Assembly: GCF_003626915.1 (NCBI RefSeq)
Contig: NZ_CP032570.1
Location: 2,603,001-2,667,000 of the forward strand
Reading direction: 5' to 3'
Source: Tsuneonella amylolytica
GTDB lineage: Bacteria; Pseudomonadota; Alphaproteobacteria; Sphingomonadales; Sphingomonadaceae
Length of the DNA: 64,000 bases
Shown: positions 1-64,000 of the stretch, one piece after another
Layout: each line of letters begins with the position of its first letter
How positions within the stretch are numbered: position 1 is the stretch's first letter
Notes under the pieces: generated by a model
What the model was told of the DNA's origin: nothing
The model's database searches: none
What the model saw: only the letters and a program-made list of their open reading frames with translations
Program-made: the position numbers and the translations under genes

Positions 1-87
1 GTCGATCGTGAAGCCGCGAGTCGGCAGACGGACGGTCTCGGCCGGAACGGGTGGCTCTTCCGGGTTCACTGTATCGGTCGAAGTCAT
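1..87 (-). CDS. 5' end of an unidentified divergent gene (partial)
   Basis: An open frame starts at an ATG whose complement is at 85-87 and runs without a stop to the window edge, giving 29 residues beginning MTSTDTVNPEEPPVPAE. The acidic, proline-rich start followed by VRLPTRGFTID looks like a genuine N-terminus, and the position, head to head with the photolyase gene about 40 bases away, fits a divergent gene. No Shine-Dalgarno sequence is obvious and the piece is too short to assign a family. Confidence 0.45.
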   Translation of the reverse strand, partial: MTSTDTVNPEEPPVPAETVRLPTRGFTID

Positions 88-128
88 GGCGAGGGAACCG
101 GCATGCGCTGCCTCGGGTTCCGGATGGG

Positions 129-1511
129 ATGACCGCTCCGCATATCGTCTGGCTTCGCCGCGACCTCCGCCTCGCCGACCAGCCCGCCTTCCACGCCGCC
201 GCCGAAGCCGGACCGGTGATCCCGGTCTATGTCCTCGACGACGACGCGGCCGGCGACCACGCGATCGGCGGTGCGGCCCGGTGGTGGCTGCATCACTCGC
301 TCGAAAGCCTCGGTGCCGATCTCGCCAAGCACCGGTCGCGCATCGTCCTCCGGCGAGGCGATGCGGCAACGGAGATCGCGAAGATCGCCGAGGAAACCGG
401 GGCAGCCTCGGTCCACGCGGTGCGTCACTACGAACCGTGGTGGCGGAAGGCCGAGGATGCGCTCGCCAAGGACGTGGACCTGGCGCTCTACGACGGAAAC
501 TACTTGATGCCGCCCGGGGCCGTGACGACGGGGTCAGGCGATCCGTACAAAATTTACACCCCGTTCTCCAAGGCGATGCTCGACGAGATGCCGCCGCGCG
601 ATCCGCTGCCCGCTCCCCAGACGATCCACGGTCCGGACGAGTGGCCGGACAGCGACGATCTGGCCGACTGGGACCTGCTGCCCACGAAGCCGGACTGGGC
701 GGGCGGCATGCGCGATTTCTGGCATGTCGGCGAATCGGCGGCGCACGACCGCCTGGCCGAATGGGAGGACATGGTCGCCGATTATGACGACAGCCGAAAC
801 CTGCCCTCAAGGGACGGCTCGAGCCGCCTGTCGCCGCACCTGCACTGGGGTGAGATCAGCCCGGCGCAGGTTTGGCATGCCTTGCAGGGGCGGCGGGGCC
901 GGGGCTGGGCGACTTTCGGCAAGGAACTCATCTGGCGCGATTTCTCGCAAAACGTGATCGCGCAGTTTCCCGACTATCCGAAGGAGAGCTACCGCGACTA
1001 CGACGAGCGGGTGCTGTGGCGCAATCCGGACGCCGGCCATCTCATCGCCGAAGACCTCGCCTGCTGGCAGAAGGGCATGACCGGCTATCCGATCGTCGAT
1101 GCCGGAATGCGGCAGTTGTGGCAGACCGGGTGGATGCACAACCGCGTGCGCATGATCGCCGCCAGCTTCCTCGTGAAGCACCTGCTCATCGACTGGCGGC
1201 ACGGCGAGCGATGGTACTGGGATTGTCTCGTCGATGCCGACTACGGCAACAACGGCGTCAACTGGCAATGGATCAGCGGCACCGGGGTGGACAGCAACAT
1301 GTTCTCCCGCATCATGGCCCCCCTGACGCAAAGCGAGAAGTTCGACGCCGCGGACTACATCCGCGAATACGTGCCCGAACTCGCCGACTTCGACGACGAG
1401 ACGATCCACGATCCGCCCGACGACCGGCGCGGCGACTATCCGGTCAAGATGATCGGGCACAAGGAAGCGCGCGAACGGGCACTCGCGGCCTATCGCAAGG
1501 CGCGCAAGTAG
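129..1511 (+). CDS. phrB: Deoxyribodipyrimidine photo-lyase
   Basis: A 460-residue class I CPD photolyase of the cryptochrome/photolyase family, which repairs UV-induced cyclobutane pyrimidine dimers using blue light, FADH- and an antenna chromophore. The N-terminal antenna domain opens with the family signature HIVWLRRDLRL. The C-terminal FAD domain shows GMRQLWQTGWMHNRVRM and the GNNGVNWQW block that lines the flavin pocket. I start it at the ATG at 129, because the signature begins three residues later. An upstream in-frame GTG at 51 would add 26 residues with no family similarity. It is the first of three closely spaced plus-strand genes with the cyclopropane-type methyltransferase and the serine hydrolase. 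Family assignment is secure; I could not determine which antenna chromophore it binds. Confidence 0.93.
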   Translation: MTAPHIVWLRRDLRLADQPAFHAAAEAGPVIPVYVLDDDAAGDHAIGGAARWWLHHSLESLGADLAKHRSRIVLRRGDAATEIAKIAEETGAASVHAVRHYEPWWRKAEDALAKDVDLALYDGNYLMPPGAVTTGSGDPYKIYTPFSKAMLDEMPPRDPLPAPQTIHGPDEWPDSDDLADWDLLPTKPDWAGGMRDFWHVGESAAHDRLAEWEDMVADYDDSRNLPSRDGSSRLSPHLHWGEISPAQVWHALQGRRGRGWATFGKELIWRDFSQNVIAQFPDYPKESYRDYDERVLWRNPDAGHLIAEDLACWQKGMTGYPIVDAGMRQLWQTGWMHNRVRMIAASFLVKHLLIDWRHGERWYWDCLVDADYGNNGVNWQWISGTGVDSNMFSRIMAPLTQSEKFDAADYIREYVPELADFDDETIHDPPDDRRGDYPVKMIGHKEARERALAAYRKARK

Positions 1512-1551
1512 ACGGTTGCGCTCCCGCGCGGGCCGGGTGCATAGGCGCGGC

Positions 1552-2838
1552 ATGCGGGCAGAGGGTATCGAGCGGGGGACACCCCTGTTGGCGGCGGGCG
1601 CACGGTTCGAGCGCAGTCCCGGACCCTTCGCGCGGCTGATCGCGCCGGGCTTCCACAAGGTTCTCGACCGCATCGACGCGGGGCTTGAGACTGGCTCGAT
1701 CCTCGGCCACCTGCCCGACGGCACGAGCCGCCTGCTGGGCGGTCGCAATCCCGGATTCGAGGCGGAAGTCCACTTGCGCGACTGGCGCGCGCTCGTCCGG
1801 CTGGCGACCAACGGGTCGATCGGGTGGTACCAGGGGTGGGAAGCGGGCGAATGGGACAGCCCCGACCCCGTCCCCGTCTTCGCGCTGTTCATGGCCAACG
1901 GCGAAACCTTGGGCGATACCGGCCGCGCCAGCGGACCGTTCCGCTGGGCGGCGAAGTTCGCGCACTGGCTGAACCGCAACACCCATGCCGGGGCGCAGCG
2001 CAACATCCACGCGCACTACGACCTCGGCAACGACTTCTACGCGGCATGGCTCGGGCAATCGATGTGCTATTCCAGCGCGATCTTCGAACCTTCGTCCGCG
2101 CCGTCGCAAGTCCAGCAGATGCTGACCGAGCTCGACTACGCCCAGCTCGGCAAGGTCACCGCGATGCTCAACCGGGTGCGCGCGCAGGAGGCGGATAGAC
2201 TGCTCGAGATCGGGTGCGGCTGGGGCATGCTCGCCCATGCTGCCGCAGCGACCGGGACGACGCGGGTCGACGCGATCAGCCTGTCGGACGAGCAGCTGGA
2301 GTATTGCCGGGCAAAGGGCGAAGGGTCGCATCACCAGCCCCGCTTCCTCAAGCAGGACTACCGCGACACGCACGGCCGCTACGATGCCATCGCCAGCGTC
2401 GAGATGGTCGAGGCGCTGGGTCGGGAGTACTGGCCCGACTTCATGGATTGCATCGCCCGCAACCTCGCGCCCGGCGGGCGGGCCGCGATACAGTTCATCT
2501 CGATGAAGGACGAACTGTTCGACTGGTACGCCGCCAGCGCGGATTTCATCCAGGCCTATATATTTCCCGGCGGACTGCTGATCCGGACGAGCGAGTTCCG
2601 GCAGCTCGCCGAAGAGCGAGGTCTCAAGTGGACCGACCAGGCCGATTTCGGCCTCGATTATGCCGAAACCCTGCGCATCTGGCGCGAGAACTTCGATGCA
2701 GCGGTTGCCGAAAACCGCCTGCCCGCCGGTTTCGACGAGCGGTTCGTGCGGTTGTGGCGATATTACCTGATGTATTGCGAAGGCGGTTTCCGGGGGCGCG
2801 GGATCGACGTCCATCAGGTGACCCTCATTAAGGAGTGA
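1552..2838 (+). CDS. Cyclopropane-fatty-acyl-phospholipid synthase family methyltransferase
   Basis: A 428-residue SAM-dependent methyltransferase of the CFA synthase family, which adds a methylene group to unsaturated acyl chains of membrane phospholipids. The N-terminal region corresponds to the lipid-binding part. The motif HAHYDLGNDFYAAWL, which precedes the methyltransferase fold in this family, is followed by SAM motif I, LLEIGCGWGMLAHA. The length is close to the usual 380-430. The ATG at 1552 is preferred over a TTG at 1516, which has no ribosome site. The gene starts 40 bases after the photolyase stop, and its last codons contain the AAGGAG that serves the next gene, so the three are probably cotranscribed. 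Alphaproteobacteria often carry several paralogs, so I do not assign the symbol cfa. Confidence 0.88.
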   Translation: MRAEGIERGTPLLAAGARFERSPGPFARLIAPGFHKVLDRIDAGLETGSILGHLPDGTSRLLGGRNPGFEAEVHLRDWRALVRLATNGSIGWYQGWEAGEWDSPDPVPVFALFMANGETLGDTGRASGPFRWAAKFAHWLNRNTHAGAQRNIHAHYDLGNDFYAAWLGQSMCYSSAIFEPSSAPSQVQQMLTELDYAQLGKVTAMLNRVRAQEADRLLEIGCGWGMLAHAAAATGTTRVDAISLSDEQLEYCRAKGEGSHHQPRFLKQDYRDTHGRYDAIASVEMVEALGREYWPDFMDCIARNLAPGGRAAIQFISMKDELFDWYAASADFIQAYIFPGGLLIRTSEFRQLAEERGLKWTDQADFGLDYAETLRIWRENFDAAVAENRLPAGFDERFVRLWRYYLMYCEGGFRGRGIDVHQVTLIKE

Positions 2839-2840
2839 CG

Positions 2841-4022
2841 ATGCGCGGTTTCCTGGTCTCATGCGCCGCACTGGCGCTGGCATCGTGCGCGGCAGTTTCG
2901 GCCGAACCGCCGGTTCGCACGACAACGCCTTCGCAAACGATACCGGTCGCCGACCAGCAAGTGCTGTTCTGGGACGATGCGACCCGGTCCGACCGCTTCC
3001 GCCGGATGGAGGATTTCTTCGTCGGGTACGACACCGCGCCGGCACCGAAGGTCCGCGCATTGCCGGCGGGGACCGCGTTCGATGCAGCCACGATCGGCGC
3101 GCTCGATGCCTATCTCGCCGACAGCGATGCGGCGGGAATCATGGTGGTGCAGGACGGTCGAGTCCGATACGAGAAATACAGGCTGGGGTTCGGACCGACC
3201 GGCCGGTGGACGAGTTTTTCGGTCGGCAAGAGCTTCACCTCCACGCTGCTGGGCGCAGCGGTGAAGGACGGGTTCGTCGCGTCGCTCGACGATCCGGTTA
3301 CGCGCTACCTGCCGCGACTGGCGGGCACGGCCTACGACGGGGTGACCGTCCGCCAGCTCGCCACGATGACGTCGGGCGTGAAGTGGAACGAGGACTACAC
3401 CGACCCCGATAGCGACGTCGCCCGGATGCTCCAAGTCGCACCGGTAGAGGGCGAACCGCAGGCGGTCACTTACGCCCGGCAGCTGACGCGCGAGGCGCCT
3501 GCGGGGCAGAAGTGGGTCTACAAGACGCTGGAGACGAACCTGCTCGGCGATCTGGTGGCGGCGGCGACGGGGCAGTCGCTCGCAGCCTATGCGAAGGCCA
3601 AGATCGTCGATCCGGCCGGTTTCGAGGGCGGCTTGTTCTGGATGGCCGACCTCACCGGCAACAATATCGGCGGGTGCTGCATCTCGATCCGGCTTTCCGA
3701 CTATGCACGCATGGGGCAATTCGCACTGGAGGGAGGGCAACCGTCCGTGCCGGTGGGCTGGTTCGCGAGCGCGGGCGCGCCGCAGGTCGAATTCGGCGAG
3801 CGATATCCGATGGGGCCGGGCTACGGCTACGGCTATCAGTGGTGGGCTTATCCGCAGAGCAACTACGGTGCGCAGGGCATCTTCGGGCAATCGATTACTG
3901 TGGTGCCCGCGAGCCGGATGGTGATCGCGATCGTGTCGAACTGGCCGACGGCCACCGCACGCGAGCGTACGGCGGCGCGCAGCAAGCTGATCGACCGAGT
4001 GATCGCGGCGGGCAGCCGCTAA
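2841..4022 (+). CDS. Serine beta-lactamase-like hydrolase, putative lipoprotein
   Basis: A 393-residue protein of the beta-lactamase/penicillin-binding-protein (class C, S12) fold. The N-terminus MRGFLVSCAALALASC looks like a lipoprotein signal with the lipobox LASC and Cys16, so it is probably anchored in the envelope. The nucleophile motif S-x-x-K is seen as SVGKSF, and the second motif is probably in WVYKTLETN. AAGGAG at 2830-2835 lies inside the end of the preceding gene and sets the ATG at 2841 rather than the GTG six bases upstream. Members of this family include esterases, amidases and true beta-lactamases, and the sequence alone does not show which. Coupling to the upstream methyltransferase suggests a membrane-lipid or envelope role, but this is inference. 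Confidence 0.82.
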   Translation: MRGFLVSCAALALASCAAVSAEPPVRTTTPSQTIPVADQQVLFWDDATRSDRFRRMEDFFVGYDTAPAPKVRALPAGTAFDAATIGALDAYLADSDAAGIMVVQDGRVRYEKYRLGFGPTGRWTSFSVGKSFTSTLLGAAVKDGFVASLDDPVTRYLPRLAGTAYDGVTVRQLATMTSGVKWNEDYTDPDSDVARMLQVAPVEGEPQAVTYARQLTREAPAGQKWVYKTLETNLLGDLVAAATGQSLAAYAKAKIVDPAGFEGGLFWMADLTGNNIGGCCISIRLSDYARMGQFALEGGQPSVPVGWFASAGAPQVEFGERYPMGPGYGYGYQWWAYPQSNYGAQGIFGQSITVVPASRMVIAIVSNWPTATARERTAARSKLIDRVIAAGSR

Positions 4023-4043
4023 CTGCCCGACTTCTCGTGCCGC

Positions 4044-4391
4044 TCAGGCCAGCGGCCGGTACACGGTGCCGCCGGTGTAGCGGGCGAGGATGTTGTCGTG
4101 GACGATCGGGCTCAGCAGTTCGGCGAAGGCACACCCGACGACGCTGTTGTCCCACCAGACCACCTCGGCCTGCAGCGATTCGAGGCCCGGGAGCGTCAGC
4201 CAGCACAATTGCCCGATGTGCATCCGGTTGATCGCGGCGGCCGAGAAGCCGGAAATCGACAGATCGTGAACCACCGTGCGGAACGGTCGCCCGCCCGAGG
4301 CGCGGAGCTGTCCGGGGATGCTCAGCCTGGTTCGCGGAGCGCAACGGTCTTCCTGCGCGGCGAGGGCGTAACGGTCGGTGGTGTTGATCAT
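4044..4391 (-). CDS. PilZ domain protein (first of three stand-alone copies)
   Basis: A 115-residue protein that is almost entirely a PilZ domain, the c-di-GMP receptor fold. The RxxxR element of the switch loop is seen in the RCAPRTRL segment, followed about 25 residues later by DLSISGF, which fits the D/N-x-S-x-x-G motif. No membrane segment or partner domain is present, so it probably acts as a soluble adaptor that changes partner when the dinucleotide binds. A TTAACCAT sequence, read on the gene's strand, lies at 4498-4505, a little over 100 bases upstream of the start. The target cannot be told from its neighbours (serine hydrolase downstream on the other strand, SDR upstream). Confidence 0.83.
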   Translation of the reverse strand: MINTTDRYALAAQEDRCAPRTRLSIPGQLRASGGRPFRTVVHDLSISGFSAAAINRMHIGQLCWLTLPGLESLQAEVVWWDNSVVGCAFAELLSPIVHDNILARYTGGTVYRPLA

Positions 4392-4497
4392 CTCGGCGGG
4401 CCCTTCGCTCTGTCGTTCACGATCGACCCGGCGCGCGACCTGTGCGTCCGGGTTGAGCGAAGTGTGCGCCGATGCGGTTTCCGGACGCTTGCCGATA

Positions 4498-4505
4498 ATG
4501 GTTAA
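4498..4505 (-). promoter_or_regulatory. TTAACCAT, CtrA-type half-site upstream of PilZ gene
   Basis: The plus strand reads ATGGTTAA, giving TTAACCAT on the minus strand, about 107 bases upstream of the PilZ gene start at 4391. The octamer matches the half-site recognised by the response regulator CtrA in other Alphaproteobacteria. Binding here is inference. Confidence 0.35.
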
Positions 4506-4537
4506 GCGATTCCTGCGCCGTGCTAAGGACGAGTCCG

Positions 4538-5251
4538 TCAGGCGCGCGACCGATGCCGCGTTTCGAAGTCGCTTTGGACGAGATCCACAATGTGACGAGC
4601 AACGTCCTCCGGCGGCTTGACCGTCACCGGATCCTCTCCCGGATAGGCGCGGGCGCGCATCTGGGTGCGGGTGGCGCCGGGGTCGACGATCGCGACGCGC
4701 GTATCGCCGAGCTTCTCGATCTCGGCGGCATAGCAGTCGAGGATCATCTCGAAGGCCGCCTTGCTCGCGGCATAGGCCGACCAGAACGCGCGTGGCTGGC
4801 TACCGACCGAGCTCGTGAGCCCGATCACCCGCGCATGGCCGGCCCGCTTGAGCAGGGGGTCGAGCGCGGCGATCAGCGCCTGCGTGGCGAGCACGTTGAC
4901 CGTCATCGCCTGGCTGAACTGCTTGGGTTCGATCTGCGTGACGGGCGTCAGCGTGGGCAGATAGGCCGCGCTGATGACGAGGATGTCGAGCTTGTCGAAG
5001 CGCTGGGCGATGGCGGCGGCAAGACGCGGGATACCGTCCTGTTCGGACAGGTCGAGCGGAGCGATCGTCGACCCGCCACCGGCGGCGTAGATCTCGTCCT
5101 CGATGTCCTCCAGCGCCTTCACGTCGCGCCCGGTCAGGACGACGTGCGCACCGGCGGCGGCCAGCGCCTTGGCGGTGGCGGCACCGATCCCGCGGCTCGA
5201 TCCGGTGACGAGCGCGATGCGCCCCATAAGCGGCTTGTCGTCGTCGGCCAT
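4538..5251 (-). CDS. Short-chain dehydrogenase/reductase
   Basis: A 237-residue classical SDR, an NAD(P)-dependent oxidoreductase with a Rossmann fold. The cofactor motif TGSSRGIG (TGxxxGxG) lies near residue 16, and the catalytic Tyr-Lys pair is seen as YAASKAA near residue 155. The TGRDVK segment at the end of beta-2 contains a basic residue, compatible with NADPH. Its ATG shares one base with the purF stop (TGATG on the minus strand), so the two are translationally coupled. Such an SDR after purF is a recurring arrangement in sphingomonads, but its substrate is unknown to me. Family is certain, reaction is not. Confidence 0.88.
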   Translation of the reverse strand: MADDDKPLMGRIALVTGSSRGIGAATAKALAAAGAHVVLTGRDVKALEDIEDEIYAAGGGSTIAPLDLSEQDGIPRLAAAIAQRFDKLDILVISAAYLPTLTPVTQIEPKQFSQAMTVNVLATQALIAALDPLLKRAGHARVIGLTSSVGSQPRAFWSAYAASKAAFEMILDCYAAEIEKLGDTRVAIVDPGATRTQMRARAYPGEDPVTVKPPEDVARHIVDLVQSDFETRHRSRA

Positions 5252-6723
5252 CAGGCAACCTTGTGTACGGGGAAACTGAGCTGGTCGTCGCCCTTCTCGC
5301 GCGCGGCGAGGTCGGTGAGCGAGGTCGGATAATCGCCGGTGAAGCAGGCGTCGCAGAATTGCGGCCGGGCATTGTTGCGCGGCTGCTCACCGACGGCGCG
5401 ATAGAGGCCGTCGATCGAGATGAACGCGAGGCTGTCGGCCTTGATGAAGTCGCGCATCGGCTCGACATCCATCCGTGCGGCCAGCAGCTTGGATCGTTCG
5501 GGTGTGTCGACGCCGTAGAAGCACGAATGCGCGGTCGGCGGGCTGGCGACGCGGAAGTGCACCTCGGTCGCGCCCGCGTCGCGCATCATCTCGACGATCT
5601 TCATCGACGTCGTCCCGCGCACGATCGAATCGTCGATGAGGACGATGCGCTTACCCTCGACGAGGCCGCGGTTAGCGTTGTGCTTGCGCTTGACGCTCGA
5701 ATGCCGCTGGCCATCACCGGGCTGGATAAAGGTGCGCCCGACGTAGTGCGAGCGGATGATGCCGAGTTCGAACGGCACGCCCGATTGCTGCGCGTAGCCG
5801 ATGGCTGCGGGTACCCCGCTGTCGGGCACGGGCACGACGAGGTCCGCGTCGATCGCACTTTCCATCGCCAGCTGCGCGCCGATTGCCTTGCGCGCTTCGT
5901 AGATGGAACGGCCGTCGAAAATCGAATCGGGCCGGCTGAAATAGACGTGCTCGAAAATGCACGGCCGCGGGTGGCGATTGCCGAAGGGATGCAGCGAATC
6001 GACGTTGCCGTCGAAATCCACGCGAACAATCTCGCCGGGTTCGACCTGGCGCACGAAATCGGCGCCGACCACGTCGAACGCCACCGTCTCGCTCGCGAAC
6101 ACGGTCGCATCGCCCAAGCGGCCCATCTGGAGCGGGCGGATGCCGAGCGGATCGCGGCAGGCGATCATGCCTTCCGGCGTCATGACGATCAGCGAGTAGG
6201 CGCCTTCCACCAACCGCAACGCGTCGATCAATCGGTCGATGGTGGTGGGGTAACGGCTGGTGGCGACGAGGTGGATGATGACCTCGGTGTCGCTGGTCGA
6301 CTGGAAGATCGCGCCCTTACGGACGAGTTCATCGCGCAGGACCTGCGCGTTCGAGATATTGCCGTTGTGCGCCACCGCGAAGCCGCCGGCGGCAAGATCG
6401 GCGTAGAGCGGCTGTACGTTGCGCAGGCCGGAGCCGCCCGTGGTGGAATAGCGGACGTGCCCGGCGGCCATGATGCCCGGCAGCTCGGCAATCGCCTCGG
6501 GCGAGGAGAAGTTCTCCGCCACGTGCCCGGTGCCGCGGCGGGAGTAGAATTCCTGTCCGTCGAAACTGGTAATGCCGGCGGCTTCCTGCCCGCGGTGCTG
6601 CAGCGCGTGGAGGCCGAGCGCGGTCACTGCGCTGGCATCGCCGGTGCGGATTGCGCCGAAGACGCCGCACTCCTCGCGGAGCTTGTCGCCGTTGTCGGCG
6701 TGAAACGGATGGTGCGTGATCAT
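5251..6723 (-). CDS. purF: Amidophosphoribosyltransferase
   Basis: A 490-residue PurF, which transfers glutamine-derived ammonia to PRPP in the first step of purine synthesis. The N-terminal nucleophile glutaminase begins at the Cys of REECGVFG after an 18-residue propeptide. The PRPP loop is seen as IVLIDDSIVRGTT. Four cysteines in the contexts RPCIFEHVYF, SCFYGVDT and FCDAC sit where the Bacillus-type enzyme binds its [4Fe-4S] cluster, so this is probably the iron-sulfur, oxygen-sensitive form. I choose the ATG at 6723, because the upstream TTG at 6759 would add 12 residues without similarity. It is coupled to the following SDR gene and divergent from lolC. Confidence 0.95.
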   Translation of the reverse strand: MITHHPFHADNGDKLREECGVFGAIRTGDASAVTALGLHALQHRGQEAAGITSFDGQEFYSRRGTGHVAENFSSPEAIAELPGIMAAGHVRYSTTGGSGLRNVQPLYADLAAGGFAVAHNGNISNAQVLRDELVRKGAIFQSTSDTEVIIHLVATSRYPTTIDRLIDALRLVEGAYSLIVMTPEGMIACRDPLGIRPLQMGRLGDATVFASETVAFDVVGADFVRQVEPGEIVRVDFDGNVDSLHPFGNRHPRPCIFEHVYFSRPDSIFDGRSIYEARKAIGAQLAMESAIDADLVVPVPDSGVPAAIGYAQQSGVPFELGIIRSHYVGRTFIQPGDGQRHSSVKRKHNANRGLVEGKRIVLIDDSIVRGTTSMKIVEMMRDAGATEVHFRVASPPTAHSCFYGVDTPERSKLLAARMDVEPMRDFIKADSLAFISIDGLYRAVGEQPRNNARPQFCDACFTGDYPTSLTDLAAREKGDDQLSFPVHKVA

Positions 6724-6776
6724 GCGGCTGTCGGGGGCCTCGCTGCTCGCGGCGCTCAATGGCGATGTTGCCGTTC

Positions 6777-6808
6777 AAAGACAAGTGGCGGCAAAGACAA
6801 GTGGCGGG
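6777..6808. repeat. Perfect-to-near-perfect 16-bp tandem duplication in purF/lolC intergenic region
   Basis: Two adjacent copies of AAAGACAAGTGGCGG followed by C or G occupy 6777-6792 and 6793-6808, identical at 15 of 16 positions. The duplication lies in the 162-bp gap between the divergent purF and lolC starts, about 55 bases upstream of purF. It may be a slippage product or paired regulator sites; nothing in the sequence decides between them. Confidence 0.85.
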
Positions 6809-6885
6809 AGCCCGCGCATTGCCTTGCGCCGCATCGCCGCCCCCCGTAAGGCCGCCGGCATCACGAAAGCCTGAACGACACCACC

Positions 6886-8127
6886 TTGTTTCTATCCCCC
6901 TTCGAATGGACCATCGCCAAACGCTACATGCTTCCGGGCAAGGGGGAGGGCTTCATCGCGCTCGTCGCCGGCATCAGCGTGGGCGTGGTCATGCTGTCGG
7001 TCGCCCTGCTCGTCGTCGTGATGAGCGTGATGAATGGGTTCCGCGCCGAACTGCTCGACAAGATCGTGGGCCTGAACGGCCATGCCATCATCCAAGCCTA
7101 CGGCGGCCGGCTGGATAACTGGCAGAGCGTTTTGCAGGAAGTTCGCCAGACGCCGGGCGTGAAGCGAGCGAGCCCGCTCATCGAACAGCCGCTGCTCGTC
7201 ACCTTCAACGGCCGGGTCGAGGCGATCCTGGTGCGCGGCAACACCGCGCAGGACATCGACCGGCTGCGCGACAAGGTGGTGGCCGGCAGCCTCAATCCGC
7301 TGAAGCCCGACGCGAGCGAAGTAGCGATCGGCGCCCGGCTGGCCGAGAACATCGGCGCGCAGGTCGGCGATACGATCACCATCATCAATCCCGCGGGCCG
7401 GTCGACGCCGTTCGGCACGGTTCCGCGACAGGTCGGCTACCGCGTTGCCGCCATCATCGAGATCGGCATCTACGATTACGACCAGTCGTTCGTCGTCATG
7501 CCCATTCCCGATGCCCAGACCCTGATGCTGTCGGGCGACACGATCGGCATGATCGAGGTCACGACCGACGATGCCGACAAGGCGAAAGAGTATCTCGAAC
7601 CGCTCGCGCAGAAGCTGTCCGGGCAGGCAGTCGTGTCCGACTGGAAACAGATCAACGCCTCGCTGTTCGAAGCGCTGGAGGTCGAGCGGGTGGCTATGTT
7701 CTTCGCGCTGTCGATGATCGTGCTGGTGGCCGCGTTCAACATCCTGTCCAGCCTCGTGATGCTGGTTCGCGCCAAGACGCGCGACATTGCAATCATGCGC
7801 ACGATGGGTGCGACAAGGCAGAGCCTGCTCAAAATCTTCGTGACGACCGGCTTTACGATCGGCGCCGTGGGAACCGTCGCCGGCCTGCTGCTCGGCGCGC
7901 TGATCCTCTATTTCCGGCAGGGTATCGTGAACGTGATCCAGACCGTGACCGGCCAGGAACTGTGGGATCCCTCGGTCCGGTTCCTCTCCACCCTGCCGTC
8001 GCGCGCCGATCCGTTCGAGATCGTCGGCATTGCGCTGCTGGCGCTCGTCCTCAGCTTCCTCGCCACGCTGTATCCGGCATGGAAGGCGGCGAGCACCGAT
8101 CCCGTGCAGGTGCTGCGTTATGAGTAG
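6886..8127 (+). CDS. lolC: Lipoprotein-releasing ABC transporter permease (LolC/LolE family)
   Basis: A 413-residue inner-membrane permease of the LolC/E family. With LolD it extracts outer-membrane lipoproteins and hands them to LolA. One membrane segment follows the conserved start [19 protein letters not shown], a periplasmic domain spans roughly residues 50-270, and three membrane segments follow in the MacB-like C-terminal half, ending near [15 protein letters not shown]. The start appears to be a TTG at 6886: the conserved family N-terminus begins immediately after it and no ATG or GTG is suitably placed. Only one permease is encoded, as usual in Alphaproteobacteria, so it may act as a homodimer. 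Its last eight bases overlap lolD. Confidence 0.92.
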
Positions 8128-8797
8128 CGAACCCGTCGTCCGGCTGACCAATCTCGCCCGTTCGTTCGAACAAGGCGGGGTGAAGATCGATGTCCTGCGC
8201 GGCGTCAACCTGCAGATCGCGCCGGGCGAGATCGTCGCGCTGCTGGGCCCGTCGGGTTCCGGCAAATCCACTATGCTCCAGGCCGTCGGCCTGCTCGAAG
8301 GCGGCTTCCGCGGCAAGATCGAGATCGCCGGCGTCGATGCCAGCGCGTTGCCGCCCGAAGGGCGCACGGCGCTGCGCCGCGAGCATCTCGGCTTCGTCTA
8401 CCAGTTCCATCACCTGCTGCCCGATTTCAACGCGATCGAGAACGTGGTCATCCCGCAGCTCGTTCATGGCACGGCGCGCGACCGGTCGGAGGAGCGGGCG
8501 AGTGCGATTCTCACCTCGCTGGGGCTGGGGCATCGCCTGTCGCACCGGCCCAGCCAACTGTCGGGCGGCGAACAGCAGCGTGTCGCGGTCGCCCGCGCGC
8601 TCGCCAACCGGCCGCAGCTTGTGCTTGCGGACGAGCCCACCGGCAACCTCGACGAGAAGACAGCCGACGTGGTCCTCGACCAGTTCCTCGCGCTTGTGAG
8701 GGGGGAAGGGAGCGCCGCGCTCGTCGCCACTCACAACGAACGGCTGGCGGCCAAGATGGACCGCGTCGTCCGCCTGCACGAAGGGCTGCTCGAATGA
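8120..8797 (+). CDS. lolD: Lipoprotein-releasing ABC transporter ATP-binding protein
   Basis: A 225-residue ABC ATPase that powers the LolC permease. Visible motifs are Walker [10 protein letters not shown], the signature [15 protein letters not shown], Walker [13 protein letters not shown] and the H-loop in LVATHNE. The ATG at 8120 lies inside the last codons of lolC. A longer frame upstream reads as the antiphase of lolC and is not real. The stop overlaps the start of the glutathione peroxidase gene by four bases (ATGA), so lolC, lolD and the peroxidase form one unit. The three-gene arrangement continuing towards dnaE is common in this order. Confidence 0.94.
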
Positions 8798-9273
8798 CCA
8801 CGATCGCCGACTTCACCGTCCAGCGCCCCGACGGAACACCGCTCGACCTGTCGGAAAAGGCGGGCAAGATCCTGCTGGTCGTGAACGTCGCTTCCAAATG
8901 CGGTTTCACCCCGCAGTACGAAGGGCTCGAAGCGCTGCACCGCAAGTTCGCCGACCAGGGTTTCGAGGTGCTCGGCTTCCCCTGCAACCAGTTCGGCGCG
9001 CAGGAACCCGGCAACGCCGAGGAGATCGCGAGCTTCTGCAAACTGACTTACGACGTCACCTTCCCGGTCCTCGGGAAGATCGAGGTCACCGGTGCCGGCG
9101 CAAGCCCGCTCTACGACTGGATGAAGGCCGAGGCGCCGGGCCTGATGGGATCGAAATCGATCAAGTGGAACTTCACCAAGTTCCTCGTCGACCGCGGCGG
9201 CAACGTCGTGAAGCGCTATGGCCCTGCCGATACGCCGGCCGCGATCGAAAAGGACATCGCGGAGCTTCTCTGA
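8794..9273 (+). CDS. Glutathione peroxidase family protein (cysteine type)
   Basis: A 159-residue non-selenium glutathione peroxidase homolog, reducing peroxides with thioredoxin or glutathione. The peroxidatic cysteine is in [15 protein letters not shown], where animal enzymes carry selenocysteine. The second cysteine block [14 protein letters not shown] and the [10 protein letters not shown] block with the catalytic Trp and Asn are intact. No signal peptide is present, so it is cytosolic. Its ATG overlaps the lolD stop. Bacterial members of this type usually work with thioredoxin; that preference is family knowledge and not visible here. Confidence 0.92.
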
Positions 9274-9338
9274 CCCCTGTGGACAACTAGGGCCGCGGCC
9301 CTCTTCCGAATCGGGGTCGGAGTCCTAATCTGGCCGTT

Positions 9339-12809
<3,471 letters not shown>

Positions 12810-12853
12810 CGCCGCTCCATCCCGCGGCCGAGAGGCGTGGAGAGGAGATACGG

Positions 12854-14494
12854 ATGTCGGCAAATGCAGGCGGTGCGAACGCCTTGGGCGCGATGCAGGA
12901 TTGGGATCTGGTCGTCACGCACCTGATCGATCATGCGGCCCGCGAGTACGGACATCGCGAGCACGTGACCCGGTGGGCCGACGGCAGTGAAACCCGGACG
13001 ACCTGGGCCGGGGTGCGGCGCGATGCCCTGAAGATGACCCAAGCGCTGCGGGCGGCGGGTGTCCGGACAGGCGACCGGATCGCCACGCTGGCGATGAACC
13101 ACAGCCGCCATCTCGTCACATGGTACGGCGCGGTGGGCGTGGGCGGGGTGCTCCACACGATCAACCCGCGCCTGTTCGAAGACCAGCTCGAATACATCGT
13201 CACGCACGCCGAGGACAAGGTGATGCTCTATGACGCGGTGTTCCAGCCGATCGTCGACAGGATGCGCGATCGCTGGCCCTGCATCGAAACCTACGTGTGC
13301 TTCGATTCCGCAGAGAACGCTCCGTCGTTCGAGGACTGGATCGGCGCGTACGACGGCGACACGCAATGGGCCGAAGTGGGCGAACGCGACCCGTGCATGC
13401 TGTGCTACACCAGCGGCACCACGGGCAATCCCAAGGGCGTGCTCTACGAACACCGCAGCACGCTGCTGCACGCGATGGCCGGGGTGCAGCCGAACCTTTT
13501 CGATTTCGATAGCCGGGCCGTGATGCTGCCGGTCGTCCCGATGTTCCATGCCGCCAGCTGGGGCCTGCCGTGGTCGGGCACCATCCCGGGCATCAAATTC
13601 GTCTATTCCGCGGTCAATGACCCGGCGGTGTTGTGCGAACTGATGGAACGCGAGGGTGTGACGCACTCCGCCGGCGTGCCGACGGTCTGGCTCGCCATGT
13701 TCAACTATCTCGATTCCATCGGCAAGGACGTGAAGGACGTCGGCAAGCTGGAACGTGCGATCATCGGCGGGTCGGCGGCGCCGCGCTTTATGATCGAGCG
13801 GCTGATGAACAACGGCGTCAGCGTCGCCCACGCCTGGGGCATGACCGAAACTTCGCCCATCGGCACGACGGGTTCGGAACCGTGGAAATGGGACGACATG
13901 TCTTTCGGCGAGCAGCTCGACATGGTCCAGAAGCAGGGCCGCCCGGCATTCGGCGTCGAACTGCGCTGCGTCGACCTCGACGATCCGGCGAAGGTCCTTC
14001 CGCGCGACGGGGAAACGTCGGGCGCGCTGCAGGTGCGGGGCCCGTGGGTCATCAAGCGCTATTTCAAGGCCGAGGAAGATGCGGTCGATGCGGACCAGTG
14101 GTTCGATACCGGCGATGTCGGCCTGATCCATCCCGACGGTACTTTGCAGCTGACCGACCGGACGAAGGACGTCATCAAGTCCGGCGGCGAATGGATCAGC
14201 TCGGTCGAGCTCGAGAATGCGGCCGTCGGGCATCCGGCGATCGCCGAGGCGGCCGCGATCGGCATCGCACACCCACGATGGGACGAACGCCCCATCCTCG
14301 TCTGCGTCGCGAAGGACGGCGCCGAGGTCACCGGAGCCGACGTGATCGAGCATCTGAGGGACAAGGTCGCCAAATGGTGGCTGCCCGACGCCGTCGAATT
14401 CGTCGACGACATCCCGCACACCGGTACCGGCAAGATCAGCAAGAAGGACTTGCGCGACCGGTTCGCCGACTATCGGTTCGAGGATGCCGGATGA
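12854..14494 (+). CDS. Acyl-CoA synthetase (long/medium-chain fatty acid--CoA ligase)
   Basis: A 546-residue member of the ANL adenylate-forming superfamily, activating a fatty acid to acyl-AMP and then acyl-CoA. The P-loop-like motif YTSGTTGNPKGV, the WGMTETSP block and the hinge region DRTKDVIKSGGEW are all seen. The catalytic lysine lies in TGTGKISKKDLR near the C-terminus. GAGGAG at 12842-12847, six bases before the ATG at 12854, fixes the start. The LNRTINPRLF-like segment near residue 100 fits medium/long-chain ligases better than acetyl-CoA synthetase, but chain length cannot be read from the sequence. The stop overlaps the next gene by four bases. Confidence 0.9.
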   Translation: MSANAGGANALGAMQDWDLVVTHLIDHAAREYGHREHVTRWADGSETRTTWAGVRRDALKMTQALRAAGVRTGDRIATLAMNHSRHLVTWYGAVGVGGVLHTINPRLFEDQLEYIVTHAEDKVMLYDAVFQPIVDRMRDRWPCIETYVCFDSAENAPSFEDWIGAYDGDTQWAEVGERDPCMLCYTSGTTGNPKGVLYEHRSTLLHAMAGVQPNLFDFDSRAVMLPVVPMFHAASWGLPWSGTIPGIKFVYSAVNDPAVLCELMEREGVTHSAGVPTVWLAMFNYLDSIGKDVKDVGKLERAIIGGSAAPRFMIERLMNNGVSVAHAWGMTETSPIGTTGSEPWKWDDMSFGEQLDMVQKQGRPAFGVELRCVDLDDPAKVLPRDGETSGALQVRGPWVIKRYFKAEEDAVDADQWFDTGDVGLIHPDGTLQLTDRTKDVIKSGGEWISSVELENAAVGHPAIAEAAAIGIAHPRWDERPILVCVAKDGAEVTGADVIEHLRDKVAKWWLPDAVEFVDDIPHTGTGKISKKDLRDRFADYRFEDAG

Positions 14495-14919
14495 CCGTGT
14501 TCATCGACCCGAGCCGTGCGAACTTCGAGGCGTTCAAGGCGTTACCGCGCGACGAGCCGATTCACATGCTGAACCTGCTCCGCTATCGCGAGATGGCCGA
14601 TTATCCGGAGGGGCATCCGAGCGCGGGACAAGGGTGGAGCGGCCGGCGAGCATACGAGGAATACGGCAAGACCAGCGGTCCTGTCTTCCGCCGCGTGGGC
14701 GGCGCGATGATCTGGCGGGGCGCATTCCAGACGATGGTGACCGGCCCCGACGATGAACGCTGGGACGACGGCTTCATCGCGAGTTACCCGAGCAGCGCGG
14801 CGTTTTTCGAGATGATCAAGGATCCGGACTACCAGGCGGCGGTCGTCAACCGCACCGCCGCACTCGCCGACAGCCGCCTCGTCCGGTTCGCCCCGCGAGA
14901 GGGCGGCGAGGGGTTCTAG
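14491..14919 (+). CDS. DUF1330 family protein
   Basis: A 142-residue member of the DUF1330 dimeric alpha/beta-barrel family. The fold is recognisable from PIHMLNLLRYREMADY near the N-terminus, AYEEYGKTSGPVFRRVGG in the middle and the SSAAFFEMIKDPDYQ block towards the C-terminus. No catalytic function is established for the family. It is translationally coupled (ATGA) to the acyl-CoA ligase, which suggests a role linked to fatty-acid activation, although that is only context. Its stop shares the tetranucleotide CTAG at 14916-14919 with the stop of the convergent hydrolase gene. Confidence 0.82.
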   Translation: MTVFIDPSRANFEAFKALPRDEPIHMLNLLRYREMADYPEGHPSAGQGWSGRRAYEEYGKTSGPVFRRVGGAMIWRGAFQTMVTGPDDERWDDGFIASYPSSAAFFEMIKDPDYQAAVVNRTAALADSRLVRFAPREGGEGF

Positions 14920-15623
14920 GGCCGGCTCAGAACTTCGTCGAACAATGCGTGCATCGCCGACCAGCTCTGCCGGTCGGCGCTGGCATCGTATGCCGGGTTT
15001 TCAGTGCCATCGAGCATGCACGGGTTGGTGAAGCCGTGCGCCACGCCGGCATAGCTGTGGAAGTGCCAGTCGGCGCCGACGGCATCCATTTCCTCCCAGA
15101 ACCCGATCACCTGCTCGCGCGGAACCAGCGTATCGGCGTCGCCGTGGCAGACGAGGATGCGCGGGACGATGGGCCGGTCGGCCCGGGCCTCCGTATCGAG
15201 CAGGCCGTGGAAGCTCGCGACCGCCAGCAGGTCCGCACCGTCGCGGGCGAGTTCCAGTACGGCTTGCCCGCCCATGCAGAATCCGATGGCGAGCATCGGA
15301 AGGCCTGGCGTATGCTGGCGCAATGCGCCGAGACCTGCACGCAACCGGCGGCGGAACGCTGCGGCATCGCCGCGCATGGCCCCGCCCATGGCGAAAGCTT
15401 CCGCCATGTCGGTGGGCGCGCGGCCGTAGAAATCGCAAATGAGCGCCGCGTAGCCGGCATCTGCCAGCGCAAGCGCCTTCGCCTCGACCCCAGGGGTCGT
15501 GTTGAAGATCGTCGGAAAAACGGCGACCGCCGCGCGCGGGGTACAGGTCGGACGGGCCAGCAGCCCGACGAGCGCGGTGTCGCCGTCGCGATAGGCGACT
15601 TCCTCGAAACCGGTCCGGCTCAC
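14916..15623 (-). CDS. Dienelactone hydrolase family protein
   Basis: A 235-residue alpha/beta hydrolase of the dienelactone hydrolase family. The nucleophile is the Cys of GFCMGG (G-x-C-x-G-G), the acid is in CHGDADTLV, and the His in [11 protein letters not shown] completes the triad. No signal peptide is seen. The start is a GTG at 15623 that overlaps the cysK stop as GTGA; an ATG start would need a longer frame that reads through cysK in the wrong phase. It is the third gene of an MFS-cysK-hydrolase unit with four-base overlaps throughout. Members act on many ester or lactone substrates, so the reaction is unknown. Confidence 0.85.
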
Positions 15624-16537
15624 TCGGGCAGGAAGTCCGGCACCGAGAGGTACCGTTCGCCGGTGTCGTAGTTGAAGCCCAGCACGCGTGCCGCAGGATC
15701 GAGATCGGGCAGCTTCTGCCTGATCGCCGCCAGCGTCGCGCCGCTGGAGATGCCGACGAGGATGCCTTCCTTCGCCGCGCACTGGCGGGCCATGTCCTTG
15801 GCATCCGTCGGGTCGACCTGGATAGCGCCGTCGATCGCCCCGGTGTGAAGATTGGCGGGGACGAAGCCGGCACCGATGCCCTGAATCGGGTGCGGGCCGG
15901 GATCGCCGCCGCTGATGACGGGCGACAGGGTGGGTTCCACCGCCCAGGCCTGCATGCCGGGCCATTCCTTCTTCAACACTTCCGCGCAGCCGGTCAGGTG
16001 ACCGCCGGTGCCGACGCCGGTGATCATCGCGTCGATGGGGCTGTCGGCGAAGTCCGCCAGTATTTCGCGCGCTGTCGTGCGGGCATGAACCTGCCAGTTG
16101 CTTTCGTTGTCGAACTGGCTGGGCATCCAGGCCCCGTCGGTTTGGCCGACGAGTTCCTGCGCGCGCGAGATCGCGCCCTTCATGCCGCCTTCCTTGGGGG
16201 TGAGGTCGAAGGTCGCGCCATAGGCCAGCATGAGGCGGCGGCGCTCGATGCTCATGCTTTCCGGCATGACGAGCACGAGCTTGTAGCCCTTGACCGCCGC
16301 GACCATCGCCAGGCCGATGCCGGTGTTGCCGCTGGTCGGTTCGATGACCGTGCCGCCGGGTTTCAGCGCACCCGATTTCTCGGCATCCTCGATCATCGCC
16401 AGCGCGATGCGGTCCTTGATCGAGCCGCCGGGGTTCGTGCGTTCGCTTTTTACCCAGACTTCGTGGTCGGGAAACAGGCGCGATAGGCGGATGTGCGGCG
16501 TGTTGCCGATTGTGGCGAGGACGCTGTCGGCTTTCAT
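15620..16537 (-). CDS. cysK: Cysteine synthase A
   Basis: A 305-residue PLP-dependent O-acetylserine sulfhydrylase making cysteine from O-acetylserine and sulfide. The PLP lysine is in [11 protein letters not shown] near residue 43, the substrate loop is [11 protein letters not shown], and [10 protein letters not shown] binds the PLP phosphate. The C-terminal [11 protein letters not shown] block is also typical. AGGAGG a few bases before the ATG at 16537 supports the start. It overlaps the upstream MFS gene (ATGA) and the downstream hydrolase (GTGA). CysM-type enzymes are similar, but the sequence fits CysK better. Confidence 0.93.
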
Positions 16538-17814
16538 GGGGTGGCCTCCTGGGCTTTGCGTTCGTCGAGATGTTGGGGAGGGTCGAAGGTCTTGGCAAGC
16601 CTCAGTTCGGGAAAGAGCCGGGCCCAATAAAGCGTGACCGCGATCGCGGCGACGCCGCCGGCGACGACCGCCGCGACCGGGCCGATGACCGATGCGAGCA
16701 GACCCGACTCGGTTTCACCGAGCTCGTTCGAAGCTGAGATCGTCAGCGCCGAAACCGCGCCGACCCGGCCGCGCATCTCGTCGGGCGTGTGAAGCTGGAT
16801 CAGCGATTGCCGGACGTAGACCGACACCATGTCGGCCGCCCCCGCCACGACGAGCGCGACGAGGCTGAGCCAGAAATAGCGCGACAGGCCGAATGTCACG
16901 ATCGCGACCGCAAACAGCAGGACGGCACCCAGCATCTTGATCCCGACGTCGGTCTTCATCGGAAAGATGGAGAACCAGATCGACGCCCCGGTCGCGCCGA
17001 TACCCATGCCGGCCGCCAGGATCCCGAACCCGTCCGCGCCGACGCCTAGGATATCGCGGGCGAAAACCGGCAGGAGCGCCGTCGCGCCTGCGAACAGCAC
17101 GACGAACAGATCGAGCGTGATCGTCGCCATGACGAGACGGTTGTTACGCACGTAGCTGAACCCGTCGACCACGCGCTGGATCGGCCGACGGTCCTTCTGA
17201 ACGGCCGGCTGCGGGACCGGCGAAATCAGGAAGATGAGAACGAGCGCGGCGGCAAACATCGCGGAGATCGACGCGTAGGCGACATCGGGGTGGATGGCGT
17301 AGAGCACACCGCCCACGCTCGGTCCCGCGATGGTCCCCACCTGCCAGGCCATGGAACTGACCGCGATGGCGGTCGGCAAGACTTCGCGCGGAACCAGATT
17401 GGGAGCGAGCGCGGAATATGCGGGGCCGGAAAACGCGCGCGCGACGCCGACGAACATCGCCGCGACGAACAGGAACGGCAATGTCAGCCCGTCGCTCCAG
17501 GTCAGGTAACCCAGCATCGCGGCGTTGATCGTAAGCAACAGTGTCGTCCAGCGTACGATCCAGCGCCGATCGTAGGTGTCCGCGATCAGGCCGACGACCG
17601 GCGTCAGCAGGAACAGCGGGACGAACTGGACGAGCCCGATAAGGCCCAGCAACAGCGCCGATTCCTTGATGTCCATCGTCAGGCGGGCGAGGCTGTAGAC
17701 CTGCCAGCCGATGATGATGGACTGGGCGCTGATCGCGATCGTGCCGAGCAGCCGGGACAGGAAATATGCCCGGAAGTTGGCGATCGTGATGGGATGGCGG
17801 AGCGCGCTCACCAT
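16534..17814 (-). CDS. MFS transporter (EntS/MFS_3-like exporter)
   Basis: A 426-residue major facilitator with about twelve predicted membrane segments. It begins with [19 protein letters not shown], typical of the MFS_3/EntS-like group of drug or siderophore exporters. The loop between segments 2 and 3 shows [15 protein letters not shown], the MFS signature. I start at the ATG at 17814; a TTG 12 codons upstream would add an unconvincing basic stretch. It is the first gene of the unit with cysK and the dienelactone hydrolase-like gene. The substrate is unknown; export of a thiol compound would fit the cysK partner, but that is speculation. Confidence 0.87.
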
Positions 17815-17913
17815 CCGCCGATGGCAGCGCCAAGCGCGCTTGCCAAGCAAGGGCTGCCCGTCAGCGGTGGAGCAAAACTTTGGCGCGCCGAACCGGCGCC
17901 GAAAAAGAGAAGG

Positions 17914-18252
17914 TCAGCGCGACCGGCGCAAGCGCGGATTGGGCTGCAGCGATTCGATGATGCGCATGAAATCGTCGAGCCGGATGATCCGTTCGAACTG
18001 GAAACCCGCCCGTTCGTCGCGCGTCCAGATGCAATAGGCTTCGATCCGCCCGATCTCCGGCAAGCGGATGATCACCCGGTCTCCGCGCGCGATCGTGTCG
18101 GCTCCGTCGACCATGAAGCCGTGTGCCGACAGGTTGGCGACGTGCATCTTGATGTCGCCGCGCTCGTGATGTTCGGCGATCACCGGATAATCGACCGGAT
18201 GCCGCGCCGCACGACGCAGATCGGTGACCGACAACTGAGCTCCGACAGACAC
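17914..18252 (-). CDS. PilZ domain protein (second stand-alone copy)
   Basis: A 112-residue PilZ protein. The basic switch region RRAARHPVDYPV contains RxxxR, and NLSAHGFMVD matches N-x-S-x-x-G, so c-di-GMP binding is plausible. I prefer the GTG at 18252, preceded by GGAGGG and GGAG. The frame could be extended to a TTG at 18342, but the added residues show no PilZ character. GGTTAA (TTAACC on the gene strand) occurs at 18312-18317, about 60 bases upstream. It lies between tyrS and the MFS-cysK unit on the same strand, with gaps of about 100 bases on each side, and may be transcribed alone. Confidence 0.8.
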   Translation of the reverse strand: MSVGAQLSVTDLRRAARHPVDYPVIAEHHERGDIKMHVANLSAHGFMVDGADTIARGDRVIIRLPEIGRIEAYCIWTRDERAGFQFERIIRLDDFMRIIESLQPNPRLRRSR

Positions 18253-18363
18253 GCTCCACGACCCTCCCTGGTTGGTGGAGCGGTCATATCGCCGAATAAA
18301 CGCTGATATTGGGTTAATCCGCAGCGTCCCAATTCGGGACAATGCGCTGAAACCATTGATAAT

Positions 18364-19569
18364 TCAGCGGAGCACGCCGTGCTTTTTCTTGCCGAGGCTG
18401 ATGCGGCCCGCCCGCGCCGGAGCGGCAGGATCGGTGACCGGCTCACCGTCGATCTTCACCGCGCCCTCGGCGATCTTGCGCTTCGCTTCGCCGTTGGAAG
18501 CGGTGAAACCGAACGCTGTCAGCGCGGATGCCCAGTTCGTGCCCGCATCAAGCACGAGCGTCGGCAGATCCTCCCCCGCGCCGCCCGCGAACGTGGCCGA
18601 GGCGGTGCTCTCCGCCGACCGCGCTGCTTCCTCGCCCCGCACCAGCGCAGTCACCTCGTTGGCGAGCACGACCTTGGCGGCGTTAATCTCGGCACCCTGC
18701 AGGTTTTCCAGGCGGGCGATCTCGTCCAGCGGCAGGTCGGTGAAGAGGCGCAGGAAGCGGCCGACGTCGCGGTCGTCGACGTTGCGCCAGTATTGCCAGA
18801 AATCCCACGCCGGCAGTTGCTCTTCATTGAGCCATACCGCGCCTGCAGCCGTCTTGCCCATCTTGCCGCCGTCGGCGGTCGTGAGCAGAGGCGTGGTGAG
18901 ACCGAACAACTCCGCCCCGTCCATGCGCCGGCCGAGTTCCACCCCGTTGACGATGTTGCCCCACTGGTCGCTGCCGCCCATCTGCAGGCGGACGCCCATC
19001 TCCTTCGAAAGATGGCGGAAGTCGTAGCCCTGCAGGATCATGTAGTTGAATTCGAGGAACGTCATCGGCTGCTCGCGATCCAGCCGCAACCGGACCGAAT
19101 CGAACGTCAGCATCCGGTTTACCGTGAAGTGGGTACCCACCTCCTGCAGCAGTTCGATGTAGCCAAGTTCGCCGAGCCAATCGTGGTTGTTGACCATCAC
19201 CGCGTCGGTCGGACCATCGCCGAAGACGAGCAGGCGATCGAAAGCGGTGCGGATGCCGGCGATGTTGTCCGCGATCGCTTCGTCGGTCAGCATCTTGCGG
19301 CTCTCGTCGCGGCCGGTCGGATCGCCGATGCGGGTCGTCCCGCCGCCCATCACCACGATCGGCTTATGGCCCGTCTGCTGGAGCCGACGAAGCATCATGA
19401 TCTGCACGAGGCTACCGATGTGCAGCGATGGCGCCGTCGCGTCGAAGCCGATGTACCCGGGCACGATCTGGCGCGCGGCGAGGGCGTCCAGCCCCGCTGC
19501 ATCGGTCGTCTGGTGGACATAGCCCCGCTCTTCGAGCAGGCGCAGCAGATCGGATTTGGTCTCGCTCAT
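18364..19569 (-). CDS. tyrS: Tyrosyl-tRNA synthetase
   Basis: A 401-residue class I aminoacyl-tRNA synthetase that charges tRNA-Tyr. The HIGH-like motif is seen as LHIGSLVQ, and the KMSKS-like loop as [12 protein letters not shown]-terminal S4 RNA-binding domain covers about the last 60 residues, with [17 protein letters not shown]. Length is typical of the TyrRS subgroup with the S4 domain. It is divergent from the DOMON-like gene, with only 31 bases between the two starts, which must contain both promoters or overlap upstream signals. Confidence 0.95.
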
Positions 19570-19600
19570 GGCGGCGGGCGGTTAGCACGGGGGGCGAGCC

Positions 19601-20143
19601 ATGCAAACGCATCGATTGACGGCCCATCCTTCCCGGCCGCCGCTTGCGGTGACCGCGGTGGAGGCCAAGGTAATCGGGCACACGGCCGACTGGCTGCGTG
19701 TGCGCTGGCGGGTGGAAGGCAGCGGCAAGCTTGTCGTCCCGCCGTTCGCCGGTCGGGGGCGCGCCGACGAGCTTTGGCGCACGACCTGTTTCGAACTGTT
19801 CCTGCGACCGGTGGGCGGCGCGGCCTACAGCGAATTCAACCTGTCACCGTCGGAGCGCTGGGCGGCATACGACTTCGCCTCCTATCGCGAGGGCATGACC
19901 GAGCGGCCCGCCTCGCGCGAGCCCGACTGCGCGATGCGCCAGGGAAGCACGTTCGCCATTTTCGATGCGGCCATTCCGGCCGACCTCATCCCCTTGGGGC
20001 GCTGCGATGCGAACTTCGCGGCCGTCGTGGAGGAGGAGGGCGGGGCCGTCAGCTACTGGGCGCTGGCGCATCCCGAAGCCAAGCCCGACTTCCACGACCC
20101 GTCTTGCTTCGTCGCCGAGGTTGGGCCACCCGACGGATCATGA
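19601..20143 (+). CDS. DOMON-like domain protein
   Basis: A 180-residue protein of a family annotated as DOMON-like, a beta-sandwich related to sugar- or heme-binding modules. Features seen are LRVRWRVEGSGKLVVPP, the WRTTCFELFL block and YSEFNLSPSERWAAYDF. No signal peptide or membrane segment is present, so it appears cytosolic. Its stop overlaps the DUF1343 start (ATGA), and this pair recurs in sphingomonads. The partner suggests a role in handling cell-wall sugars, but neither ligand nor reaction can be read here. Confidence 0.78.
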   Translation: MQTHRLTAHPSRPPLAVTAVEAKVIGHTADWLRVRWRVEGSGKLVVPPFAGRGRADELWRTTCFELFLRPVGGAAYSEFNLSPSERWAAYDFASYREGMTERPASREPDCAMRQGSTFAIFDAAIPADLIPLGRCDANFAAVVEEEGGAVSYWALAHPEAKPDFHDPSCFVAEVGPPDGS

Positions 20144-21339
20144 AATTCGGCATCGACCGGCTCTTGGAAGAGCCAAGCCTTCTTGCGCAACTCAAAGGCC
20201 GCCGCGTCGCGCTCGTCGCGCACCCGGCGTCGGTAACGGCGGATCTGACGCACAGTCTCGACGCGCTGGTCGCCGCTGGGGTGAACGTCACCAGCGCGTT
20301 CGGTCCGCAGCATGGGTTGAAGGGCGACAAGCAGGACAACATGGTCGAGACCGCGGACGAGACCGATCCGCAGTACGGCATCCCAGTATTCAGCCTTTAT
20401 GGCGACGTGCGCCGTCCCAGCGGCCAGATGATGAGCACCGCCGACGTGTTCCTGTTCGACCTGCAGGACCTCGGCTGCCGGATCTACACCTTCGTCACCA
20501 CGCTGCTCTACCTGCTCGAAGCGGCGGCGCAGCACGGCAAGGAAGTCTGGGTGCTCGATCGCCCGAACCCGGCCGGTCGCCCGATCGAAGGGACACTGCT
20601 CGTTGGGGGGCAGGAAAGTTTCGTCGGTGCGGCGGAAATGCCGATGCGGCATGGGCTGACGATGGGCGAGATGGGCCACTGGTTCATCCGCCGGTTCGGG
20701 ATCGACGTGGCATACCGTGTCGTCGAAATGGATAGCTGGCGGCCCGACGATGCGCCGGGCTTCGGCTGGCCGGAGGATCGGGTATGGATAAATCCCAGTC
20801 CCAACGCCGCCAGCCTCAACATGGCGCGCGCCTATGCCGGGACGGTGATGCTGGAGGGGACCAACCTCAGCGAAGGGCGGGGGACGACGCGGCCACTCGA
20901 GGTGTTGTTCGGTGCCCCCGACCTCGAACCACTGGCGGTCCTACGCGAGATGCGGGACTTCGCGCCCGACTGGCTGGCCGGTTGCGCGATCCGGCCGTGC
21001 TATTTCGAGCCGACGTTTCACAAGCATGCAAAGACGCTGTGCGGCGGCTTGATGATCCATGCCGAACACGCGTTCTACGATCACCACGCATTTCGCCCGT
21101 GGCGTTTGCAGGCGCTCGCATTCAAGGCGATTCGCCGCCTGCACCCGGACTACGACCTGTGGCGCGACTTCGCCTACGAGTACGAATTCGGCCGCCTCGC
21201 AATCGATGTCATCAACGGCGGTCCGGCCCTGCGCGCGTGGGTCGACGACCCCGCATCCGTGCCGGACGATCTCGAAACGGTCGCCGGTACCGACGAGGCG
21301 GCGTGGCGCGAACAGATCTCCCCGGTTCTGCTGTACTGA
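20140..21339 (+). CDS. DUF1343 protein, NamZ-type exo-beta-N-acetylmuramidase family
   Basis: A 399-residue DUF1343 protein. The family includes Bacillus NamZ, an exo-beta-N-acetylmuramidase that releases MurNAc from peptidoglycan fragments. Conserved blocks include FGPQHGLKGDKQDNM, the DLQDLGCRIYTF segment, LDRPNPAGR and LEGTNLSEGRGTTRP. Unlike secreted NamZ it begins directly with MKFGIDRLL and has no signal peptide, so it probably acts on internalised muropeptides. It is coupled to the DOMON-like gene. Together with LdcA and the Mur-ligase-like gene further along, it supports a peptidoglycan recycling capacity. Confidence 0.85.
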   Translation: MKFGIDRLLEEPSLLAQLKGRRVALVAHPASVTADLTHSLDALVAAGVNVTSAFGPQHGLKGDKQDNMVETADETDPQYGIPVFSLYGDVRRPSGQMMSTADVFLFDLQDLGCRIYTFVTTLLYLLEAAAQHGKEVWVLDRPNPAGRPIEGTLLVGGQESFVGAAEMPMRHGLTMGEMGHWFIRRFGIDVAYRVVEMDSWRPDDAPGFGWPEDRVWINPSPNAASLNMARAYAGTVMLEGTNLSEGRGTTRPLEVLFGAPDLEPLAVLREMRDFAPDWLAGCAIRPCYFEPTFHKHAKTLCGGLMIHAEHAFYDHHAFRPWRLQALAFKAIRRLHPDYDLWRDFAYEYEFGRLAIDVINGGPALRAWVDDPASVPDDLETVAGTDEAAWREQISPVLLY

Positions 21340-21357
21340 ATTTTCTAAAAAGGCGCG

Positions 21358-21381
21358 TAACCGGTTGACGCGCGCCGGTTA
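21358..21381. promoter_or_regulatory. TAACCGG-N10-CCGGTTA dyad around a TTGACG
   Basis: Perfect 7-bp inverted arms at 21358-21364 and 21375-21381 enclose a TTGACG at 21365-21370, a possible -35 element. The site lies 57 bases upstream of the spinster-type MFS gene and 19 bases after the DUF1343 stop. It could be an operator or a weak hairpin; no U-run follows it. Confidence 0.4.
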
Positions 21382-21437
21382 GTCGCAGACCTTCCGTTCC
21401 GAAGCGGCCCTCGACGGCCGCAACGGAGAGGACATAG

Positions 21438-22754
21438 ATGGCGACTGCCCCGGCCCAACAGGCCACCCGGCGCGGCGTGACCGCGACAATGTGGATCCTG
21501 CTGATCGTCTACATCTTCAATTTCATCGACCGGCAGATCGTCAACATCCTTGCCGAGCCGATCGCGAAGGATCTTAACCTCTCCGACACCCAGATCGGGT
21601 TGATGACGGGCCTCGCGTTCGCCCTGTTCTACACGGTGCTCGGCCTGCCCATCGCCCGGTATGCCGACCGGCCGCAGACGAGCCGGCCGCGGTTGATCGC
21701 GGTAGCGCTGGCCACCTGGTCGGCGATGACCGCCATCTGCGGTATCGCACAGAATTTCTGGCAACTTCTCCTGGCGCGTATCGGCGTCGGAGTGGGGGAA
21801 GCGGGATGCACTCCTGCGGCGCATTCGCTGATCAGCGACATCGTACCCAACGAACGGCGCGCTTCGGCTCTTGCGTTCTATGCGCTGGGTATCCCGGTCG
21901 GAACCCTGCTCGGCATGATCATCGGCGGCCAGCTCGCCGACGCGGTCGGCTGGCGCATGGCGTTCGTCATCGTCGGACTTCCGGGTGTGATCATGGCTGT
22001 CGTCGTGTGGACCGTCCTGAAGGAGCCCCGCTTTTCGGACGTGTTCCGCGAGCGGGCGGCGGCGCAAGCGGCCCAGCAGGCCGACGAACCCGTGCTTCCG
22101 CTGATCCCGCGTATCCGCGCGATGCTGAAGCCCATCCTGGGCTCGCGCGCGATGGTCCTTCTGCTGGTCGCAGCCTCCAGCGCGGCCTTCCTCAGCTATG
22201 GCAAGACGACCTGGGCGACGATCTTCTTCCAGCGTACGCACGGTCTTTCTCCGGGCGAAGTCGGCCTGTACTTCGGTATCGTCAACGGTATCGCCGGCAT
22301 CCTTGGCACATGGCTGGGCGGCAAGATCGCCGACCGCTGGGGGGCCATCAATCGCCGGCATGTGCTGACCGCGCCGGCGATCGGAATGGCCGTTGCGATC
22401 CCCATCGCCTACCTCGGGTATGCGGCCGAAGACTGGCGTATCGCGCTTGTCCTCCTGTTTCTTCCCACCGTCCTCAATTCGCTCTACTACGGGCCGGTCT
22501 ATTCGAGCGTGCAGGGGCTTGTCCCGATCCGCTCGCGCGCGATGGCGGCCGCAGTGCTGCTGTTCTTCCAGAACCTCATCGGGCTGGGCTTCGGACCACT
22601 GCTGTTCGGAATGCTGTCGGACGCAATCAAGCCGAGCTTCGGCGAGGACAGCGTGCAGGTGGTTCTGTACACCGCAACTCTGCTGGGGCTTCTGCCGGCA
22701 TTCTTCTTCTGGCGCTGCAGCCTGCGACTGAACGACGAACTCGACCGGCAATAA
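21438..22754 (+). CDS. MFS transporter, spinster-like family
   Basis: A 438-residue major facilitator with about twelve membrane segments. The first begins MWILLIVYIFNFIDRQIVN, and IARYADRPQTSRPRLIA occupies the segment 2-3 loop; both are typical of the bacterial spinster-like group often annotated as sphingolipid or hexuronate transporters. GGAGAGG a few bases before the ATG at 21438 sets the start. The gene stands alone between DUF1343 and a convergent small gene. The substrate is unknown. A TAACCGG/CCGGTTA dyad upstream may control it. Confidence 0.86.
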   Translation: MATAPAQQATRRGVTATMWILLIVYIFNFIDRQIVNILAEPIAKDLNLSDTQIGLMTGLAFALFYTVLGLPIARYADRPQTSRPRLIAVALATWSAMTAICGIAQNFWQLLLARIGVGVGEAGCTPAAHSLISDIVPNERRASALAFYALGIPVGTLLGMIIGGQLADAVGWRMAFVIVGLPGVIMAVVVWTVLKEPRFSDVFRERAAAQAAQQADEPVLPLIPRIRAMLKPILGSRAMVLLLVAASSAAFLSYGKTTWATIFFQRTHGLSPGEVGLYFGIVNGIAGILGTWLGGKIADRWGAINRRHVLTAPAIGMAVAIPIAYLGYAAEDWRIALVLLFLPTVLNSLYYGPVYSSVQGLVPIRSRAMAAAVLLFFQNLIGLGFGPLLFGMLSDAIKPSFGEDSVQVVLYTATLLGLLPAFFFWRCSLRLNDELDRQ

Positions 22755-22764
22755 CGGCCGGGGG

Positions 22765-23067
22765 TCAGCGAGCAGGCTGGAGCTTCGGATCGTCGGTAGT
22801 TTGCGGGATTGGCCGCATGTCGTTGACGTCGCCTTTCATTTGCATGACCGCACATCCGTCGACCCGCTTGTCGACGGCGGCGATCAGCAGAGGTTTGTCG
22901 GCGTTCGCCGGCTCGCGATCGAGCTTCGGCTGGCCGAGTTCCTCGCGGACCAACTCGATCCTGTCGCCGCAGAGGTCCACCTTGCGCTCGACTTCGTCGC
23001 TCCGGAAAGCGATGGTCGCCGCGGTCGTGGCCGACGCCGCAAGCGCCATCGCATAAACGCGTTTCAT
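22765..23067 (-). CDS. Hypothetical secreted protein
   Basis: A 100-residue protein I do not recognise. It starts MKRVYAMALAASATTAATIAF, which looks like a Sec signal peptide. A charged segment with EVERKVDLCGDRIELVREELG follows, and a second half contains KRVDGCAVMQMKGDVNDM. Two cysteines (about positions 33 and 72) could form a disulfide in the periplasm. It begins 14 bases after the stop of the VWA gene on the same strand and is probably cotranscribed. Signal peptide and codon use support a real gene. Confidence 0.65.
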   Translation of the reverse strand: MKRVYAMALAASATTAATIAFRSDEVERKVDLCGDRIELVREELGQPKLDREPANADKPLLIAAVDKRVDGCAVMQMKGDVNDMRPIPQTTDDPKLQPAR

Positions 23068-23081
23068 CGGCGTCCCTCCAA

Positions 23082-24263
23082 TCAGCCGTGCTTCCGGCTC
23101 AGCTCCCGCATGGCGTCGTCGAGCCCGTCGAGCGTGAGCGGGTACATCCGGTCGTTAACCAGCTGCTTCATCACCTTGGTCGACTGCGAATAGCCCCATT
23201 GCTGTTCGGGCACCGGGTTCAGCCACACGGTCGCGGGATACGTGTTCGTGACCCGCTGCATCCAGGTCGCCCCGGCTTCCTCGTTCATGTGCTCGACGCT
23301 GCCGCCCGGATGGGTAATTTCGTACGGGCTCATCGCCGCGTCGCCCACGAACACGATCTTGTAATCGTGACCGTACTTGTGGAGCACGTCCCAGGTCTTC
23401 GTCCGTTCCGCCCAGCGGCGGCGGTTGTCCTTCCACACGCCTTCGTAGAGGCAGTTGTGGAAATAGAAGAACTCGAGGTTCTTGAACTCCGCCGTGGCGG
23501 CGCTGAACAGCTCCTCGACGAGCTTGATGAACGGGTCCATCGATCCGCCCACGTCGAGGAAGAGCAGCAACTTGACCGCATTGCGCCGTTCGGGCCGCAT
23601 GTGGATGTCGAGCCAGCCCTGCTTGGCCGTCCCCTCGATCGTCGCGTCGAGATCGAGCTGGTCGGCCGCCCCCTCGCGCGCAAACCGGCGCAGGCGGCGG
23701 AGCGCCATTTTGATGTTGCGGGTGCCCAGTTCGCGCGTGTTGTCGAGGTTCTTGAACTCGCGCTTTTCCCAGACCTTGAGTGCGCGCTTGTGTTTGCTCT
23801 CTCCACCGATCCGCACGCCCTCGGGATTGTAGCCGTCGTTGCCGTACGGGCTGGTGCCGCCGGTGCCGATCCACTTGTTGCCGCCTTCATGGCGCTTCTG
23901 TTGTTCCTCGAGCCGCTTCTTCAACGTCTCCATGATCTCGTCCCACGAGCCGAGGGACTTGATCTCGGCCATTTCCTCCTCGGTGAGGAACTTCTCGGCG
24001 ACCGCCTTCAGCCAGTCGGCGGGGATGTCGACCTGCTGCTGGCCGTAGTCCGTCAGAACGCCCTTGAAGACCTTCTGGAAGACCTGGTCGAACCGGTCGA
24101 TCAACCCTTCGTCCTTCACGAAGGTCGCCCGGCTGAGGTAGTAGAACGCTTCGGGCGTCTGTTCGATCACGTCCTGCTCGAGCGCCTCGAGCAGTGTGAG
24201 GTGTTCCTTGAAGCTGGCGGGAATGCCCGCCGCGCGCAGCTCGTCGACGAAGTTGAAGAACAT
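23082..24263 (-). CDS. VWA domain protein (CoxE-like), partner of a MoxR ATPase
   Basis: A 393-residue protein with a C-terminal von Willebrand factor A domain. The metal site is seen as FLDVGGSMDPF (D-x-G-x-S). The N-terminal helical part begins MFFNFVDELRAAGIPASFKEHL, as in the family usually paired with a MoxR AAA+ ATPase. The ATG at 24263 is my choice; in-frame ATGs at 24275 and 24284 would add 4-7 residues. The matching MoxR gene lies 3 kb upstream on the same strand, separated by three genes. Such pairs act in maturation or metal insertion of enzyme complexes; the client is not evident. Confidence 0.84.
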   Translation of the reverse strand: MFFNFVDELRAAGIPASFKEHLTLLEALEQDVIEQTPEAFYYLSRATFVKDEGLIDRFDQVFQKVFKGVLTDYGQQQVDIPADWLKAVAEKFLTEEEMAEIKSLGSWDEIMETLKKRLEEQQKRHEGGNKWIGTGGTSPYGNDGYNPEGVRIGGESKHKRALKVWEKREFKNLDNTRELGTRNIKMALRRLRRFAREGAADQLDLDATIEGTAKQGWLDIHMRPERRNAVKLLLFLDVGGSMDPFIKLVEELFSAATAEFKNLEFFYFHNCLYEGVWKDNRRRWAERTKTWDVLHKYGHDYKIVFVGDAAMSPYEITHPGGSVEHMNEEAGATWMQRVTNTYPATVWLNPVPEQQWGYSQSTKVMKQLVNDRMYPLTLDGLDDAMRELSRKHG

Positions 24264-24397
24264 GGAAACGGGCATACCCCGCATTGGACCCGCGCGCCAG
24301 CACCGCGCGGGCGAGATTGTCGGTCCCGGCTTTACAGTTCGCTAACCATGGACCCCGTATCGCCTTCCGGACGGCTTTTTGGAGGCCGGGGGGACAC

Positions 24398-25795
24398 ATG
24401 AAACTCAATTCGATCGACATCGCCGCCGGTCACGGCATCGACCGCATTTCCGCCAGCTGCGGCGAAGTCACCGTCGGTTGCACCGACGTGGCCGGCATCA
24501 TCGAATCGGTGATGGTAAGCTCGGAAAAACTGCGGGCCGAACATTCGGCGCTGCAGGAAACCGTCTCCGCGCTAGAGAAGGACCAGATGCGCGTCGCACA
24601 GGCGAGCGACGAGGCGCGCCTGCTGTCCGAACGCGCAATCGAACGGCTGAGCGAGGGGTCGAGCCTGATCTCATCGTCGCTCGGCCAGATCACCGACCTG
24701 CTCGAACTCGTCGAGACGCTGACCCAGCACGTCACCGGCTTCGCCGCCGCGATGGCGCAGGTGCGTTCGAGCGCGCAGGAGATCGACCAGATCGCCGAGA
24801 CGACCAATATCCTCGCCCTCAACGCCACGATCGAGGCGATGCGCGCGGGCGATGCGGGCCGGACCTTCGCGGTCGTGGCGAACGAGGTGAAAAGCCTCGC
24901 CAGCGATACCCGCCGCGCGACCGAGGAGATCGGGCGCACGATCGACACGCTGGGCAAGGAAGCCGACGAGGTCATCTCGAAAATCGAGAGCGGCGCGAAG
25001 TCGAGCGCGGAGGCCAAGCTGTCGGTCGGTCAGATCCAGCACACCATGCGCTCGGTCAACGAACTGATCGTCGAGGTCGACGGGCAGAACGACAGCATCA
25101 CACGCGCCACCGCGACCATCAGCAACCATGTGCACGCGGTGCAGGACGTGCTCGAATCGTTCGACCGCGCGGCGATCGAGAACGAACATCGCCTGTCCGG
25201 TGCCCATGCCAAGATCGAGGACCTCGAACTCACCGCAAGCGCCATGTTCGACGAACTGGTGAAGGCCGGCCTCTCGCCCGCCGACAGCGCGATGGTGGAC
25301 AAGGCGCAGAGCTACGCCCGCGAGATCGTCGCTCGTGCAGAAGAAGCGGTCGCCGCGGGCGAACTGACGGGCACCGACCTGTTCGACCAGTCGTATCGCG
25401 AAATCCCCGGCAGCAACCCGCCGCGGTTCAGGACCGGTCTCAGCGACTGGGCAGATCGCAACTGGCGGCCCGTCAACGACCGCGTCGTCGCGGAAGGCGG
25501 GCCGATCAAGATGTGCAGCCAGGCCGACATGAAGGGCTTCCTGCCCACCCACGTGTCGGACCGCAGCCGCCAGCCGACCGGCGACATCGCGCACGACACC
25601 AAGTATTGCCGCAACGGCCGCATCCTGTTCGATGCGATCGACCGCAAGGCCAAGACCAGCGACGCGCCCTACATGATGGCCGTCTATCGCCAGGAAGGCG
25701 ACGGCCGGACTTACGAGATCGTTCGCAACGTCTATGTGCCGCTGGTCATCAACGGTCGGCGGTGGGGGGACTTCGAGCTCGCCTACGTCCTCTGA
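24398..25795 (+). CDS. Soluble methyl-accepting chemotaxis-like signalling protein
   Basis: A 465-residue protein with an MCP signalling domain but no membrane segment or HAMP. The hairpin tip is at about residues 134-170, with TTNILALNATIEAMRAGDAG and FAVVANEVKSLA; the usual EAARAGE is here EAMRAGD. Coiled-coil heptads surround the tip. The C-terminal 140 residues form a second domain with LPTHVSDRSRQPTGD and WGDFELAYVL, similar to C-terminal sensor regions of some alphaproteobacterial receptors. The ATG at 24398 follows a purine-rich GGAGGCCGGGGGGA. No che genes are nearby. A TAACCAT sequence lies at 24343-24349 upstream. Confidence 0.82.
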   Translation: MKLNSIDIAAGHGIDRISASCGEVTVGCTDVAGIIESVMVSSEKLRAEHSALQETVSALEKDQMRVAQASDEARLLSERAIERLSEGSSLISSSLGQITDLLELVETLTQHVTGFAAAMAQVRSSAQEIDQIAETTNILALNATIEAMRAGDAGRTFAVVANEVKSLASDTRRATEEIGRTIDTLGKEADEVISKIESGAKSSAEAKLSVGQIQHTMRSVNELIVEVDGQNDSITRATATISNHVHAVQDVLESFDRAAIENEHRLSGAHAKIEDLELTASAMFDELVKAGLSPADSAMVDKAQSYAREIVARAEEAVAAGELTGTDLFDQSYREIPGSNPPRFRTGLSDWADRNWRPVNDRVVAEGGPIKMCSQADMKGFLPTHVSDRSRQPTGDIAHDTKYCRNGRILFDAIDRKAKTSDAPYMMAVYRQEGDGRTYEIVRNVYVPLVINGRRWGDFELAYVL

Positions 25796-25805
25796 CGAAC
25801 CGCGC

Positions 25806-26102
25806 CTACTGGCGGCTCAGTCGCAGGCGGATGTGGTCGAACGTCGGGCCGTAGAGCTTGCTGTGGAACGCGACGCCCACGTAGCCGCCTTCCTGCCAGC
25901 GGATCGTCGCGGGGAAGGGGCCCAGCGTCTCGATCTTCAGGCTGATCTCGGCACCCGGCATCAGGCTGGAGAACTTGTCGTAGAACTTGGCTCCGCTCTC
26001 GGAAAGGTCCTTGATCGGCACGTCCCGCTTGCCGCCGTTCGGCGTGCGGTAATGCCCCCATACTTCTACGGAATGTCGTTCGCTTTCGCGATCCTGGACC
26101 AT
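25806..26102 (-). CDS. PilZ domain protein (third stand-alone copy)
   Basis: A 98-residue single-domain PilZ protein. RESERHSVEVW supplies RxxxR at the N-terminus and DLSESGAKFYD the D-x-S-x-x-G motif, so the c-di-GMP site appears complete. It is convergent with the chemoreceptor-like gene (10 bases between stops) and divergent from the L,D-transpeptidase gene. GGTTAA at 26212-26217 (TTAACC on its strand) lies about 110 bases upstream. The gene next to a chemoreceptor-like protein suggests a link to motility, but this is inference. Confidence 0.83.
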   Translation of the reverse strand: MVQDRESERHSVEVWGHYRTPNGGKRDVPIKDLSESGAKFYDKFSSLMPGAEISLKIETLGPFPATIRWQEGGYVGVAFHSKLYGPTFDHIRLRLSRQ

Positions 26103-26247
26103 TGGTTCCTGCCTTTCGATGCAGGTTTGTTTGCGACTGCCGGCCTTATTCCAGATTGAGGCCGGCGCGAAAACCCCCCCGGACTTGTCCGTAAGCCCGG
26201 CGTAAACTAAAGGTTAACGCCTGTCAGGAGTCGTCGGGGAAGCGCTG

Positions 26248-27177
26248 GTGCGCGCAATCGCAGGATGTTTGTTCGTGATGACGGCCTGGTTTCCGCTCGC
26301 GAGCATGTCCGCGCCGCGCATCGAAGCCCAACCTGTCCTGCTGGAAGCCGCGCCCGTCGCGGCCGAACTTGACCTCCCTCCGCCGGCTCCGCCCGTCCCC
26401 ACGGTGCAAGACATGATGGCGGACGGCGTGGTCATCGTGGTGAGCAAGCCGTCGCAGCGGATGTTCGTCTTCCGCGACGGCGAGCTGTGGAAGGAGAGCC
26501 CGGTTTCCACCGGCAAGAAGGGGCACACGACACCTTCGGGCGTGTTCGCGATCCTGCAGAAGCGGGTGAAGCACCGTTCCAACATCTACAGCAACGCGCC
26601 GATGCCGTTCATGCAGCGCCTGACGTGGAGCGGTATCGCGCTTCATGCCGGCCACCTGCCGGGGTACCCCGCCTCGCACGGCTGCATCCGCCTGCCGCGC
26701 GCGTTTGCCGCATCGCTCTACCAGCTGACGAAATTCGGTTCGACCGCCGTGATCGTGACCGACGCTCCGTTGATCCGCTCGTCCGCGGCCGCGACGCTGG
26801 CCGGTCTGGTCGATTCGCCCGTGCCAGACGACGGGACGTTGCCCGGGGCCGAACCCGTTCGCCTGGCGGCGGCCGCGATGGAACGGATGCCATCTGCGCT
26901 CGCAGCACAGGCCGCCGCGCCGGAGCGTGCCGGGCCGGTGCGGCGGGGCGGGGGGCAGACCATTCAGCTCGCCGCGGCGACGTCGCCGGGGGAGGCGACG
27001 GCGCACTGGAGCCGGCTCGTCCGGGCGCGGCCCGACCTGGCCGGTCTTGACCGCACGATCGAACCTGCGACCGTCAATTCGAAGCGGTACTACCGGTTGC
27101 GCGTGACCGCTCCGGGCGCGCATGCATTGTGCGGCACCCTCAAGCGATCCGGTATAGACTGCTTCGCGGTAAGCTAG
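26248..27177 (+). CDS. L,D-transpeptidase with C-terminal SPOR-like region
   Basis: A 309-residue YkuD-type enzyme that makes 3-3 peptidoglycan crosslinks or attaches proteins to the wall. A signal peptide (residues 1-20) precedes a proline-rich linker, then the catalytic domain at about 50-170 with the diagnostic ASHGCIRLP, whose Cys is the nucleophile. After an alanine-rich linker, the last 75 residues, including HWSRLVRARPDLAGL and YYRLRVTAPG, look like a SPOR domain, which binds denuded glycan at division sites. The start is a GTG at 26248; an ATG ten codons later would damage the signal peptide. The stop lies 4 bases from the convergent MoxR stop. Confidence 0.87.
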   Translation: MRAIAGCLFVMTAWFPLASMSAPRIEAQPVLLEAAPVAAELDLPPPAPPVPTVQDMMADGVVIVVSKPSQRMFVFRDGELWKESPVSTGKKGHTTPSGVFAILQKRVKHRSNIYSNAPMPFMQRLTWSGIALHAGHLPGYPASHGCIRLPRAFAASLYQLTKFGSTAVIVTDAPLIRSSAAATLAGLVDSPVPDDGTLPGAEPVRLAAAAMERMPSALAAQAAAPERAGPVRRGGGQTIQLAAATSPGEATAHWSRLVRARPDLAGLDRTIEPATVNSKRYYRLRVTAPGAHALCGTLKRSGIDCFAVS

Positions 27178-27181
27178 CGGG

Positions 27182-28030
27182 TCAGTTCTGCCGCCGCGCC
27201 ATGAAGGCGAGGCGTTCGAACAACATTACGTCCTGCTCGTTCTTAAGCAGCGCACCGTGCAGCGGCGGGATCGCCTTGGTCGGATCGCGGTCCTGCAGGA
27301 CTTCCAGCGGCATGTCCTCGTTCAGCAGCAGTTTGAGCCAGTCGAGCAGCTCGCTGGTCGACGGCTTCTTCTTGAGGCCGGGCACGTCGCGGATTTCGTA
27401 GAAGACGTCCATCGCCTTGGTCACCAGCATCTTCTGGATGCCGGGATAGTGCACCTCGATAATCTCGCGCATCGTGTCGCGATCGGGGAACTTGATGTAG
27501 TGGAAGAAGCACCGGCGCAGGAAGGCGTCGGGCAATTCCTTTTCGTTGTTCGAAGTGATGACGACGATGGGCCGTTCGTTCGCGGCGATCGTCTCCTGCG
27601 TTTCGTAAACGTCGAACCGCATCCGGTCGAGTTCCTGCAGCAGGTCGTTCGGAAACTCGATGTCGGCCTTGTCGATCTCGTCGATCAGCAGCACGGGCAG
27701 CTGCTCGGAAGTGAACGCCTCCCACAGCTTGCCGCGCTTGATGTAGTTGCGGATGTCGTGGACCCGCTCCTCGCCGAGCTGTCCGTCGCGCAAACGGGCG
27801 ACCGCGTCGTATTCGTAAAGGCCCTGGTGTGCCTTGGTGGTGGACTTCACGTTCCACTCGATGAGCGGCGCGCCGACCGCCTTCGCGATCTCGTAGGCGA
27901 GCACCGTCTTGCCGGTGCCCGGTTCGCCCTTCACCAGCAGCGGACGGCGCAGCGTCACCGCCGCGTTCACCGCGACCTTGAGGTCCTCGGTGGCGATGTA
28001 ACTGCTGGTGCCCTCGAACCGATCGACCAT
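27182..28030 (-). CDS. MoxR family AAA+ ATPase
   Basis: A 282-residue MoxR/CbbQ-type AAA+ ATPase. Walker A is GEPGTGKT near residue 38, Walker B is LLIDEIDKAD, and sensor 1 is VITSNNEKELPDAF. It begins MVDRFEGTSSYIATEDL, with GGAGA seven bases before the ATG at 28030. The family remodels protein complexes with a VWA partner, and the VWA gene downstream on the same strand at 23.1-24.3 kb is the obvious candidate. Two palindromic sequences lie 80-120 bases upstream of its start. Confidence 0.9.
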   Translation of the reverse strand: MVDRFEGTSSYIATEDLKVAVNAAVTLRRPLLVKGEPGTGKTVLAYEIAKAVGAPLIEWNVKSTTKAHQGLYEYDAVARLRDGQLGEERVHDIRNYIKRGKLWEAFTSEQLPVLLIDEIDKADIEFPNDLLQELDRMRFDVYETQETIAANERPIVVITSNNEKELPDAFLRRCFFHYIKFPDRDTMREIIEVHYPGIQKMLVTKAMDVFYEIRDVPGLKKKPSTSELLDWLKLLLNEDMPLEVLQDRDPTKAIPPLHGALLKNEQDVMLFERLAFMARRQN

Positions 28031-28112
28031 ACCCGTTTCTCCAAACAACTTGACGCTTGCGTAAGCGGGCCGGCTGGCAAGGGCAAGTGCGGGCGCGCGT
28101 TTGCCAGCCCTG

Positions 28113-28151
28113 GCGCCGAATTTCGGCGCATGTGCGGGCGCCGAATTCGGC
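28113..28151. promoter_or_regulatory. Two adjacent palindromes upstream of the MoxR gene
   Basis: GCGCCGAA-T-TTCGGCGC at 28113-28129 and GCCGAATTCGGC at 28140-28151 share the core GCCGAAT. They lie in the 158-bp gap between the parE stop (28189) and the MoxR start (28030). They may be operator copies for moxR or form hairpins that reduce read-through from parE; no U-run is seen. Confidence 0.4.
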
Positions 28152-28188
28152 AGTTACGGCGGTTCGGGCGCCGCCGGCCCGCCGAACC

Positions 28189-30168
28189 TCAGGCGTCGAT
28201 CATCTCGCGGTCGAATTCGCCGGCGTTGTTCTGGATGAAGTTGAACCGGTTTTCCGGATTGCGGCCCATCAGCTGGTCGACCAGTTCGCGGATCGCGTGG
28301 CGCTGTTCGTGTTCGGCCGGCAGGGTGATCCGGATGAGGCTGCGGCTGGCAGGTGCCATCGTGGTTTCGCGCAGCTGCTGCGGGTTCATTTCGCCGAGCC
28401 CCTTGAAGCGCGAGACCTCGACCTTCTTCCCCTTGAACACGGTGGCCTCCAGCTCGGCGCGGTGGGCGTCGTCGCGAGCGTATGCACTCTCCTTCCCGGC
28501 GGTGAGGCGGTAAAGCGGGGGTTGGGCGAGATAGAGCGCACCCTGCCGCACGACGTCGGGCATTTCCTGGAAGAAGAACGTCATCAGCAGCGTCGCGATA
28601 TGCGCGCCGTCGACATCGGCGTCGGTCATGATGACGATGCGGTCGTAGCGCAACTGGTCGGCGTTGCAGTCCTTCCGCGTGCCGCAGCCCAATGCGAGGG
28701 TGAGATCGGCGATTTCCGAATTGGCGCGAATCTTGTCGGCGCTGGCGCTGGCGACGTTAAGGATCTTGCCGCGGATCGGCAGGATCGCCTGCGTCTTGCG
28801 GTCGCGTGCCTGCTTGGCGCTGCCGCCGGCGCTGTCGCCTTCGACGATGAACAGTTCGGTCTCGCCGTCGCCTTCGCCGGTGCAGTCGGTCAGCTTGCCG
28901 GGAAGCCGCAGCTTCTTGGCGTTGGTCGCGGTCTTGCGCTTGACCTCGCGTTCGGCCTTCCGGCGCAGGCGCTCGTCCATCCGCTCCATGACCGAGGCGA
29001 GGAGGGCGCGGCCGCGCTCCATGTTGTCGGAGAGAAAATGGTCGAAGTGATCGCGCACCGCGTTCTCGACCAGTCGCGCGGCTTCGGGCGAGGTGAGCCG
29101 GTCCTTGGTCTGCGACTGGAATTGCGGATCGCGGATGAAGACGCTGAGCATCACTTCCGCGCCGGTCATCACGTCGTCGGCCGAGATGTCCTTGGCCTTC
29201 TTCGCGCCGGTCAGCTCGGCGAAGGCGCGCAAGCCCTTGGTGAGCGCGGCGCGCAGGCCCTGTTCATGCGTGCCGCCGTCGGGGGTGGGCACGGTGTTGC
29301 AGTACCAGCTGAACGACCCGTCGGACCACAGCGGCCAAGCGATCGCCCATTCGACCCGGCCACCCTCGTCCGGAAAGTCCTGCCGCCCGGCGAATGGCTG
29401 GCTGGTGACGCACTCGCGCCCGGCGACCTGTTCGGCCAGGTGATCGGCTAGGCCGCCGGGGAATTGGAACGTCGCCTCGGCCGGCACGTCGTCCGCGGCG
29501 AGCGAGGGTGCGCATTTCCAGCGGATTTCGACCCCGGCGTAGAGATACGCCTTCGACCGGGCGAGCTTGAACAGGCGCTTCGCGCTGAACAGCCGGTCGC
29601 CGAAGATTTCCGCGTCGGGGTGGAAGGAGACGGTCGTGCCCCGCCGGTTCGGCGTGCCGCCCAGCTTCTGGATCGATCCGGTCGGCGCGCCTTTTGAGAA
29701 TTCCTGCGCGAAAAGCTCGCGGTTGCGGGCGACCTCGACCCGGGTGTGGTCGCTGAGCGCATTGACCACGCTGACGCCCACACCGTGGAGGCCGCCGCTG
29801 GTGGCGTAGGCCTTGCCCGAGAACTTGCCGCCCGAATGGAGCGTTGTGAGGATCACCTCCAGCGTGGACTTGCCGGGAAACTTGGGGTGCTCGCCCACCG
29901 GAATGCCGCGCCCGTTGTCGCTGATGGTGAGGACGTTGCCTTCGCCGAGTTCCACCTCGATACGGTTGGCGTGGCCGGCCACCGCTTCGTCCATCGCATT
30001 GTCGAGAACTTCGGCGGCGAGGTGGTGCAGCGCGCGGTCGTCGGTCCCGCCGATGTACATGCCCGGCCGCCGGCGGACGGGCTCGAGCCCCTCCAGCACC
30101 TCGATCGAGGAGGCGTCGTAATCGCCGCTGGTGGCGGGCGGATTGGCGAACAGGTCGTCGTCGGGCAT
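28189..30168 (-). CDS. parE: DNA topoisomerase IV subunit B
   Basis: A 659-residue type IIA topoisomerase ATPase subunit which, with ParC, decatenates daughter chromosomes. The GHKL ATPase has EVLDNAMDEAVAG, DNGRGIPVGEHP and the TSGGLHGVGVSVVNALS lid. The TOPRIM domain has FIVEGDSAGGSAKQ and MTDADVDGAHI, followed by RFKGLGEMNP. The overall length and the C-terminal FIQNNAGEFDREMIDA favour ParE over GyrB, which is usually longer in this group. It is preceded by a short gap and the LpoA-like gene on the same strand. Confidence 0.93.
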   Translation of the reverse strand: MPDDDLFANPPATSGDYDASSIEVLEGLEPVRRRPGMYIGGTDDRALHHLAAEVLDNAMDEAVAGHANRIEVELGEGNVLTISDNGRGIPVGEHPKFPGKSTLEVILTTLHSGGKFSGKAYATSGGLHGVGVSVVNALSDHTRVEVARNRELFAQEFSKGAPTGSIQKLGGTPNRRGTTVSFHPDAEIFGDRLFSAKRLFKLARSKAYLYAGVEIRWKCAPSLAADDVPAEATFQFPGGLADHLAEQVAGRECVTSQPFAGRQDFPDEGGRVEWAIAWPLWSDGSFSWYCNTVPTPDGGTHEQGLRAALTKGLRAFAELTGAKKAKDISADDVMTGAEVMLSVFIRDPQFQSQTKDRLTSPEAARLVENAVRDHFDHFLSDNMERGRALLASVMERMDERLRRKAEREVKRKTATNAKKLRLPGKLTDCTGEGDGETELFIVEGDSAGGSAKQARDRKTQAILPIRGKILNVASASADKIRANSEIADLTLALGCGTRKDCNADQLRYDRIVIMTDADVDGAHIATLLMTFFFQEMPDVVRQGALYLAQPPLYRLTAGKESAYARDDAHRAELEATVFKGKKVEVSRFKGLGEMNPQQLRETTMAPASRSLIRITLPAEHEQRHAIRELVDQLMGRNPENRFNFIQNNAGEFDREMIDA

Positions 30169-30224
30169 CGGGCGGGGTATATGCCGCGGCTTCGCGGCCC
30201 TTCAAGCCGGGGGGCGAGTTATCG

Positions 30225-31394
30225 TCAGTCGTCGAACGTGGCTGGCGCGGGATCGACGATCACCACGCGGCCGTCGCGCACCTCGCGCACTTCCATCGCC
30301 CGTTCGACCACGCCGCTGCGGCCGAAGCGGAACGCGCCGTCGAGGCCGAGGAAGCCGCCTTCGTCGCGCAGCTTCGACACCGGGAAGTTGCGCCCCGGTC
30401 GCCAGTCGCGCGCGATGCGCAGCGCCAGCAGAACGGCATCGTAGCCGAGCGTGGAGACCCGATAGGGCTGCGCGCCGAAGCGGCCCTTGTAGCTGTCGGA
30501 GAACCGCTTGAACCGCCCGTCGGGTATCGCCGAGAACCATGCGCCGCGAAGGGCGGGGGCGCGGGTAATCTCGCCTTCCCCACTCCACAGCTCGGTGCCG
30601 AGGATCTTGAGCGGACCGGTGCCGCGCGGGCGCAGGACGTTTGCCGCCTGGACCGCGAGGCGCGAACTGTCGGCGACGAGCACGGTGTCGAAGCCGCCGC
30701 GCTGCTGGAGCCGGGTCGCCGAACTGACGATCGAGGTGTTGCCGCGTGCATACGTCTCGATCCCCGCCACCGCGCCGCCGGACCGCGCGACCGCCGCCCG
30801 GAAGGCCGCCGCCGCCCGCTGGCCGTATTCGCCTTCGGGCACGATGGCGGCGAAGCGGGCGCCGCCGTTGCGCCGGGCGAAGCCGACGGTGCGATCGATC
30901 GACTGTTCGGGCGCCTGTCCGATCACGAAGACGTCCGGGCCGGCGACGGCGCTGTCGTTGGAGAACGTGATCAGCGGGACGCCGGCGGGGCGGGCGGCGG
31001 CGAGCACGGCGGGTACGTCGTCCGACAGCAGGGGGCCGAGGATCAGCTTGTTGCCTTCGGCCACCGCGCGCTGCGCCGCGCCGCGCGCGCCGCCGGCCGT
31101 GTCGTAGGTGGTGATGCGCAGGTTGTCGGCGTTGGTATCGAGCAGCGCCATCGTGGTGGCGTTGGCGATCGACTGGCCGACCGCGCCGTTGCCGCCCGAC
31201 ATCGGCACCAGCAGCGCGACGCGGTGGCGGTCGGTGTCGGTCGGCAGGGGCTGCACGACGGGGCCGGGCGTGGGGGTGGGCACCGGCGGGGGAGCCGTGG
31301 GCGCGCCGCCGCCCGGAATGATCTTGCACCCCGCCAGCAGCATCGCGCCGCCCAGTGCCACGACCGTCCGCCGGTCGAACCGGTTCCTATTCAT
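30225..31394 (-). CDS. Penicillin-binding protein activator (LpoA/LppC-like) lipoprotein
   Basis: A 389-residue lipoprotein with a type I periplasmic-binding fold like the C-terminal domain of LpoA. The signal MNRNRFDRRTVVALGGAMLLAGC ends in the lipobox LAGC, followed by a proline-rich linker of about 30 residues. The domain then begins HRVALLVPMSGGNGAVGQS and includes GPLLSDDVPAVLAAA. It lacks the N-terminal TPR part of E. coli LpoA, as is usual in Alphaproteobacteria. It is divergent from rsmI, the same neighbourhood as the lpoA-rsmI genes of many proteobacteria. GGGGAG nine bases upstream supports the ATG at 31394. Confidence 0.85.
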   Translation of the reverse strand: MNRNRFDRRTVVALGGAMLLAGCKIIPGGGAPTAPPPVPTPTPGPVVQPLPTDTDRHRVALLVPMSGGNGAVGQSIANATTMALLDTNADNLRITTYDTAGGARGAAQRAVAEGNKLILGPLLSDDVPAVLAAARPAGVPLITFSNDSAVAGPDVFVIGQAPEQSIDRTVGFARRNGGARFAAIVPEGEYGQRAAAAFRAAVARSGGAVAGIETYARGNTSIVSSATRLQQRGGFDTVLVADSSRLAVQAANVLRPRGTGPLKILGTELWSGEGEITRAPALRGAWFSAIPDGRFKRFSDSYKGRFGAQPYRVSTLGYDAVLLALRIARDWRPGRNFPVSKLRDEGGFLGLDGAFRFGRSGVVERAMEVREVRDGRVVIVDPAPATFDD

Positions 31395-31421
31395 GCTTGC
31401 CGCTCCCCGCGATACTCGTCC

Positions 31422-32276
31422 ATGAGGCGCGCCGTGTCCCACCAACCGCCAGCGCCGCTTCTTCCGGGACTCTATATAGTCGCGACCCCGATTGGCAATC
31501 TCGGGGACATAACCGTTCGCGCGGCCGACGTGCTGCGCGCCTGCGACGGCGTGGCATGCGAGGATACGCGGGTCACCGGCAAGCTGATGCGGCACCTCGG
31601 CGCGTCGAAGCCGCTGTGGCGGTACGACGATCACGCCAGCGAGCGCGACCGGGCGCGGCTGGTCGAATCGATGCATACCCGCGCGGTGGCGCTGGTGAGC
31701 GATGCGGGCACGCCGCTGGTCTCCGACCCCGGATACCGCCTCGTGCGCGAGGCCCGGGCCGCGGGGATACCGGTCACGACCCTGCCCGGGCCGTGCGCGG
31801 CGCTCGCCGGCCTCACGCTCTCGGGCCTGCCCAACGACCGGTTCCTGTTCGCGGGCTTCCTGCCGGTGAAGGACAAGGCGCGCTCCGACATGCTGGCCGA
31901 TCTTGCGCGGGTGCCCGCAACGCTCGTGTTCTACGAGACCGCACCCCGCCTGACGAAGGCGCTGGCGGCCATCGGGCGCGTGCTGCCGGGCCGCGAGGTG
32001 GCGGTCGCGCGCGAGCTGACCAAGCTGCACGAGGAGTGCCGCACCGGCTCCGTGGCGGACCTCGCCGACCATTACGCCGCACATCCGCCGAAGGGCGAAA
32101 TCGTCCTGCTGGTGTCGCCGCCCGTGGAGCGCGAGGAAAGCGTCGATGCCGACGCGATGCTGCGCGAGGCGCTGGCGGACCAGAAGCCGTCGCAAGCCGC
32201 GGCGCAGGTGGCCAGGGCGACCGGGCTCGACCGCAAGGCGCTTTACGCACGCGCGCTCGAACTGCGCGGCGAATGA
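31422..32276 (+). CDS. rsmI: 16S rRNA 2'-O-ribose C1402 methyltransferase
   Basis: A 284-residue SAM methyltransferase of the tetrapyrrole-methylase fold that modifies C1402 in the ribosomal decoding centre. The family start GLYIVATPIGNLGDIT and the block VSDAGTPLVSDPGY with PGPCAALAGLTLSGL are intact. The ATG at 31422 gives a 15-residue lead; a GTG five codons later is an alternative. Its stop overlaps the yraN start by four bases, and gshB follows, making a three-gene unit. Confidence 0.93.
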   Translation: MRRAVSHQPPAPLLPGLYIVATPIGNLGDITVRAADVLRACDGVACEDTRVTGKLMRHLGASKPLWRYDDHASERDRARLVESMHTRAVALVSDAGTPLVSDPGYRLVREARAAGIPVTTLPGPCAALAGLTLSGLPNDRFLFAGFLPVKDKARSDMLADLARVPATLVFYETAPRLTKALAAIGRVLPGREVAVARELTKLHEECRTGSVADLADHYAAHPPKGEIVLLVSPPVEREESVDADAMLREALADQKPSQAAAQVARATGLDRKALYARALELRGE

Positions 32277-32623
32277 AGCGCCAGCGCGCGGAACGCGAAG
32301 GGCGCAAGGGTGAGCTCGCCGCCGAGCTTTTCCTGCGCGCCAAGGGCTGGTCGATCGTCGACCGCCGCCGCAAGACCCCGGTGGGCGAAATCGACCTCGT
32401 TGCCCGGCGCGCCGGCACGGTCGCCTTCATCGAGGTGAAGTGGCGGCGCAAGGCGGACGATCTCGACTTCGCGATCGACGAATACCGCCTGCGCCGCGTC
32501 GCCGCGGCAGCCGAAGCGGTCGCGCACGAGTACGCGCGGGAGGGGGAGGACCTGCGGGTGGACGTCGTCCTGCTTGCGCCGGGGCGCCTGCCGCATCACA
32601 TCGTCAACGCCTGGCAGCCATGA
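32273..32623 (+). CDS. yraN: UPF0102 family protein YraN
   Basis: A 116-residue protein with a restriction-endonuclease-like core. The conserved EIDLVARRAGTVAFIEVKWR carries the D...E-x-K pattern of this fold. RKGELAAELFLRAKGW at the N-terminus is also typical. The biochemical role is still unclear in the family, with Holliday-junction-like or other nuclease activity suspected. It overlaps rsmI (ATGA) and is followed by gshB after 33 bases, the common order in Alphaproteobacteria. Confidence 0.9.
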   Translation: MKRQRAEREGRKGELAAELFLRAKGWSIVDRRRKTPVGEIDLVARRAGTVAFIEVKWRRKADDLDFAIDEYRLRRVAAAAEAVAHEYAREGEDLRVDVVLLAPGRLPHHIVNAWQP

Positions 32624-32656
32624 CCTTCGGTAGGCTCAGGATGATCGGAGAATGAC

Positions 32657-33607
32657 ATGACCTTGCGCGTCGCGGTCCAGATGGACCCGCTTGAAAGCAT
32701 CAACATCGCCGGAGACTCCAGCTTCGCGCTGATGCTGGGCGCGCAGGAACGCGGGCACGAGGTGTTCCACTACGACGTCGGCAGCCTGACGCTGGACGCC
32801 GACGACCGCCTGATCGCCCACGCCCGTCCCGTGACGGTCCAGCGGGTTGCGGGCGATCACTTCTCTGCGGGCGAAAGCCGCCGGATCGACCTGGGGCGGG
32901 ACATCGACGTCGTGCTGATGCGGCAGGATCCGCCGTTCGACATGGGCTACATCACCGCCACCCACCTGCTCGAGCGGATCGAGGGCGAGACGCTGGTCGT
33001 CAACAATCCCCGCAGCGTCCGCAACGCACCCGAAAAGGTGATGGTGCTCGACTACCGCGCGTTCATGCCGCCGACGCTGGTGACGCGCTCGGTCGAGGAA
33101 GTGCGCGCCTTCCAGCGGCAGCACGGTGCGGTGGTGGTGAAGCCGATCCACGGCAACGGCGGCAAGGCGATCTTCCGCGTGCCGGCGGACGGCGACAACC
33201 TGTCGGCCCTGTTCGAGGTGTTCAACCAGACCTGGCCCGAACCGCACATGGTCCAGCCCTTCCTTCCCGAGGTGGCCGAAGGCGACAAGCGCATCGTGCT
33301 GGTCGATGGCGAAGTGACCGGCGCGATCAACCGCAAGCCGGGGGAGGGGGAGTTTCGCTCGAACCTGGCCGTCGGCGGCAGCGCGGAGTCGACCCAGCTC
33401 TCGCCGCGGGAGCAGGAAATCTGCGCCGCGATGGGTCCGCGGCTGAAGGAATTGGGCCTGATCTTCGTCGGCATCGACGTGATCGGGGGCAAGTGGCTGA
33501 CCGAGATCAACGTCACCAGCCCGACCGGGATCGTGAAGATCGACGAATTCAACGGGACCGATACCCCGGGCCTGATCTGGGACGCGATCGAAGGCCGGCT
33601 GGCATAG
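32657..33607 (+). CDS. gshB: Glutathione synthetase
   Basis: A 316-residue ATP-grasp enzyme that joins gamma-glutamylcysteine and glycine. It starts RVAVQMDPLESINIAGDSSF, shows MRQDPPFDMGYITATHLLE, and has the ATP-grasp elements VVVKPIHGNGGKAIFRV and EINVTSPTGIVKIDEFNG. GGAG six bases before the ATG at 32657 supports the start. It ends the rsmI-yraN-gshB unit and is followed at once by a strong intrinsic terminator. Glutathione supply fits the peroxidase gene seen earlier, although most such enzymes prefer thioredoxin. Confidence 0.95.
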   Translation: MTLRVAVQMDPLESINIAGDSSFALMLGAQERGHEVFHYDVGSLTLDADDRLIAHARPVTVQRVAGDHFSAGESRRIDLGRDIDVVLMRQDPPFDMGYITATHLLERIEGETLVVNNPRSVRNAPEKVMVLDYRAFMPPTLVTRSVEEVRAFQRQHGAVVVKPIHGNGGKAIFRVPADGDNLSALFEVFNQTWPEPHMVQPFLPEVAEGDKRIVLVDGEVTGAINRKPGEGEFRSNLAVGGSAESTQLSPREQEICAAMGPRLKELGLIFVGIDVIGGKWLTEINVTSPTGIVKIDEFNGTDTPGLIWDAIEGRLA

Positions 33608-33647
33608 AAAAAGGGCGCGGACCCTGCGATCCGCGCCCCTTTTTCTT
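33608..33647. terminator. Bidirectional intrinsic terminator between gshB and rplI
   Basis: A 9-bp perfect stem, GGGCGCGGA at 33613-33621 with TCCGCGCCC at 33630-33638, is flanked by AAAAA at 33608-33612 and a T-rich run at 33640-33647. It begins directly after the gshB stop, and the A-run makes it work for the convergent rplI transcript as well. Confidence 0.88.
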
Positions 33648-33663
33648 CGGTCGGCGAGAAGCC

Positions 33664-34275
33664 TCAGGCTTCGTCGGCGGCTCCGCTGCGCTCTTCGAGC
33701 AGGTCGGCCGGGATTTCACCGGGCTCCAGCGTCGGGTCGACGGCTTCGGTAAAGCCTTCGCTCTCGGCGCGGTCGTCTTCGGCCATGCGGCCGATCACGT
33801 CGACGCCCTGACGCTGCAGTTCGGCTTCGTCGTCCGAGCGGGCGACGTTCGCCTTCACCGTCACCTGCACCTCGGGGTGCAGCGCGATGGTGACGTCGTG
33901 GATGCCGAGCGTCTTGATGGGGTGGCCCATCACGACCTGCCGCTTGTCGACCGAGTGGCCGGCGGCTTCGAGACCCTGCACGACATCGCGCACGTTGACC
34001 GAGCCGTAGAGCTGGCCGGCGTTCGACGACTGGCGGATGAGGACGATTTCGGTCCCGTCGAGCTTGCCGCCCGCGGTCTCGGCATCGCCGCGACGTTCCG
34101 CGTTTTCCTTCTCCAGCCGCTCGCGGTTGGATTCGTAGACCTTGCGGTTCGCGTCGTTGGCGCGGAGCGCCTTCTTCTGCGGCAACAGGAAGTTGCGCGC
34201 GTAGCCGTCCTTGACGGTCACGACGTCTCCCATGGCGCCCAGGTTCGCGACGCGTTCGAGGAGGATGATGTCCAT
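33664..34275 (-). CDS. rplI: 50S ribosomal protein L9
   Basis: A 203-residue L9, which binds 23S rRNA near the L1 stalk. The N-terminal domain starts [19 protein letters not shown] with [16 protein letters not shown], followed by the long connecting helix and the C-terminal domain with [16 protein letters not shown]. It is longer than E. coli L9 (149) because of an acidic C-terminal tail of about 40 residues, common in sphingomonads. GAGGAG eight bases before the ATG at 34275 supports the start. It is the last gene of rpsF-rpsR-rplI. Confidence 0.97.
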
Positions 34276-34288
34276 CGGTATTCTCCTC

Positions 34289-34513
34289 TTACTTCACGAT
34301 GTAGGGCAGGAGGCCGATCTGGCGCGCGCGCTTGATCGCGGTGGCCAGCTCGCGCTGCTTCTTGCCGGAAACGGCGGTGATGCGGCTCGGGACGATCTTG
34401 CCGCGTTCGGACATGAAGCCCTGCAGCAGGCGCACGTCCTTGTAATCGATCTTCGGCGCGTTCTTGCCCGAGAACGGGCAGGACTTGCGGCGGCGGAAAA
34501 ACGGGCGGGCCAT
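34289..34513 (-). CDS. rpsR: 30S ribosomal protein S18
   Basis: A 74-residue S18 beginning [17 protein letters not shown], with the conserved [19 protein letters not shown] and the [14 protein letters not shown] block. It binds S6 on the 30S platform. Its ATG shares one base with the rpsF stop (TGATG), so translation is coupled to its partner, and rplI starts 13 bases after its stop. Confidence 0.98.
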
Positions 34514-34878
34514 CAGTCGCGCTCCTCGCGGTCACGGCGCGACTTGCGGTCGCGGTCGCCCTTGCGCATCATCACGCTCGGGCCTTCCTCGTGCTCGTCG
34601 ACGCGCACGGTCATGTAACGGATCACGTCTTCGTTGATCCGGGTCTGGCGCTCCAGCTCGGCAACGACTTCGCCCGGACCGTCGATGTTCAAGAGCACGA
34701 AGTGCGCCTTGCGGTTGCGGTCGATCTTGTAGGCGAGGTTCTTGAGACCCCAGGTCTCGGTCTTGGTCACCTTGCCGTCGAGCTTCTCGACGATCTCGGT
34801 GGCCGTCGCGGCCAGTGCATCGACCTGAGCCTGGCTCAGGTCTTGGCGCGCAAGGAAAACGTGCTCGTAGAGAGCCAT
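34513..34878 (-). CDS. rpsF: 30S ribosomal protein S6
   Basis: A 121-residue S6 with the start [18 protein letters not shown], the [20 protein letters not shown] strand pair and a basic-acidic C-terminal tail after the core. It forms a heterodimer with S18 on the 30S platform. It is the first gene of the operon. The 5' leader contains a long-range inverted repeat that may bind the S6:S18 dimer and control the operon. Confidence 0.98.
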
Positions 34879-34903
34879 ATCTCACGTCCTTCGGTTGTGC
34901 CGA

Positions 34904-34972
34904 TCGCTGGCTTGTCCGTCCGGATGACGGGGCCCCTCCGGCTTTCTTCGTTTCCCCGGCCGAAGCCAGCGA
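34904..34972 (-). promoter_or_regulatory. Candidate S6:S18-binding leader RNA of the rpsF operon
   Basis: Perfect 10-base arms TCGCTGGCTT (34904-34913) and AAGCCAGCGA (34963-34972) enclose about 49 bases rich in CCGG and CCG stretches, ending 25 bases before the rpsF start. S6:S18-sensing leaders in several phyla have a closing stem around CCG-containing loops that mimic the 16S binding site. The match of position and general design is seen; the detailed consensus was not tested. Confidence 0.5.
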
Positions 34973-35063
34973 AGGCGCGCACATAGCGCCGCCGGCGGCA
35001 AAAGCAAGGCTTGTGCGGCCGCGCGGCGGCGGGCAGGGCGGCGCACCCATCAAGGAGAATGCG

Positions 35064-36032
35064 ATGCCCGGCGGACTGGTTGCCCTGCTCGACGACATTT
35101 CGGTCATCGCCCGCGTCGCGGCGGCTTCGATCGACGATGTCGGCGTCGCGGCCGGCAAGGCGGGGACGAAGGCGGCGGGCGTGGTGATCGACGATGCGGC
35201 GGTGACCCCGTCCTACGTCACCGGGCTCGATCCGTCGCGCGAGCTGCCGATCATCTGGCGCATCACGCTGGGCAGCCTCAAGAACAAGCTGCTGCTCCTG
35301 TTGCCGGGCGCGCTGCTCTTGAGCTGGCTCCTGCCGCAGGCGATCACCTACATCCTCATGCTCGGCGGCAGCTATCTGGCGTTCGAAGGGGCCGAAAAGG
35401 TCATCGAGAAGCTCGGCGGCGAGAAGCACGGCAAGACGCTGGACGACGCGATCAAGGACCCGGCGGCATTCGAGAAACAGCGAATCGCCGGCGCGATCCG
35501 CACCGACCTCATCCTGTCGGCGGAGATCATGGCGATCTCCTTGAACGAGATCGCGACGATCACCGACAGCTTCGTGACGCGCGCCGCCGCGCTGGCTGCG
35601 GTAGGCATTGCCATCACGGTGATCGTCTACGGCGCGGTCGCGCTGATCGTGAAGATGGACGACGTGGGCCTGCACCTGACGGGACGTGCGTCGGGCGCGG
35701 CGCAGGCCACCGGGCGTTTCCTGCTAAGGGCAATGCCGGTGCTTCTCGTCGCGCTGTCGTTCATCGGGACGATCGCCATGCTTTGGGTCGGCGGCGGCAT
35801 CGTGCTTCACGGACTGGAGGAGATCGGCCTCCACGCCCCGGCCGACATCGCCCACGGCATCCAACACGCGGTGGAGGAGGCGACCGGCCCCGCCAGCGGC
35901 ATATTCGGCTGGCTGACCTATGCGACCATCTCGGCAATCTTCGGCCTCCTCCTGGGCTTCGTCATCGTGTTCGTGATGCACAAGGTGCTGCGCATCGGAC
36001 ACGGCGCGGGCGAGCACGCCGAAGCGCACTGA
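35064..36032 (+). CDS. DUF808 (YedI-like) integral membrane protein
   Basis: A 322-residue DUF808 protein. The start MPGGLVALLDDISVIARVAA with DDVGVAAGKAGTKAAGVVID is the family hallmark. A central block with KTLDDAIKDPAAFEKQRIAG precedes several membrane segments, and the total is about six. AAGGAG at 35052-35057 sets the ATG at 35064. Its role is unknown; E. coli YedI is also uncharacterised. It is divergent from rpsF and convergent with the Mur-ligase-like gene. Confidence 0.88.
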   Translation: MPGGLVALLDDISVIARVAAASIDDVGVAAGKAGTKAAGVVIDDAAVTPSYVTGLDPSRELPIIWRITLGSLKNKLLLLLPGALLLSWLLPQAITYILMLGGSYLAFEGAEKVIEKLGGEKHGKTLDDAIKDPAAFEKQRIAGAIRTDLILSAEIMAISLNEIATITDSFVTRAAALAAVGIAITVIVYGAVALIVKMDDVGLHLTGRASGAAQATGRFLLRAMPVLLVALSFIGTIAMLWVGGGIVLHGLEEIGLHAPADIAHGIQHAVEEATGPASGIFGWLTYATISAIFGLLLGFVIVFVMHKVLRIGHGAGEHAEAH

Positions 36033-36033
36033 T

Positions 36034-36091
36034 CCCCGGCGTCCAGGGCCCCGGCGCTCAGGGCCCCGGCGTTCAGGTCCCGACGGTCAGG
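36034..36091. repeat. 15-bp tandem repeat between DUF808 and Mur-ligase-like gene
   Basis: Three units of CCCCGGCG(T/C)(C/T)CAGG(G/T) occupy 36034-36048, 36049-36063 and 36064-36078, followed by a degenerate partial fourth to 36091 that includes the stop of the Mur-ligase-like gene at 36087-36089. The array fills the whole gap between two convergent stops and resembles a replication-slippage expansion. Confidence 0.85.
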
Positions 36092-37502
36092 AAAGCCGCG
36101 CGAACAGTTCTTTCGCGAATTCGGTCAGGGTGTCGTCGCGCGCGCCCATGACCACGATCCGGTCGCCGGGCCGCGCCAGCGAGACCAGCCGGTCGGCCAC
36201 CGCCTTGCGGTTGGGAATGTAGTCGGCGCGGCCGCCGGCTCCCTCGATCAGGCGGACGACCCGCTCGGCCCCATCGCTGCGATCGACGGTCCCGCCGAAA
36301 TAGACCGGATCGCACAGGATCGTGCGGTCGTCGGCATCGAGTTCGCGGGCGAAGGTCTCGGCCAGTTCGTCGCCCATCTGGCGCAAGGGCCCGAACCCGT
36401 GCGGCTGGAAGAAGGCAAGCACGCGGCCCGGCGTCTGCTTGAGGGTGCGCAGGGTCGCGGCGCATTTTTCGGGGTTGTGCCCGAAATCGTCGATCACGGT
36501 GACGAGCGCATGGGTGGTGCCGATCACGTCGAACCGGCGCGCCAGGCCGGCAAAGCGGGCGAGGGCGGCGACCGCTTGCCCGACCGGAACGCCGGCCGCG
36601 CGGGCGCCGGCGATCGCGGCGAGCGCGTTCGACAGGTTGTGCCGCCCCGGCATCTTCAGCTCGAGCGGATGGGTGTCCCCGCTCGCCGTCTCCACCACGG
36701 TTGCCGAGAGCCCCGCGGCGGTGTGCGCGACCGAGCCCTCTGCGATCGTGAGGTCGGCAACCGGGCTGTCGATGCCGAACGTGACCGCGCCGAGACCGGC
36801 CGCCAGCGCGGCGCTTTCGGCATCGTCGACGTTCACCACGCGTTGCGCCGAAGCGGCGAGATAGTCGCCGAACAGCCCGCGCAGTTCCTCCAGGCTCTTG
36901 TGATCGAGGCTGACGTTGAGAAGCACCCCCACGGTCGGCCGGTAGAGCGCGATCGAGCCATCGCTCTCGTCGACCTCGCTGACGTACGTGCCGCCGTCGC
37001 CCACCTGCGCGCTGGCATAGGGGTTATCGGCGGTGACGAAGTTCTTCATCACCGCCCCGTTCATGATGGTCGGCGCGCGGCCCGCCTCGTGGAGTATCCA
37101 GCCGAGCATGGCGGTGACGGTGGACTTGCCGCTGGTGCCGGCGACCGCGATCCGCTCGTCCGCCCGGTTGAACAGCGCCGCGTTGAGGTCGGCGCGCGAC
37201 ATCCGCCGGCAGCCCAGGTCCTTCGCCCGCGCGATCTCGGGCACGCTGTCTTCCACCGCCGCGCTGGCGACGAGTACCTGCTCGGGCGAGGTCACGCCGC
37301 TGCCGTCCTGCGGGAACAGCGCGATGCCGCGACTTTCCAGCCAGTCGAACTTCTCGGGCGTGCGGCCCTGGTCGTTGCTGCGGTCGGAGCCGGCGACCGT
37401 GCCGCCCATGCCGTGGACGATCTGCGCCAGCGGCAGCATCCCCGATCCCCCGATGCCGCAGAAGAACCAGGGGCGGGCGGCGGGGTCGGGGCTTTCGTGC
37501 AT
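36087..37502 (-). CDS. Mur ligase family protein (MurC/Mpl-like)
   Basis: A 471-residue ATP-dependent amide ligase of the Mur family. The N-terminal Rossmann domain starts FFCGIGGSGMLPLAQ, as in MurC and Mpl. The central domain P-loop reads AVAGTSGKSTVTAML, with Ser for the usual His/Asn and Ser for Thr. The Mg/ATP region includes SEVDESDGS and NVSLDHKSLEEL, and the C-terminal domain has DDFGHNPEKCAATL. Because it lies head to head with an LD-carboxypeptidase gene and outside a division cluster, muropeptide recycling (Mpl role) is more likely than de novo MurC, but this is inference. The ATG at 37502 is chosen because the fold begins shortly after it. Confidence 0.78.
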   Translation of the reverse strand: MHESPDPAARPWFFCGIGGSGMLPLAQIVHGMGGTVAGSDRSNDQGRTPEKFDWLESRGIALFPQDGSGVTSPEQVLVASAAVEDSVPEIARAKDLGCRRMSRADLNAALFNRADERIAVAGTSGKSTVTAMLGWILHEAGRAPTIMNGAVMKNFVTADNPYASAQVGDGGTYVSEVDESDGSIALYRPTVGVLLNVSLDHKSLEELRGLFGDYLAASAQRVVNVDDAESAALAAGLGAVTFGIDSPVADLTIAEGSVAHTAAGLSATVVETASGDTHPLELKMPGRHNLSNALAAIAGARAAGVPVGQAVAALARFAGLARRFDVIGTTHALVTVIDDFGHNPEKCAATLRTLKQTPGRVLAFFQPHGFGPLRQMGDELAETFARELDADDRTILCDPVYFGGTVDRSDGAERVVRLIEGAGGRADYIPNRKAVADRLVSLARPGDRIVVMGARDDTLTEFAKELFARLS

Positions 37503-37560
37503 CCGGCGGGTGCTAGGGAAGGAGTGGCCAATTGTGAAGCCGGTGCTAGAGCCCGATGCC

Positions 37561-38388
37561 ATGCTCCGCATCGCCATTTGCGCCCCCGGCAAGCCCATCC
37601 TCCGCGACCGCGCGGCGGCGGTGGAGGCGCTGGCCGCGGAGGAATTCCCCGACGTGGACCTGCGTTTCCACCCGCAATGCTTCGCCGAAGCCGGTCATTT
37701 CGCGGGCGACGACGCCACCCGGCTGGCCGCCTTCCTCGATTGCGCGAACGACCCGGCGGTGGACGCGGTGTGGTTCGCGATGGGCGGCTACGGCGCCAAC
37801 CGGATCGCGCGCGAGGCCGTGGCGAGGCTGGGGGAGGCGGCGCGCGGCAAGACGTTCCTCGGGTATTCGGACACGGGCACCCTCCTCGGCGCGCTCTATC
37901 GCAGCGGGATGGGCCGCCCCGTCCACGGTCCGCTGGCGGGCGATGTGCGGCGCGACGGCGGCGCCGATGCGGTGCGGCGCGTGCTGCACTACCTCTCGGA
38001 TGGCCGAACGGGGCTGGAGCCGTCGATTGGCGGCCGTCCGGTGGCGGCGTTCAACCTGATGACGCTGGCGATGCTCGTCGGCACCGAATTCATGCCGGAC
38101 CTCGCGGGCCATGTCGTGATGGTCGAGGAAGTGGCCGAGCACCTTTATGCCGTCGACCGGCTGATGTTCCACGTCACCGAGAACCTGCGGGGCATCGCGG
38201 GCCTGCGGATGGGCCGGGTAAGCGCGGTGCCCGACAACGACCGCCCCTTCGGCGCCGACGAGGTCGCCATCGCGCGGTACTGGTGCGAGCGGACCGGCAT
38301 CCCCTACCTCGGCCGCGCCGACATCGGCCACGACGCGGCCAACAAGATCGTCCCCTTCGGTCTTGCGGGGCACGCCGCCGCGACCTAG
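37561..38388 (+). CDS. LD-carboxypeptidase, S66 family (LdcA-like)
   Basis: A 275-residue muramoyltetrapeptide LD-carboxypeptidase homolog, which removes terminal D-Ala from tetrapeptides during wall recycling. It begins LRIAICAPGKPI, and the nucleophilic Ser is probably in FLGYSDTGTLL. The glutamate and histidine of the triad are likely in VEEVAEHLYAVDR and near LGRADIGHDAANK. I use the ATG at 37561; an in-frame GTG at 37534 preceded by AAGGAG nine bases upstream is a good alternative and would add nine residues. It is divergent from the Mur ligase-like gene and 26 bases before fabD. Confidence 0.85.
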   Translation: MLRIAICAPGKPILRDRAAAVEALAAEEFPDVDLRFHPQCFAEAGHFAGDDATRLAAFLDCANDPAVDAVWFAMGGYGANRIAREAVARLGEAARGKTFLGYSDTGTLLGALYRSGMGRPVHGPLAGDVRRDGGADAVRRVLHYLSDGRTGLEPSIGGRPVAAFNLMTLAMLVGTEFMPDLAGHVVMVEEVAEHLYAVDRLMFHVTENLRGIAGLRMGRVSAVPDNDRPFGADEVAIARYWCERTGIPYLGRADIGHDAANKIVPFGLAGHAAAT

Positions 38389-38414
38389 GCGCGGCGCCTG
38401 ACAAGGAGAGGTAC

Positions 38415-39353
38415 ATGAGAGCGTTCGTTTTCCCGGGGCAGGGCAGCCAGAAGGTCGGCATGGGCGTGGAACTCGCCGCCGCCAGCCCCGCGGCCCGCGA
38501 AGTGTTCGAGGAAGTCGACGACGCGCTGGGGCAGAAGCTGAGCGCGATCATGGCCGAAGGGCCCGACGACCAGCTTACCCTCACCGAGAACGCGCAGCCG
38601 GCGATCATGGCGCACGCCATCGCGGTGCTGCGGGTGCTGGAAAAGGAAGGCGGCATCGTGCTGACCGGCGCGGCCGACTGCGTCGCGGGCCACAGCCTAG
38701 GCGAATACACCGCCCTGTGCGCGGCGGGCGCCTTCTCGCTCGCCGATACGGCGCGGCTCCTGAAACTGCGCGGGCAGGCGATGCAGGCGGCGGTGCCGGT
38801 GGGCGTGGGCGCGATGTGCGCCCTGATCGGGGCGGACCTCGAGAAGGCGCAGACGCTCGCCGATGCTGCGGCCGAGGGTCAGGTCTGCCAGGTCGCCAAC
38901 GACAACGATCCGACGCAGGTCGTGCTGTCGGGCCACCGCGAGGCGATCGAGCGGGCGATCGGCATGGTCAAGGACCACGGTATCAAGCGCGGCGTGCTGC
39001 TGCCGGTATCGGCCCCGTTCCACTGCGACCTGATGCAGCCCGCCGCCGACGCGATGGCCGAGGCGCTGGAGAAGACGCCGCCCCGCGCCTTCCGCCTGCC
39101 GCTCTATGCCAACGTCACCGCCGCGGCGATGGAGGATCCGGCGCAAGAGCAGCGCTTGCTGGTCGAACAGGTCTGCGGCCGCGTTCGTTGGCGCGAAAGC
39201 GTGCTCGCCATGCGGGCGGCGGGCGTGGAGCATTTCGTCGAACTTGGCGGCAAGGTTCTGGGCCCTATGATCGGCCGGATCGACAGCGAGACAAAGGTGA
39301 CGAGCGTGATCTCGATGGACGACATCGAGGCGCTGGCGAAGGAGATCGGCTGA
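38415..39353 (+). CDS. fabD: Malonyl-CoA:ACP transacylase
   Basis: A 312-residue FabD loading malonyl groups on acyl carrier protein for fatty-acid synthesis. FVFPGQGSQKVGMG opens the protein, the nucleophile is in GHSLGEYTAL, and the His is in VSAPFHCDLM. AAGGAGAG just before the ATG at 38415 supports the start. Its stop overlaps the fabG start by one base (TGATG). The acpP-fabF genes that often follow are not here; dnaN comes next after fabG. Confidence 0.96.
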   Translation: MRAFVFPGQGSQKVGMGVELAAASPAAREVFEEVDDALGQKLSAIMAEGPDDQLTLTENAQPAIMAHAIAVLRVLEKEGGIVLTGAADCVAGHSLGEYTALCAAGAFSLADTARLLKLRGQAMQAAVPVGVGAMCALIGADLEKAQTLADAAAEGQVCQVANDNDPTQVVLSGHREAIERAIGMVKDHGIKRGVLLPVSAPFHCDLMQPAADAMAEALEKTPPRAFRLPLYANVTAAAMEDPAQEQRLLVEQVCGRVRWRESVLAMRAAGVEHFVELGGKVLGPMIGRIDSETKVTSVISMDDIEALAKEIG

Positions 39354-40102
39354 TGTTCAACCTCGAGGGAATGACCGCGCTCGTGACCGGCGCGAGCGGC
39401 GGAATCGGATCGGCGATCGCCACGTCGCTCGCACGCCAGGGCGCTCGCATCGCGCTGTCCGGCTCCAACGGCGAGAAGCTGCGCGTGTTTCGCGAACAGC
39501 TCAATTCCGAGATCGGCGGCGACCATGTCGAGATCACCTGCAACCTGTCCGATACCGCACAGGTGGAGGAGCTGGTGCCCGCGACGGTCGACACGCTCGG
39601 CAAGCTCGACATCCTCGTCAACAACGCCGGGGTCACCCGCGACAACCTCGCCATGCGGATGAAGGACGAGGAGTGGGACGCGGTGATGAAGATCAACCTC
39701 GAGGCGGCGTTCCGCCTCATGCGCGCCGCCGCCCGCCCGATGATGAAGGCGCGCTCCGGCCGGATCGTCACGATCACCAGCGTGGTCGGCACCACCGGCA
39801 ACCCCGGCCAGATGAACTACGCCGCGGCGAAGGCGGGGCTCGTCGGCATGTCGAAGAGCCTGGCGCAGGAACTCGCCAGCCGCGGGGTTACCGTGAACTG
39901 CGTCGCGCCCGGCTTCATCCGCACCGCGATGACCGAGGTGCTGCCGGATGCGCAGAAGGACGCGCTCAACGCGCGCATCCCGATGGGCCGGATGGGGGAG
40001 GGCGAGGAGATCGGCGCCGCGGTCGCCTATCTCGCGTCGAAGGAGGCGAGCTACGTCACCGGGCAAACGCTGCACGTCAACGGCGGCATGGCGATGATCT
40101 GA
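39353..40102 (+). CDS. fabG: 3-oxoacyl-ACP reductase
   Basis: A 249-residue SDR reducing beta-ketoacyl-ACP with NADPH. TGASGGIGSAIA is the cofactor motif, NNAGVTRDNLAMRM the structural block, and MNYAAAKAGLVGMSKS carries the catalytic Tyr and Lys. The end SYVTGQTLHVNGGMAM is typical of FabG. It is coupled to fabD by a TGATG junction, which makes the fatty-acid assignment more secure than for the other SDR in the window. Confidence 0.95.
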   Translation: MFNLEGMTALVTGASGGIGSAIATSLARQGARIALSGSNGEKLRVFREQLNSEIGGDHVEITCNLSDTAQVEELVPATVDTLGKLDILVNNAGVTRDNLAMRMKDEEWDAVMKINLEAAFRLMRAAARPMMKARSGRIVTITSVVGTTGNPGQMNYAAAKAGLVGMSKSLAQELASRGVTVNCVAPGFIRTAMTEVLPDAQKDALNARIPMGRMGEGEEIGAAVAYLASKEASYVTGQTLHVNGGMAMI

Positions 40103-40205
40103 TTGCCCCCGGGGTTATCCCCAAGGAATCGGGTGCGGGCGGGCTTCGTCCTTGCCCAGCATGGCCCCGCCGCTAAGGATAATTCATGTTTTCCGGCGCT
40201 CGCCA

Positions 40206-40227
40206 GCGATTCCGGTCCCGGAATCGC
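40206..40227. promoter_or_regulatory. Palindrome with two GANTC sites upstream of dnaN
   Basis: GCGATTCCGG and CCGGAATCGC form perfect 10-bp arms around TC, 35 bases upstream of the dnaN ATG. Each arm contains a GANTC site (GATTC at 40208-40212 and GAATC at 40221-40225), and a third lies at 40126-40130. GANTC is the CcrM methylation target in Alphaproteobacteria, so cell-cycle methylation control of dnaN is possible. Confidence 0.5.
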
Positions 40228-40261
40228 AAGGGTGGGGCGAGAGGGGTGAAAGTAAGGACCG

Positions 40262-41389
40262 ATGAAGGCCACGATCGAACGCGCCACGCTGCTGCGGTGC
40301 CTGTCCCACGTGCAGTCGGTGGTTGAGCGCCGCAACACCATTCCGATCCTGTCGAACGTGCTGATCGATGCCGGCGACGGCGGCACGGTGAAGGTGATGG
40401 CGACCGACCTCGACCTGCAGGTGGTCGAGAACATGGCCGCCGCCAGCGTGGAGAGCCCGGGCGCGGTGACCGTTTCGGCGCACCTCCTGTTCGACATCGC
40501 GCGCAAGCTGCCCGACGGTAGCCAGGTCAGCCTGGAAACCGCCGACAACCGCATGACGGTAAAGGCCGGGCGCAGTCGCTTCTCGCTGCCCACACTGCCG
40601 CGCGACGACTTCCCCGTCATCGTGGAAGGCGACCTGCCTACGAGCTTCGAGATTCCGGCCAAGACCCTGTCGGAAATCATAGCGCGCACCCGCTTCGCGA
40701 TCTCGACCGAGGAAACGCGGTACTACCTCAACGGCATCTTCTTCCACGTTTCGGACGAGGATCAGCCGGTGCTGAAGGCCGCGGCGACCGACGGCCACCG
40801 TCTCGCCCGCTTCACCATCCCCCGGCCCGACGGCGCGGAAGGGATGCCCGACGTGATCGTGCCGCGAAAGGCGATCCAGGAACTCGCCAAGCTGCTGGAA
40901 GAAGCGCAGGACGCCAACGTCCAGGTCGACCTGTCGGCCAGCAAGATCCGCTTCACGCTGGGCGGCGAGGGCGGGGTGGTGCTGACCAGCAAGCTGATCG
41001 ACGGCACCTTCCCCGATTACAGCCGGGTGATCCCCACCGGCAACGACAAGCTGCTGAAGCTCGACCCGCGTTCGTTCTACGAAGGCGTAGACCGCGTCGC
41101 GACGATCGCCACCGAGAAGACCCGCGCGGTCAAGATGGGCCTGGAAAACGACAAGGTCACGCTGTCGGTCACCAGCCCCGACAACGGCACCGCGGCCGAG
41201 GAAGTCCCCGCCGACTACCGCGCCGACGGGATGGAGATCGGCTTCAACGCCAACTACCTCAAGGACATCCTCCACCAGATCGAAGGCGATACGGTGGAGC
41301 TCCACCTCGCCGACCCCGGCGCGCCCACGCTGATCCGGCAGGACGACAAGAGCCAGGCGCTCTACGTGCTGATGCCGATGCGGGTGTAA
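40262..41389 (+). CDS. dnaN: DNA polymerase III beta sliding clamp
   Basis: A 375-residue sliding clamp. Three clamp-fold repeats of about 120 residues are recognisable from MKATIERATLLRCLSHVQSV, the LPRDDFPVIVEGDL segment and the KAAATDGHRLARF block. The C-terminus ends in the hydrophobic cleft sequence ALYVLMPMRV. GTAAGGA just before the ATG at 40262 supports the start. It is separated from dnaA, as usual in Alphaproteobacteria. A GCGGGC-CTGC-GCCCGC hairpin at 41392-41407 follows its stop. Confidence 0.97.
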   Translation: MKATIERATLLRCLSHVQSVVERRNTIPILSNVLIDAGDGGTVKVMATDLDLQVVENMAAASVESPGAVTVSAHLLFDIARKLPDGSQVSLETADNRMTVKAGRSRFSLPTLPRDDFPVIVEGDLPTSFEIPAKTLSEIIARTRFAISTEETRYYLNGIFFHVSDEDQPVLKAAATDGHRLARFTIPRPDGAEGMPDVIVPRKAIQELAKLLEEAQDANVQVDLSASKIRFTLGGEGGVVLTSKLIDGTFPDYSRVIPTGNDKLLKLDPRSFYEGVDRVATIATEKTRAVKMGLENDKVTLSVTSPDNGTAAEEVPADYRADGMEIGFNANYLKDILHQIEGDTVELHLADPGAPTLIRQDDKSQALYVLMPMRV

Positions 41390-41391
41390 AC

Positions 41392-41407
41392 GCGGGCCTG
41401 CGCCCGC
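41392..41407 (+). terminator. Short hairpin after dnaN (weak terminator)
   Basis: GCGGGC (41392-41397) and GCCCGC (41402-41407) form a 6-bp stem with a CTGC loop directly after the dnaN stop. Only two T residues follow, so termination would be partial at best. Confidence 0.35.
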
Positions 41408-41423
41408 TTACGAGGAGAGGGCC

Positions 41424-42496
41424 ATGCCACGTATCGTCGAAGTCGACCGGACCAATCTTGGTCAGTCGCGCATCGTCGAACGCGATGCCGCGCCGCTTGC
41501 CGAGAGCGAGGTGCGGCTGCGGGTCGACAGCTTCTCGGTCACCGCGAACAACGTCACGTACGCCGTCGCCGGCGACGCGTTCCGGTACTGGGATTTCTTC
41601 CCGGCATCGGACGGCTACGGCGTGGTGCCGATGTGGGGGCACGCGACGATCGCGCAGAGCAACCATTCCGACCTCGCGGTGGGCGAGCGCGTCTACGGTT
41701 ATCTGCCAATGGGCGAGGAACTGGTGGTGCAACTGGCCGGGGTGACCCCCGCCGGATTTTCCGACGGCGCTGCGCACCGCCAGCCGATGAGCCCGTTCTA
41801 CAACCAGTACGCGCGGCTGGCGAACGATCCCGAACACGATCCTGCGCGCGAGGCCGAGCGGATGCTGTTCGGGCCGCTGTTCAAGACCGGGTTCCTCATC
41901 GAATCGTTCATGCGCGGGGAGGGCTGGTTCGGCGCGCAGCAGGCGGTCCTCACCTCCGCCTCGTCGAAGACCGCGATGGCTCTGGCGAGCGTGATGCGCG
42001 CGAAATCGCCGGGCATCCGCCGCATCGGGCTGACATCGGCAAGCAATGCCGAGTTCGTGCGCAGCGGCGGGTTCTTCGATGCGGTGCTGGCCTACGATGC
42101 AATCGCCGATGTCCCGGCGCAGCCGTCGGTCTCGGTCGATTTCGCCGGAAACGCCCCTGTCCTCCACACCATCCACACACATCTCCGAGATGCCTTGCGC
42201 TATTCCTGCACGGTGGGGGCGACGCACGTGGGGCAGGGCTTCGGCGGACCCCAGCGCGACATTCCGGGCCCGAACCCGACGCTGTTCTTCGCACCGACCC
42301 ACGCGATGGAAGCGATCAAGAAGGTCGGCGCGAAGGCTTTCGGGCAGGACGTGGCCGAAAGCTGGCGCACCTTCGTCGGCGAAGCGGCGGGTGCCTTGCG
42401 GATCGACGAGCGCCGTGGGCTCGAGGCCGCGCGCGACGCCTTCGCCGACACGCTCGGCGGCCGGGCCGATCCCGCCGTCGGGATTATCGTGAAGCC

Positions 42497-42500
<4 letters not shown>
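41424..42500 (+). CDS. DUF2855 family protein
   Basis: A 358-residue DUF2855 protein. It resembles medium-chain dehydrogenase/reductases in part: a GroES-like N-terminal section with LRVDSFSVTANNVTYAVAG, then ASSKTAMALASVMRAK where a cofactor domain would lie. The typical G-x-G-x-x-G is not evident, so it may not bind NAD(P). GAGGAGAGG upstream of the ATG at 41424 supports the start. No reaction is established. The stop shares CTAG at 42497-42500 with the convergent dehydrogenase gene. Confidence 0.82.
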
Positions 42501-45255
<2,755 letters not shown>

Positions 45256-45314
45256 GGCGATGCTCCTCTCTCCGGAAGAGAAGGTCTCACATCGCAACCG
45301 GTGTGTCGAGTCCG

Positions 45315-46634
45315 TCAGCCGCGGGCGCGGATCATGCTCTCGATGTCGACGAACTTCTCGCGCGGGGCACCGTCGCGAGCGGCGCGGTTCTCGGCGTCCT
45401 CGATCTTCTTCCAGTCGCGGAAGGTGACGACGTCCAGCCCCCGCTCGGCGGCAAGCCGGTCGAAACCCGCGCGGCCTTCCTTCGCGCCGCCCCCGATCGC
45501 ACCGCTGGCGATATCCTCGGCGATGCGCTCGACGATGCCCTGTCCGTCGGGGCGGTTCGTGCCGATGGTGCCGGTAGGCCCGCGCTTGGCCCAGCCGACC
45601 GCGTAGAGGCCGGGCAGGATGCGCCCCTCGTCGTTGGCGAAGCGGCCCATCCGTTCGTCGAACGGCACGCCGGGTATCGGCGAACTGCGATAGCCGATGC
45701 AGGCGACGACGATGTCGGCGGGGATCACGTACGTTTCGCCCGTTCCGATGGCGCGGCCGGCCTCGACCCGGGTGCGCTCGACCTCGACACCGGTCACCCG
45801 GTCCTCGCCGATCAGGCGGACGGGGCTGGCGAACATGTCGAAGTCGATCTCGATCGCCTTGTCCGCGCGCTCGCTCTCGGGGATCGCAGCGAAGCTGCGC
45901 AAGTGCCCGACCGACTTGCGCAGGCCCGGCTCGAGCATCGCGTCATCGGCCGCGGCGGGCAGGTCGGCGGGGTCCACGCGGGGGCTCGCGCGCTCGAGGT
46001 GCATGAGCTCGCCCAGTTCCTTCGGCGTCATCATGATCTGGTGCGGCCCGCGGCGGCCGACGATGGTGACGGTGTGCACGTGCGAGGCGCCCAGCGCATC
46101 GAGCGCGTGGGCCACGATATCGCTGCTCGCGAATTCGGCTTCGGTCTTGGACAGGATGCGCGCGACGTCGAGCGCGACGTTGCCCATGCCGATCACCGCC
46201 GCGGATGCGCCCGACAGGTCGGGATCGAGCCCGGCGAACTGCGGGTGCCCGTTGTACCAGCCGACGAACGCCGCGCTGCCGAAGACGTTGGCGAGATGTT
46301 CGCCCGGAATGCCGAGCGGCCTGTCGTGCGGCGCGCCGGTGGCGAACACGACCGCGTCGTAGAGCTGCTGCAGCTCCCCGACCGAGACGTCGGTGCCCAC
46401 CGTCACGTTGCCGACGAAGCGGACGTTCTCGCTGAGCGCGGTCGTCTCGTAGCGGCGGCTCACCCCCTTGATCGACTGGTGATCGGGCGCGACGCCGGTG
46501 CGGATGAGGCCGTAGGGCACGGGCAGGGTGTCGAACACGTCCACCCGGATATCGTCGCCCCACAGCTTCTGCGCGGCTTCCGCCGTGTAATACCCCGCGG
46601 GCCCCGAGCCGACGATCGCGAGGTGGCAGGTCAT
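45315..46634 (-). CDS. Ferredoxin--NADP reductase (FprA/adrenodoxin reductase-like)
   Basis: A 439-residue FAD/NADP oxidoreductase of the adrenodoxin reductase type. The FAD motif is VGSGPAGYYTAEAAQK at the N-terminus, the NADP motif is VIGMGNVALDVARIL, and GLYAVGWAKRGPTGTIGTN is the conserved C-terminal FAD contact. Length is close to mycobacterial FprA. It would supply electrons to a ferredoxin-dependent oxygenase or P450, but no such gene is in the window. Its ATG overlaps the stop of the preceding hydrolase gene by four bases. Confidence 0.88.
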   Translation of the reverse strand: MTCHLAIVGSGPAGYYTAEAAQKLWGDDIRVDVFDTLPVPYGLIRTGVAPDHQSIKGVSRRYETTALSENVRFVGNVTVGTDVSVGELQQLYDAVVFATGAPHDRPLGIPGEHLANVFGSAAFVGWYNGHPQFAGLDPDLSGASAAVIGMGNVALDVARILSKTEAEFASSDIVAHALDALGASHVHTVTIVGRRGPHQIMMTPKELGELMHLERASPRVDPADLPAAADDAMLEPGLRKSVGHLRSFAAIPESERADKAIEIDFDMFASPVRLIGEDRVTGVEVERTRVEAGRAIGTGETYVIPADIVVACIGYRSSPIPGVPFDERMGRFANDEGRILPGLYAVGWAKRGPTGTIGTNRPDGQGIVERIAEDIASGAIGGGAKEGRAGFDRLAAERGLDVVTFRDWKKIEDAENRAARDGAPREKFVDIESMIRARG

Positions 46635-47488
46635 GCGGCTTGTCTGGCCTCCTCGTCGCGGTCGAGGAAGGCGCGGATCGCGCTCACCGACTGTTCGCGG
46701 TGGCTGAGGAGGAACAGGTGCCCGCCGCCTTCGAAGATCTCGAGCTCACTGCCCGGGATGAGCGTGTTCAGGAGCTTGCCGTTCGCCAGCGGCACGATCC
46801 TGTCCGCGTCGCCCATCATGATCATGGTCGGCGCCTTCAGGAAGGGCAGGGCGGGCGCGCTCGTCCAGCCGAGCATGGCGAGAAGCTGGTACATGTAGCC
46901 GCGCGTGGACGGCGGCTTCAGCCGGGCCATGTGCGCCGCGCGGTCGGGCGACTTGCCGAGACCGCCGCCGTAGAGCGTGGTGAAGTGCTTCTGCATGAAG
47001 GCCGCGTCGACGAAGCGGCGCGGGTTGGCCATCTTGCTAAGCGCGGCCGGGGTGCCGGGGATCATCACCATTCCCGCGCTGGTCGCGCACAGGATCAGCT
47101 TGCGCACCCGGCCGGCGTGCTGGAGCGCGAAGTGCTGCGCCATCGCGCCGCCCCAGCTCACCCCCATCACGTCGACCTGTTCGAGGCCGAGTTCGTCGAG
47201 CAGCCTGGCGCTCGTCCAGGCCATCGTGAACGGATTGTAGGGCACGGCCGGTTCGGGCGACCCGCCGATGCCGGGCATGTCGAAGATCACGAATCCGCGA
47301 TCGGGCAGCGCCTCGGTCAGCGGGGCGACGGCCTCGATATTGGTGCCGATGCCGTTGAAGAACAGCAGCGGCAGATGGTCGGACGGCATGTCGAGCCGCC
47401 ATGTCGCCACGCGCAGCACACGGCCGCCCACGGTCATCATGCGGACGGATGCGGTCTTCATGGGATCGGTCAAATCGGTGTCCTTCAC
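46631..47488 (-). CDS. Alpha/beta hydrolase, PHA-depolymerase-like (PhaZ type)
   Basis: A 285-residue alpha/beta hydrolase related to intracellular medium-chain PHA depolymerases. The nucleophile is the Ser of VMGVSWGGAMAQ, the acid is in MGDADRIVP, and the His is in EGGGHLFLLS. LFFNGIGTNIE near the N-terminus contains the oxyanion region. A GTG at 47488 overlaps the phaC stop (GTGA) and is the likely start; an ATG nine codons later is possible. The phaC-hydrolase order matches the phaC-phaZ order of mcl-PHA clusters in pseudomonads, which makes a role in granule turnover likely. Confidence 0.85.
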   Translation of the reverse strand: MKDTDLTDPMKTASVRMMTVGGRVLRVATWRLDMPSDHLPLLFFNGIGTNIEAVAPLTEALPDRGFVIFDMPGIGGSPEPAVPYNPFTMAWTSARLLDELGLEQVDVMGVSWGGAMAQHFALQHAGRVRKLILCATSAGMVMIPGTPAALSKMANPRRFVDAAFMQKHFTTLYGGGLGKSPDRAAHMARLKPPSTRGYMYQLLAMLGWTSAPALPFLKAPTMIMMGDADRIVPLANGKLLNTLIPGSELEIFEGGGHLFLLSHREQSVSAIRAFLDRDEEARQAA

Positions 47489-49173
47489 GCCTGTTCCAGC
47501 ACGTAGAGCCCGGGGGCCGGATCGCCCGCCTCGAAACCCTTGCCGCCCAGCTTCTTCGGGGCGGCCTTCCTGTCGCCCGAACGGCTCTGTACCCATTCCA
47601 TCCAGAACGGCCACCAGCTTCCGGCGACTTCCTGGGTTCCCTTCAGCCATTCCTTGGCGGTTTCGGGCAGCGCGCCGCCGCCCTTCTGAACGTAGTATTT
47701 CGCCTTGGGGTTGCCGGGCGGGTTCAGGATCGCCTGCATGTGGCCCGACTGGCTGAGGACGTACGTCACGTCCTTCGACCCGAAGAGCTGGGTCGACCGG
47801 TACGTCGCGCGCCACGGGGTGATATGGTCGGTCACCCCGCCCAGCACGAACAGGTCGGCATCGACCTTCGACAGATCGAGCATGTGGTCGGCGATCTCGA
47901 CCTCGCCCTTCTTCGTGAAGCCGAGCGTTTCGAACAGTGTCAGGAAATCGCCCATCAGCGTCGCCGACAGGTTCGTGGCATCCGCGTTCCAGAACAGCAC
48001 GTCGAACGCCGGCGGGTCGTCGCCCATCAGGTAGTTGTTGACTACGTAGTTCCAGATGAGATCGTTCGGGCGCAGCCATGCGAAGCCCCGGCTGAGGTCG
48101 TCGCCCTTGATGATGCCGGCCTTCGACGCGCGCTTCTTCGCGAGGTCGAGGCCGTTCTCGGTCATCAGCGAGCCGGCCTCGATGTCGCCCTGCCGGGGAT
48201 GGAGGACACAGACCATCAGCGTCAGCGTGCCGAGGAGGTCGCTGCCGTCGGCGGCCAGCTTGCTGGCCAGGACGGACGCGGTCTGCCCGCCCGAACAGCC
48301 GGCCGACACGTTGACCTTGTCGCTGCCGGTGATCTTCGCGACCGCTTCCATCGCCTCGCGGCAGCTGGCGACGTATTCGGCCATGCCCCACTTGCCCTGA
48401 TCCTTCGTGGGGTTCTTCCAGCTGATGACGAACGTCTGGATGCCGTTGTCGAGCTGGTACTTCACGACCGACTTTTCCGGGCTGAGATCGTTGATGTACA
48501 TCTTGTTGATCTGCGGCGGGATCGTGAGCTGCGGGACCGCGTAGACCTCGTCGGTGGTCGGCGCGTACTGGATCAGCTCCATCATCTCGGTCCGCAGGAC
48601 CACAGCGCCCTTCGACGTCGCGACGTTCTCGCCGATCTTGAACGGTCGCTTGTCGACTTGGCTCACCATCCCCTTGTTGTGGACCATGTCGTTGTAGGCG
48701 TTCCTGAGGCCCTTGATCACCGACAGGCCGCCGCTGTCGACCAGCCGCTTCTGCGCGGTGGGATTGCCCAGAAGGGTGTTGGTGGGCGCCATCGCGTCGA
48801 TGATCATCTGGCTGATGAAGTTCGCCCGGTCGCGCTCGATCGCGTCGAGCTCGAGTTCCTCCAGCCAGTTCTTCATGCCCTTCTGCACGGCGAGGTAGTA
48901 TTGCGCGCCGGCCCGGAGGAACGGGTTGTACTGCCACGCCGGATCGCGGAACCGCTTGTCCTTGGGGTCGGGGGCGAGATCGGACCGGCCGGTCATGATC
49001 CTGACCATGTCCTCGCCCATCGCGGCCGCGTGCTTCATCGTGCGGCCCGGGTCGCTCGCCGTCTCGCGCAGCAGCAGGGCGACTGCACCGGCAAAATCCT
49101 CGCGCACCAGGCCGACCATCGGGCCAAGCGCGGAGGTGGACTGCGCGGCTTCGTTCTCGAGCTGTGTGCTCAT
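47485..49173 (-). CDS. phaC: Polyhydroxyalkanoate synthase (class II-like)
   Basis: A 562-residue PHA synthase. The catalytic cysteine is Cys293 in NVSAGCSGGQTAS, a lipase-box variant. The acid and His are in VLGGVTDHITPW and LSQSGHMQAILNPPG, and NPFLRAGAQYYLAVQKG lies in the N-terminal domain. Length and the following depolymerase-like gene resemble the class II enzymes that make medium-chain PHA, although class I cannot be excluded. GGAG seven bases before the ATG at 49173 fixes the start; an extension to 49266 is not supported. No phasin or phaA/phaB gene is next to it. Confidence 0.92.
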   Translation of the reverse strand: MSTQLENEAAQSTSALGPMVGLVREDFAGAVALLLRETASDPGRTMKHAAAMGEDMVRIMTGRSDLAPDPKDKRFRDPAWQYNPFLRAGAQYYLAVQKGMKNWLEELELDAIERDRANFISQMIIDAMAPTNTLLGNPTAQKRLVDSGGLSVIKGLRNAYNDMVHNKGMVSQVDKRPFKIGENVATSKGAVVLRTEMMELIQYAPTTDEVYAVPQLTIPPQINKMYINDLSPEKSVVKYQLDNGIQTFVISWKNPTKDQGKWGMAEYVASCREAMEAVAKITGSDKVNVSAGCSGGQTASVLASKLAADGSDLLGTLTLMVCVLHPRQGDIEAGSLMTENGLDLAKKRASKAGIIKGDDLSRGFAWLRPNDLIWNYVVNNYLMGDDPPAFDVLFWNADATNLSATLMGDFLTLFETLGFTKKGEVEIADHMLDLSKVDADLFVLGGVTDHITPWRATYRSTQLFGSKDVTYVLSQSGHMQAILNPPGNPKAKYYVQKGGGALPETAKEWLKGTQEVAGSWWPFWMEWVQSRSGDRKAAPKKLGGKGFEAGDPAPGLYVLEQA

Positions 49174-49265
49174 CGGGTTCTCCGGCTTCCTCTCCCGTTC
49201 CGGTTCATGCACCCCGGCCCGGTCCTTGGCAAGCAAGCCGAAGGTGGCACGCCGGCAAGCCCGCA

Positions 49266-49330
49266 TTAACCCTTTCGGGAGCGTTCCGGCCTCCTGACGA
49301 GGCGGCTTCGGCGCAGGCTCGTTCTTAACC
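49266..49330 (+). promoter_or_regulatory. Two TTAACC sites upstream of the first GGDEF-EAL-PilZ gene
   Basis: TTAACC occurs at 49266-49271 and again at 49325-49330, in the 189-bp gap between phaC and the GGDEF-EAL gene, both on the plus strand. The second copy ends 33 bases before the ATG at 49363. They resemble CtrA half-sites; binding is not shown. Confidence 0.35.
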
Positions 49331-49362
49331 GAATTTCAAGCGGGCATGGGCAGAAGCCCGCC

Positions 49363-52095
49363 ATGGCCGTCAAGCGCGTCCGACTACCCTCAGCATCCGA
49401 AAACGGGCCACCGCCCGGCGATGTTGCGCGCCATGCAGAAGCGCGGGTGTCCCGGCGGCCGGCCAAGCCTGGCTCCCACGAACAACCCGCACCGATCCGG
49501 TCGCAAACGGCGCGCCGCCAGCGCGACCGTGGCCGTGCCGAAGAAGCGTTCCAGCGCTCTGCCGCCAAGGCGCTGTTCCCGCCCAACTGGAACCGGCTGG
49601 CGATATTCAACGTCAGCGCTCTCGTCTTCGCGACCGTGGCAGGCAGTTCGGTGCCGCCGGTGTTGACGATTGCGTGCACAGTGCTGTCCAGCGCAATCGC
49701 GATCGGCGCACAGCGCTTCATGGCGAAGCACCCGCGCCTGTGCATAGGAGCGGCCGGGCGTAACGCTTTCATCATCGGGGCGATCGTGCTGCCGATGATG
49801 CTTTTCTCGGTCGGTTTTTCGTACTGGATGCTGGCGGGCAGTCTGAGTTACCACTGGGGTATCGCCGCGCTCATCTCGTTCACTGCGGTCACCACCGCGC
49901 TGCTCGGCAACCGGCTCGTCCCGGTGTTCGCGGGAAAGGCGGCGGTCTGGGCGATCTACGCACTGTTCGACGGCTCGCTGTTCGCGCTGGGCGCGTTCGG
50001 GGCATCGTGCATCGTGCTGGTGCTCGTCGCGCGCTATCATTCGCGGATCAACCGCGAGGAGGACGAGCGCCAGCGGCTGCTCGAACGCGTACGTAACCGC
50101 GCCGAGGATATCCTGCGCGATTATGAGGAAACCGGGCAGGGCTGGTTCTGGGAAACCGACCGCCGCGGCCAGTTGGCTTACGTTTCCGAGAGCGTCGCCG
50201 AAGCCGTGGGGCGGTCGAAGGAGCAGCTCGTCGGACGGCCGTTTACCGAACTGTTCGACCTTGCCAGCGACAACCGCGATGGCGAACGGACGCTTCTGTT
50301 CCATCTCTCGGCGCGATCGGCCTTTACCGAACTCGCCGTCCGGGCCGCAAGCGAGGAGGAGCGCTGGTGGTCGGTCAACGGCCGGCCGGTCTTCGATGAG
50401 TTCCGCAATTTCTGCGGCTTTCGCGGGTCCGGCACCGATCTCACCGAGAAGCGGAGGAATGCAGAGAACGCCTCGCGTCTCGCGCATTTCGATTCGCTCA
50501 CCGGGCTCGCCAACCGGCTGCAGATGTCGCAGAGCCTCGAGAAAATCCTCGCTGCGCCGAGCGAACGGCACCGCGAGTGCAGCGTCTTCCTGCTCGACCT
50601 CGACCGCTTCAAGCACGTGAACGACACGCTCGGTCATCCGGCGGGCGATGCGCTGCTGAAGCAGGTGGCGCAGCGCCTGCTGCGGTCGGTCGGCAAGATG
50701 GGCCGCGTGGGGCGTCTGGGCGGCGACGAGTTCGAGGTCATCGTCCCCGGTCGCCACGAACGCGATCGGCTTGGGACGCTTGCCAAGGACATCATCGCCT
50801 CGCTGTCGCAGCCCTATTCGATCGAGGGCACGCGGGTCGTGATCGGCGCCTCGCTCGGCATCGCCTGTTCGCCCGATGACGGCACTAGCAGCGAGGAACT
50901 GATCCGCGGCGCGGACCTTGCGCTCTACGCCGCGAAGGACGGGGGGCGGGGGCGCTATCACTTCTATTCGGCCGACCTGCACTCGCAGGCCGAGGAACGC
51001 GCCCGGCTCGAGGAGGATCTGCGCAATGCAATCGCCAACGGCGAGCTCCAGCTGTACTATCAGCCGGTCGTCCACGCCGCGACCGAGAAGATCGCCGGCT
51101 TTGAAGCGCTGCTGCGGTGGGAGCACCCGCAGCAGGGGTGGATGTCGCCGGCCAAGTTCATCCCCATCGCCGAAGAAACGGGCCTGATCGGGACAATCGG
51201 CGAATGGGCCATCCGCACGGCCTGCGCCGATCTCGCCACTTGGCCCGAAGATGTCCGCTGCGCGGTCAACGTCTCGCCGGTGCAATTCTCGAACCCTAAC
51301 CTGCCGGCGATCCTCACCAGTGCGCTCGCGCACGCGCAGGTCGATCCCTCCCGGCTCGAGTTGGAGATCACCGAAAGCGTCTTCCTGTCGGACGACGAGG
51401 GGACGGACGCGATGTTCGCCGCGCTGAAGGCCGTGGGCGTACGGCTGGCGCTCGACGATTTCGGCACCGGTTACTCGTCGCTCGGCTATCTGAAGAAGGC
51501 GCCCTTCGACAAGATCAAGATCGACCAGAGCTTCGTGCGCGGCGCGACCGAGCCCGGCAGCCGCAACGGGGCGATCATCGCCTCCATCACCAGCCTCGCG
51601 CAGGCGCTGGGCATGGACACGACCGCAGAGGGGGTGGAGACTCTCGACGAGCTCGACCTCGTCCGGATGTACGGTTGCAGCCACGTCCAGGGCTACATCT
51701 ACGAGCGCGCGCTCGATGCGCGGTCCGCGGCGGAACGGCTGCGGACGGGTCTCAATGTGGTAGCCAAGGGTCCGCGGTCCGCGCGGGCCGCGCGCCAGAC
51801 GACGCTGCGCAAGGTCGTGCTCGAACACGGCAGCCAGTTCTACAGCGGTACCGTGCGCAACGTCTCGGCCACCGGCGCACTGGTGGAGGGGCTGTGGAAC
51901 GTGCCGGTGGGCACGATCTTCCGCATCGCGTTGTCGGAAGCGCTCAACGTCACCGCCACGACCCGCTGGTGCACGGGTGATCGCATGGGCGTCGAATTCG
52001 CCGCTCCTCTGGAACGCGACGGGGCGGGCACGATCGCAGGGCTGGCGGCCGAGCCGCATATGCCGGACCGGCGGGAGCTTCGCCGTTCCGCCTGA
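49363..52095 (+). CDS. Membrane PAS-GGDEF-EAL-PilZ c-di-GMP signalling protein
   Basis: A 910-residue bifunctional cyclic-di-GMP protein. After a basic 70-residue lead come about five or six membrane segments (78-225), a PAS-like domain (about 255-365), GGDEF at 453-457 intact, an EAL domain with EALLRW at 581 and all metal or base residues ([30 protein letters not shown]), and a C-terminal PilZ domain at about 795-890 with RNVSATGALVEG. No RxxD inhibitory site precedes GGDEF. In the PilZ switch the first Arg of RxxxR is Gln when aligned to the downstream paralog, which may weaken ligand binding. It is a tandem paralog of the next gene. Confidence 0.9.
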   Translation: MAVKRVRLPSASENGPPPGDVARHAEARVSRRPAKPGSHEQPAPIRSQTARRQRDRGRAEEAFQRSAAKALFPPNWNRLAIFNVSALVFATVAGSSVPPVLTIACTVLSSAIAIGAQRFMAKHPRLCIGAAGRNAFIIGAIVLPMMLFSVGFSYWMLAGSLSYHWGIAALISFTAVTTALLGNRLVPVFAGKAAVWAIYALFDGSLFALGAFGASCIVLVLVARYHSRINREEDERQRLLERVRNRAEDILRDYEETGQGWFWETDRRGQLAYVSESVAEAVGRSKEQLVGRPFTELFDLASDNRDGERTLLFHLSARSAFTELAVRAASEEERWWSVNGRPVFDEFRNFCGFRGSGTDLTEKRRNAENASRLAHFDSLTGLANRLQMSQSLEKILAAPSERHRECSVFLLDLDRFKHVNDTLGHPAGDALLKQVAQRLLRSVGKMGRVGRLGGDEFEVIVPGRHERDRLGTLAKDIIASLSQPYSIEGTRVVIGASLGIACSPDDGTSSEELIRGADLALYAAKDGGRGRYHFYSADLHSQAEERARLEEDLRNAIANGELQLYYQPVVHAATEKIAGFEALLRWEHPQQGWMSPAKFIPIAEETGLIGTIGEWAIRTACADLATWPEDVRCAVNVSPVQFSNPNLPAILTSALAHAQVDPSRLELEITESVFLSDDEGTDAMFAALKAVGVRLALDDFGTGYSSLGYLKKAPFDKIKIDQSFVRGATEPGSRNGAIIASITSLAQALGMDTTAEGVETLDELDLVRMYGCSHVQGYIYERALDARSAAERLRTGLNVVAKGPRSARAARQTTLRKVVLEHGSQFYSGTVRNVSATGALVEGLWNVPVGTIFRIALSEALNVTATTRWCTGDRMGVEFAAPLERDGAGTIAGLAAEPHMPDRRELRRSA

Positions 52096-52179
52096 TGGTT
52101 AGCACAAGTTTCATCATTTCGACGTATGTCGCCAGTTCGGCGGTCATGGGGCTTCCGGATTGAGGGTTGATCCCGCACG

Positions 52180-54372
52180 ATGGGCATGCGCAATCTCTTT
52201 TCGCGCCAGAGCGGCGCGACCGGCACCGAGGCTCGCGTGTCCGGCGAAATGGAGGCGCGCGAGCGCCTTGCCTTGCTCGACCAGTTCGAACAGGCGGCGC
52301 TCGGCTGGTTCTGGGCGACCGATGCCGACAATCACCTGATCTACCTGTCCTCCAGCGCCGCCAGTCAGCTCGGCAGGGCGCAGGGCGAACTCCTGGGTAC
52401 TTCGCTGTCGGCGATGTTCCTGCCAGACAGTTCCGATGAGGATGGACTTGAAGCACGTCCGCTCGCCTTTCAGTTCAGCGCGCGCAATTCGATATCGGAC
52501 ATGCCGGTTCGCCTCGCCGTCGACGGCGGCGAGATATGGTGGTCGATCAGCGCTCGCCCGCAGATCGACGGCGAAGGCAACTTCCTGGGATACCGAGGCA
52601 GCGCGAAGGACATTACCGCGGTCCGCCAGAGCCAGCGCGACGCCTCGCGCCTCGCGCAATACGATTCGCTCACCGGGCTCGCCAATCGCCACCGGATGAC
52701 CAAACGGCTAACGGCGACGCTCACGGCCTACAAGTCGGCCAAGCGCAGCTGCGCGCTACTGATGCTCGATCTCGATCGCTTCAAGGCGGTCAACGACACG
52801 CTCGGCCATCCGGCGGGCGACGAGCTGCTGAAGCAGGTCGCACAGCGGCTGGAGCGCATCGTCGGGACGCGCGGCGAGATCGGGCGGCTGGGCGGCGACG
52901 AATTCCAGATCATGCTGCCCGACATCGACGACCGCGGCCGGCTGGGCGAGATCGCCAACAGCGTCATCCAGATGGTGTCGCAGCCCTATTCGCTGGACGG
53001 CAGCCGGGCGATCATCGGGACGTCCGTCGGTATCGCGATCGCGCCTTACGACGGCATCGAGACCGACGAACTCGTGAGCAGCGCGGACCTTGCCCTGTAT
53101 GCGGCGAAGGGCGGCGGCCGGGGCCAGTACCGCTTCTTCTCCAGCGAACTGAAGGACGGCGCCCGGCTGCGTCGGCAGATCGAGGAGGATCTGCGCGACG
53201 CGATCCAGACCGATCAGCTCGAACTGCATTTCCAGCCGATCGTCAGGGCGTCCGATCACACGGTGACCTGTCTCGAGGCGCTGGTGCGGTGGAACCACCC
53301 CGAACGCGGCTTCATCAGCCCCGGTGAATTCGTCCCGGTGGCCGAGGAGACCAACCTTATCAACGCGCTGGGCGAATGGGTCATGCGGCGTGCCTGCATG
53401 GACGCGATGCAGTGGCCCGAACCCTTGCGCGTCGCAGTCAATGTCTCGGCCATCCAGTTTTCGGGCACCGACGTGCCCAAGGTCGTGCGGACCGCGCTCG
53501 ACCGGTCCGGCCTCGACCCTGCGCGGCTGGAGCTTGAAATCACCGAAAGCGTCTTCCTCGGCGATCCCGAGGGGACGGGCCGGATGCTCAAAGATCTGAA
53601 GAAGATGGGCGTGCGTCTCGCGCTCGACGACTTCGGCACCGGGTATTCGTCGCTCGGCTATCTGAGCAGCGCGCCCCTCGACAAGATCAAGATCGACCGC
53701 AGCTTCGTCAACGGGCTGACCGAGGACGAGAACAACAACGCGGCGATCATCACCGCGATCGTCAGCCTGGCCGGTGCGCTCAAGATGGAAACCGTGGCCG
53801 AGGGGGTGGAAGCGCTCGACGAACTGGCGACCATCACCGAACTCGGCGCCAGTCACGTGCAGGGCTACGTGTTCTCGAAGGCGCTCGACCAGAGTGGATT
53901 GATCGAGCGGCTGGAAACCGGGGGTCTGAAGTTCGAACCCCACGGTCCCGCGCGCCACCGTGCCGACCGCCGCTCGACCTATCGCCGGGTAGGCGTCATT
54001 CACGGTGATCATCGCTACGACGTCGTGATGAAGAACCTGTCGAAATCCGGTGCGGGCATCGAGGGAATGCTGGATGTGCCGCTGGACACGCCGCTCGTCC
54101 TCGATCTCGGCGGCGGGCAACTCGTCGTATCGCGGGTCGTGCGAAGCGAGGGCTACGCGCAAGGGCTGGAGTTCGAACAGAACCTCATCAGCGACGGGGC
54201 CGACGGGCTGTGTACCCGGCACCGCATCAGCCCGTATGCGCTGGCCTCGGCCGGCATGCCGCTCGCGGCCCTGCCGCCGGGATCCTACCTGCCGGCCATG
54301 ACACCCGACGCGCCGCGTTCGAAACCGCAGTTCCTGCAGGTCGACCTTTCCCACGCGAACAAGGCGGCATAG
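52180..54372 (+). CDS. Soluble PAS-GGDEF-EAL-PilZ c-di-GMP signalling protein
   Basis: A 730-residue paralog of the preceding gene without membrane segments. PAS-like residues about 35-150 include [22 protein letters not shown] lies at 238-242, EAL at 366 (EALVRW) with NVSAIQF, ELEITES and [10 protein letters not shown] intact, and a PilZ domain at about 595-690 has DRRSTYRR and NLSKSGAGI. Both enzyme sites look usable and the PilZ RxxxR is complete, unlike in the upstream copy. No inhibitory RxxD is seen. The pair begins 84 bases apart and probably arose by duplication; loss or gain of the membrane part sets them apart. Confidence 0.9.
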
Positions 54373-54424
54373 CCAATCGCGGCTGCTGACAGGCGTTCGC
54401 GGGGCCGCTAAGGGCGCTCGCGAC

Positions 54425-56242
<1,818 letters not shown>

Positions 56243-56443
56243 AGCCCCGCGCCTAGCGCAGGCGTTTGCGCAGCAAGCGGCAAGCTAGAAGCGAGAGGCT
56301 GTAATTCCGGCCGGGGGCCGGCGGGCCTCAGCCCGTCCGAGCCCTTCGACGACGAAGCTGCGGCTTTGCCGCGGCTGGAGTGTCCCGCATCTGTGCAGCG
56401 CATGCATATCCTGAATGAGAAGATGCTCGAAAGATAGATTCAG

Positions 56444-57181
56444 TCATGCAACTAGATACTGTGACAACTCACTCATGCTCAAATCACTATTGTCCGAAAT
56501 CTTCTTTAATTCGATATTTCCCGCCGTGTTTCTGCCATCTTGCCAACACCGCTTAGTCCAGTAATTTCCTTTTGCTGTCGTCAGGTCTGCATACTCAAAT
56601 TGGAGAACCGCAGCGCCGATATGATCTTCCGAATCCGTAATCGCTCTGGTCGGGTTTTCTTGCCTGTAAGTGTAAGTGAGGTCGTAGCTGTCCGACCTTT
56701 CATCCCGTTCTATGCCTGTTGACATCGCACAGGACTTAGAATCAGTGTTAGACTGATAGCTAACAATCCGAATACCGAAGACCGTGCATTTAATTTGAAT
56801 AACAATGGGGCTGGGCTTCAGTTCAAGTTCAAACAAATCCTCCAAGTTCATTGCGGTATTCTCGCTTGCAGCGCTCCTAAGGCGCTCGATAGCCGCCCAG
56901 TTCGATCTCGCGGTCCCGACCCAGACTCCGTTTAGGTCGGGAAAAAGCCATCGATTTAATGCTGGTGCGGTACGCCAGACAATACGCCAAGGCGAATATC
57001 TGGCATGACTGGCAAAAAACGCGCTGAGAGCCAGAATTGCGACGCTTGCCGCGCTCGAGGCCAAGCGGAGCGCTGGGACTTTGATGCCAAGTGGCTCGAG
57101 AATCTTGGTCGAGGACAAGAGAACCAATCCAAAGGCAAACAGGCTCATCGTCCACAGCCATTTAGGGATCACGCGTTGCAT
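56444..57181 (-). CDS. Cap15-like CBASS effector, 2TM beta-rich membrane protein
   Basis: A 245-residue protein with two predicted membrane segments (about 9-28 and 39-59) followed by a beta-rich domain (about 80-235). The domain opens with FPDLNGVWVGTARSNW, which matches the start of the Cap15/S-2TM-beta effector domain, a small beta-barrel that binds the cyclic nucleotide and triggers inner-membrane damage. GAGG five bases before the ATG at 57181 sets the start; the frame extends upstream to 57265 without support. It is divergent from the CD-NTase gene with 82 bases between starts, whereas effectors usually lie in the same operon. Identification rests on topology and the LNGxWxG block, without a profile search. 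Confidence 0.72.
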   Translation of the reverse strand: MQRVIPKWLWTMSLFAFGLVLLSSTKILEPLGIKVPALRLASSAASVAILALSAFFASHARYSPWRIVWRTAPALNRWLFPDLNGVWVGTARSNWAAIERLRSAASENTAMNLEDLFELELKPSPIVIQIKCTVFGIRIVSYQSNTDSKSCAMSTGIERDERSDSYDLTYTYRQENPTRAITDSEDHIGAAVLQFEYADLTTAKGNYWTKRCWQDGRNTAGNIELKKISDNSDLSMSELSQYLVA

Positions 57182-57208
57182 CGGTTCCTCTTTGTCCCAA
57201 GCTAAGCC

Positions 57209-57237
57209 TTGTAGGTTAGAGTGGCGGGATCTATCTT
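57209..57237 (+). promoter_or_regulatory. Candidate promoter of the CD-NTase operon
   Basis: TTGTAG at 57209-57214 and TATCTT at 57232-57237 are separated by 17 bases and lie 27 bases before the CD-NTase ATG. The elements match a sigma-70 promoter moderately. It sits in the 82-bp gap between the divergent effector and CD-NTase genes. Confidence 0.4.
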
Positions 57238-57263
57238 TGATGTCCAGCGGACAGAGGCAGAGC

Positions 57264-58319
57264 ATGTTTGACTATTCCAAGAAAATAACGCGCTTCCATG
57301 ATGATCATGTCACCCTGACCATGTCCCTCCGGAGGGACATGAAGACCCGGCGCGACAACAACAAAAAGCGGATTGTCGATGGGTTGGGCGAATTGGAAAA
57401 GCCCAGTGTCATCGAATGGATCAACCAAGGGGGCTATGCTCAGCAAACGATGACCCAGCCTCCGGAGGGCGATGAGGAAAGTCGTTACGACATCGATATG
57501 GGCGCGGTGTTCGCCGAGGGTGAATCGAAAACTCCGACCACCACGAAGAATTGGGTTAGAGACGCCATCGCCACCAAGGCGACGAATATGAAAAATGATC
57601 CAGTCTCGAAGCCTAAATGTGTTCGAGTGGTTTACGCAGATGGATACCAATGTGATTTCCCTGTCTTTCGAACGGCGCCAGCAACGACGGAAGGATATGA
57701 GCTGGCGGCCGGCGACACTTGGGTAGCATCCGACCCAAAAAGCATGAACGCTTGGATCGATGAGCGCGTTTTGACGCTCAGTCCGGACAGCTCCGGCGTT
57801 TGCCAGCTACGTCAAGTGATCAGACTGACAAAGTATTTCTCGAAGGTGAAATCCTTCAAAAAGGGGCTTAAATATCCTTCAGGGCTTCTGGCGACAGCTA
57901 TCGCCATCGAGTGCTATACCTCGTCTGAAGGGAGACTCGACCATGCATTTCGTGAAACCCTGCGGTGCATTTCACTCCGCTCAAAATATTCGGCGGTTTT
58001 CGCCAACGGCATTCAGATATCTGATCAAAAGGACGCAGACCGCATTCAGCGGTTGATTGACAGCGCAAAGGATGCGGTGTCACACCTAGACGGATTGGAA
58101 GACGATGTGCCGGATGAGGAAGTTGCTAGAAAGGCGTGGAAGAAGGTCTTCCAGCATTCATTCTTCAATGAAACTGAATTTAAGTCGGCTGCGCTTGCTG
58201 CAAGCGGTGCAGCATTTGGCATTTCTGCAGGGGAGCAAAAAGCTCACGCGCTCTCCGCAGCATCTTCGATGAAGAACGAAGGTATCGCATCTAAACCTTA
58301 TGCCAGTGACTACGAGTAA
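57264..58319 (+). CDS. CD-NTase (DncV-like cyclic oligonucleotide synthase)
   Basis: A 351-residue cGAS/DncV-like nucleotidyltransferase, the phage-sensing signal generator of CBASS. The metal aspartates are Asp76 and Asp78 in SRYDIDMGAVF and Asp131 in YQCDFPVF, which align with the DncV sites. WVASDPKSMNAWID matches the conserved block of DncV (WINSDPK). The usual G-S before the first Asp pair is G-G here (QGGYAQQT at 55-62). The C-terminus is SDYE, not the Gly/Ala end used for conjugation in many type II CBASS. GAGG seven bases before the ATG at 57264 supports the start; upstream ATGs do not fit the family. The stop lies inside the E2-like gene. The nucleotide product is not predictable here. 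Confidence 0.82.
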   Translation: MFDYSKKITRFHDDHVTLTMSLRRDMKTRRDNNKKRIVDGLGELEKPSVIEWINQGGYAQQTMTQPPEGDEESRYDIDMGAVFAEGESKTPTTTKNWVRDAIATKATNMKNDPVSKPKCVRVVYADGYQCDFPVFRTAPATTEGYELAAGDTWVASDPKSMNAWIDERVLTLSPDSSGVCQLRQVIRLTKYFSKVKSFKKGLKYPSGLLATAIAIECYTSSEGRLDHAFRETLRCISLRSKYSAVFANGIQISDQKDADRIQRLIDSAKDAVSHLDGLEDDVPDEEVARKAWKKVFQHSFFNETEFKSAALAASGAAFGISAGEQKAHALSAASSMKNEGIASKPYASDYE

Positions 58320-58977
58320 GCCCAACCAACACGATGCCCTATTTGCCGAGATCAGGGAGGCGCTCAACGCTCATCAGCCTCAGTTGGAAGCTACCCTCGA
58401 TAAGGACTGTATAAGAATCAAAGGTACGTTCGTTTGTTTCGACGGTAACTACCCTTTTGATCAATATCAGATAGAAGTAGTGGTGCCGTGGCTTTTTCCG
58501 GAAAAGGAGCCTGGAGTTTGGGAAACCGAAGAACGAATTCCCCGGACGGTAGACAGGCACATTTATCCTTCCAGCGGACGCTGCTGTTTGGGACTATGGG
58601 AAGTCTGGCTTGTTAAAAATCCAACGCCTACGTTTGCCCGATTTTTGACCACCCATATGCACTCGTACTTTGTTGGACAGACAGTTTTCGAATGCACCGG
58701 TGAATGGGTATTTGGCGAGGAGTCTCACTCACCCGAGGGGATCGCCGAATCCTATTTTGAGGCGATCGACTTCCCAGAGGAATCTGATCGAGGCCATTTT
58801 TTTAGGCTGCTTACAGCACCCCTCCTGCAACAAAACCCAAGGTGCCCTTGTGGGAGCGGAGAGCGCTTGAGTAACTGTCACAAATCGTATCTGAGGGACT
58901 TACGGCGCCGAATTCCAGCAGCAGTGCGTAAGGCAATGCACAAGCGGCTAGAAACGAAGTCGCTAAACAAGCGCTGA
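58300..58977 (+). CDS. E2-like conjugation protein with C-terminal SEC-C motif (CBASS type II, E2-only)
   Basis: A 225-residue protein with an E2 ubiquitin-conjugation fold, as in the E2 part of CBASS Cap2. The region YPFDQYQIEVVVPWLFP corresponds to the E2 core strands, and RHIYPSSGRCCLGLW to the HPN...G-x-x-C-L site; Cys96 is the likely catalytic residue, next to Cys95. At residues 182-194 PRCPCGSGERLSNCH is a SEC-C zinc-binding motif (C-x-C-G-S-G...C-H). No E1 or JAB domain is encoded. Its ATG lies 20 bases inside the end of the CD-NTase gene, so the two are translationally coupled. The family is known to modify the CD-NTase in short type II CBASS; the role of SEC-C is open. Confidence 0.8.
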   Translation: MPVTTSKPNQHDALFAEIREALNAHQPQLEATLDKDCIRIKGTFVCFDGNYPFDQYQIEVVVPWLFPEKEPGVWETEERIPRTVDRHIYPSSGRCCLGLWEVWLVKNPTPTFARFLTTHMHSYFVGQTVFECTGEWVFGEESHSPEGIAESYFEAIDFPEESDRGHFFRLLTAPLLQQNPRCPCGSGERLSNCHKSYLRDLRRRIPAAVRKAMHKRLETKSLNKR

Positions 58978-59109
58978 GTTTGCCGCCCCAGCGCCGCCAC
59001 GCGCCGCTCCGCGATTGCGGTGCAATCGCTTCGTCCGTCCCATGACGTCGAACGGGTCGGCTGCGCCGCCCGCCGGCCGGCTCGCTCAATGCGCTGCGCG
59101 CACCGGTTC

Positions 59110-59146
59110 GTAACGCGTTGCTTGGCTAGCCAAGCTTTGGCGTTAC
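59110..59146. repeat. Extended palindrome at the right edge of the island
   Basis: A perfect 16-bp palindrome GCTTGGCTAGCCAAGC lies at 59120-59135, flanked by GTAACGC (59110-59116) and GCGTTAC (59140-59146) in inverted orientation. It overlaps the stop of the next minus-strand gene (59143). It may be a terminator-like hairpin for that gene or a trace of the island junction. Confidence 0.6.
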
Positions 59147-59979
59147 TCGCCTTCTAGCGACCTCCAATCATCCTCCCCTGCATCAAACGGCTCCAGTTCC
59201 TCAACCGGGTCGCCGTCGCCGTTGACGTCCATGCAGTCGCCGACGGGGGACCAGTCCTTGTCCGGGGGCATTATCACGAAGTCGGTGAGTGGGTCGTCCT
59301 CGGGCTTGCCGTCCTGCTCGGCGCGGTGCCAGGCGGCGAGTTCGGACAGCTTGGCCTGCATCGCCTCGATCTCGGGCAGGGTCATCGCCACCGGATCGAA
59401 GTGTTCGATCATCGCGGCGTTCATGTCGTCCTTCTCGGCCTGCGAGTGGACGGGCATGGTGATGGACATGGGGTTCCCGGAGAGCCGATCCGCGCCCGGG
59501 TCGAAGTAGCTGGCGGAGAGGCGGCGGCCGTCCTGCCCTCGCATGTTCATCCGCAGGCAGAACATCAGTAGCCGGTCGTTCTTCACGCGGCGGAAGCCTT
59601 TCAGCTTGCCGCCGACGAACACGGGGGAGAGCTGGCCGTTCAATGCGCGGTCGAACGCCTCGTCCTTCAGCCGCTGGACTCCGAAGTCCAGCGCGGCCTC
59701 CCATGCGCGGCGGAAGCTCTCGCTGCCGCGCTGGCGGCGGAGGTAGTAGGCGCCCTCGGGGCTCATGTTGACGTGCATCGCGGCGCGCTTGACCGATCCC
59801 GTGTCGGCGAGTGCCCCGATGAAGGCGCGCTGGCGCTCGGGCGTCCAGCCGTCATGCCGGAACTTGCGGGGGACGGGTTCGAAGGTGGGAGGTGGTGGCC
59901 GGCGGCCTCCATCTCGGCGATCGGGGTGCGGGTTTCGCGCGGGTCTTTCCGGCGGGTCATCGGCGTCTCCTGAAGGCAA
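59143..59979 (-). CDS. Conserved hypothetical protein with HTH-like N-terminal region; apparent frameshift near the start
   Basis: A 278-residue protein I cannot name. From about residue 40 it contains DGWTPERQRAFIGALADTGS and RAAMHVNMSPEGAYYLRRQR, a helix-turn-helix-like segment of a type common in sphingomonads, then FRRAWEAALDFGVQRL and an acidic C-terminal tail. This frame has only a TTG start at 59979. A strong AGGAG-ACGCCG-ATG at 59960 starts a different frame (MTRRKDPRETRTPIAEMEAAG), which would join this one if a single base were added near 59900. So either a one-base deletion, a sequencing error or programmed frameshifting may be present. The HTH recalls phage terminase small subunits, but no phage genes are near. 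Confidence 0.65.
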   Translation of the reverse strand: MPSGDADDPPERPARNPHPDRRDGGRRPPPPTFEPVPRKFRHDGWTPERQRAFIGALADTGSVKRAAMHVNMSPEGAYYLRRQRGSESFRRAWEAALDFGVQRLKDEAFDRALNGQLSPVFVGGKLKGFRRVKNDRLLMFCLRMNMRGQDGRRLSASYFDPGADRLSGNPMSITMPVHSQAEKDDMNAAMIEHFDPVAMTLPEIEAMQAKLSELAAWHRAEQDGKPEDDPLTDFVIMPPDKDWSPVGDCMDVNGDGDPVEELEPFDAGEDDWRSLEGE

Positions 59980-59988
59980 CCCTTCAGG
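59969..59988 (-). promoter_or_regulatory. Hairpin overlapping the ribosome site of the HTH-like gene
   Basis: CCTGAAGG (59969-59976) and CCTTCAGG (59981-59988) form an 8-bp stem with a 4-base loop that covers part of the AGGAG serving the ATG at 59960. Such a stem could limit initiation. Confidence 0.4.
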
Positions 59989-60047
59989 GTGGAGCAGATT
60001 TCGGCCGTGTAGGAAAATCGCCCGCGCTCAAGCAGCGCGACGGAAAC

Positions 60048-60212
60048 TCAGTTCACCTTGGCGTATTCGGTCTCGACCTTCTTGAACTGGCTGTTCGTCT
60101 GCTGGCCGAGCAGCAGGAACGCGCCGATCGCCGCGATCGATATGACCGAGGCGATGATGGCGTATTCGACCGCGGATGTGCCGGCGGTATCGGCGATGAG
60201 CTTGCGGAACAT
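60048..60212 (-). CDS. Flp family type IVb pilin
   Basis: A 54-residue type IVb pilin. The prepilin site is between G and T in DTAGTSAVEYAIIASVIS, with Glu at position +5 and the adjacent Tyr, followed by a hydrophobic helix and a short polar tail ending KVETEYAKVN. The ATG at 60212 is chosen because 14 extra upstream residues are basic and unlike the family. No Tad assembly genes (cpaA-F, tadB/C) are near, so the pilin must use a machine encoded elsewhere. A palindromic GGTTAACC lies at 60268-60275 upstream. Confidence 0.86.
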   Translation of the reverse strand: MFRKLIADTAGTSAVEYAIIASVISIAAIGAFLLLGQQTNSQFKKVETEYAKVN

Positions 60213-60267
60213 GCGGGGGCATCCCTTCCCTGGATACGCTCTTTTAGCGCGCACAGGGTAAGGAAGC

Positions 60268-60275
60268 GGTTAACC
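60268..60275. promoter_or_regulatory. GGTTAACC site upstream of the Flp pilin gene
   Basis: A palindromic GGTTAACC lies 56 bases upstream of the pilin start at 60212 and about 100 bases upstream of bamD. It contains TTAACC in both directions, similar to CtrA half-sites; CtrA control of pili is known in Caulobacter. Confidence 0.35.
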
Positions 60276-60375
60276 ACGGCCCCGGGGCGGTTACCTGCCG
60301 GGCGGTTGCGGGCGGGGGAGGGGGCCGCCAACTTCACTTTGCGTTCACGCGGGCGGCGGTTATAGGCGCAGCCCT

Positions 60376-61209
60376 ATGCAGACACCCGCCCACGCCGCCG
60401 TCTCCGCGCGCGCGCCCGCCCGGATCGCTCCCACCCGGCTCGTCATGGCCGCCGCCGTCCTCGGTGCCTCGCTTGTCGTCGCCGGCTGCGCGGGCAAGGG
60501 CGGGGTGCAGGACACCGCCTACGTCGCGCGCGATGTGGAAACGCTCTACGCCTCGGCGAAGGACCGGCTCGACCGCGGCCAGCCCAAGGTCGCCGCCGCC
60601 CTGTTCGACGAGGTGGAGCGCCAGCATCCCTACTCGCCGTGGGCCCGCCGCGCGCAGCTGATGAGCGCGTTCAGCTATTATGTGGCGGCCGATTACGACA
60701 AGGCAGTGCAGAGCGCGCAGCGCTTCCTGTCGATCCATCCGGGCAACAAGGACGCGCCGTACGCGTACTACCTGATCGCATTGAGCTACTACGAGCAGAT
60801 CAGCGACGTGACCCGCGACCAGAAGGTGACCGAGCAGACGCGGACGGCGCTCAACGAACTCGTCCGCCGCTATCCCGCGACCGAATACGCGAGCGATGCC
60901 AAGCTCAAGCTCGACCTGGTGGAGGACAACCTGGCGGGCAAGGAAATGGAGATCGGCCGCTTCTACGAACGCAGCGGCAACTGGCTGGCGGCGCAGATCC
61001 GCTTCCAGAACGTGGTCGACAACTTCCAGACCACCAGCCACGCACCCGAAGCGCTCTACCGCCTGACCGAGACGAGCCTGGCGCTGGGCATCCCGACCGA
61101 GGCGGTGAAGTACGCGGCGGTTCTGGGGACGAACTACCCCGGCAGCGAATGGTACGAGAAGGCCTACGCCCTCGTGCAGAAGAACGCGAGCGGGGTTACG
61201 GCAAGCTAA
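60376..61209 (+). CDS. bamD: Outer membrane protein assembly factor BamD
   Basis: A 277-residue lipoprotein of the BAM complex. The signal ends with the lipobox VAGC near residue 38, followed by five TPR-like repeats. These begin with DVETLYASAKDRLDRGQ, then VAAALFDEVERQHPYSPWA, and include GNKDAPYAYYLIALSYYEQI and TRTALNELVRRYPATEY. The length is normal for BamD. An 18- to 20-residue N-terminal extension before the hydrophobic core makes the start slightly uncertain. It is divergent from the pilin gene and is followed by a GCCGGG-CGAAA-CCCGGC hairpin. Confidence 0.93.
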   Translation: MQTPAHAAVSARAPARIAPTRLVMAAAVLGASLVVAGCAGKGGVQDTAYVARDVETLYASAKDRLDRGQPKVAAALFDEVERQHPYSPWARRAQLMSAFSYYVAADYDKAVQSAQRFLSIHPGNKDAPYAYYLIALSYYEQISDVTRDQKVTEQTRTALNELVRRYPATEYASDAKLKLDLVEDNLAGKEMEIGRFYERSGNWLAAQIRFQNVVDNFQTTSHAPEALYRLTETSLALGIPTEAVKYAAVLGTNYPGSEWYEKAYALVQKNASGVTAS

Positions 61210-61227
61210 ACCTTTGGGCGACGCAGT

Positions 61228-61244
61228 GCCGGGCGAAACCCGGC
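61228..61244 (+). terminator. Hairpin after bamD (weak terminator)
   Basis: GCCGGG (61228-61233) and CCCGGC (61239-61244) form a 6-bp stem with a CGAAA loop, 19 bases after the bamD stop. Only GTT follows, so it may not terminate strongly. Confidence 0.4.
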
Positions 61245-61245
61245 G

Positions 61246-61276
61246 TTAACCGCGTTCGCAGGATGAAATTAACCAT
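61246..61276 (+). promoter_or_regulatory. TTAACC and TTAACCAT sites upstream of the CHASE2-EAL gene
   Basis: TTAACC at 61246-61251 and an exact TTAACCAT at 61269-61276 lie 126-156 bases upstream of the CHASE2-EAL start. The octamer matches CtrA half-sites of other Alphaproteobacteria. Confidence 0.38.
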
Positions 61277-61401
61277 GAAAAGCGCGCGTTAGCGCCGGTC
61301 ACCGCGGGCTTTCCACAGGCCATGGTTACGATTTCTTTTTGATTCGGTCCGATATGGTGCGGTGACCACGGGTTATCGCAGAGGAGCGTCGCACGCTTCG
61401 T

Positions 61402-63771
61402 ATGGGCCACACGGCTGACAATATCGCAAGAGTGGAACGCGTCGGCGACCGCGATTTCCTCGCGCGTCTGCGTGGCCGGCTGCCGTGGGGACGGCGGGAG
61501 AAGTCGGAAAAGACGCGGTCGCCGGCCGCTCTGCGGAAGCGGATCGCGATATGGGCGATCGGCATCGGACTGGTCGCGGGCGCGATCGATTTGCCGAGGC
61601 CGCTGGAGGATCTGTACCGCCTGGCCCGCTTAACCGCTCATCCTCAAGACGCAGATGGCAGAACGGTGATCGTGGCTATCGACGATCGATCCCTTTCGGA
61701 ATTGGGAACGCGCGATCCCTTGCGGGGCGACGACGCCCGCCTGATCGATCGACTGGTGGCAGACGGCGCCAAACGCGTGGTCTTCGATCGCGCCTTTGCC
61801 GATCTGTCCACACCGGCCGAAGACGCCAAGCTCATTGCTGCGCTCGATCGTCATCGGGGGCGCGTCTTCATCGGATCGACCCCGGAAGTGGAAGTCGGTC
61901 TCGTGCAGGCCGGCGAGCAGTTGATTACCCATGAACGCTTCCGCGAAAAGGCGATCATGGTGTCCATGATGGGGCGACAGGGGCCGCTGGGGTTGGCCTG
62001 GAAGCTTCCGACGTCGTCGATGATCGACGGCAAAAAGCGGAAATCCATCTCCGCCTTGCTCGCGGAGACGGATCGCGAGACCGAATACTATCGGCCCGAC
62101 TTTTCCATACGAGCTGACACCATCCCGATGTATTCGTACATCGATGTCCTGCGGGGCAAGGTCGATCGGGCAGACATAGCCGGCCGCGATATAATCGTCG
62201 CTCCAGCAAATCTTACCTCGCCCGACCGCTATTACATGCAACTCATCGACTCGATCCTCGGATCGCAAATCCATGCCATCGGTGCACAGACCCTCAGGGA
62301 GCGCTTTCCGATCGACCTCGGATGGTTGCCGGGGTTCATCATCGCTGGCGCATTTGTCGTCTGGCAGTCCCGGCAGAAACTGCGCACTCGCAAAAGCTCT
62401 GCGCTCGTAATCGGTTTGCTCGCGGCTGCGCCCTTCGCTGCGGACCTGGCGAACATCAACTTCGAGGTGATGCCGGGGTTGGTGTGCATGTTGTATGGCT
62501 CGATCCGCCATGCCAGCCTCGTCCGCCGGACATATCGCGGCGACACGCACTTGCTTCGCATCGAGCAGTTGCATTCCGCCCGCCACGAAGCCGATTGCGA
62601 TGTCATCGCCCTGAAGCTTCGCAATTTCGCGACGATCAGCACGATCCTGTCTCCGAAGGAAATCGAAACCCTGCTGGAAAAAGTGCAGGGGATGCTGAAA
62701 GCGGCGGAAGGAAGCGCGCAGCTCGCATTCGACCGGGATACGATCGTCTGGTTGCGTCCGGCATTGCGCCGTGACGAGCGGGAGGATCACTTGCGCGGTC
62801 TTCATGCCCTTTTCCGGACGAGCATTCCGGTCGGTAATCAGATGCCCGCCGTCGCCACCGCAGCAGGCCTGGATGCCAATTACGAGTTGCCGTTGCGCGA
62901 ACGCATCGAAGGGGCAATCCAGAATGCCGAAGACGCCTCGACCCACGGCAAACTGTTTATAATCGGCGAAGGCGAGGCAGGGGAGGACCGGGCCTGGCGG
63001 TTGGGGTTCTTCGCCGAGTTGACCAATGCGATGGACACCGGCGACATCGAGGTGCGGTTTCAGCCGAAGGTCCGTCTCGCTACCGGAGAGATAGTGGGAG
63101 CAGAAGCACTTCTGCGCTGGAACCACCCCACGCGGGGCGCGATCGATCCGACGGAAATCGTTTCGTTCGCCGAAGACCACAACCGCATCGATGTGGTGAC
63201 ACGATACGTCCTCGACCAATCGCTTTCGCAGGCGAAGGCGGCAATCGCGCGCGATCCGGCATTCAAGATCGCCGTCAATGTGTCGGCACTGGACCTGCGC
63301 GATCCGGGGTTTGCGCGCGATGTCGCCAAGCGGCTGCGGATTCACGACTTCCCCGCAAGCAATCTAATCCTTGAGATTACCGAAACTGCACCGATCGACA
63401 GCAACGTGACGGCCAGTTCGGTTCTTCTAGAACTGAAACGTATGGGCGTTCGCCTGTCCGTGGACGATTTCGGAACCGGACATGCGTCGCTCCACTATTT
63501 GCGGCAGATCCCCAGTCACGAGGTCAAGATCGACCGAAGCTTCATATCGGGCATGATCGATTCTACCGAAGATCGGGCGCTGGTGAAGACCGCGATCGAC
63601 ATGATCCATTCGTTGGGACGGCTTGCCGTCGCGGAAGGGGTCGAGACGCAGGAAGTTGTCGACGCGCTCGTCGAACTCGGTTGCGACAAGGGACAGGGAT
63701 ATTTCTTTTCGCGCGCCGTTCCGATGGCCGAACTGCTGCCGAAGCTAAGCAGAGGGGCGCTCGCGGCCTAG
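61402..63771 (+). CDS. CHASE2-EAL c-di-GMP phosphodiesterase-like protein
   Basis: A 789-residue sensor protein. A membrane segment near 47-62 precedes an extracytoplasmic CHASE2 domain (about 75-300, with VIVAIDDRSLSELG and VVFDRAFAD), then two to three membrane segments (about 310-375). A region at about 390-540 follows that has the length of a GGDEF domain but no GGDEF or related motif. The EAL domain at 568 has EALLRWNHP, NVSALDL, LEITET, VDDFGTGHASL and AEGVET, so phosphodiesterase activity is plausible. It is followed by a small transcription unit without a visible terminator between. Confidence 0.88.
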   Translation: MGHTADNIARVERVGDRDFLARLRGRLPWGRREKSEKTRSPAALRKRIAIWAIGIGLVAGAIDLPRPLEDLYRLARLTAHPQDADGRTVIVAIDDRSLSELGTRDPLRGDDARLIDRLVADGAKRVVFDRAFADLSTPAEDAKLIAALDRHRGRVFIGSTPEVEVGLVQAGEQLITHERFREKAIMVSMMGRQGPLGLAWKLPTSSMIDGKKRKSISALLAETDRETEYYRPDFSIRADTIPMYSYIDVLRGKVDRADIAGRDIIVAPANLTSPDRYYMQLIDSILGSQIHAIGAQTLRERFPIDLGWLPGFIIAGAFVVWQSRQKLRTRKSSALVIGLLAAAPFAADLANINFEVMPGLVCMLYGSIRHASLVRRTYRGDTHLLRIEQLHSARHEADCDVIALKLRNFATISTILSPKEIETLLEKVQGMLKAAEGSAQLAFDRDTIVWLRPALRRDEREDHLRGLHALFRTSIPVGNQMPAVATAAGLDANYELPLRERIEGAIQNAEDASTHGKLFIIGEGEAGEDRAWRLGFFAELTNAMDTGDIEVRFQPKVRLATGEIVGAEALLRWNHPTRGAIDPTEIVSFAEDHNRIDVVTRYVLDQSLSQAKAAIARDPAFKIAVNVSALDLRDPGFARDVAKRLRIHDFPASNLILEITETAPIDSNVTASSVLLELKRMGVRLSVDDFGTGHASLHYLRQIPSHEVKIDRSFISGMIDSTEDRALVKTAIDMIHSLGRLAVAEGVETQEVVDALVELGCDKGQGYFFSRAVPMAELLPKLSRGALAA

Positions 63772-63774
63772 GAC

Positions 63775-63803
63775 TTGCAAAGTGTTTACGACCTGTTAAC
63801 TAT
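63775..63803 (+). promoter_or_regulatory. Candidate promoter of the 14-codon unit
   Basis: TTGCAA at 63775-63780 and AACTAT at 63798-63803 are 17 bases apart and lie just after the CHASE2-EAL stop. The -35 match is fair and the -10 match weak. Its position fits an independent short transcript ending at the hairpin at 63905-63937. Confidence 0.35.
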
Positions 63804-63841
63804 CCCTGTTAGCACATGGGGTGCGCAACAGGAGATTTACC

Positions 63842-63886
63842 ATGTCCATTTGGAACTGGTTTGATCGAGTTCTCGGCGGTCGTTGA
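63842..63886 (+). CDS. Candidate 14-residue small protein
   Basis: ATG at 63842 opens a 14-residue frame, MSIWNWFDRVLGGR, ending TGA at 63884-63886. AGGAG at 63830-63834 lies seven bases before the ATG, one of the best ribosome sites in the window. An intrinsic terminator begins 18 bases after the stop. The sequence is amphipathic with two Trp and a basic end. The whole unit looks like a dedicated short mRNA, a dual-function sRNA or a leader peptide. I know no family for it. Confidence 0.55.
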   Translation: MSIWNWFDRVLGGR

Positions 63887-63904
63887 TCACCTGATCGGCG
63901 CTGC

Positions 63905-63937
63905 AAAAAGCCCCGGCAATGCCGGGGCTTTTTATTT
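63905..63937. terminator. Intrinsic terminator after the 14-codon unit
   Basis: GCCCCGGC (63910-63917) and GCCGGGGC (63921-63928) form an 8-bp stem with an AAT loop, flanked by AAAAA before and TTTTTATTT after. The flanking A-run would also let it terminate a convergent minus-strand transcript coming from 63959. Confidence 0.88.
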
Positions 63938-63958
63938 GTCCGGCGTATACGTGCGTGG

Positions 63959-64000
63959 TCACGCAGGCGCCCTGGCCTTCTCCGCGCGATCGACGATGCC
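63959..64000 (-). CDS. 3' end of an unidentified gene (partial)
   Basis: Reading in from the window edge on the minus strand, 13 residues GIVDRAEKARAPA are followed by TGA (complement at 63959-63961). The charged end and the position just outside a bidirectional terminator fit the C-terminus of a convergent gene. Too little is present to identify it. Confidence 0.35.
   Translation of the reverse strand, partial: GIVDRAEKARAPA

Follow-up and report, generated by a model that had tools for sequence, protein, structure and literature searches.

In Tsuneonella amylolytica, and in most of the other members of the Sphingomonadales that we examined, the 5' untranslated region (UTR) of the ribosomal protein gene rpsF contains an RNA element that is conserved and covaries. 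The element has the two properties by which ribosomal protein leaders are generally recognized, namely a covarying conserved structure and a consistent position upstream of a ribosomal protein gene, and it probably allows ribosomal proteins S6 and S18 to control their own production. We consider it fairly likely that it is a lineage-specific S6:S18 leader of most Sphingomonadales, which represses rpsF by occlusion of the 30S subunit. It appears to be new, because it has no match in Rfam and we found no description of it in the literature, and its fold is unlike that of the known S6:S18 leader; others may have seen it.

The rpsF operon and the architecture of its leader

In the window (the whole stretch of 64 000 nt of T. 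amylolytica DNA that was analysed) rpsF occupies positions 34513–34878 on the minus strand (S6; TIGR00166, 82.7 bits) with its ATG at 34878; the encoded protein has its nearest relative in T. litorea (97% identity). The rpsF stop codon overlaps by one base with rpsR (S18; 34289–34513, minus strand; TIGR00165, 97 bits), and rplI (L9; 33664–34275, minus strand; TIGR00158, 128.7 bits) lies downstream of rpsR. A Shine–Dalgarno (SD) sequence, AAGGA (34887–34891, minus strand), is recognizable ahead of rpsF. Further upstream, the segment 34980–35007 (minus strand) carries promoter-like motifs, a −35 TTGCTT (35002–35007) and a −10 TATGTG (34980–34985), and the predicted transcript start falls at ∼34973. 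The pattern TTG[CT]-N18–22-TA[TA][GA][TCG] is found 5' of the P0 hairpin (see below) in 96 of 128 leaders. A reading frame divergent from rpsF (35063–36032, plus strand) looks hydrophobic and membrane-protein-like by eye and has no NCBIfam match.

The core element (34899–34942, minus strand; 44 nt) consists of a helix P1, an asymmetric internal loop and a hairpin P2. In P1, GCCGG (34938–34942) pairs with UCGGC (34899–34903); the internal loop has AGG (34935–34937) on its 5' side and AGCGA (34904–34908) on its 3' side. P2 (34909–34934) is predicted to contain the helices GGC/GCC (34932–34934/34909–34911) and CCGUC/GACGG (34926–34930/34916–34920), closed by the loop AUCCG (34921–34925); this bulged form of P2 occurs in the close relatives of the window and was excluded from the covariance model. 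We gathered 138 rpsF leaders, of which 128 had a scorable core (121 distinct). Their general consensus is P1 GCYGG/UCRGC, internal loop AGG/AGCGA and a variable hairpin P2, and the block GCYGG-AGG-[hairpin]-AGCGA-UCRGC finishes 12–31 nt upstream of the ATG. The AGG is present in 122 of the 128 leaders and the AGCGA in 108, and the invariant or near-invariant letters of the core are GC.GGAG and AGCGAUC.G; together with the preceding GG, the AGG makes up an SD-like GGAGG. The SD itself starts 7 nt past the 3' end of P1 in the window, and an SD-like motif is found in 126 of the 128 leader tails, beginning 0–18 nt past P1 (0–12 nt in 124).

A separate hairpin, P0 (34946–34974, minus strand; CUUCG/CGAAG and CUGGC-UUCG-GCCGG), lies 5' of the core. 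The sequence of P0 changes from leader to leader, yet its two halves match each other: over 74 leaders the native halves gave −16.4 kcal/mol vs −12.0 ± 0.31 kcal/mol for swapped halves, and none of 2000 permutations was as good.

Covariation and phylogenetic distribution

In an alignment of 24 diverse sequences, 95.2% of the cells were paired and the covariation score was 0.670, compared with 0.201 in shuffled alignments and at most 0.134 when the structure was slid along the alignment. The scores were 0.408 vs 0.142 (shuffled) for 45 distinct sequences and 0.382 vs 0.132 for 93 distinct sequences (97.0% of cells paired), these two alignments having been fitted to the model. RNAalifold, unprompted, returned the same pairs plus one G–C across the internal loop. 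The number of pairs changed on both sides did not exceed that in shuffles, with 9 vs 7.6 (matched by 46 of 500 shuffles) in the 24-sequence alignment and matches in 118 and 40 of 500 shuffles for the 45- and 93-sequence alignments. Against a tree null of 300 alignments simulated along the maximum-likelihood tree, three of 946 column pairs reached E ≤ 0.05, all of them structural (3 of the 13 pairs are thus individually significant), and the eight best-ranked pairs were all structural; with 45 sequences, two of 903 column pairs did so, both structural.

In the general form of P2, double changes were found in all 8 pairs, whereas 4 of the 5 pairs of P1 had no double-sided change. The support for P1 comes from a single covarying pair, the middle one (C–G/U–A, changed on both sides in 14 of 93 distinct sequences; tree-null E 1.2), because the remaining pairs hardly vary. 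For single sequences, nearest-neighbour calculations gave P1 a mean probability of 0.36 and a median of 0.15 (n = 121), with values above 0.5 in 41 sequences, below 0.05 in 43 and of 0.0001 in the window. Such low probabilities may mean that the fold needs a ligand or non-canonical pairs, or that it is partly wrong; they would fit a fold completed by a protein but also weigh against the model.

Analysis of the phylogenetic distribution relied on a covariance model, R1, built without the window's own sequence. It scored the window element at 44 bits (E 4.8e-13; match at 34897–34948), with the next match in the same genome at 13.9 bits, so that the core is the only strong R1 match there. The first set comprised 60 genomes including the window's own; rpsF was found in 59 and 58 leaders were used (G047 has no rpsF and G055, with a partial match, was left out). 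The block was present in 49 of these 58 leaders by pattern and in 46 by a stricter pattern, and R1 recovered 51 of 60 sources; two of the 51 are extra loci, and L042 is a weak match (16 bits). Across the order, R1 matched in 250 of 296 genomes at E ≤ 0.001, a few of the weakest matches overlapping the background. Each of 80 named rpsF loci had one R1 match, which lay before rpsF in 80/80 and ended 15–23 nt from the rpsF match in 79 (71 nt in L178), and rpsF was found downstream of all 40 further R1 matches tested. Two leaders on Sphingomonas plasmids also matched R1 (57.2 and 45.6 bits). More than one R1 match was seen in 18 genomes; the extra copies scored at most 25.8 bits, which is at background level, and had no rpsF nearby in any of the 12 examined, and we do not regard them as second copies of the element.

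Several families of the order lack the element. Among the misses listed were families f3, f4 and f8, one genus (g31) of f6, G047 and one genome of f1, with 26 misses in addition to those listed by family. Three leaders of family f8 (L039, L052 and L053) share a different upstream pattern, GGUUAAU..UGUAAUG..GAUAUUCGU..CCCCG, which may represent yet another type of rpsF leader. In a sample of the whole class, 26 of 289 genomes matched R1 at E ≤ 0.01; four of these belonged to the window's family (41–57 bits) and the other 22 scored at most 27 bits. Among the matches listed, the place of rpsF was given for 13 of these 22 genomes, and it was elsewhere in all 13.

Proposed mode of action and alternative explanations

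In E. coli, the S6:S18 complex represses translation of rpsF via its 5' UTR and both proteins are needed (PMC4647458), and by analogy we infer S6:S18 to be the ligand of the Sphingomonadales element. The rpsF-rpsR-rplI mRNA would carry the 44-nt cis-regulatory RNA (P1, internal loop and P2) with P0 ahead of it. Once the sites on rRNA are full, free S6:S18 would bind the internal-loop region. A protein sitting on P1 and the internal loop should lie within the 30S footprint, and the bound complex would block 30S loading, because P1 ends mostly 0–12 nt before the SD; rpsF would thereby be repressed, and rpsR too through its presumed translational coupling to rpsF. Since the SD-like motif starts within 12 nt of P1 in nearly all leaders, occlusion appears likelier than a helix that sequesters the SD.

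The element could also be a real regulatory RNA for another ligand, such as one of the two proteins on its own (S18 or S6), L9, or some factor with no link to the operon. L9 is encoded in the same operon, and inspection by eye revealed nothing that mimics the known rRNA site of S6:S18, both of which leave room for such a ligand. However, rpsF follows the element in every one of the 80 named loci and at all 40 further matches tested, and the E. coli effector is S6:S18, single proteins being insufficient (PMC4647458), so that we regard another ligand as rather improbable. Somewhat less probable still is a translation enhancer or standby site, in which the GGAGG would capture the 30S subunit upstream and pass it on to the true SD without any protein feedback. 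The near-invariance of the AGG half of the loop speaks for a role of this kind, but it would leave the conserved AGCGA, the covariation of P2 and the close spacing to the SD unexplained, and two of the GGAGG bases are paired in P1. The presence of GC-rich hairpins (P0 and P2) near the inferred 5' end of the mRNA might suggest that the structure merely stabilizes that end or marks a site of mRNA processing; generic stability, however, does not need near-invariant letters in an internal loop, and this explanation seems quite improbable.

The first-pass annotation had placed a candidate S6:S18-responsive leader at this same locus, drawn as a long-range hairpin (34904–34972). Its perfect 10-nt arms do exist (TCGCTGGCTT at 34904–34913 and AAGCCAGCGA at 34963–34972, plus strand), and the proximal one ends 25 nt upstream of the rpsF ATG (34878, minus strand), as had been stated. 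RNAfold of the window leader alone prefers this long-arm pairing, which is ahead of the conserved fold by ∼2.5–3 kcal/mol with a pair probability of 0.996 in the nearest-neighbour model. The arms could accordingly be imagined as a functional species-specific leader, or as a switch state competing with P1 and P2. Conservation in relatives was nevertheless not borne out: the perfect arms occur in one of the 128 scored leaders, that of the window, and in the 127 others the longest complement is 2–6 nt, the same as in shuffles. The view that such a repeat was unlikely to arise by chance at this spot holds locally (mononucleotide shuffles of one 45-nt stretch, P = 1e-4) but takes no account of how many places were examined: the 64-kb window contains 14 perfect inverted repeats of ≥ 10 bp with loops of 3–60 nt, compared with 5–16 in 20 first-order Markov sequences, i.e. 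the repeat count is at chance. Moreover, the 5' arm sits inside P0, which would be expected to form earlier during transcription, and the 3' arm overlaps the AGCGA loop and a portion of P2 in the conserved element. The 10-nt arms, unique among 128 leaders, are thus a one-species coincidence and were rejected as the element; a function for them, alone or as a switch, is very hard to credit. The earlier proposal is partly supported, in that a conserved covarying RNA of the same general kind does lie at this place, whereas the structure given for it was wrong: the arms are not shared by relatives and the known leader model has no match (see below), the two outcomes that the annotation had itself named as refuting.

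Comparison with other rpsF leaders

RpsF_leader (RF02893), the S6:S18 leader known from E. coli and other bacteria, reportedly goes back to Matelska 2013, Fu 2014 and Babina 2015. It shares with the window element the location in the 5' UTR of rpsF, the rpsF-rpsR-rplI operon, the adjoining SD and a layout of two helices around an internal loop. The two differ in that P1 of the window element closes upstream of the SD and in that its near-invariant letters, GC.GGAG and AGCGAUC.G, are its own. Membership of the known leader family, which the first-pass annotation had suggested checking, was not found: RF02893 had no match at E ≤ 10 in 34500–36500, where nothing reached the family cut-off of 37 bits, whereas the E. 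coli control scored 110.1 bits. None of 289 alphaproteobacteria had a match above the cut-off (one scored 29.6 bits, ∼49 kb from its rpsF), although the RF02893 model is narrow (1 of 14 control genomes was positive), which makes the lack of a match weak evidence by itself.

The SD/anti-SD helix (H1) showed no coevolution over 74 leaders, with −8.97 for native and −9.13 ± 0.21 for permuted pairs; the native duplexes were equalled or bettered in 1539 of 2000 permutations, although they were somewhat better than duplexes with shuffled 5' ends (−8.06 ± 0.27). The pairing of CGCGCCUUC with GAAGGACGUG in the window is suggestive, but sequestration of the SD by the 5' end of the leader was rejected for want of such coevolution. 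A bulge of the known leader contains a conserved CCG that is analogous to the 16S site (PMC10931766). A conserved CC[A/G] is absent here, as CCN stands directly 5' of the SD in two of the 128 leaders (CCG in the window, CCA in L014), and the CCG of the window (ACCGAAGGA) was rejected as a conserved mimic. The 16S stretch used for comparison, which we take to be the S18 site, reads CACCAGUGG in Sphingobium, Sphingomonas and Rhodobacter and CACCGGUGG in Azospirillum; in this comparison, made by eye with the stretch seen for four of the six taxa obtained, the core, which lacks CACCAGUGG, had no convincing counterpart, and 16S mimicry was set aside. The CUGGAGG of the element presumably resembles E. 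coli 16S; at the corresponding place Sphingobium and Sphingomonas 16S read UUCGGAAG. Judged from these sequences, the Sphingomonadales element is not the known S6:S18 leader, because it has no RF02893 match, no coevolving SD helix and no conserved CC[A/G].

Many other alphaproteobacteria have a different, E. coli-like rpsF leader. In 110 leaders from outside the order, CCN precedes the SD in 76 (53 CCA, 14 CCG and 9 other, by the same pattern), and 56 of the 110 fit a looser pattern with an upstream UCCUUG, a few of them starting at a second upstream copy. A model built from 28 such leaders (R2) had 95.8% paired cells and double changes in 11 of 18 pairs, compared with 4.6 in shuffles; it matched in 102 of 289 class genomes, its own sources partly included, and eight matches examined lay 14–20 nt from the rpsF match. 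The leader validated in E. coli also aligns with R2, at UCCUUGCC..GGCU..CCGUAAGGAG (17.5 bits; E 0.0012 for 2.5 kb). The R2 leaders belong to rpsF in the same class as the window element but differ from it in carrying one hairpin more as well as the sequences UCCUUGCC..GGCU and CC[A/G]nnAAGGAG. R2 had no match at E ≤ 0.01 in the window's own genome, and the 58 loci of its order, the window's included, gave none at E ≤ 1; as R2 contains the SD helix, this result also counts against such a helix there. Conversely, when R1 was run over the E. coli locus together with 99 of the 110 other alphaproteobacterial loci, three weak matches came up (14.6, 11.1 and 8.9 bits), the best being a partial match to a P2-like hairpin inside the leader of L119 itself. 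Descent of the R1 core from hairpin H3 of R2 was considered by eye and, with this one partial match, is a conjecture. We hold it about as likely as not that, within this one class, an ancestral S6:S18 leader that mimicked rRNA gave way in Sphingomonadales to an unrelated RNA of 44 nt, which the same two proteins would recognize without CC[A/G] and which would repress by occupying the region beside the SD, not by sequestering the SD itself. L319–L326 and the class-wide R2 matches show the E. coli-like leader, with its additional hairpin and with CCA or CCG ahead of the SD, in many alphaproteobacteria outside the window's order; RF02893 misses it.

Rfam 15 had nothing overlapping the window's element at E ≤ 10 and no match at E ≤ 1 to five relatives of the element or to four R2-type leaders. 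A literature search by listings and text passages, Fu 2014, Matelska 2013 and supplements aside, found no description of the element. Eckert and Weinberg (2020; PMC7247131) note the 'conspicuous absence' of the S6:S18 leader in Alphaproteobacteria and mention unpublished promising motifs; the word rpsF is absent from the text, as far as available, of two later motif surveys (PMC8632094, PMC11109978). There are now two searchable answers to this alphaproteobacterial gap: an E. coli-like CC[A/G] leader in many members of the class and, in Sphingomonadales, a different element with strong covariation. Should both of them bind S6:S18, the same two proteins would recognize dissimilar RNAs in different orders of a single class, and the turnover of ribosomal protein leaders and rRNA mimicry would become directly testable.

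Lineage-specific leaders of this gene are described elsewhere. The S6:S18 leader of Chlorobi lies before rpsF, has no apparent rRNA mimicry and, like the window element, stands in place of the widespread leader, according to Eckert and Weinberg (2020; PMC7247131); it comes from a different phylum and is set beside the window element by description, not by structure. In Sinorhizobium meliloti, sra29 is a detected RNA of ∼110 nt that, like the window element, comes from an alphaproteobacterium and was judged a probable leader of rpsF (del Val 2007; PMC2245857). Neither R1 nor R2 recognizes the rpsF leader of S. meliloti strain Ak57 (at E ≤ 1) or that of Methylobacterium. A third type of leader before rpsF, with GGGCCUUC..GGCUCGAAGGGCUU.GCGCC and similar sequences, can be recognized by eye in Hyphomicrobiales- and Rhodobacterales-like genomes, its carriers being S. 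meliloti (L356, 240–400), Methylobacterium (L359, 240–400), L205, L234, L240 and L276.
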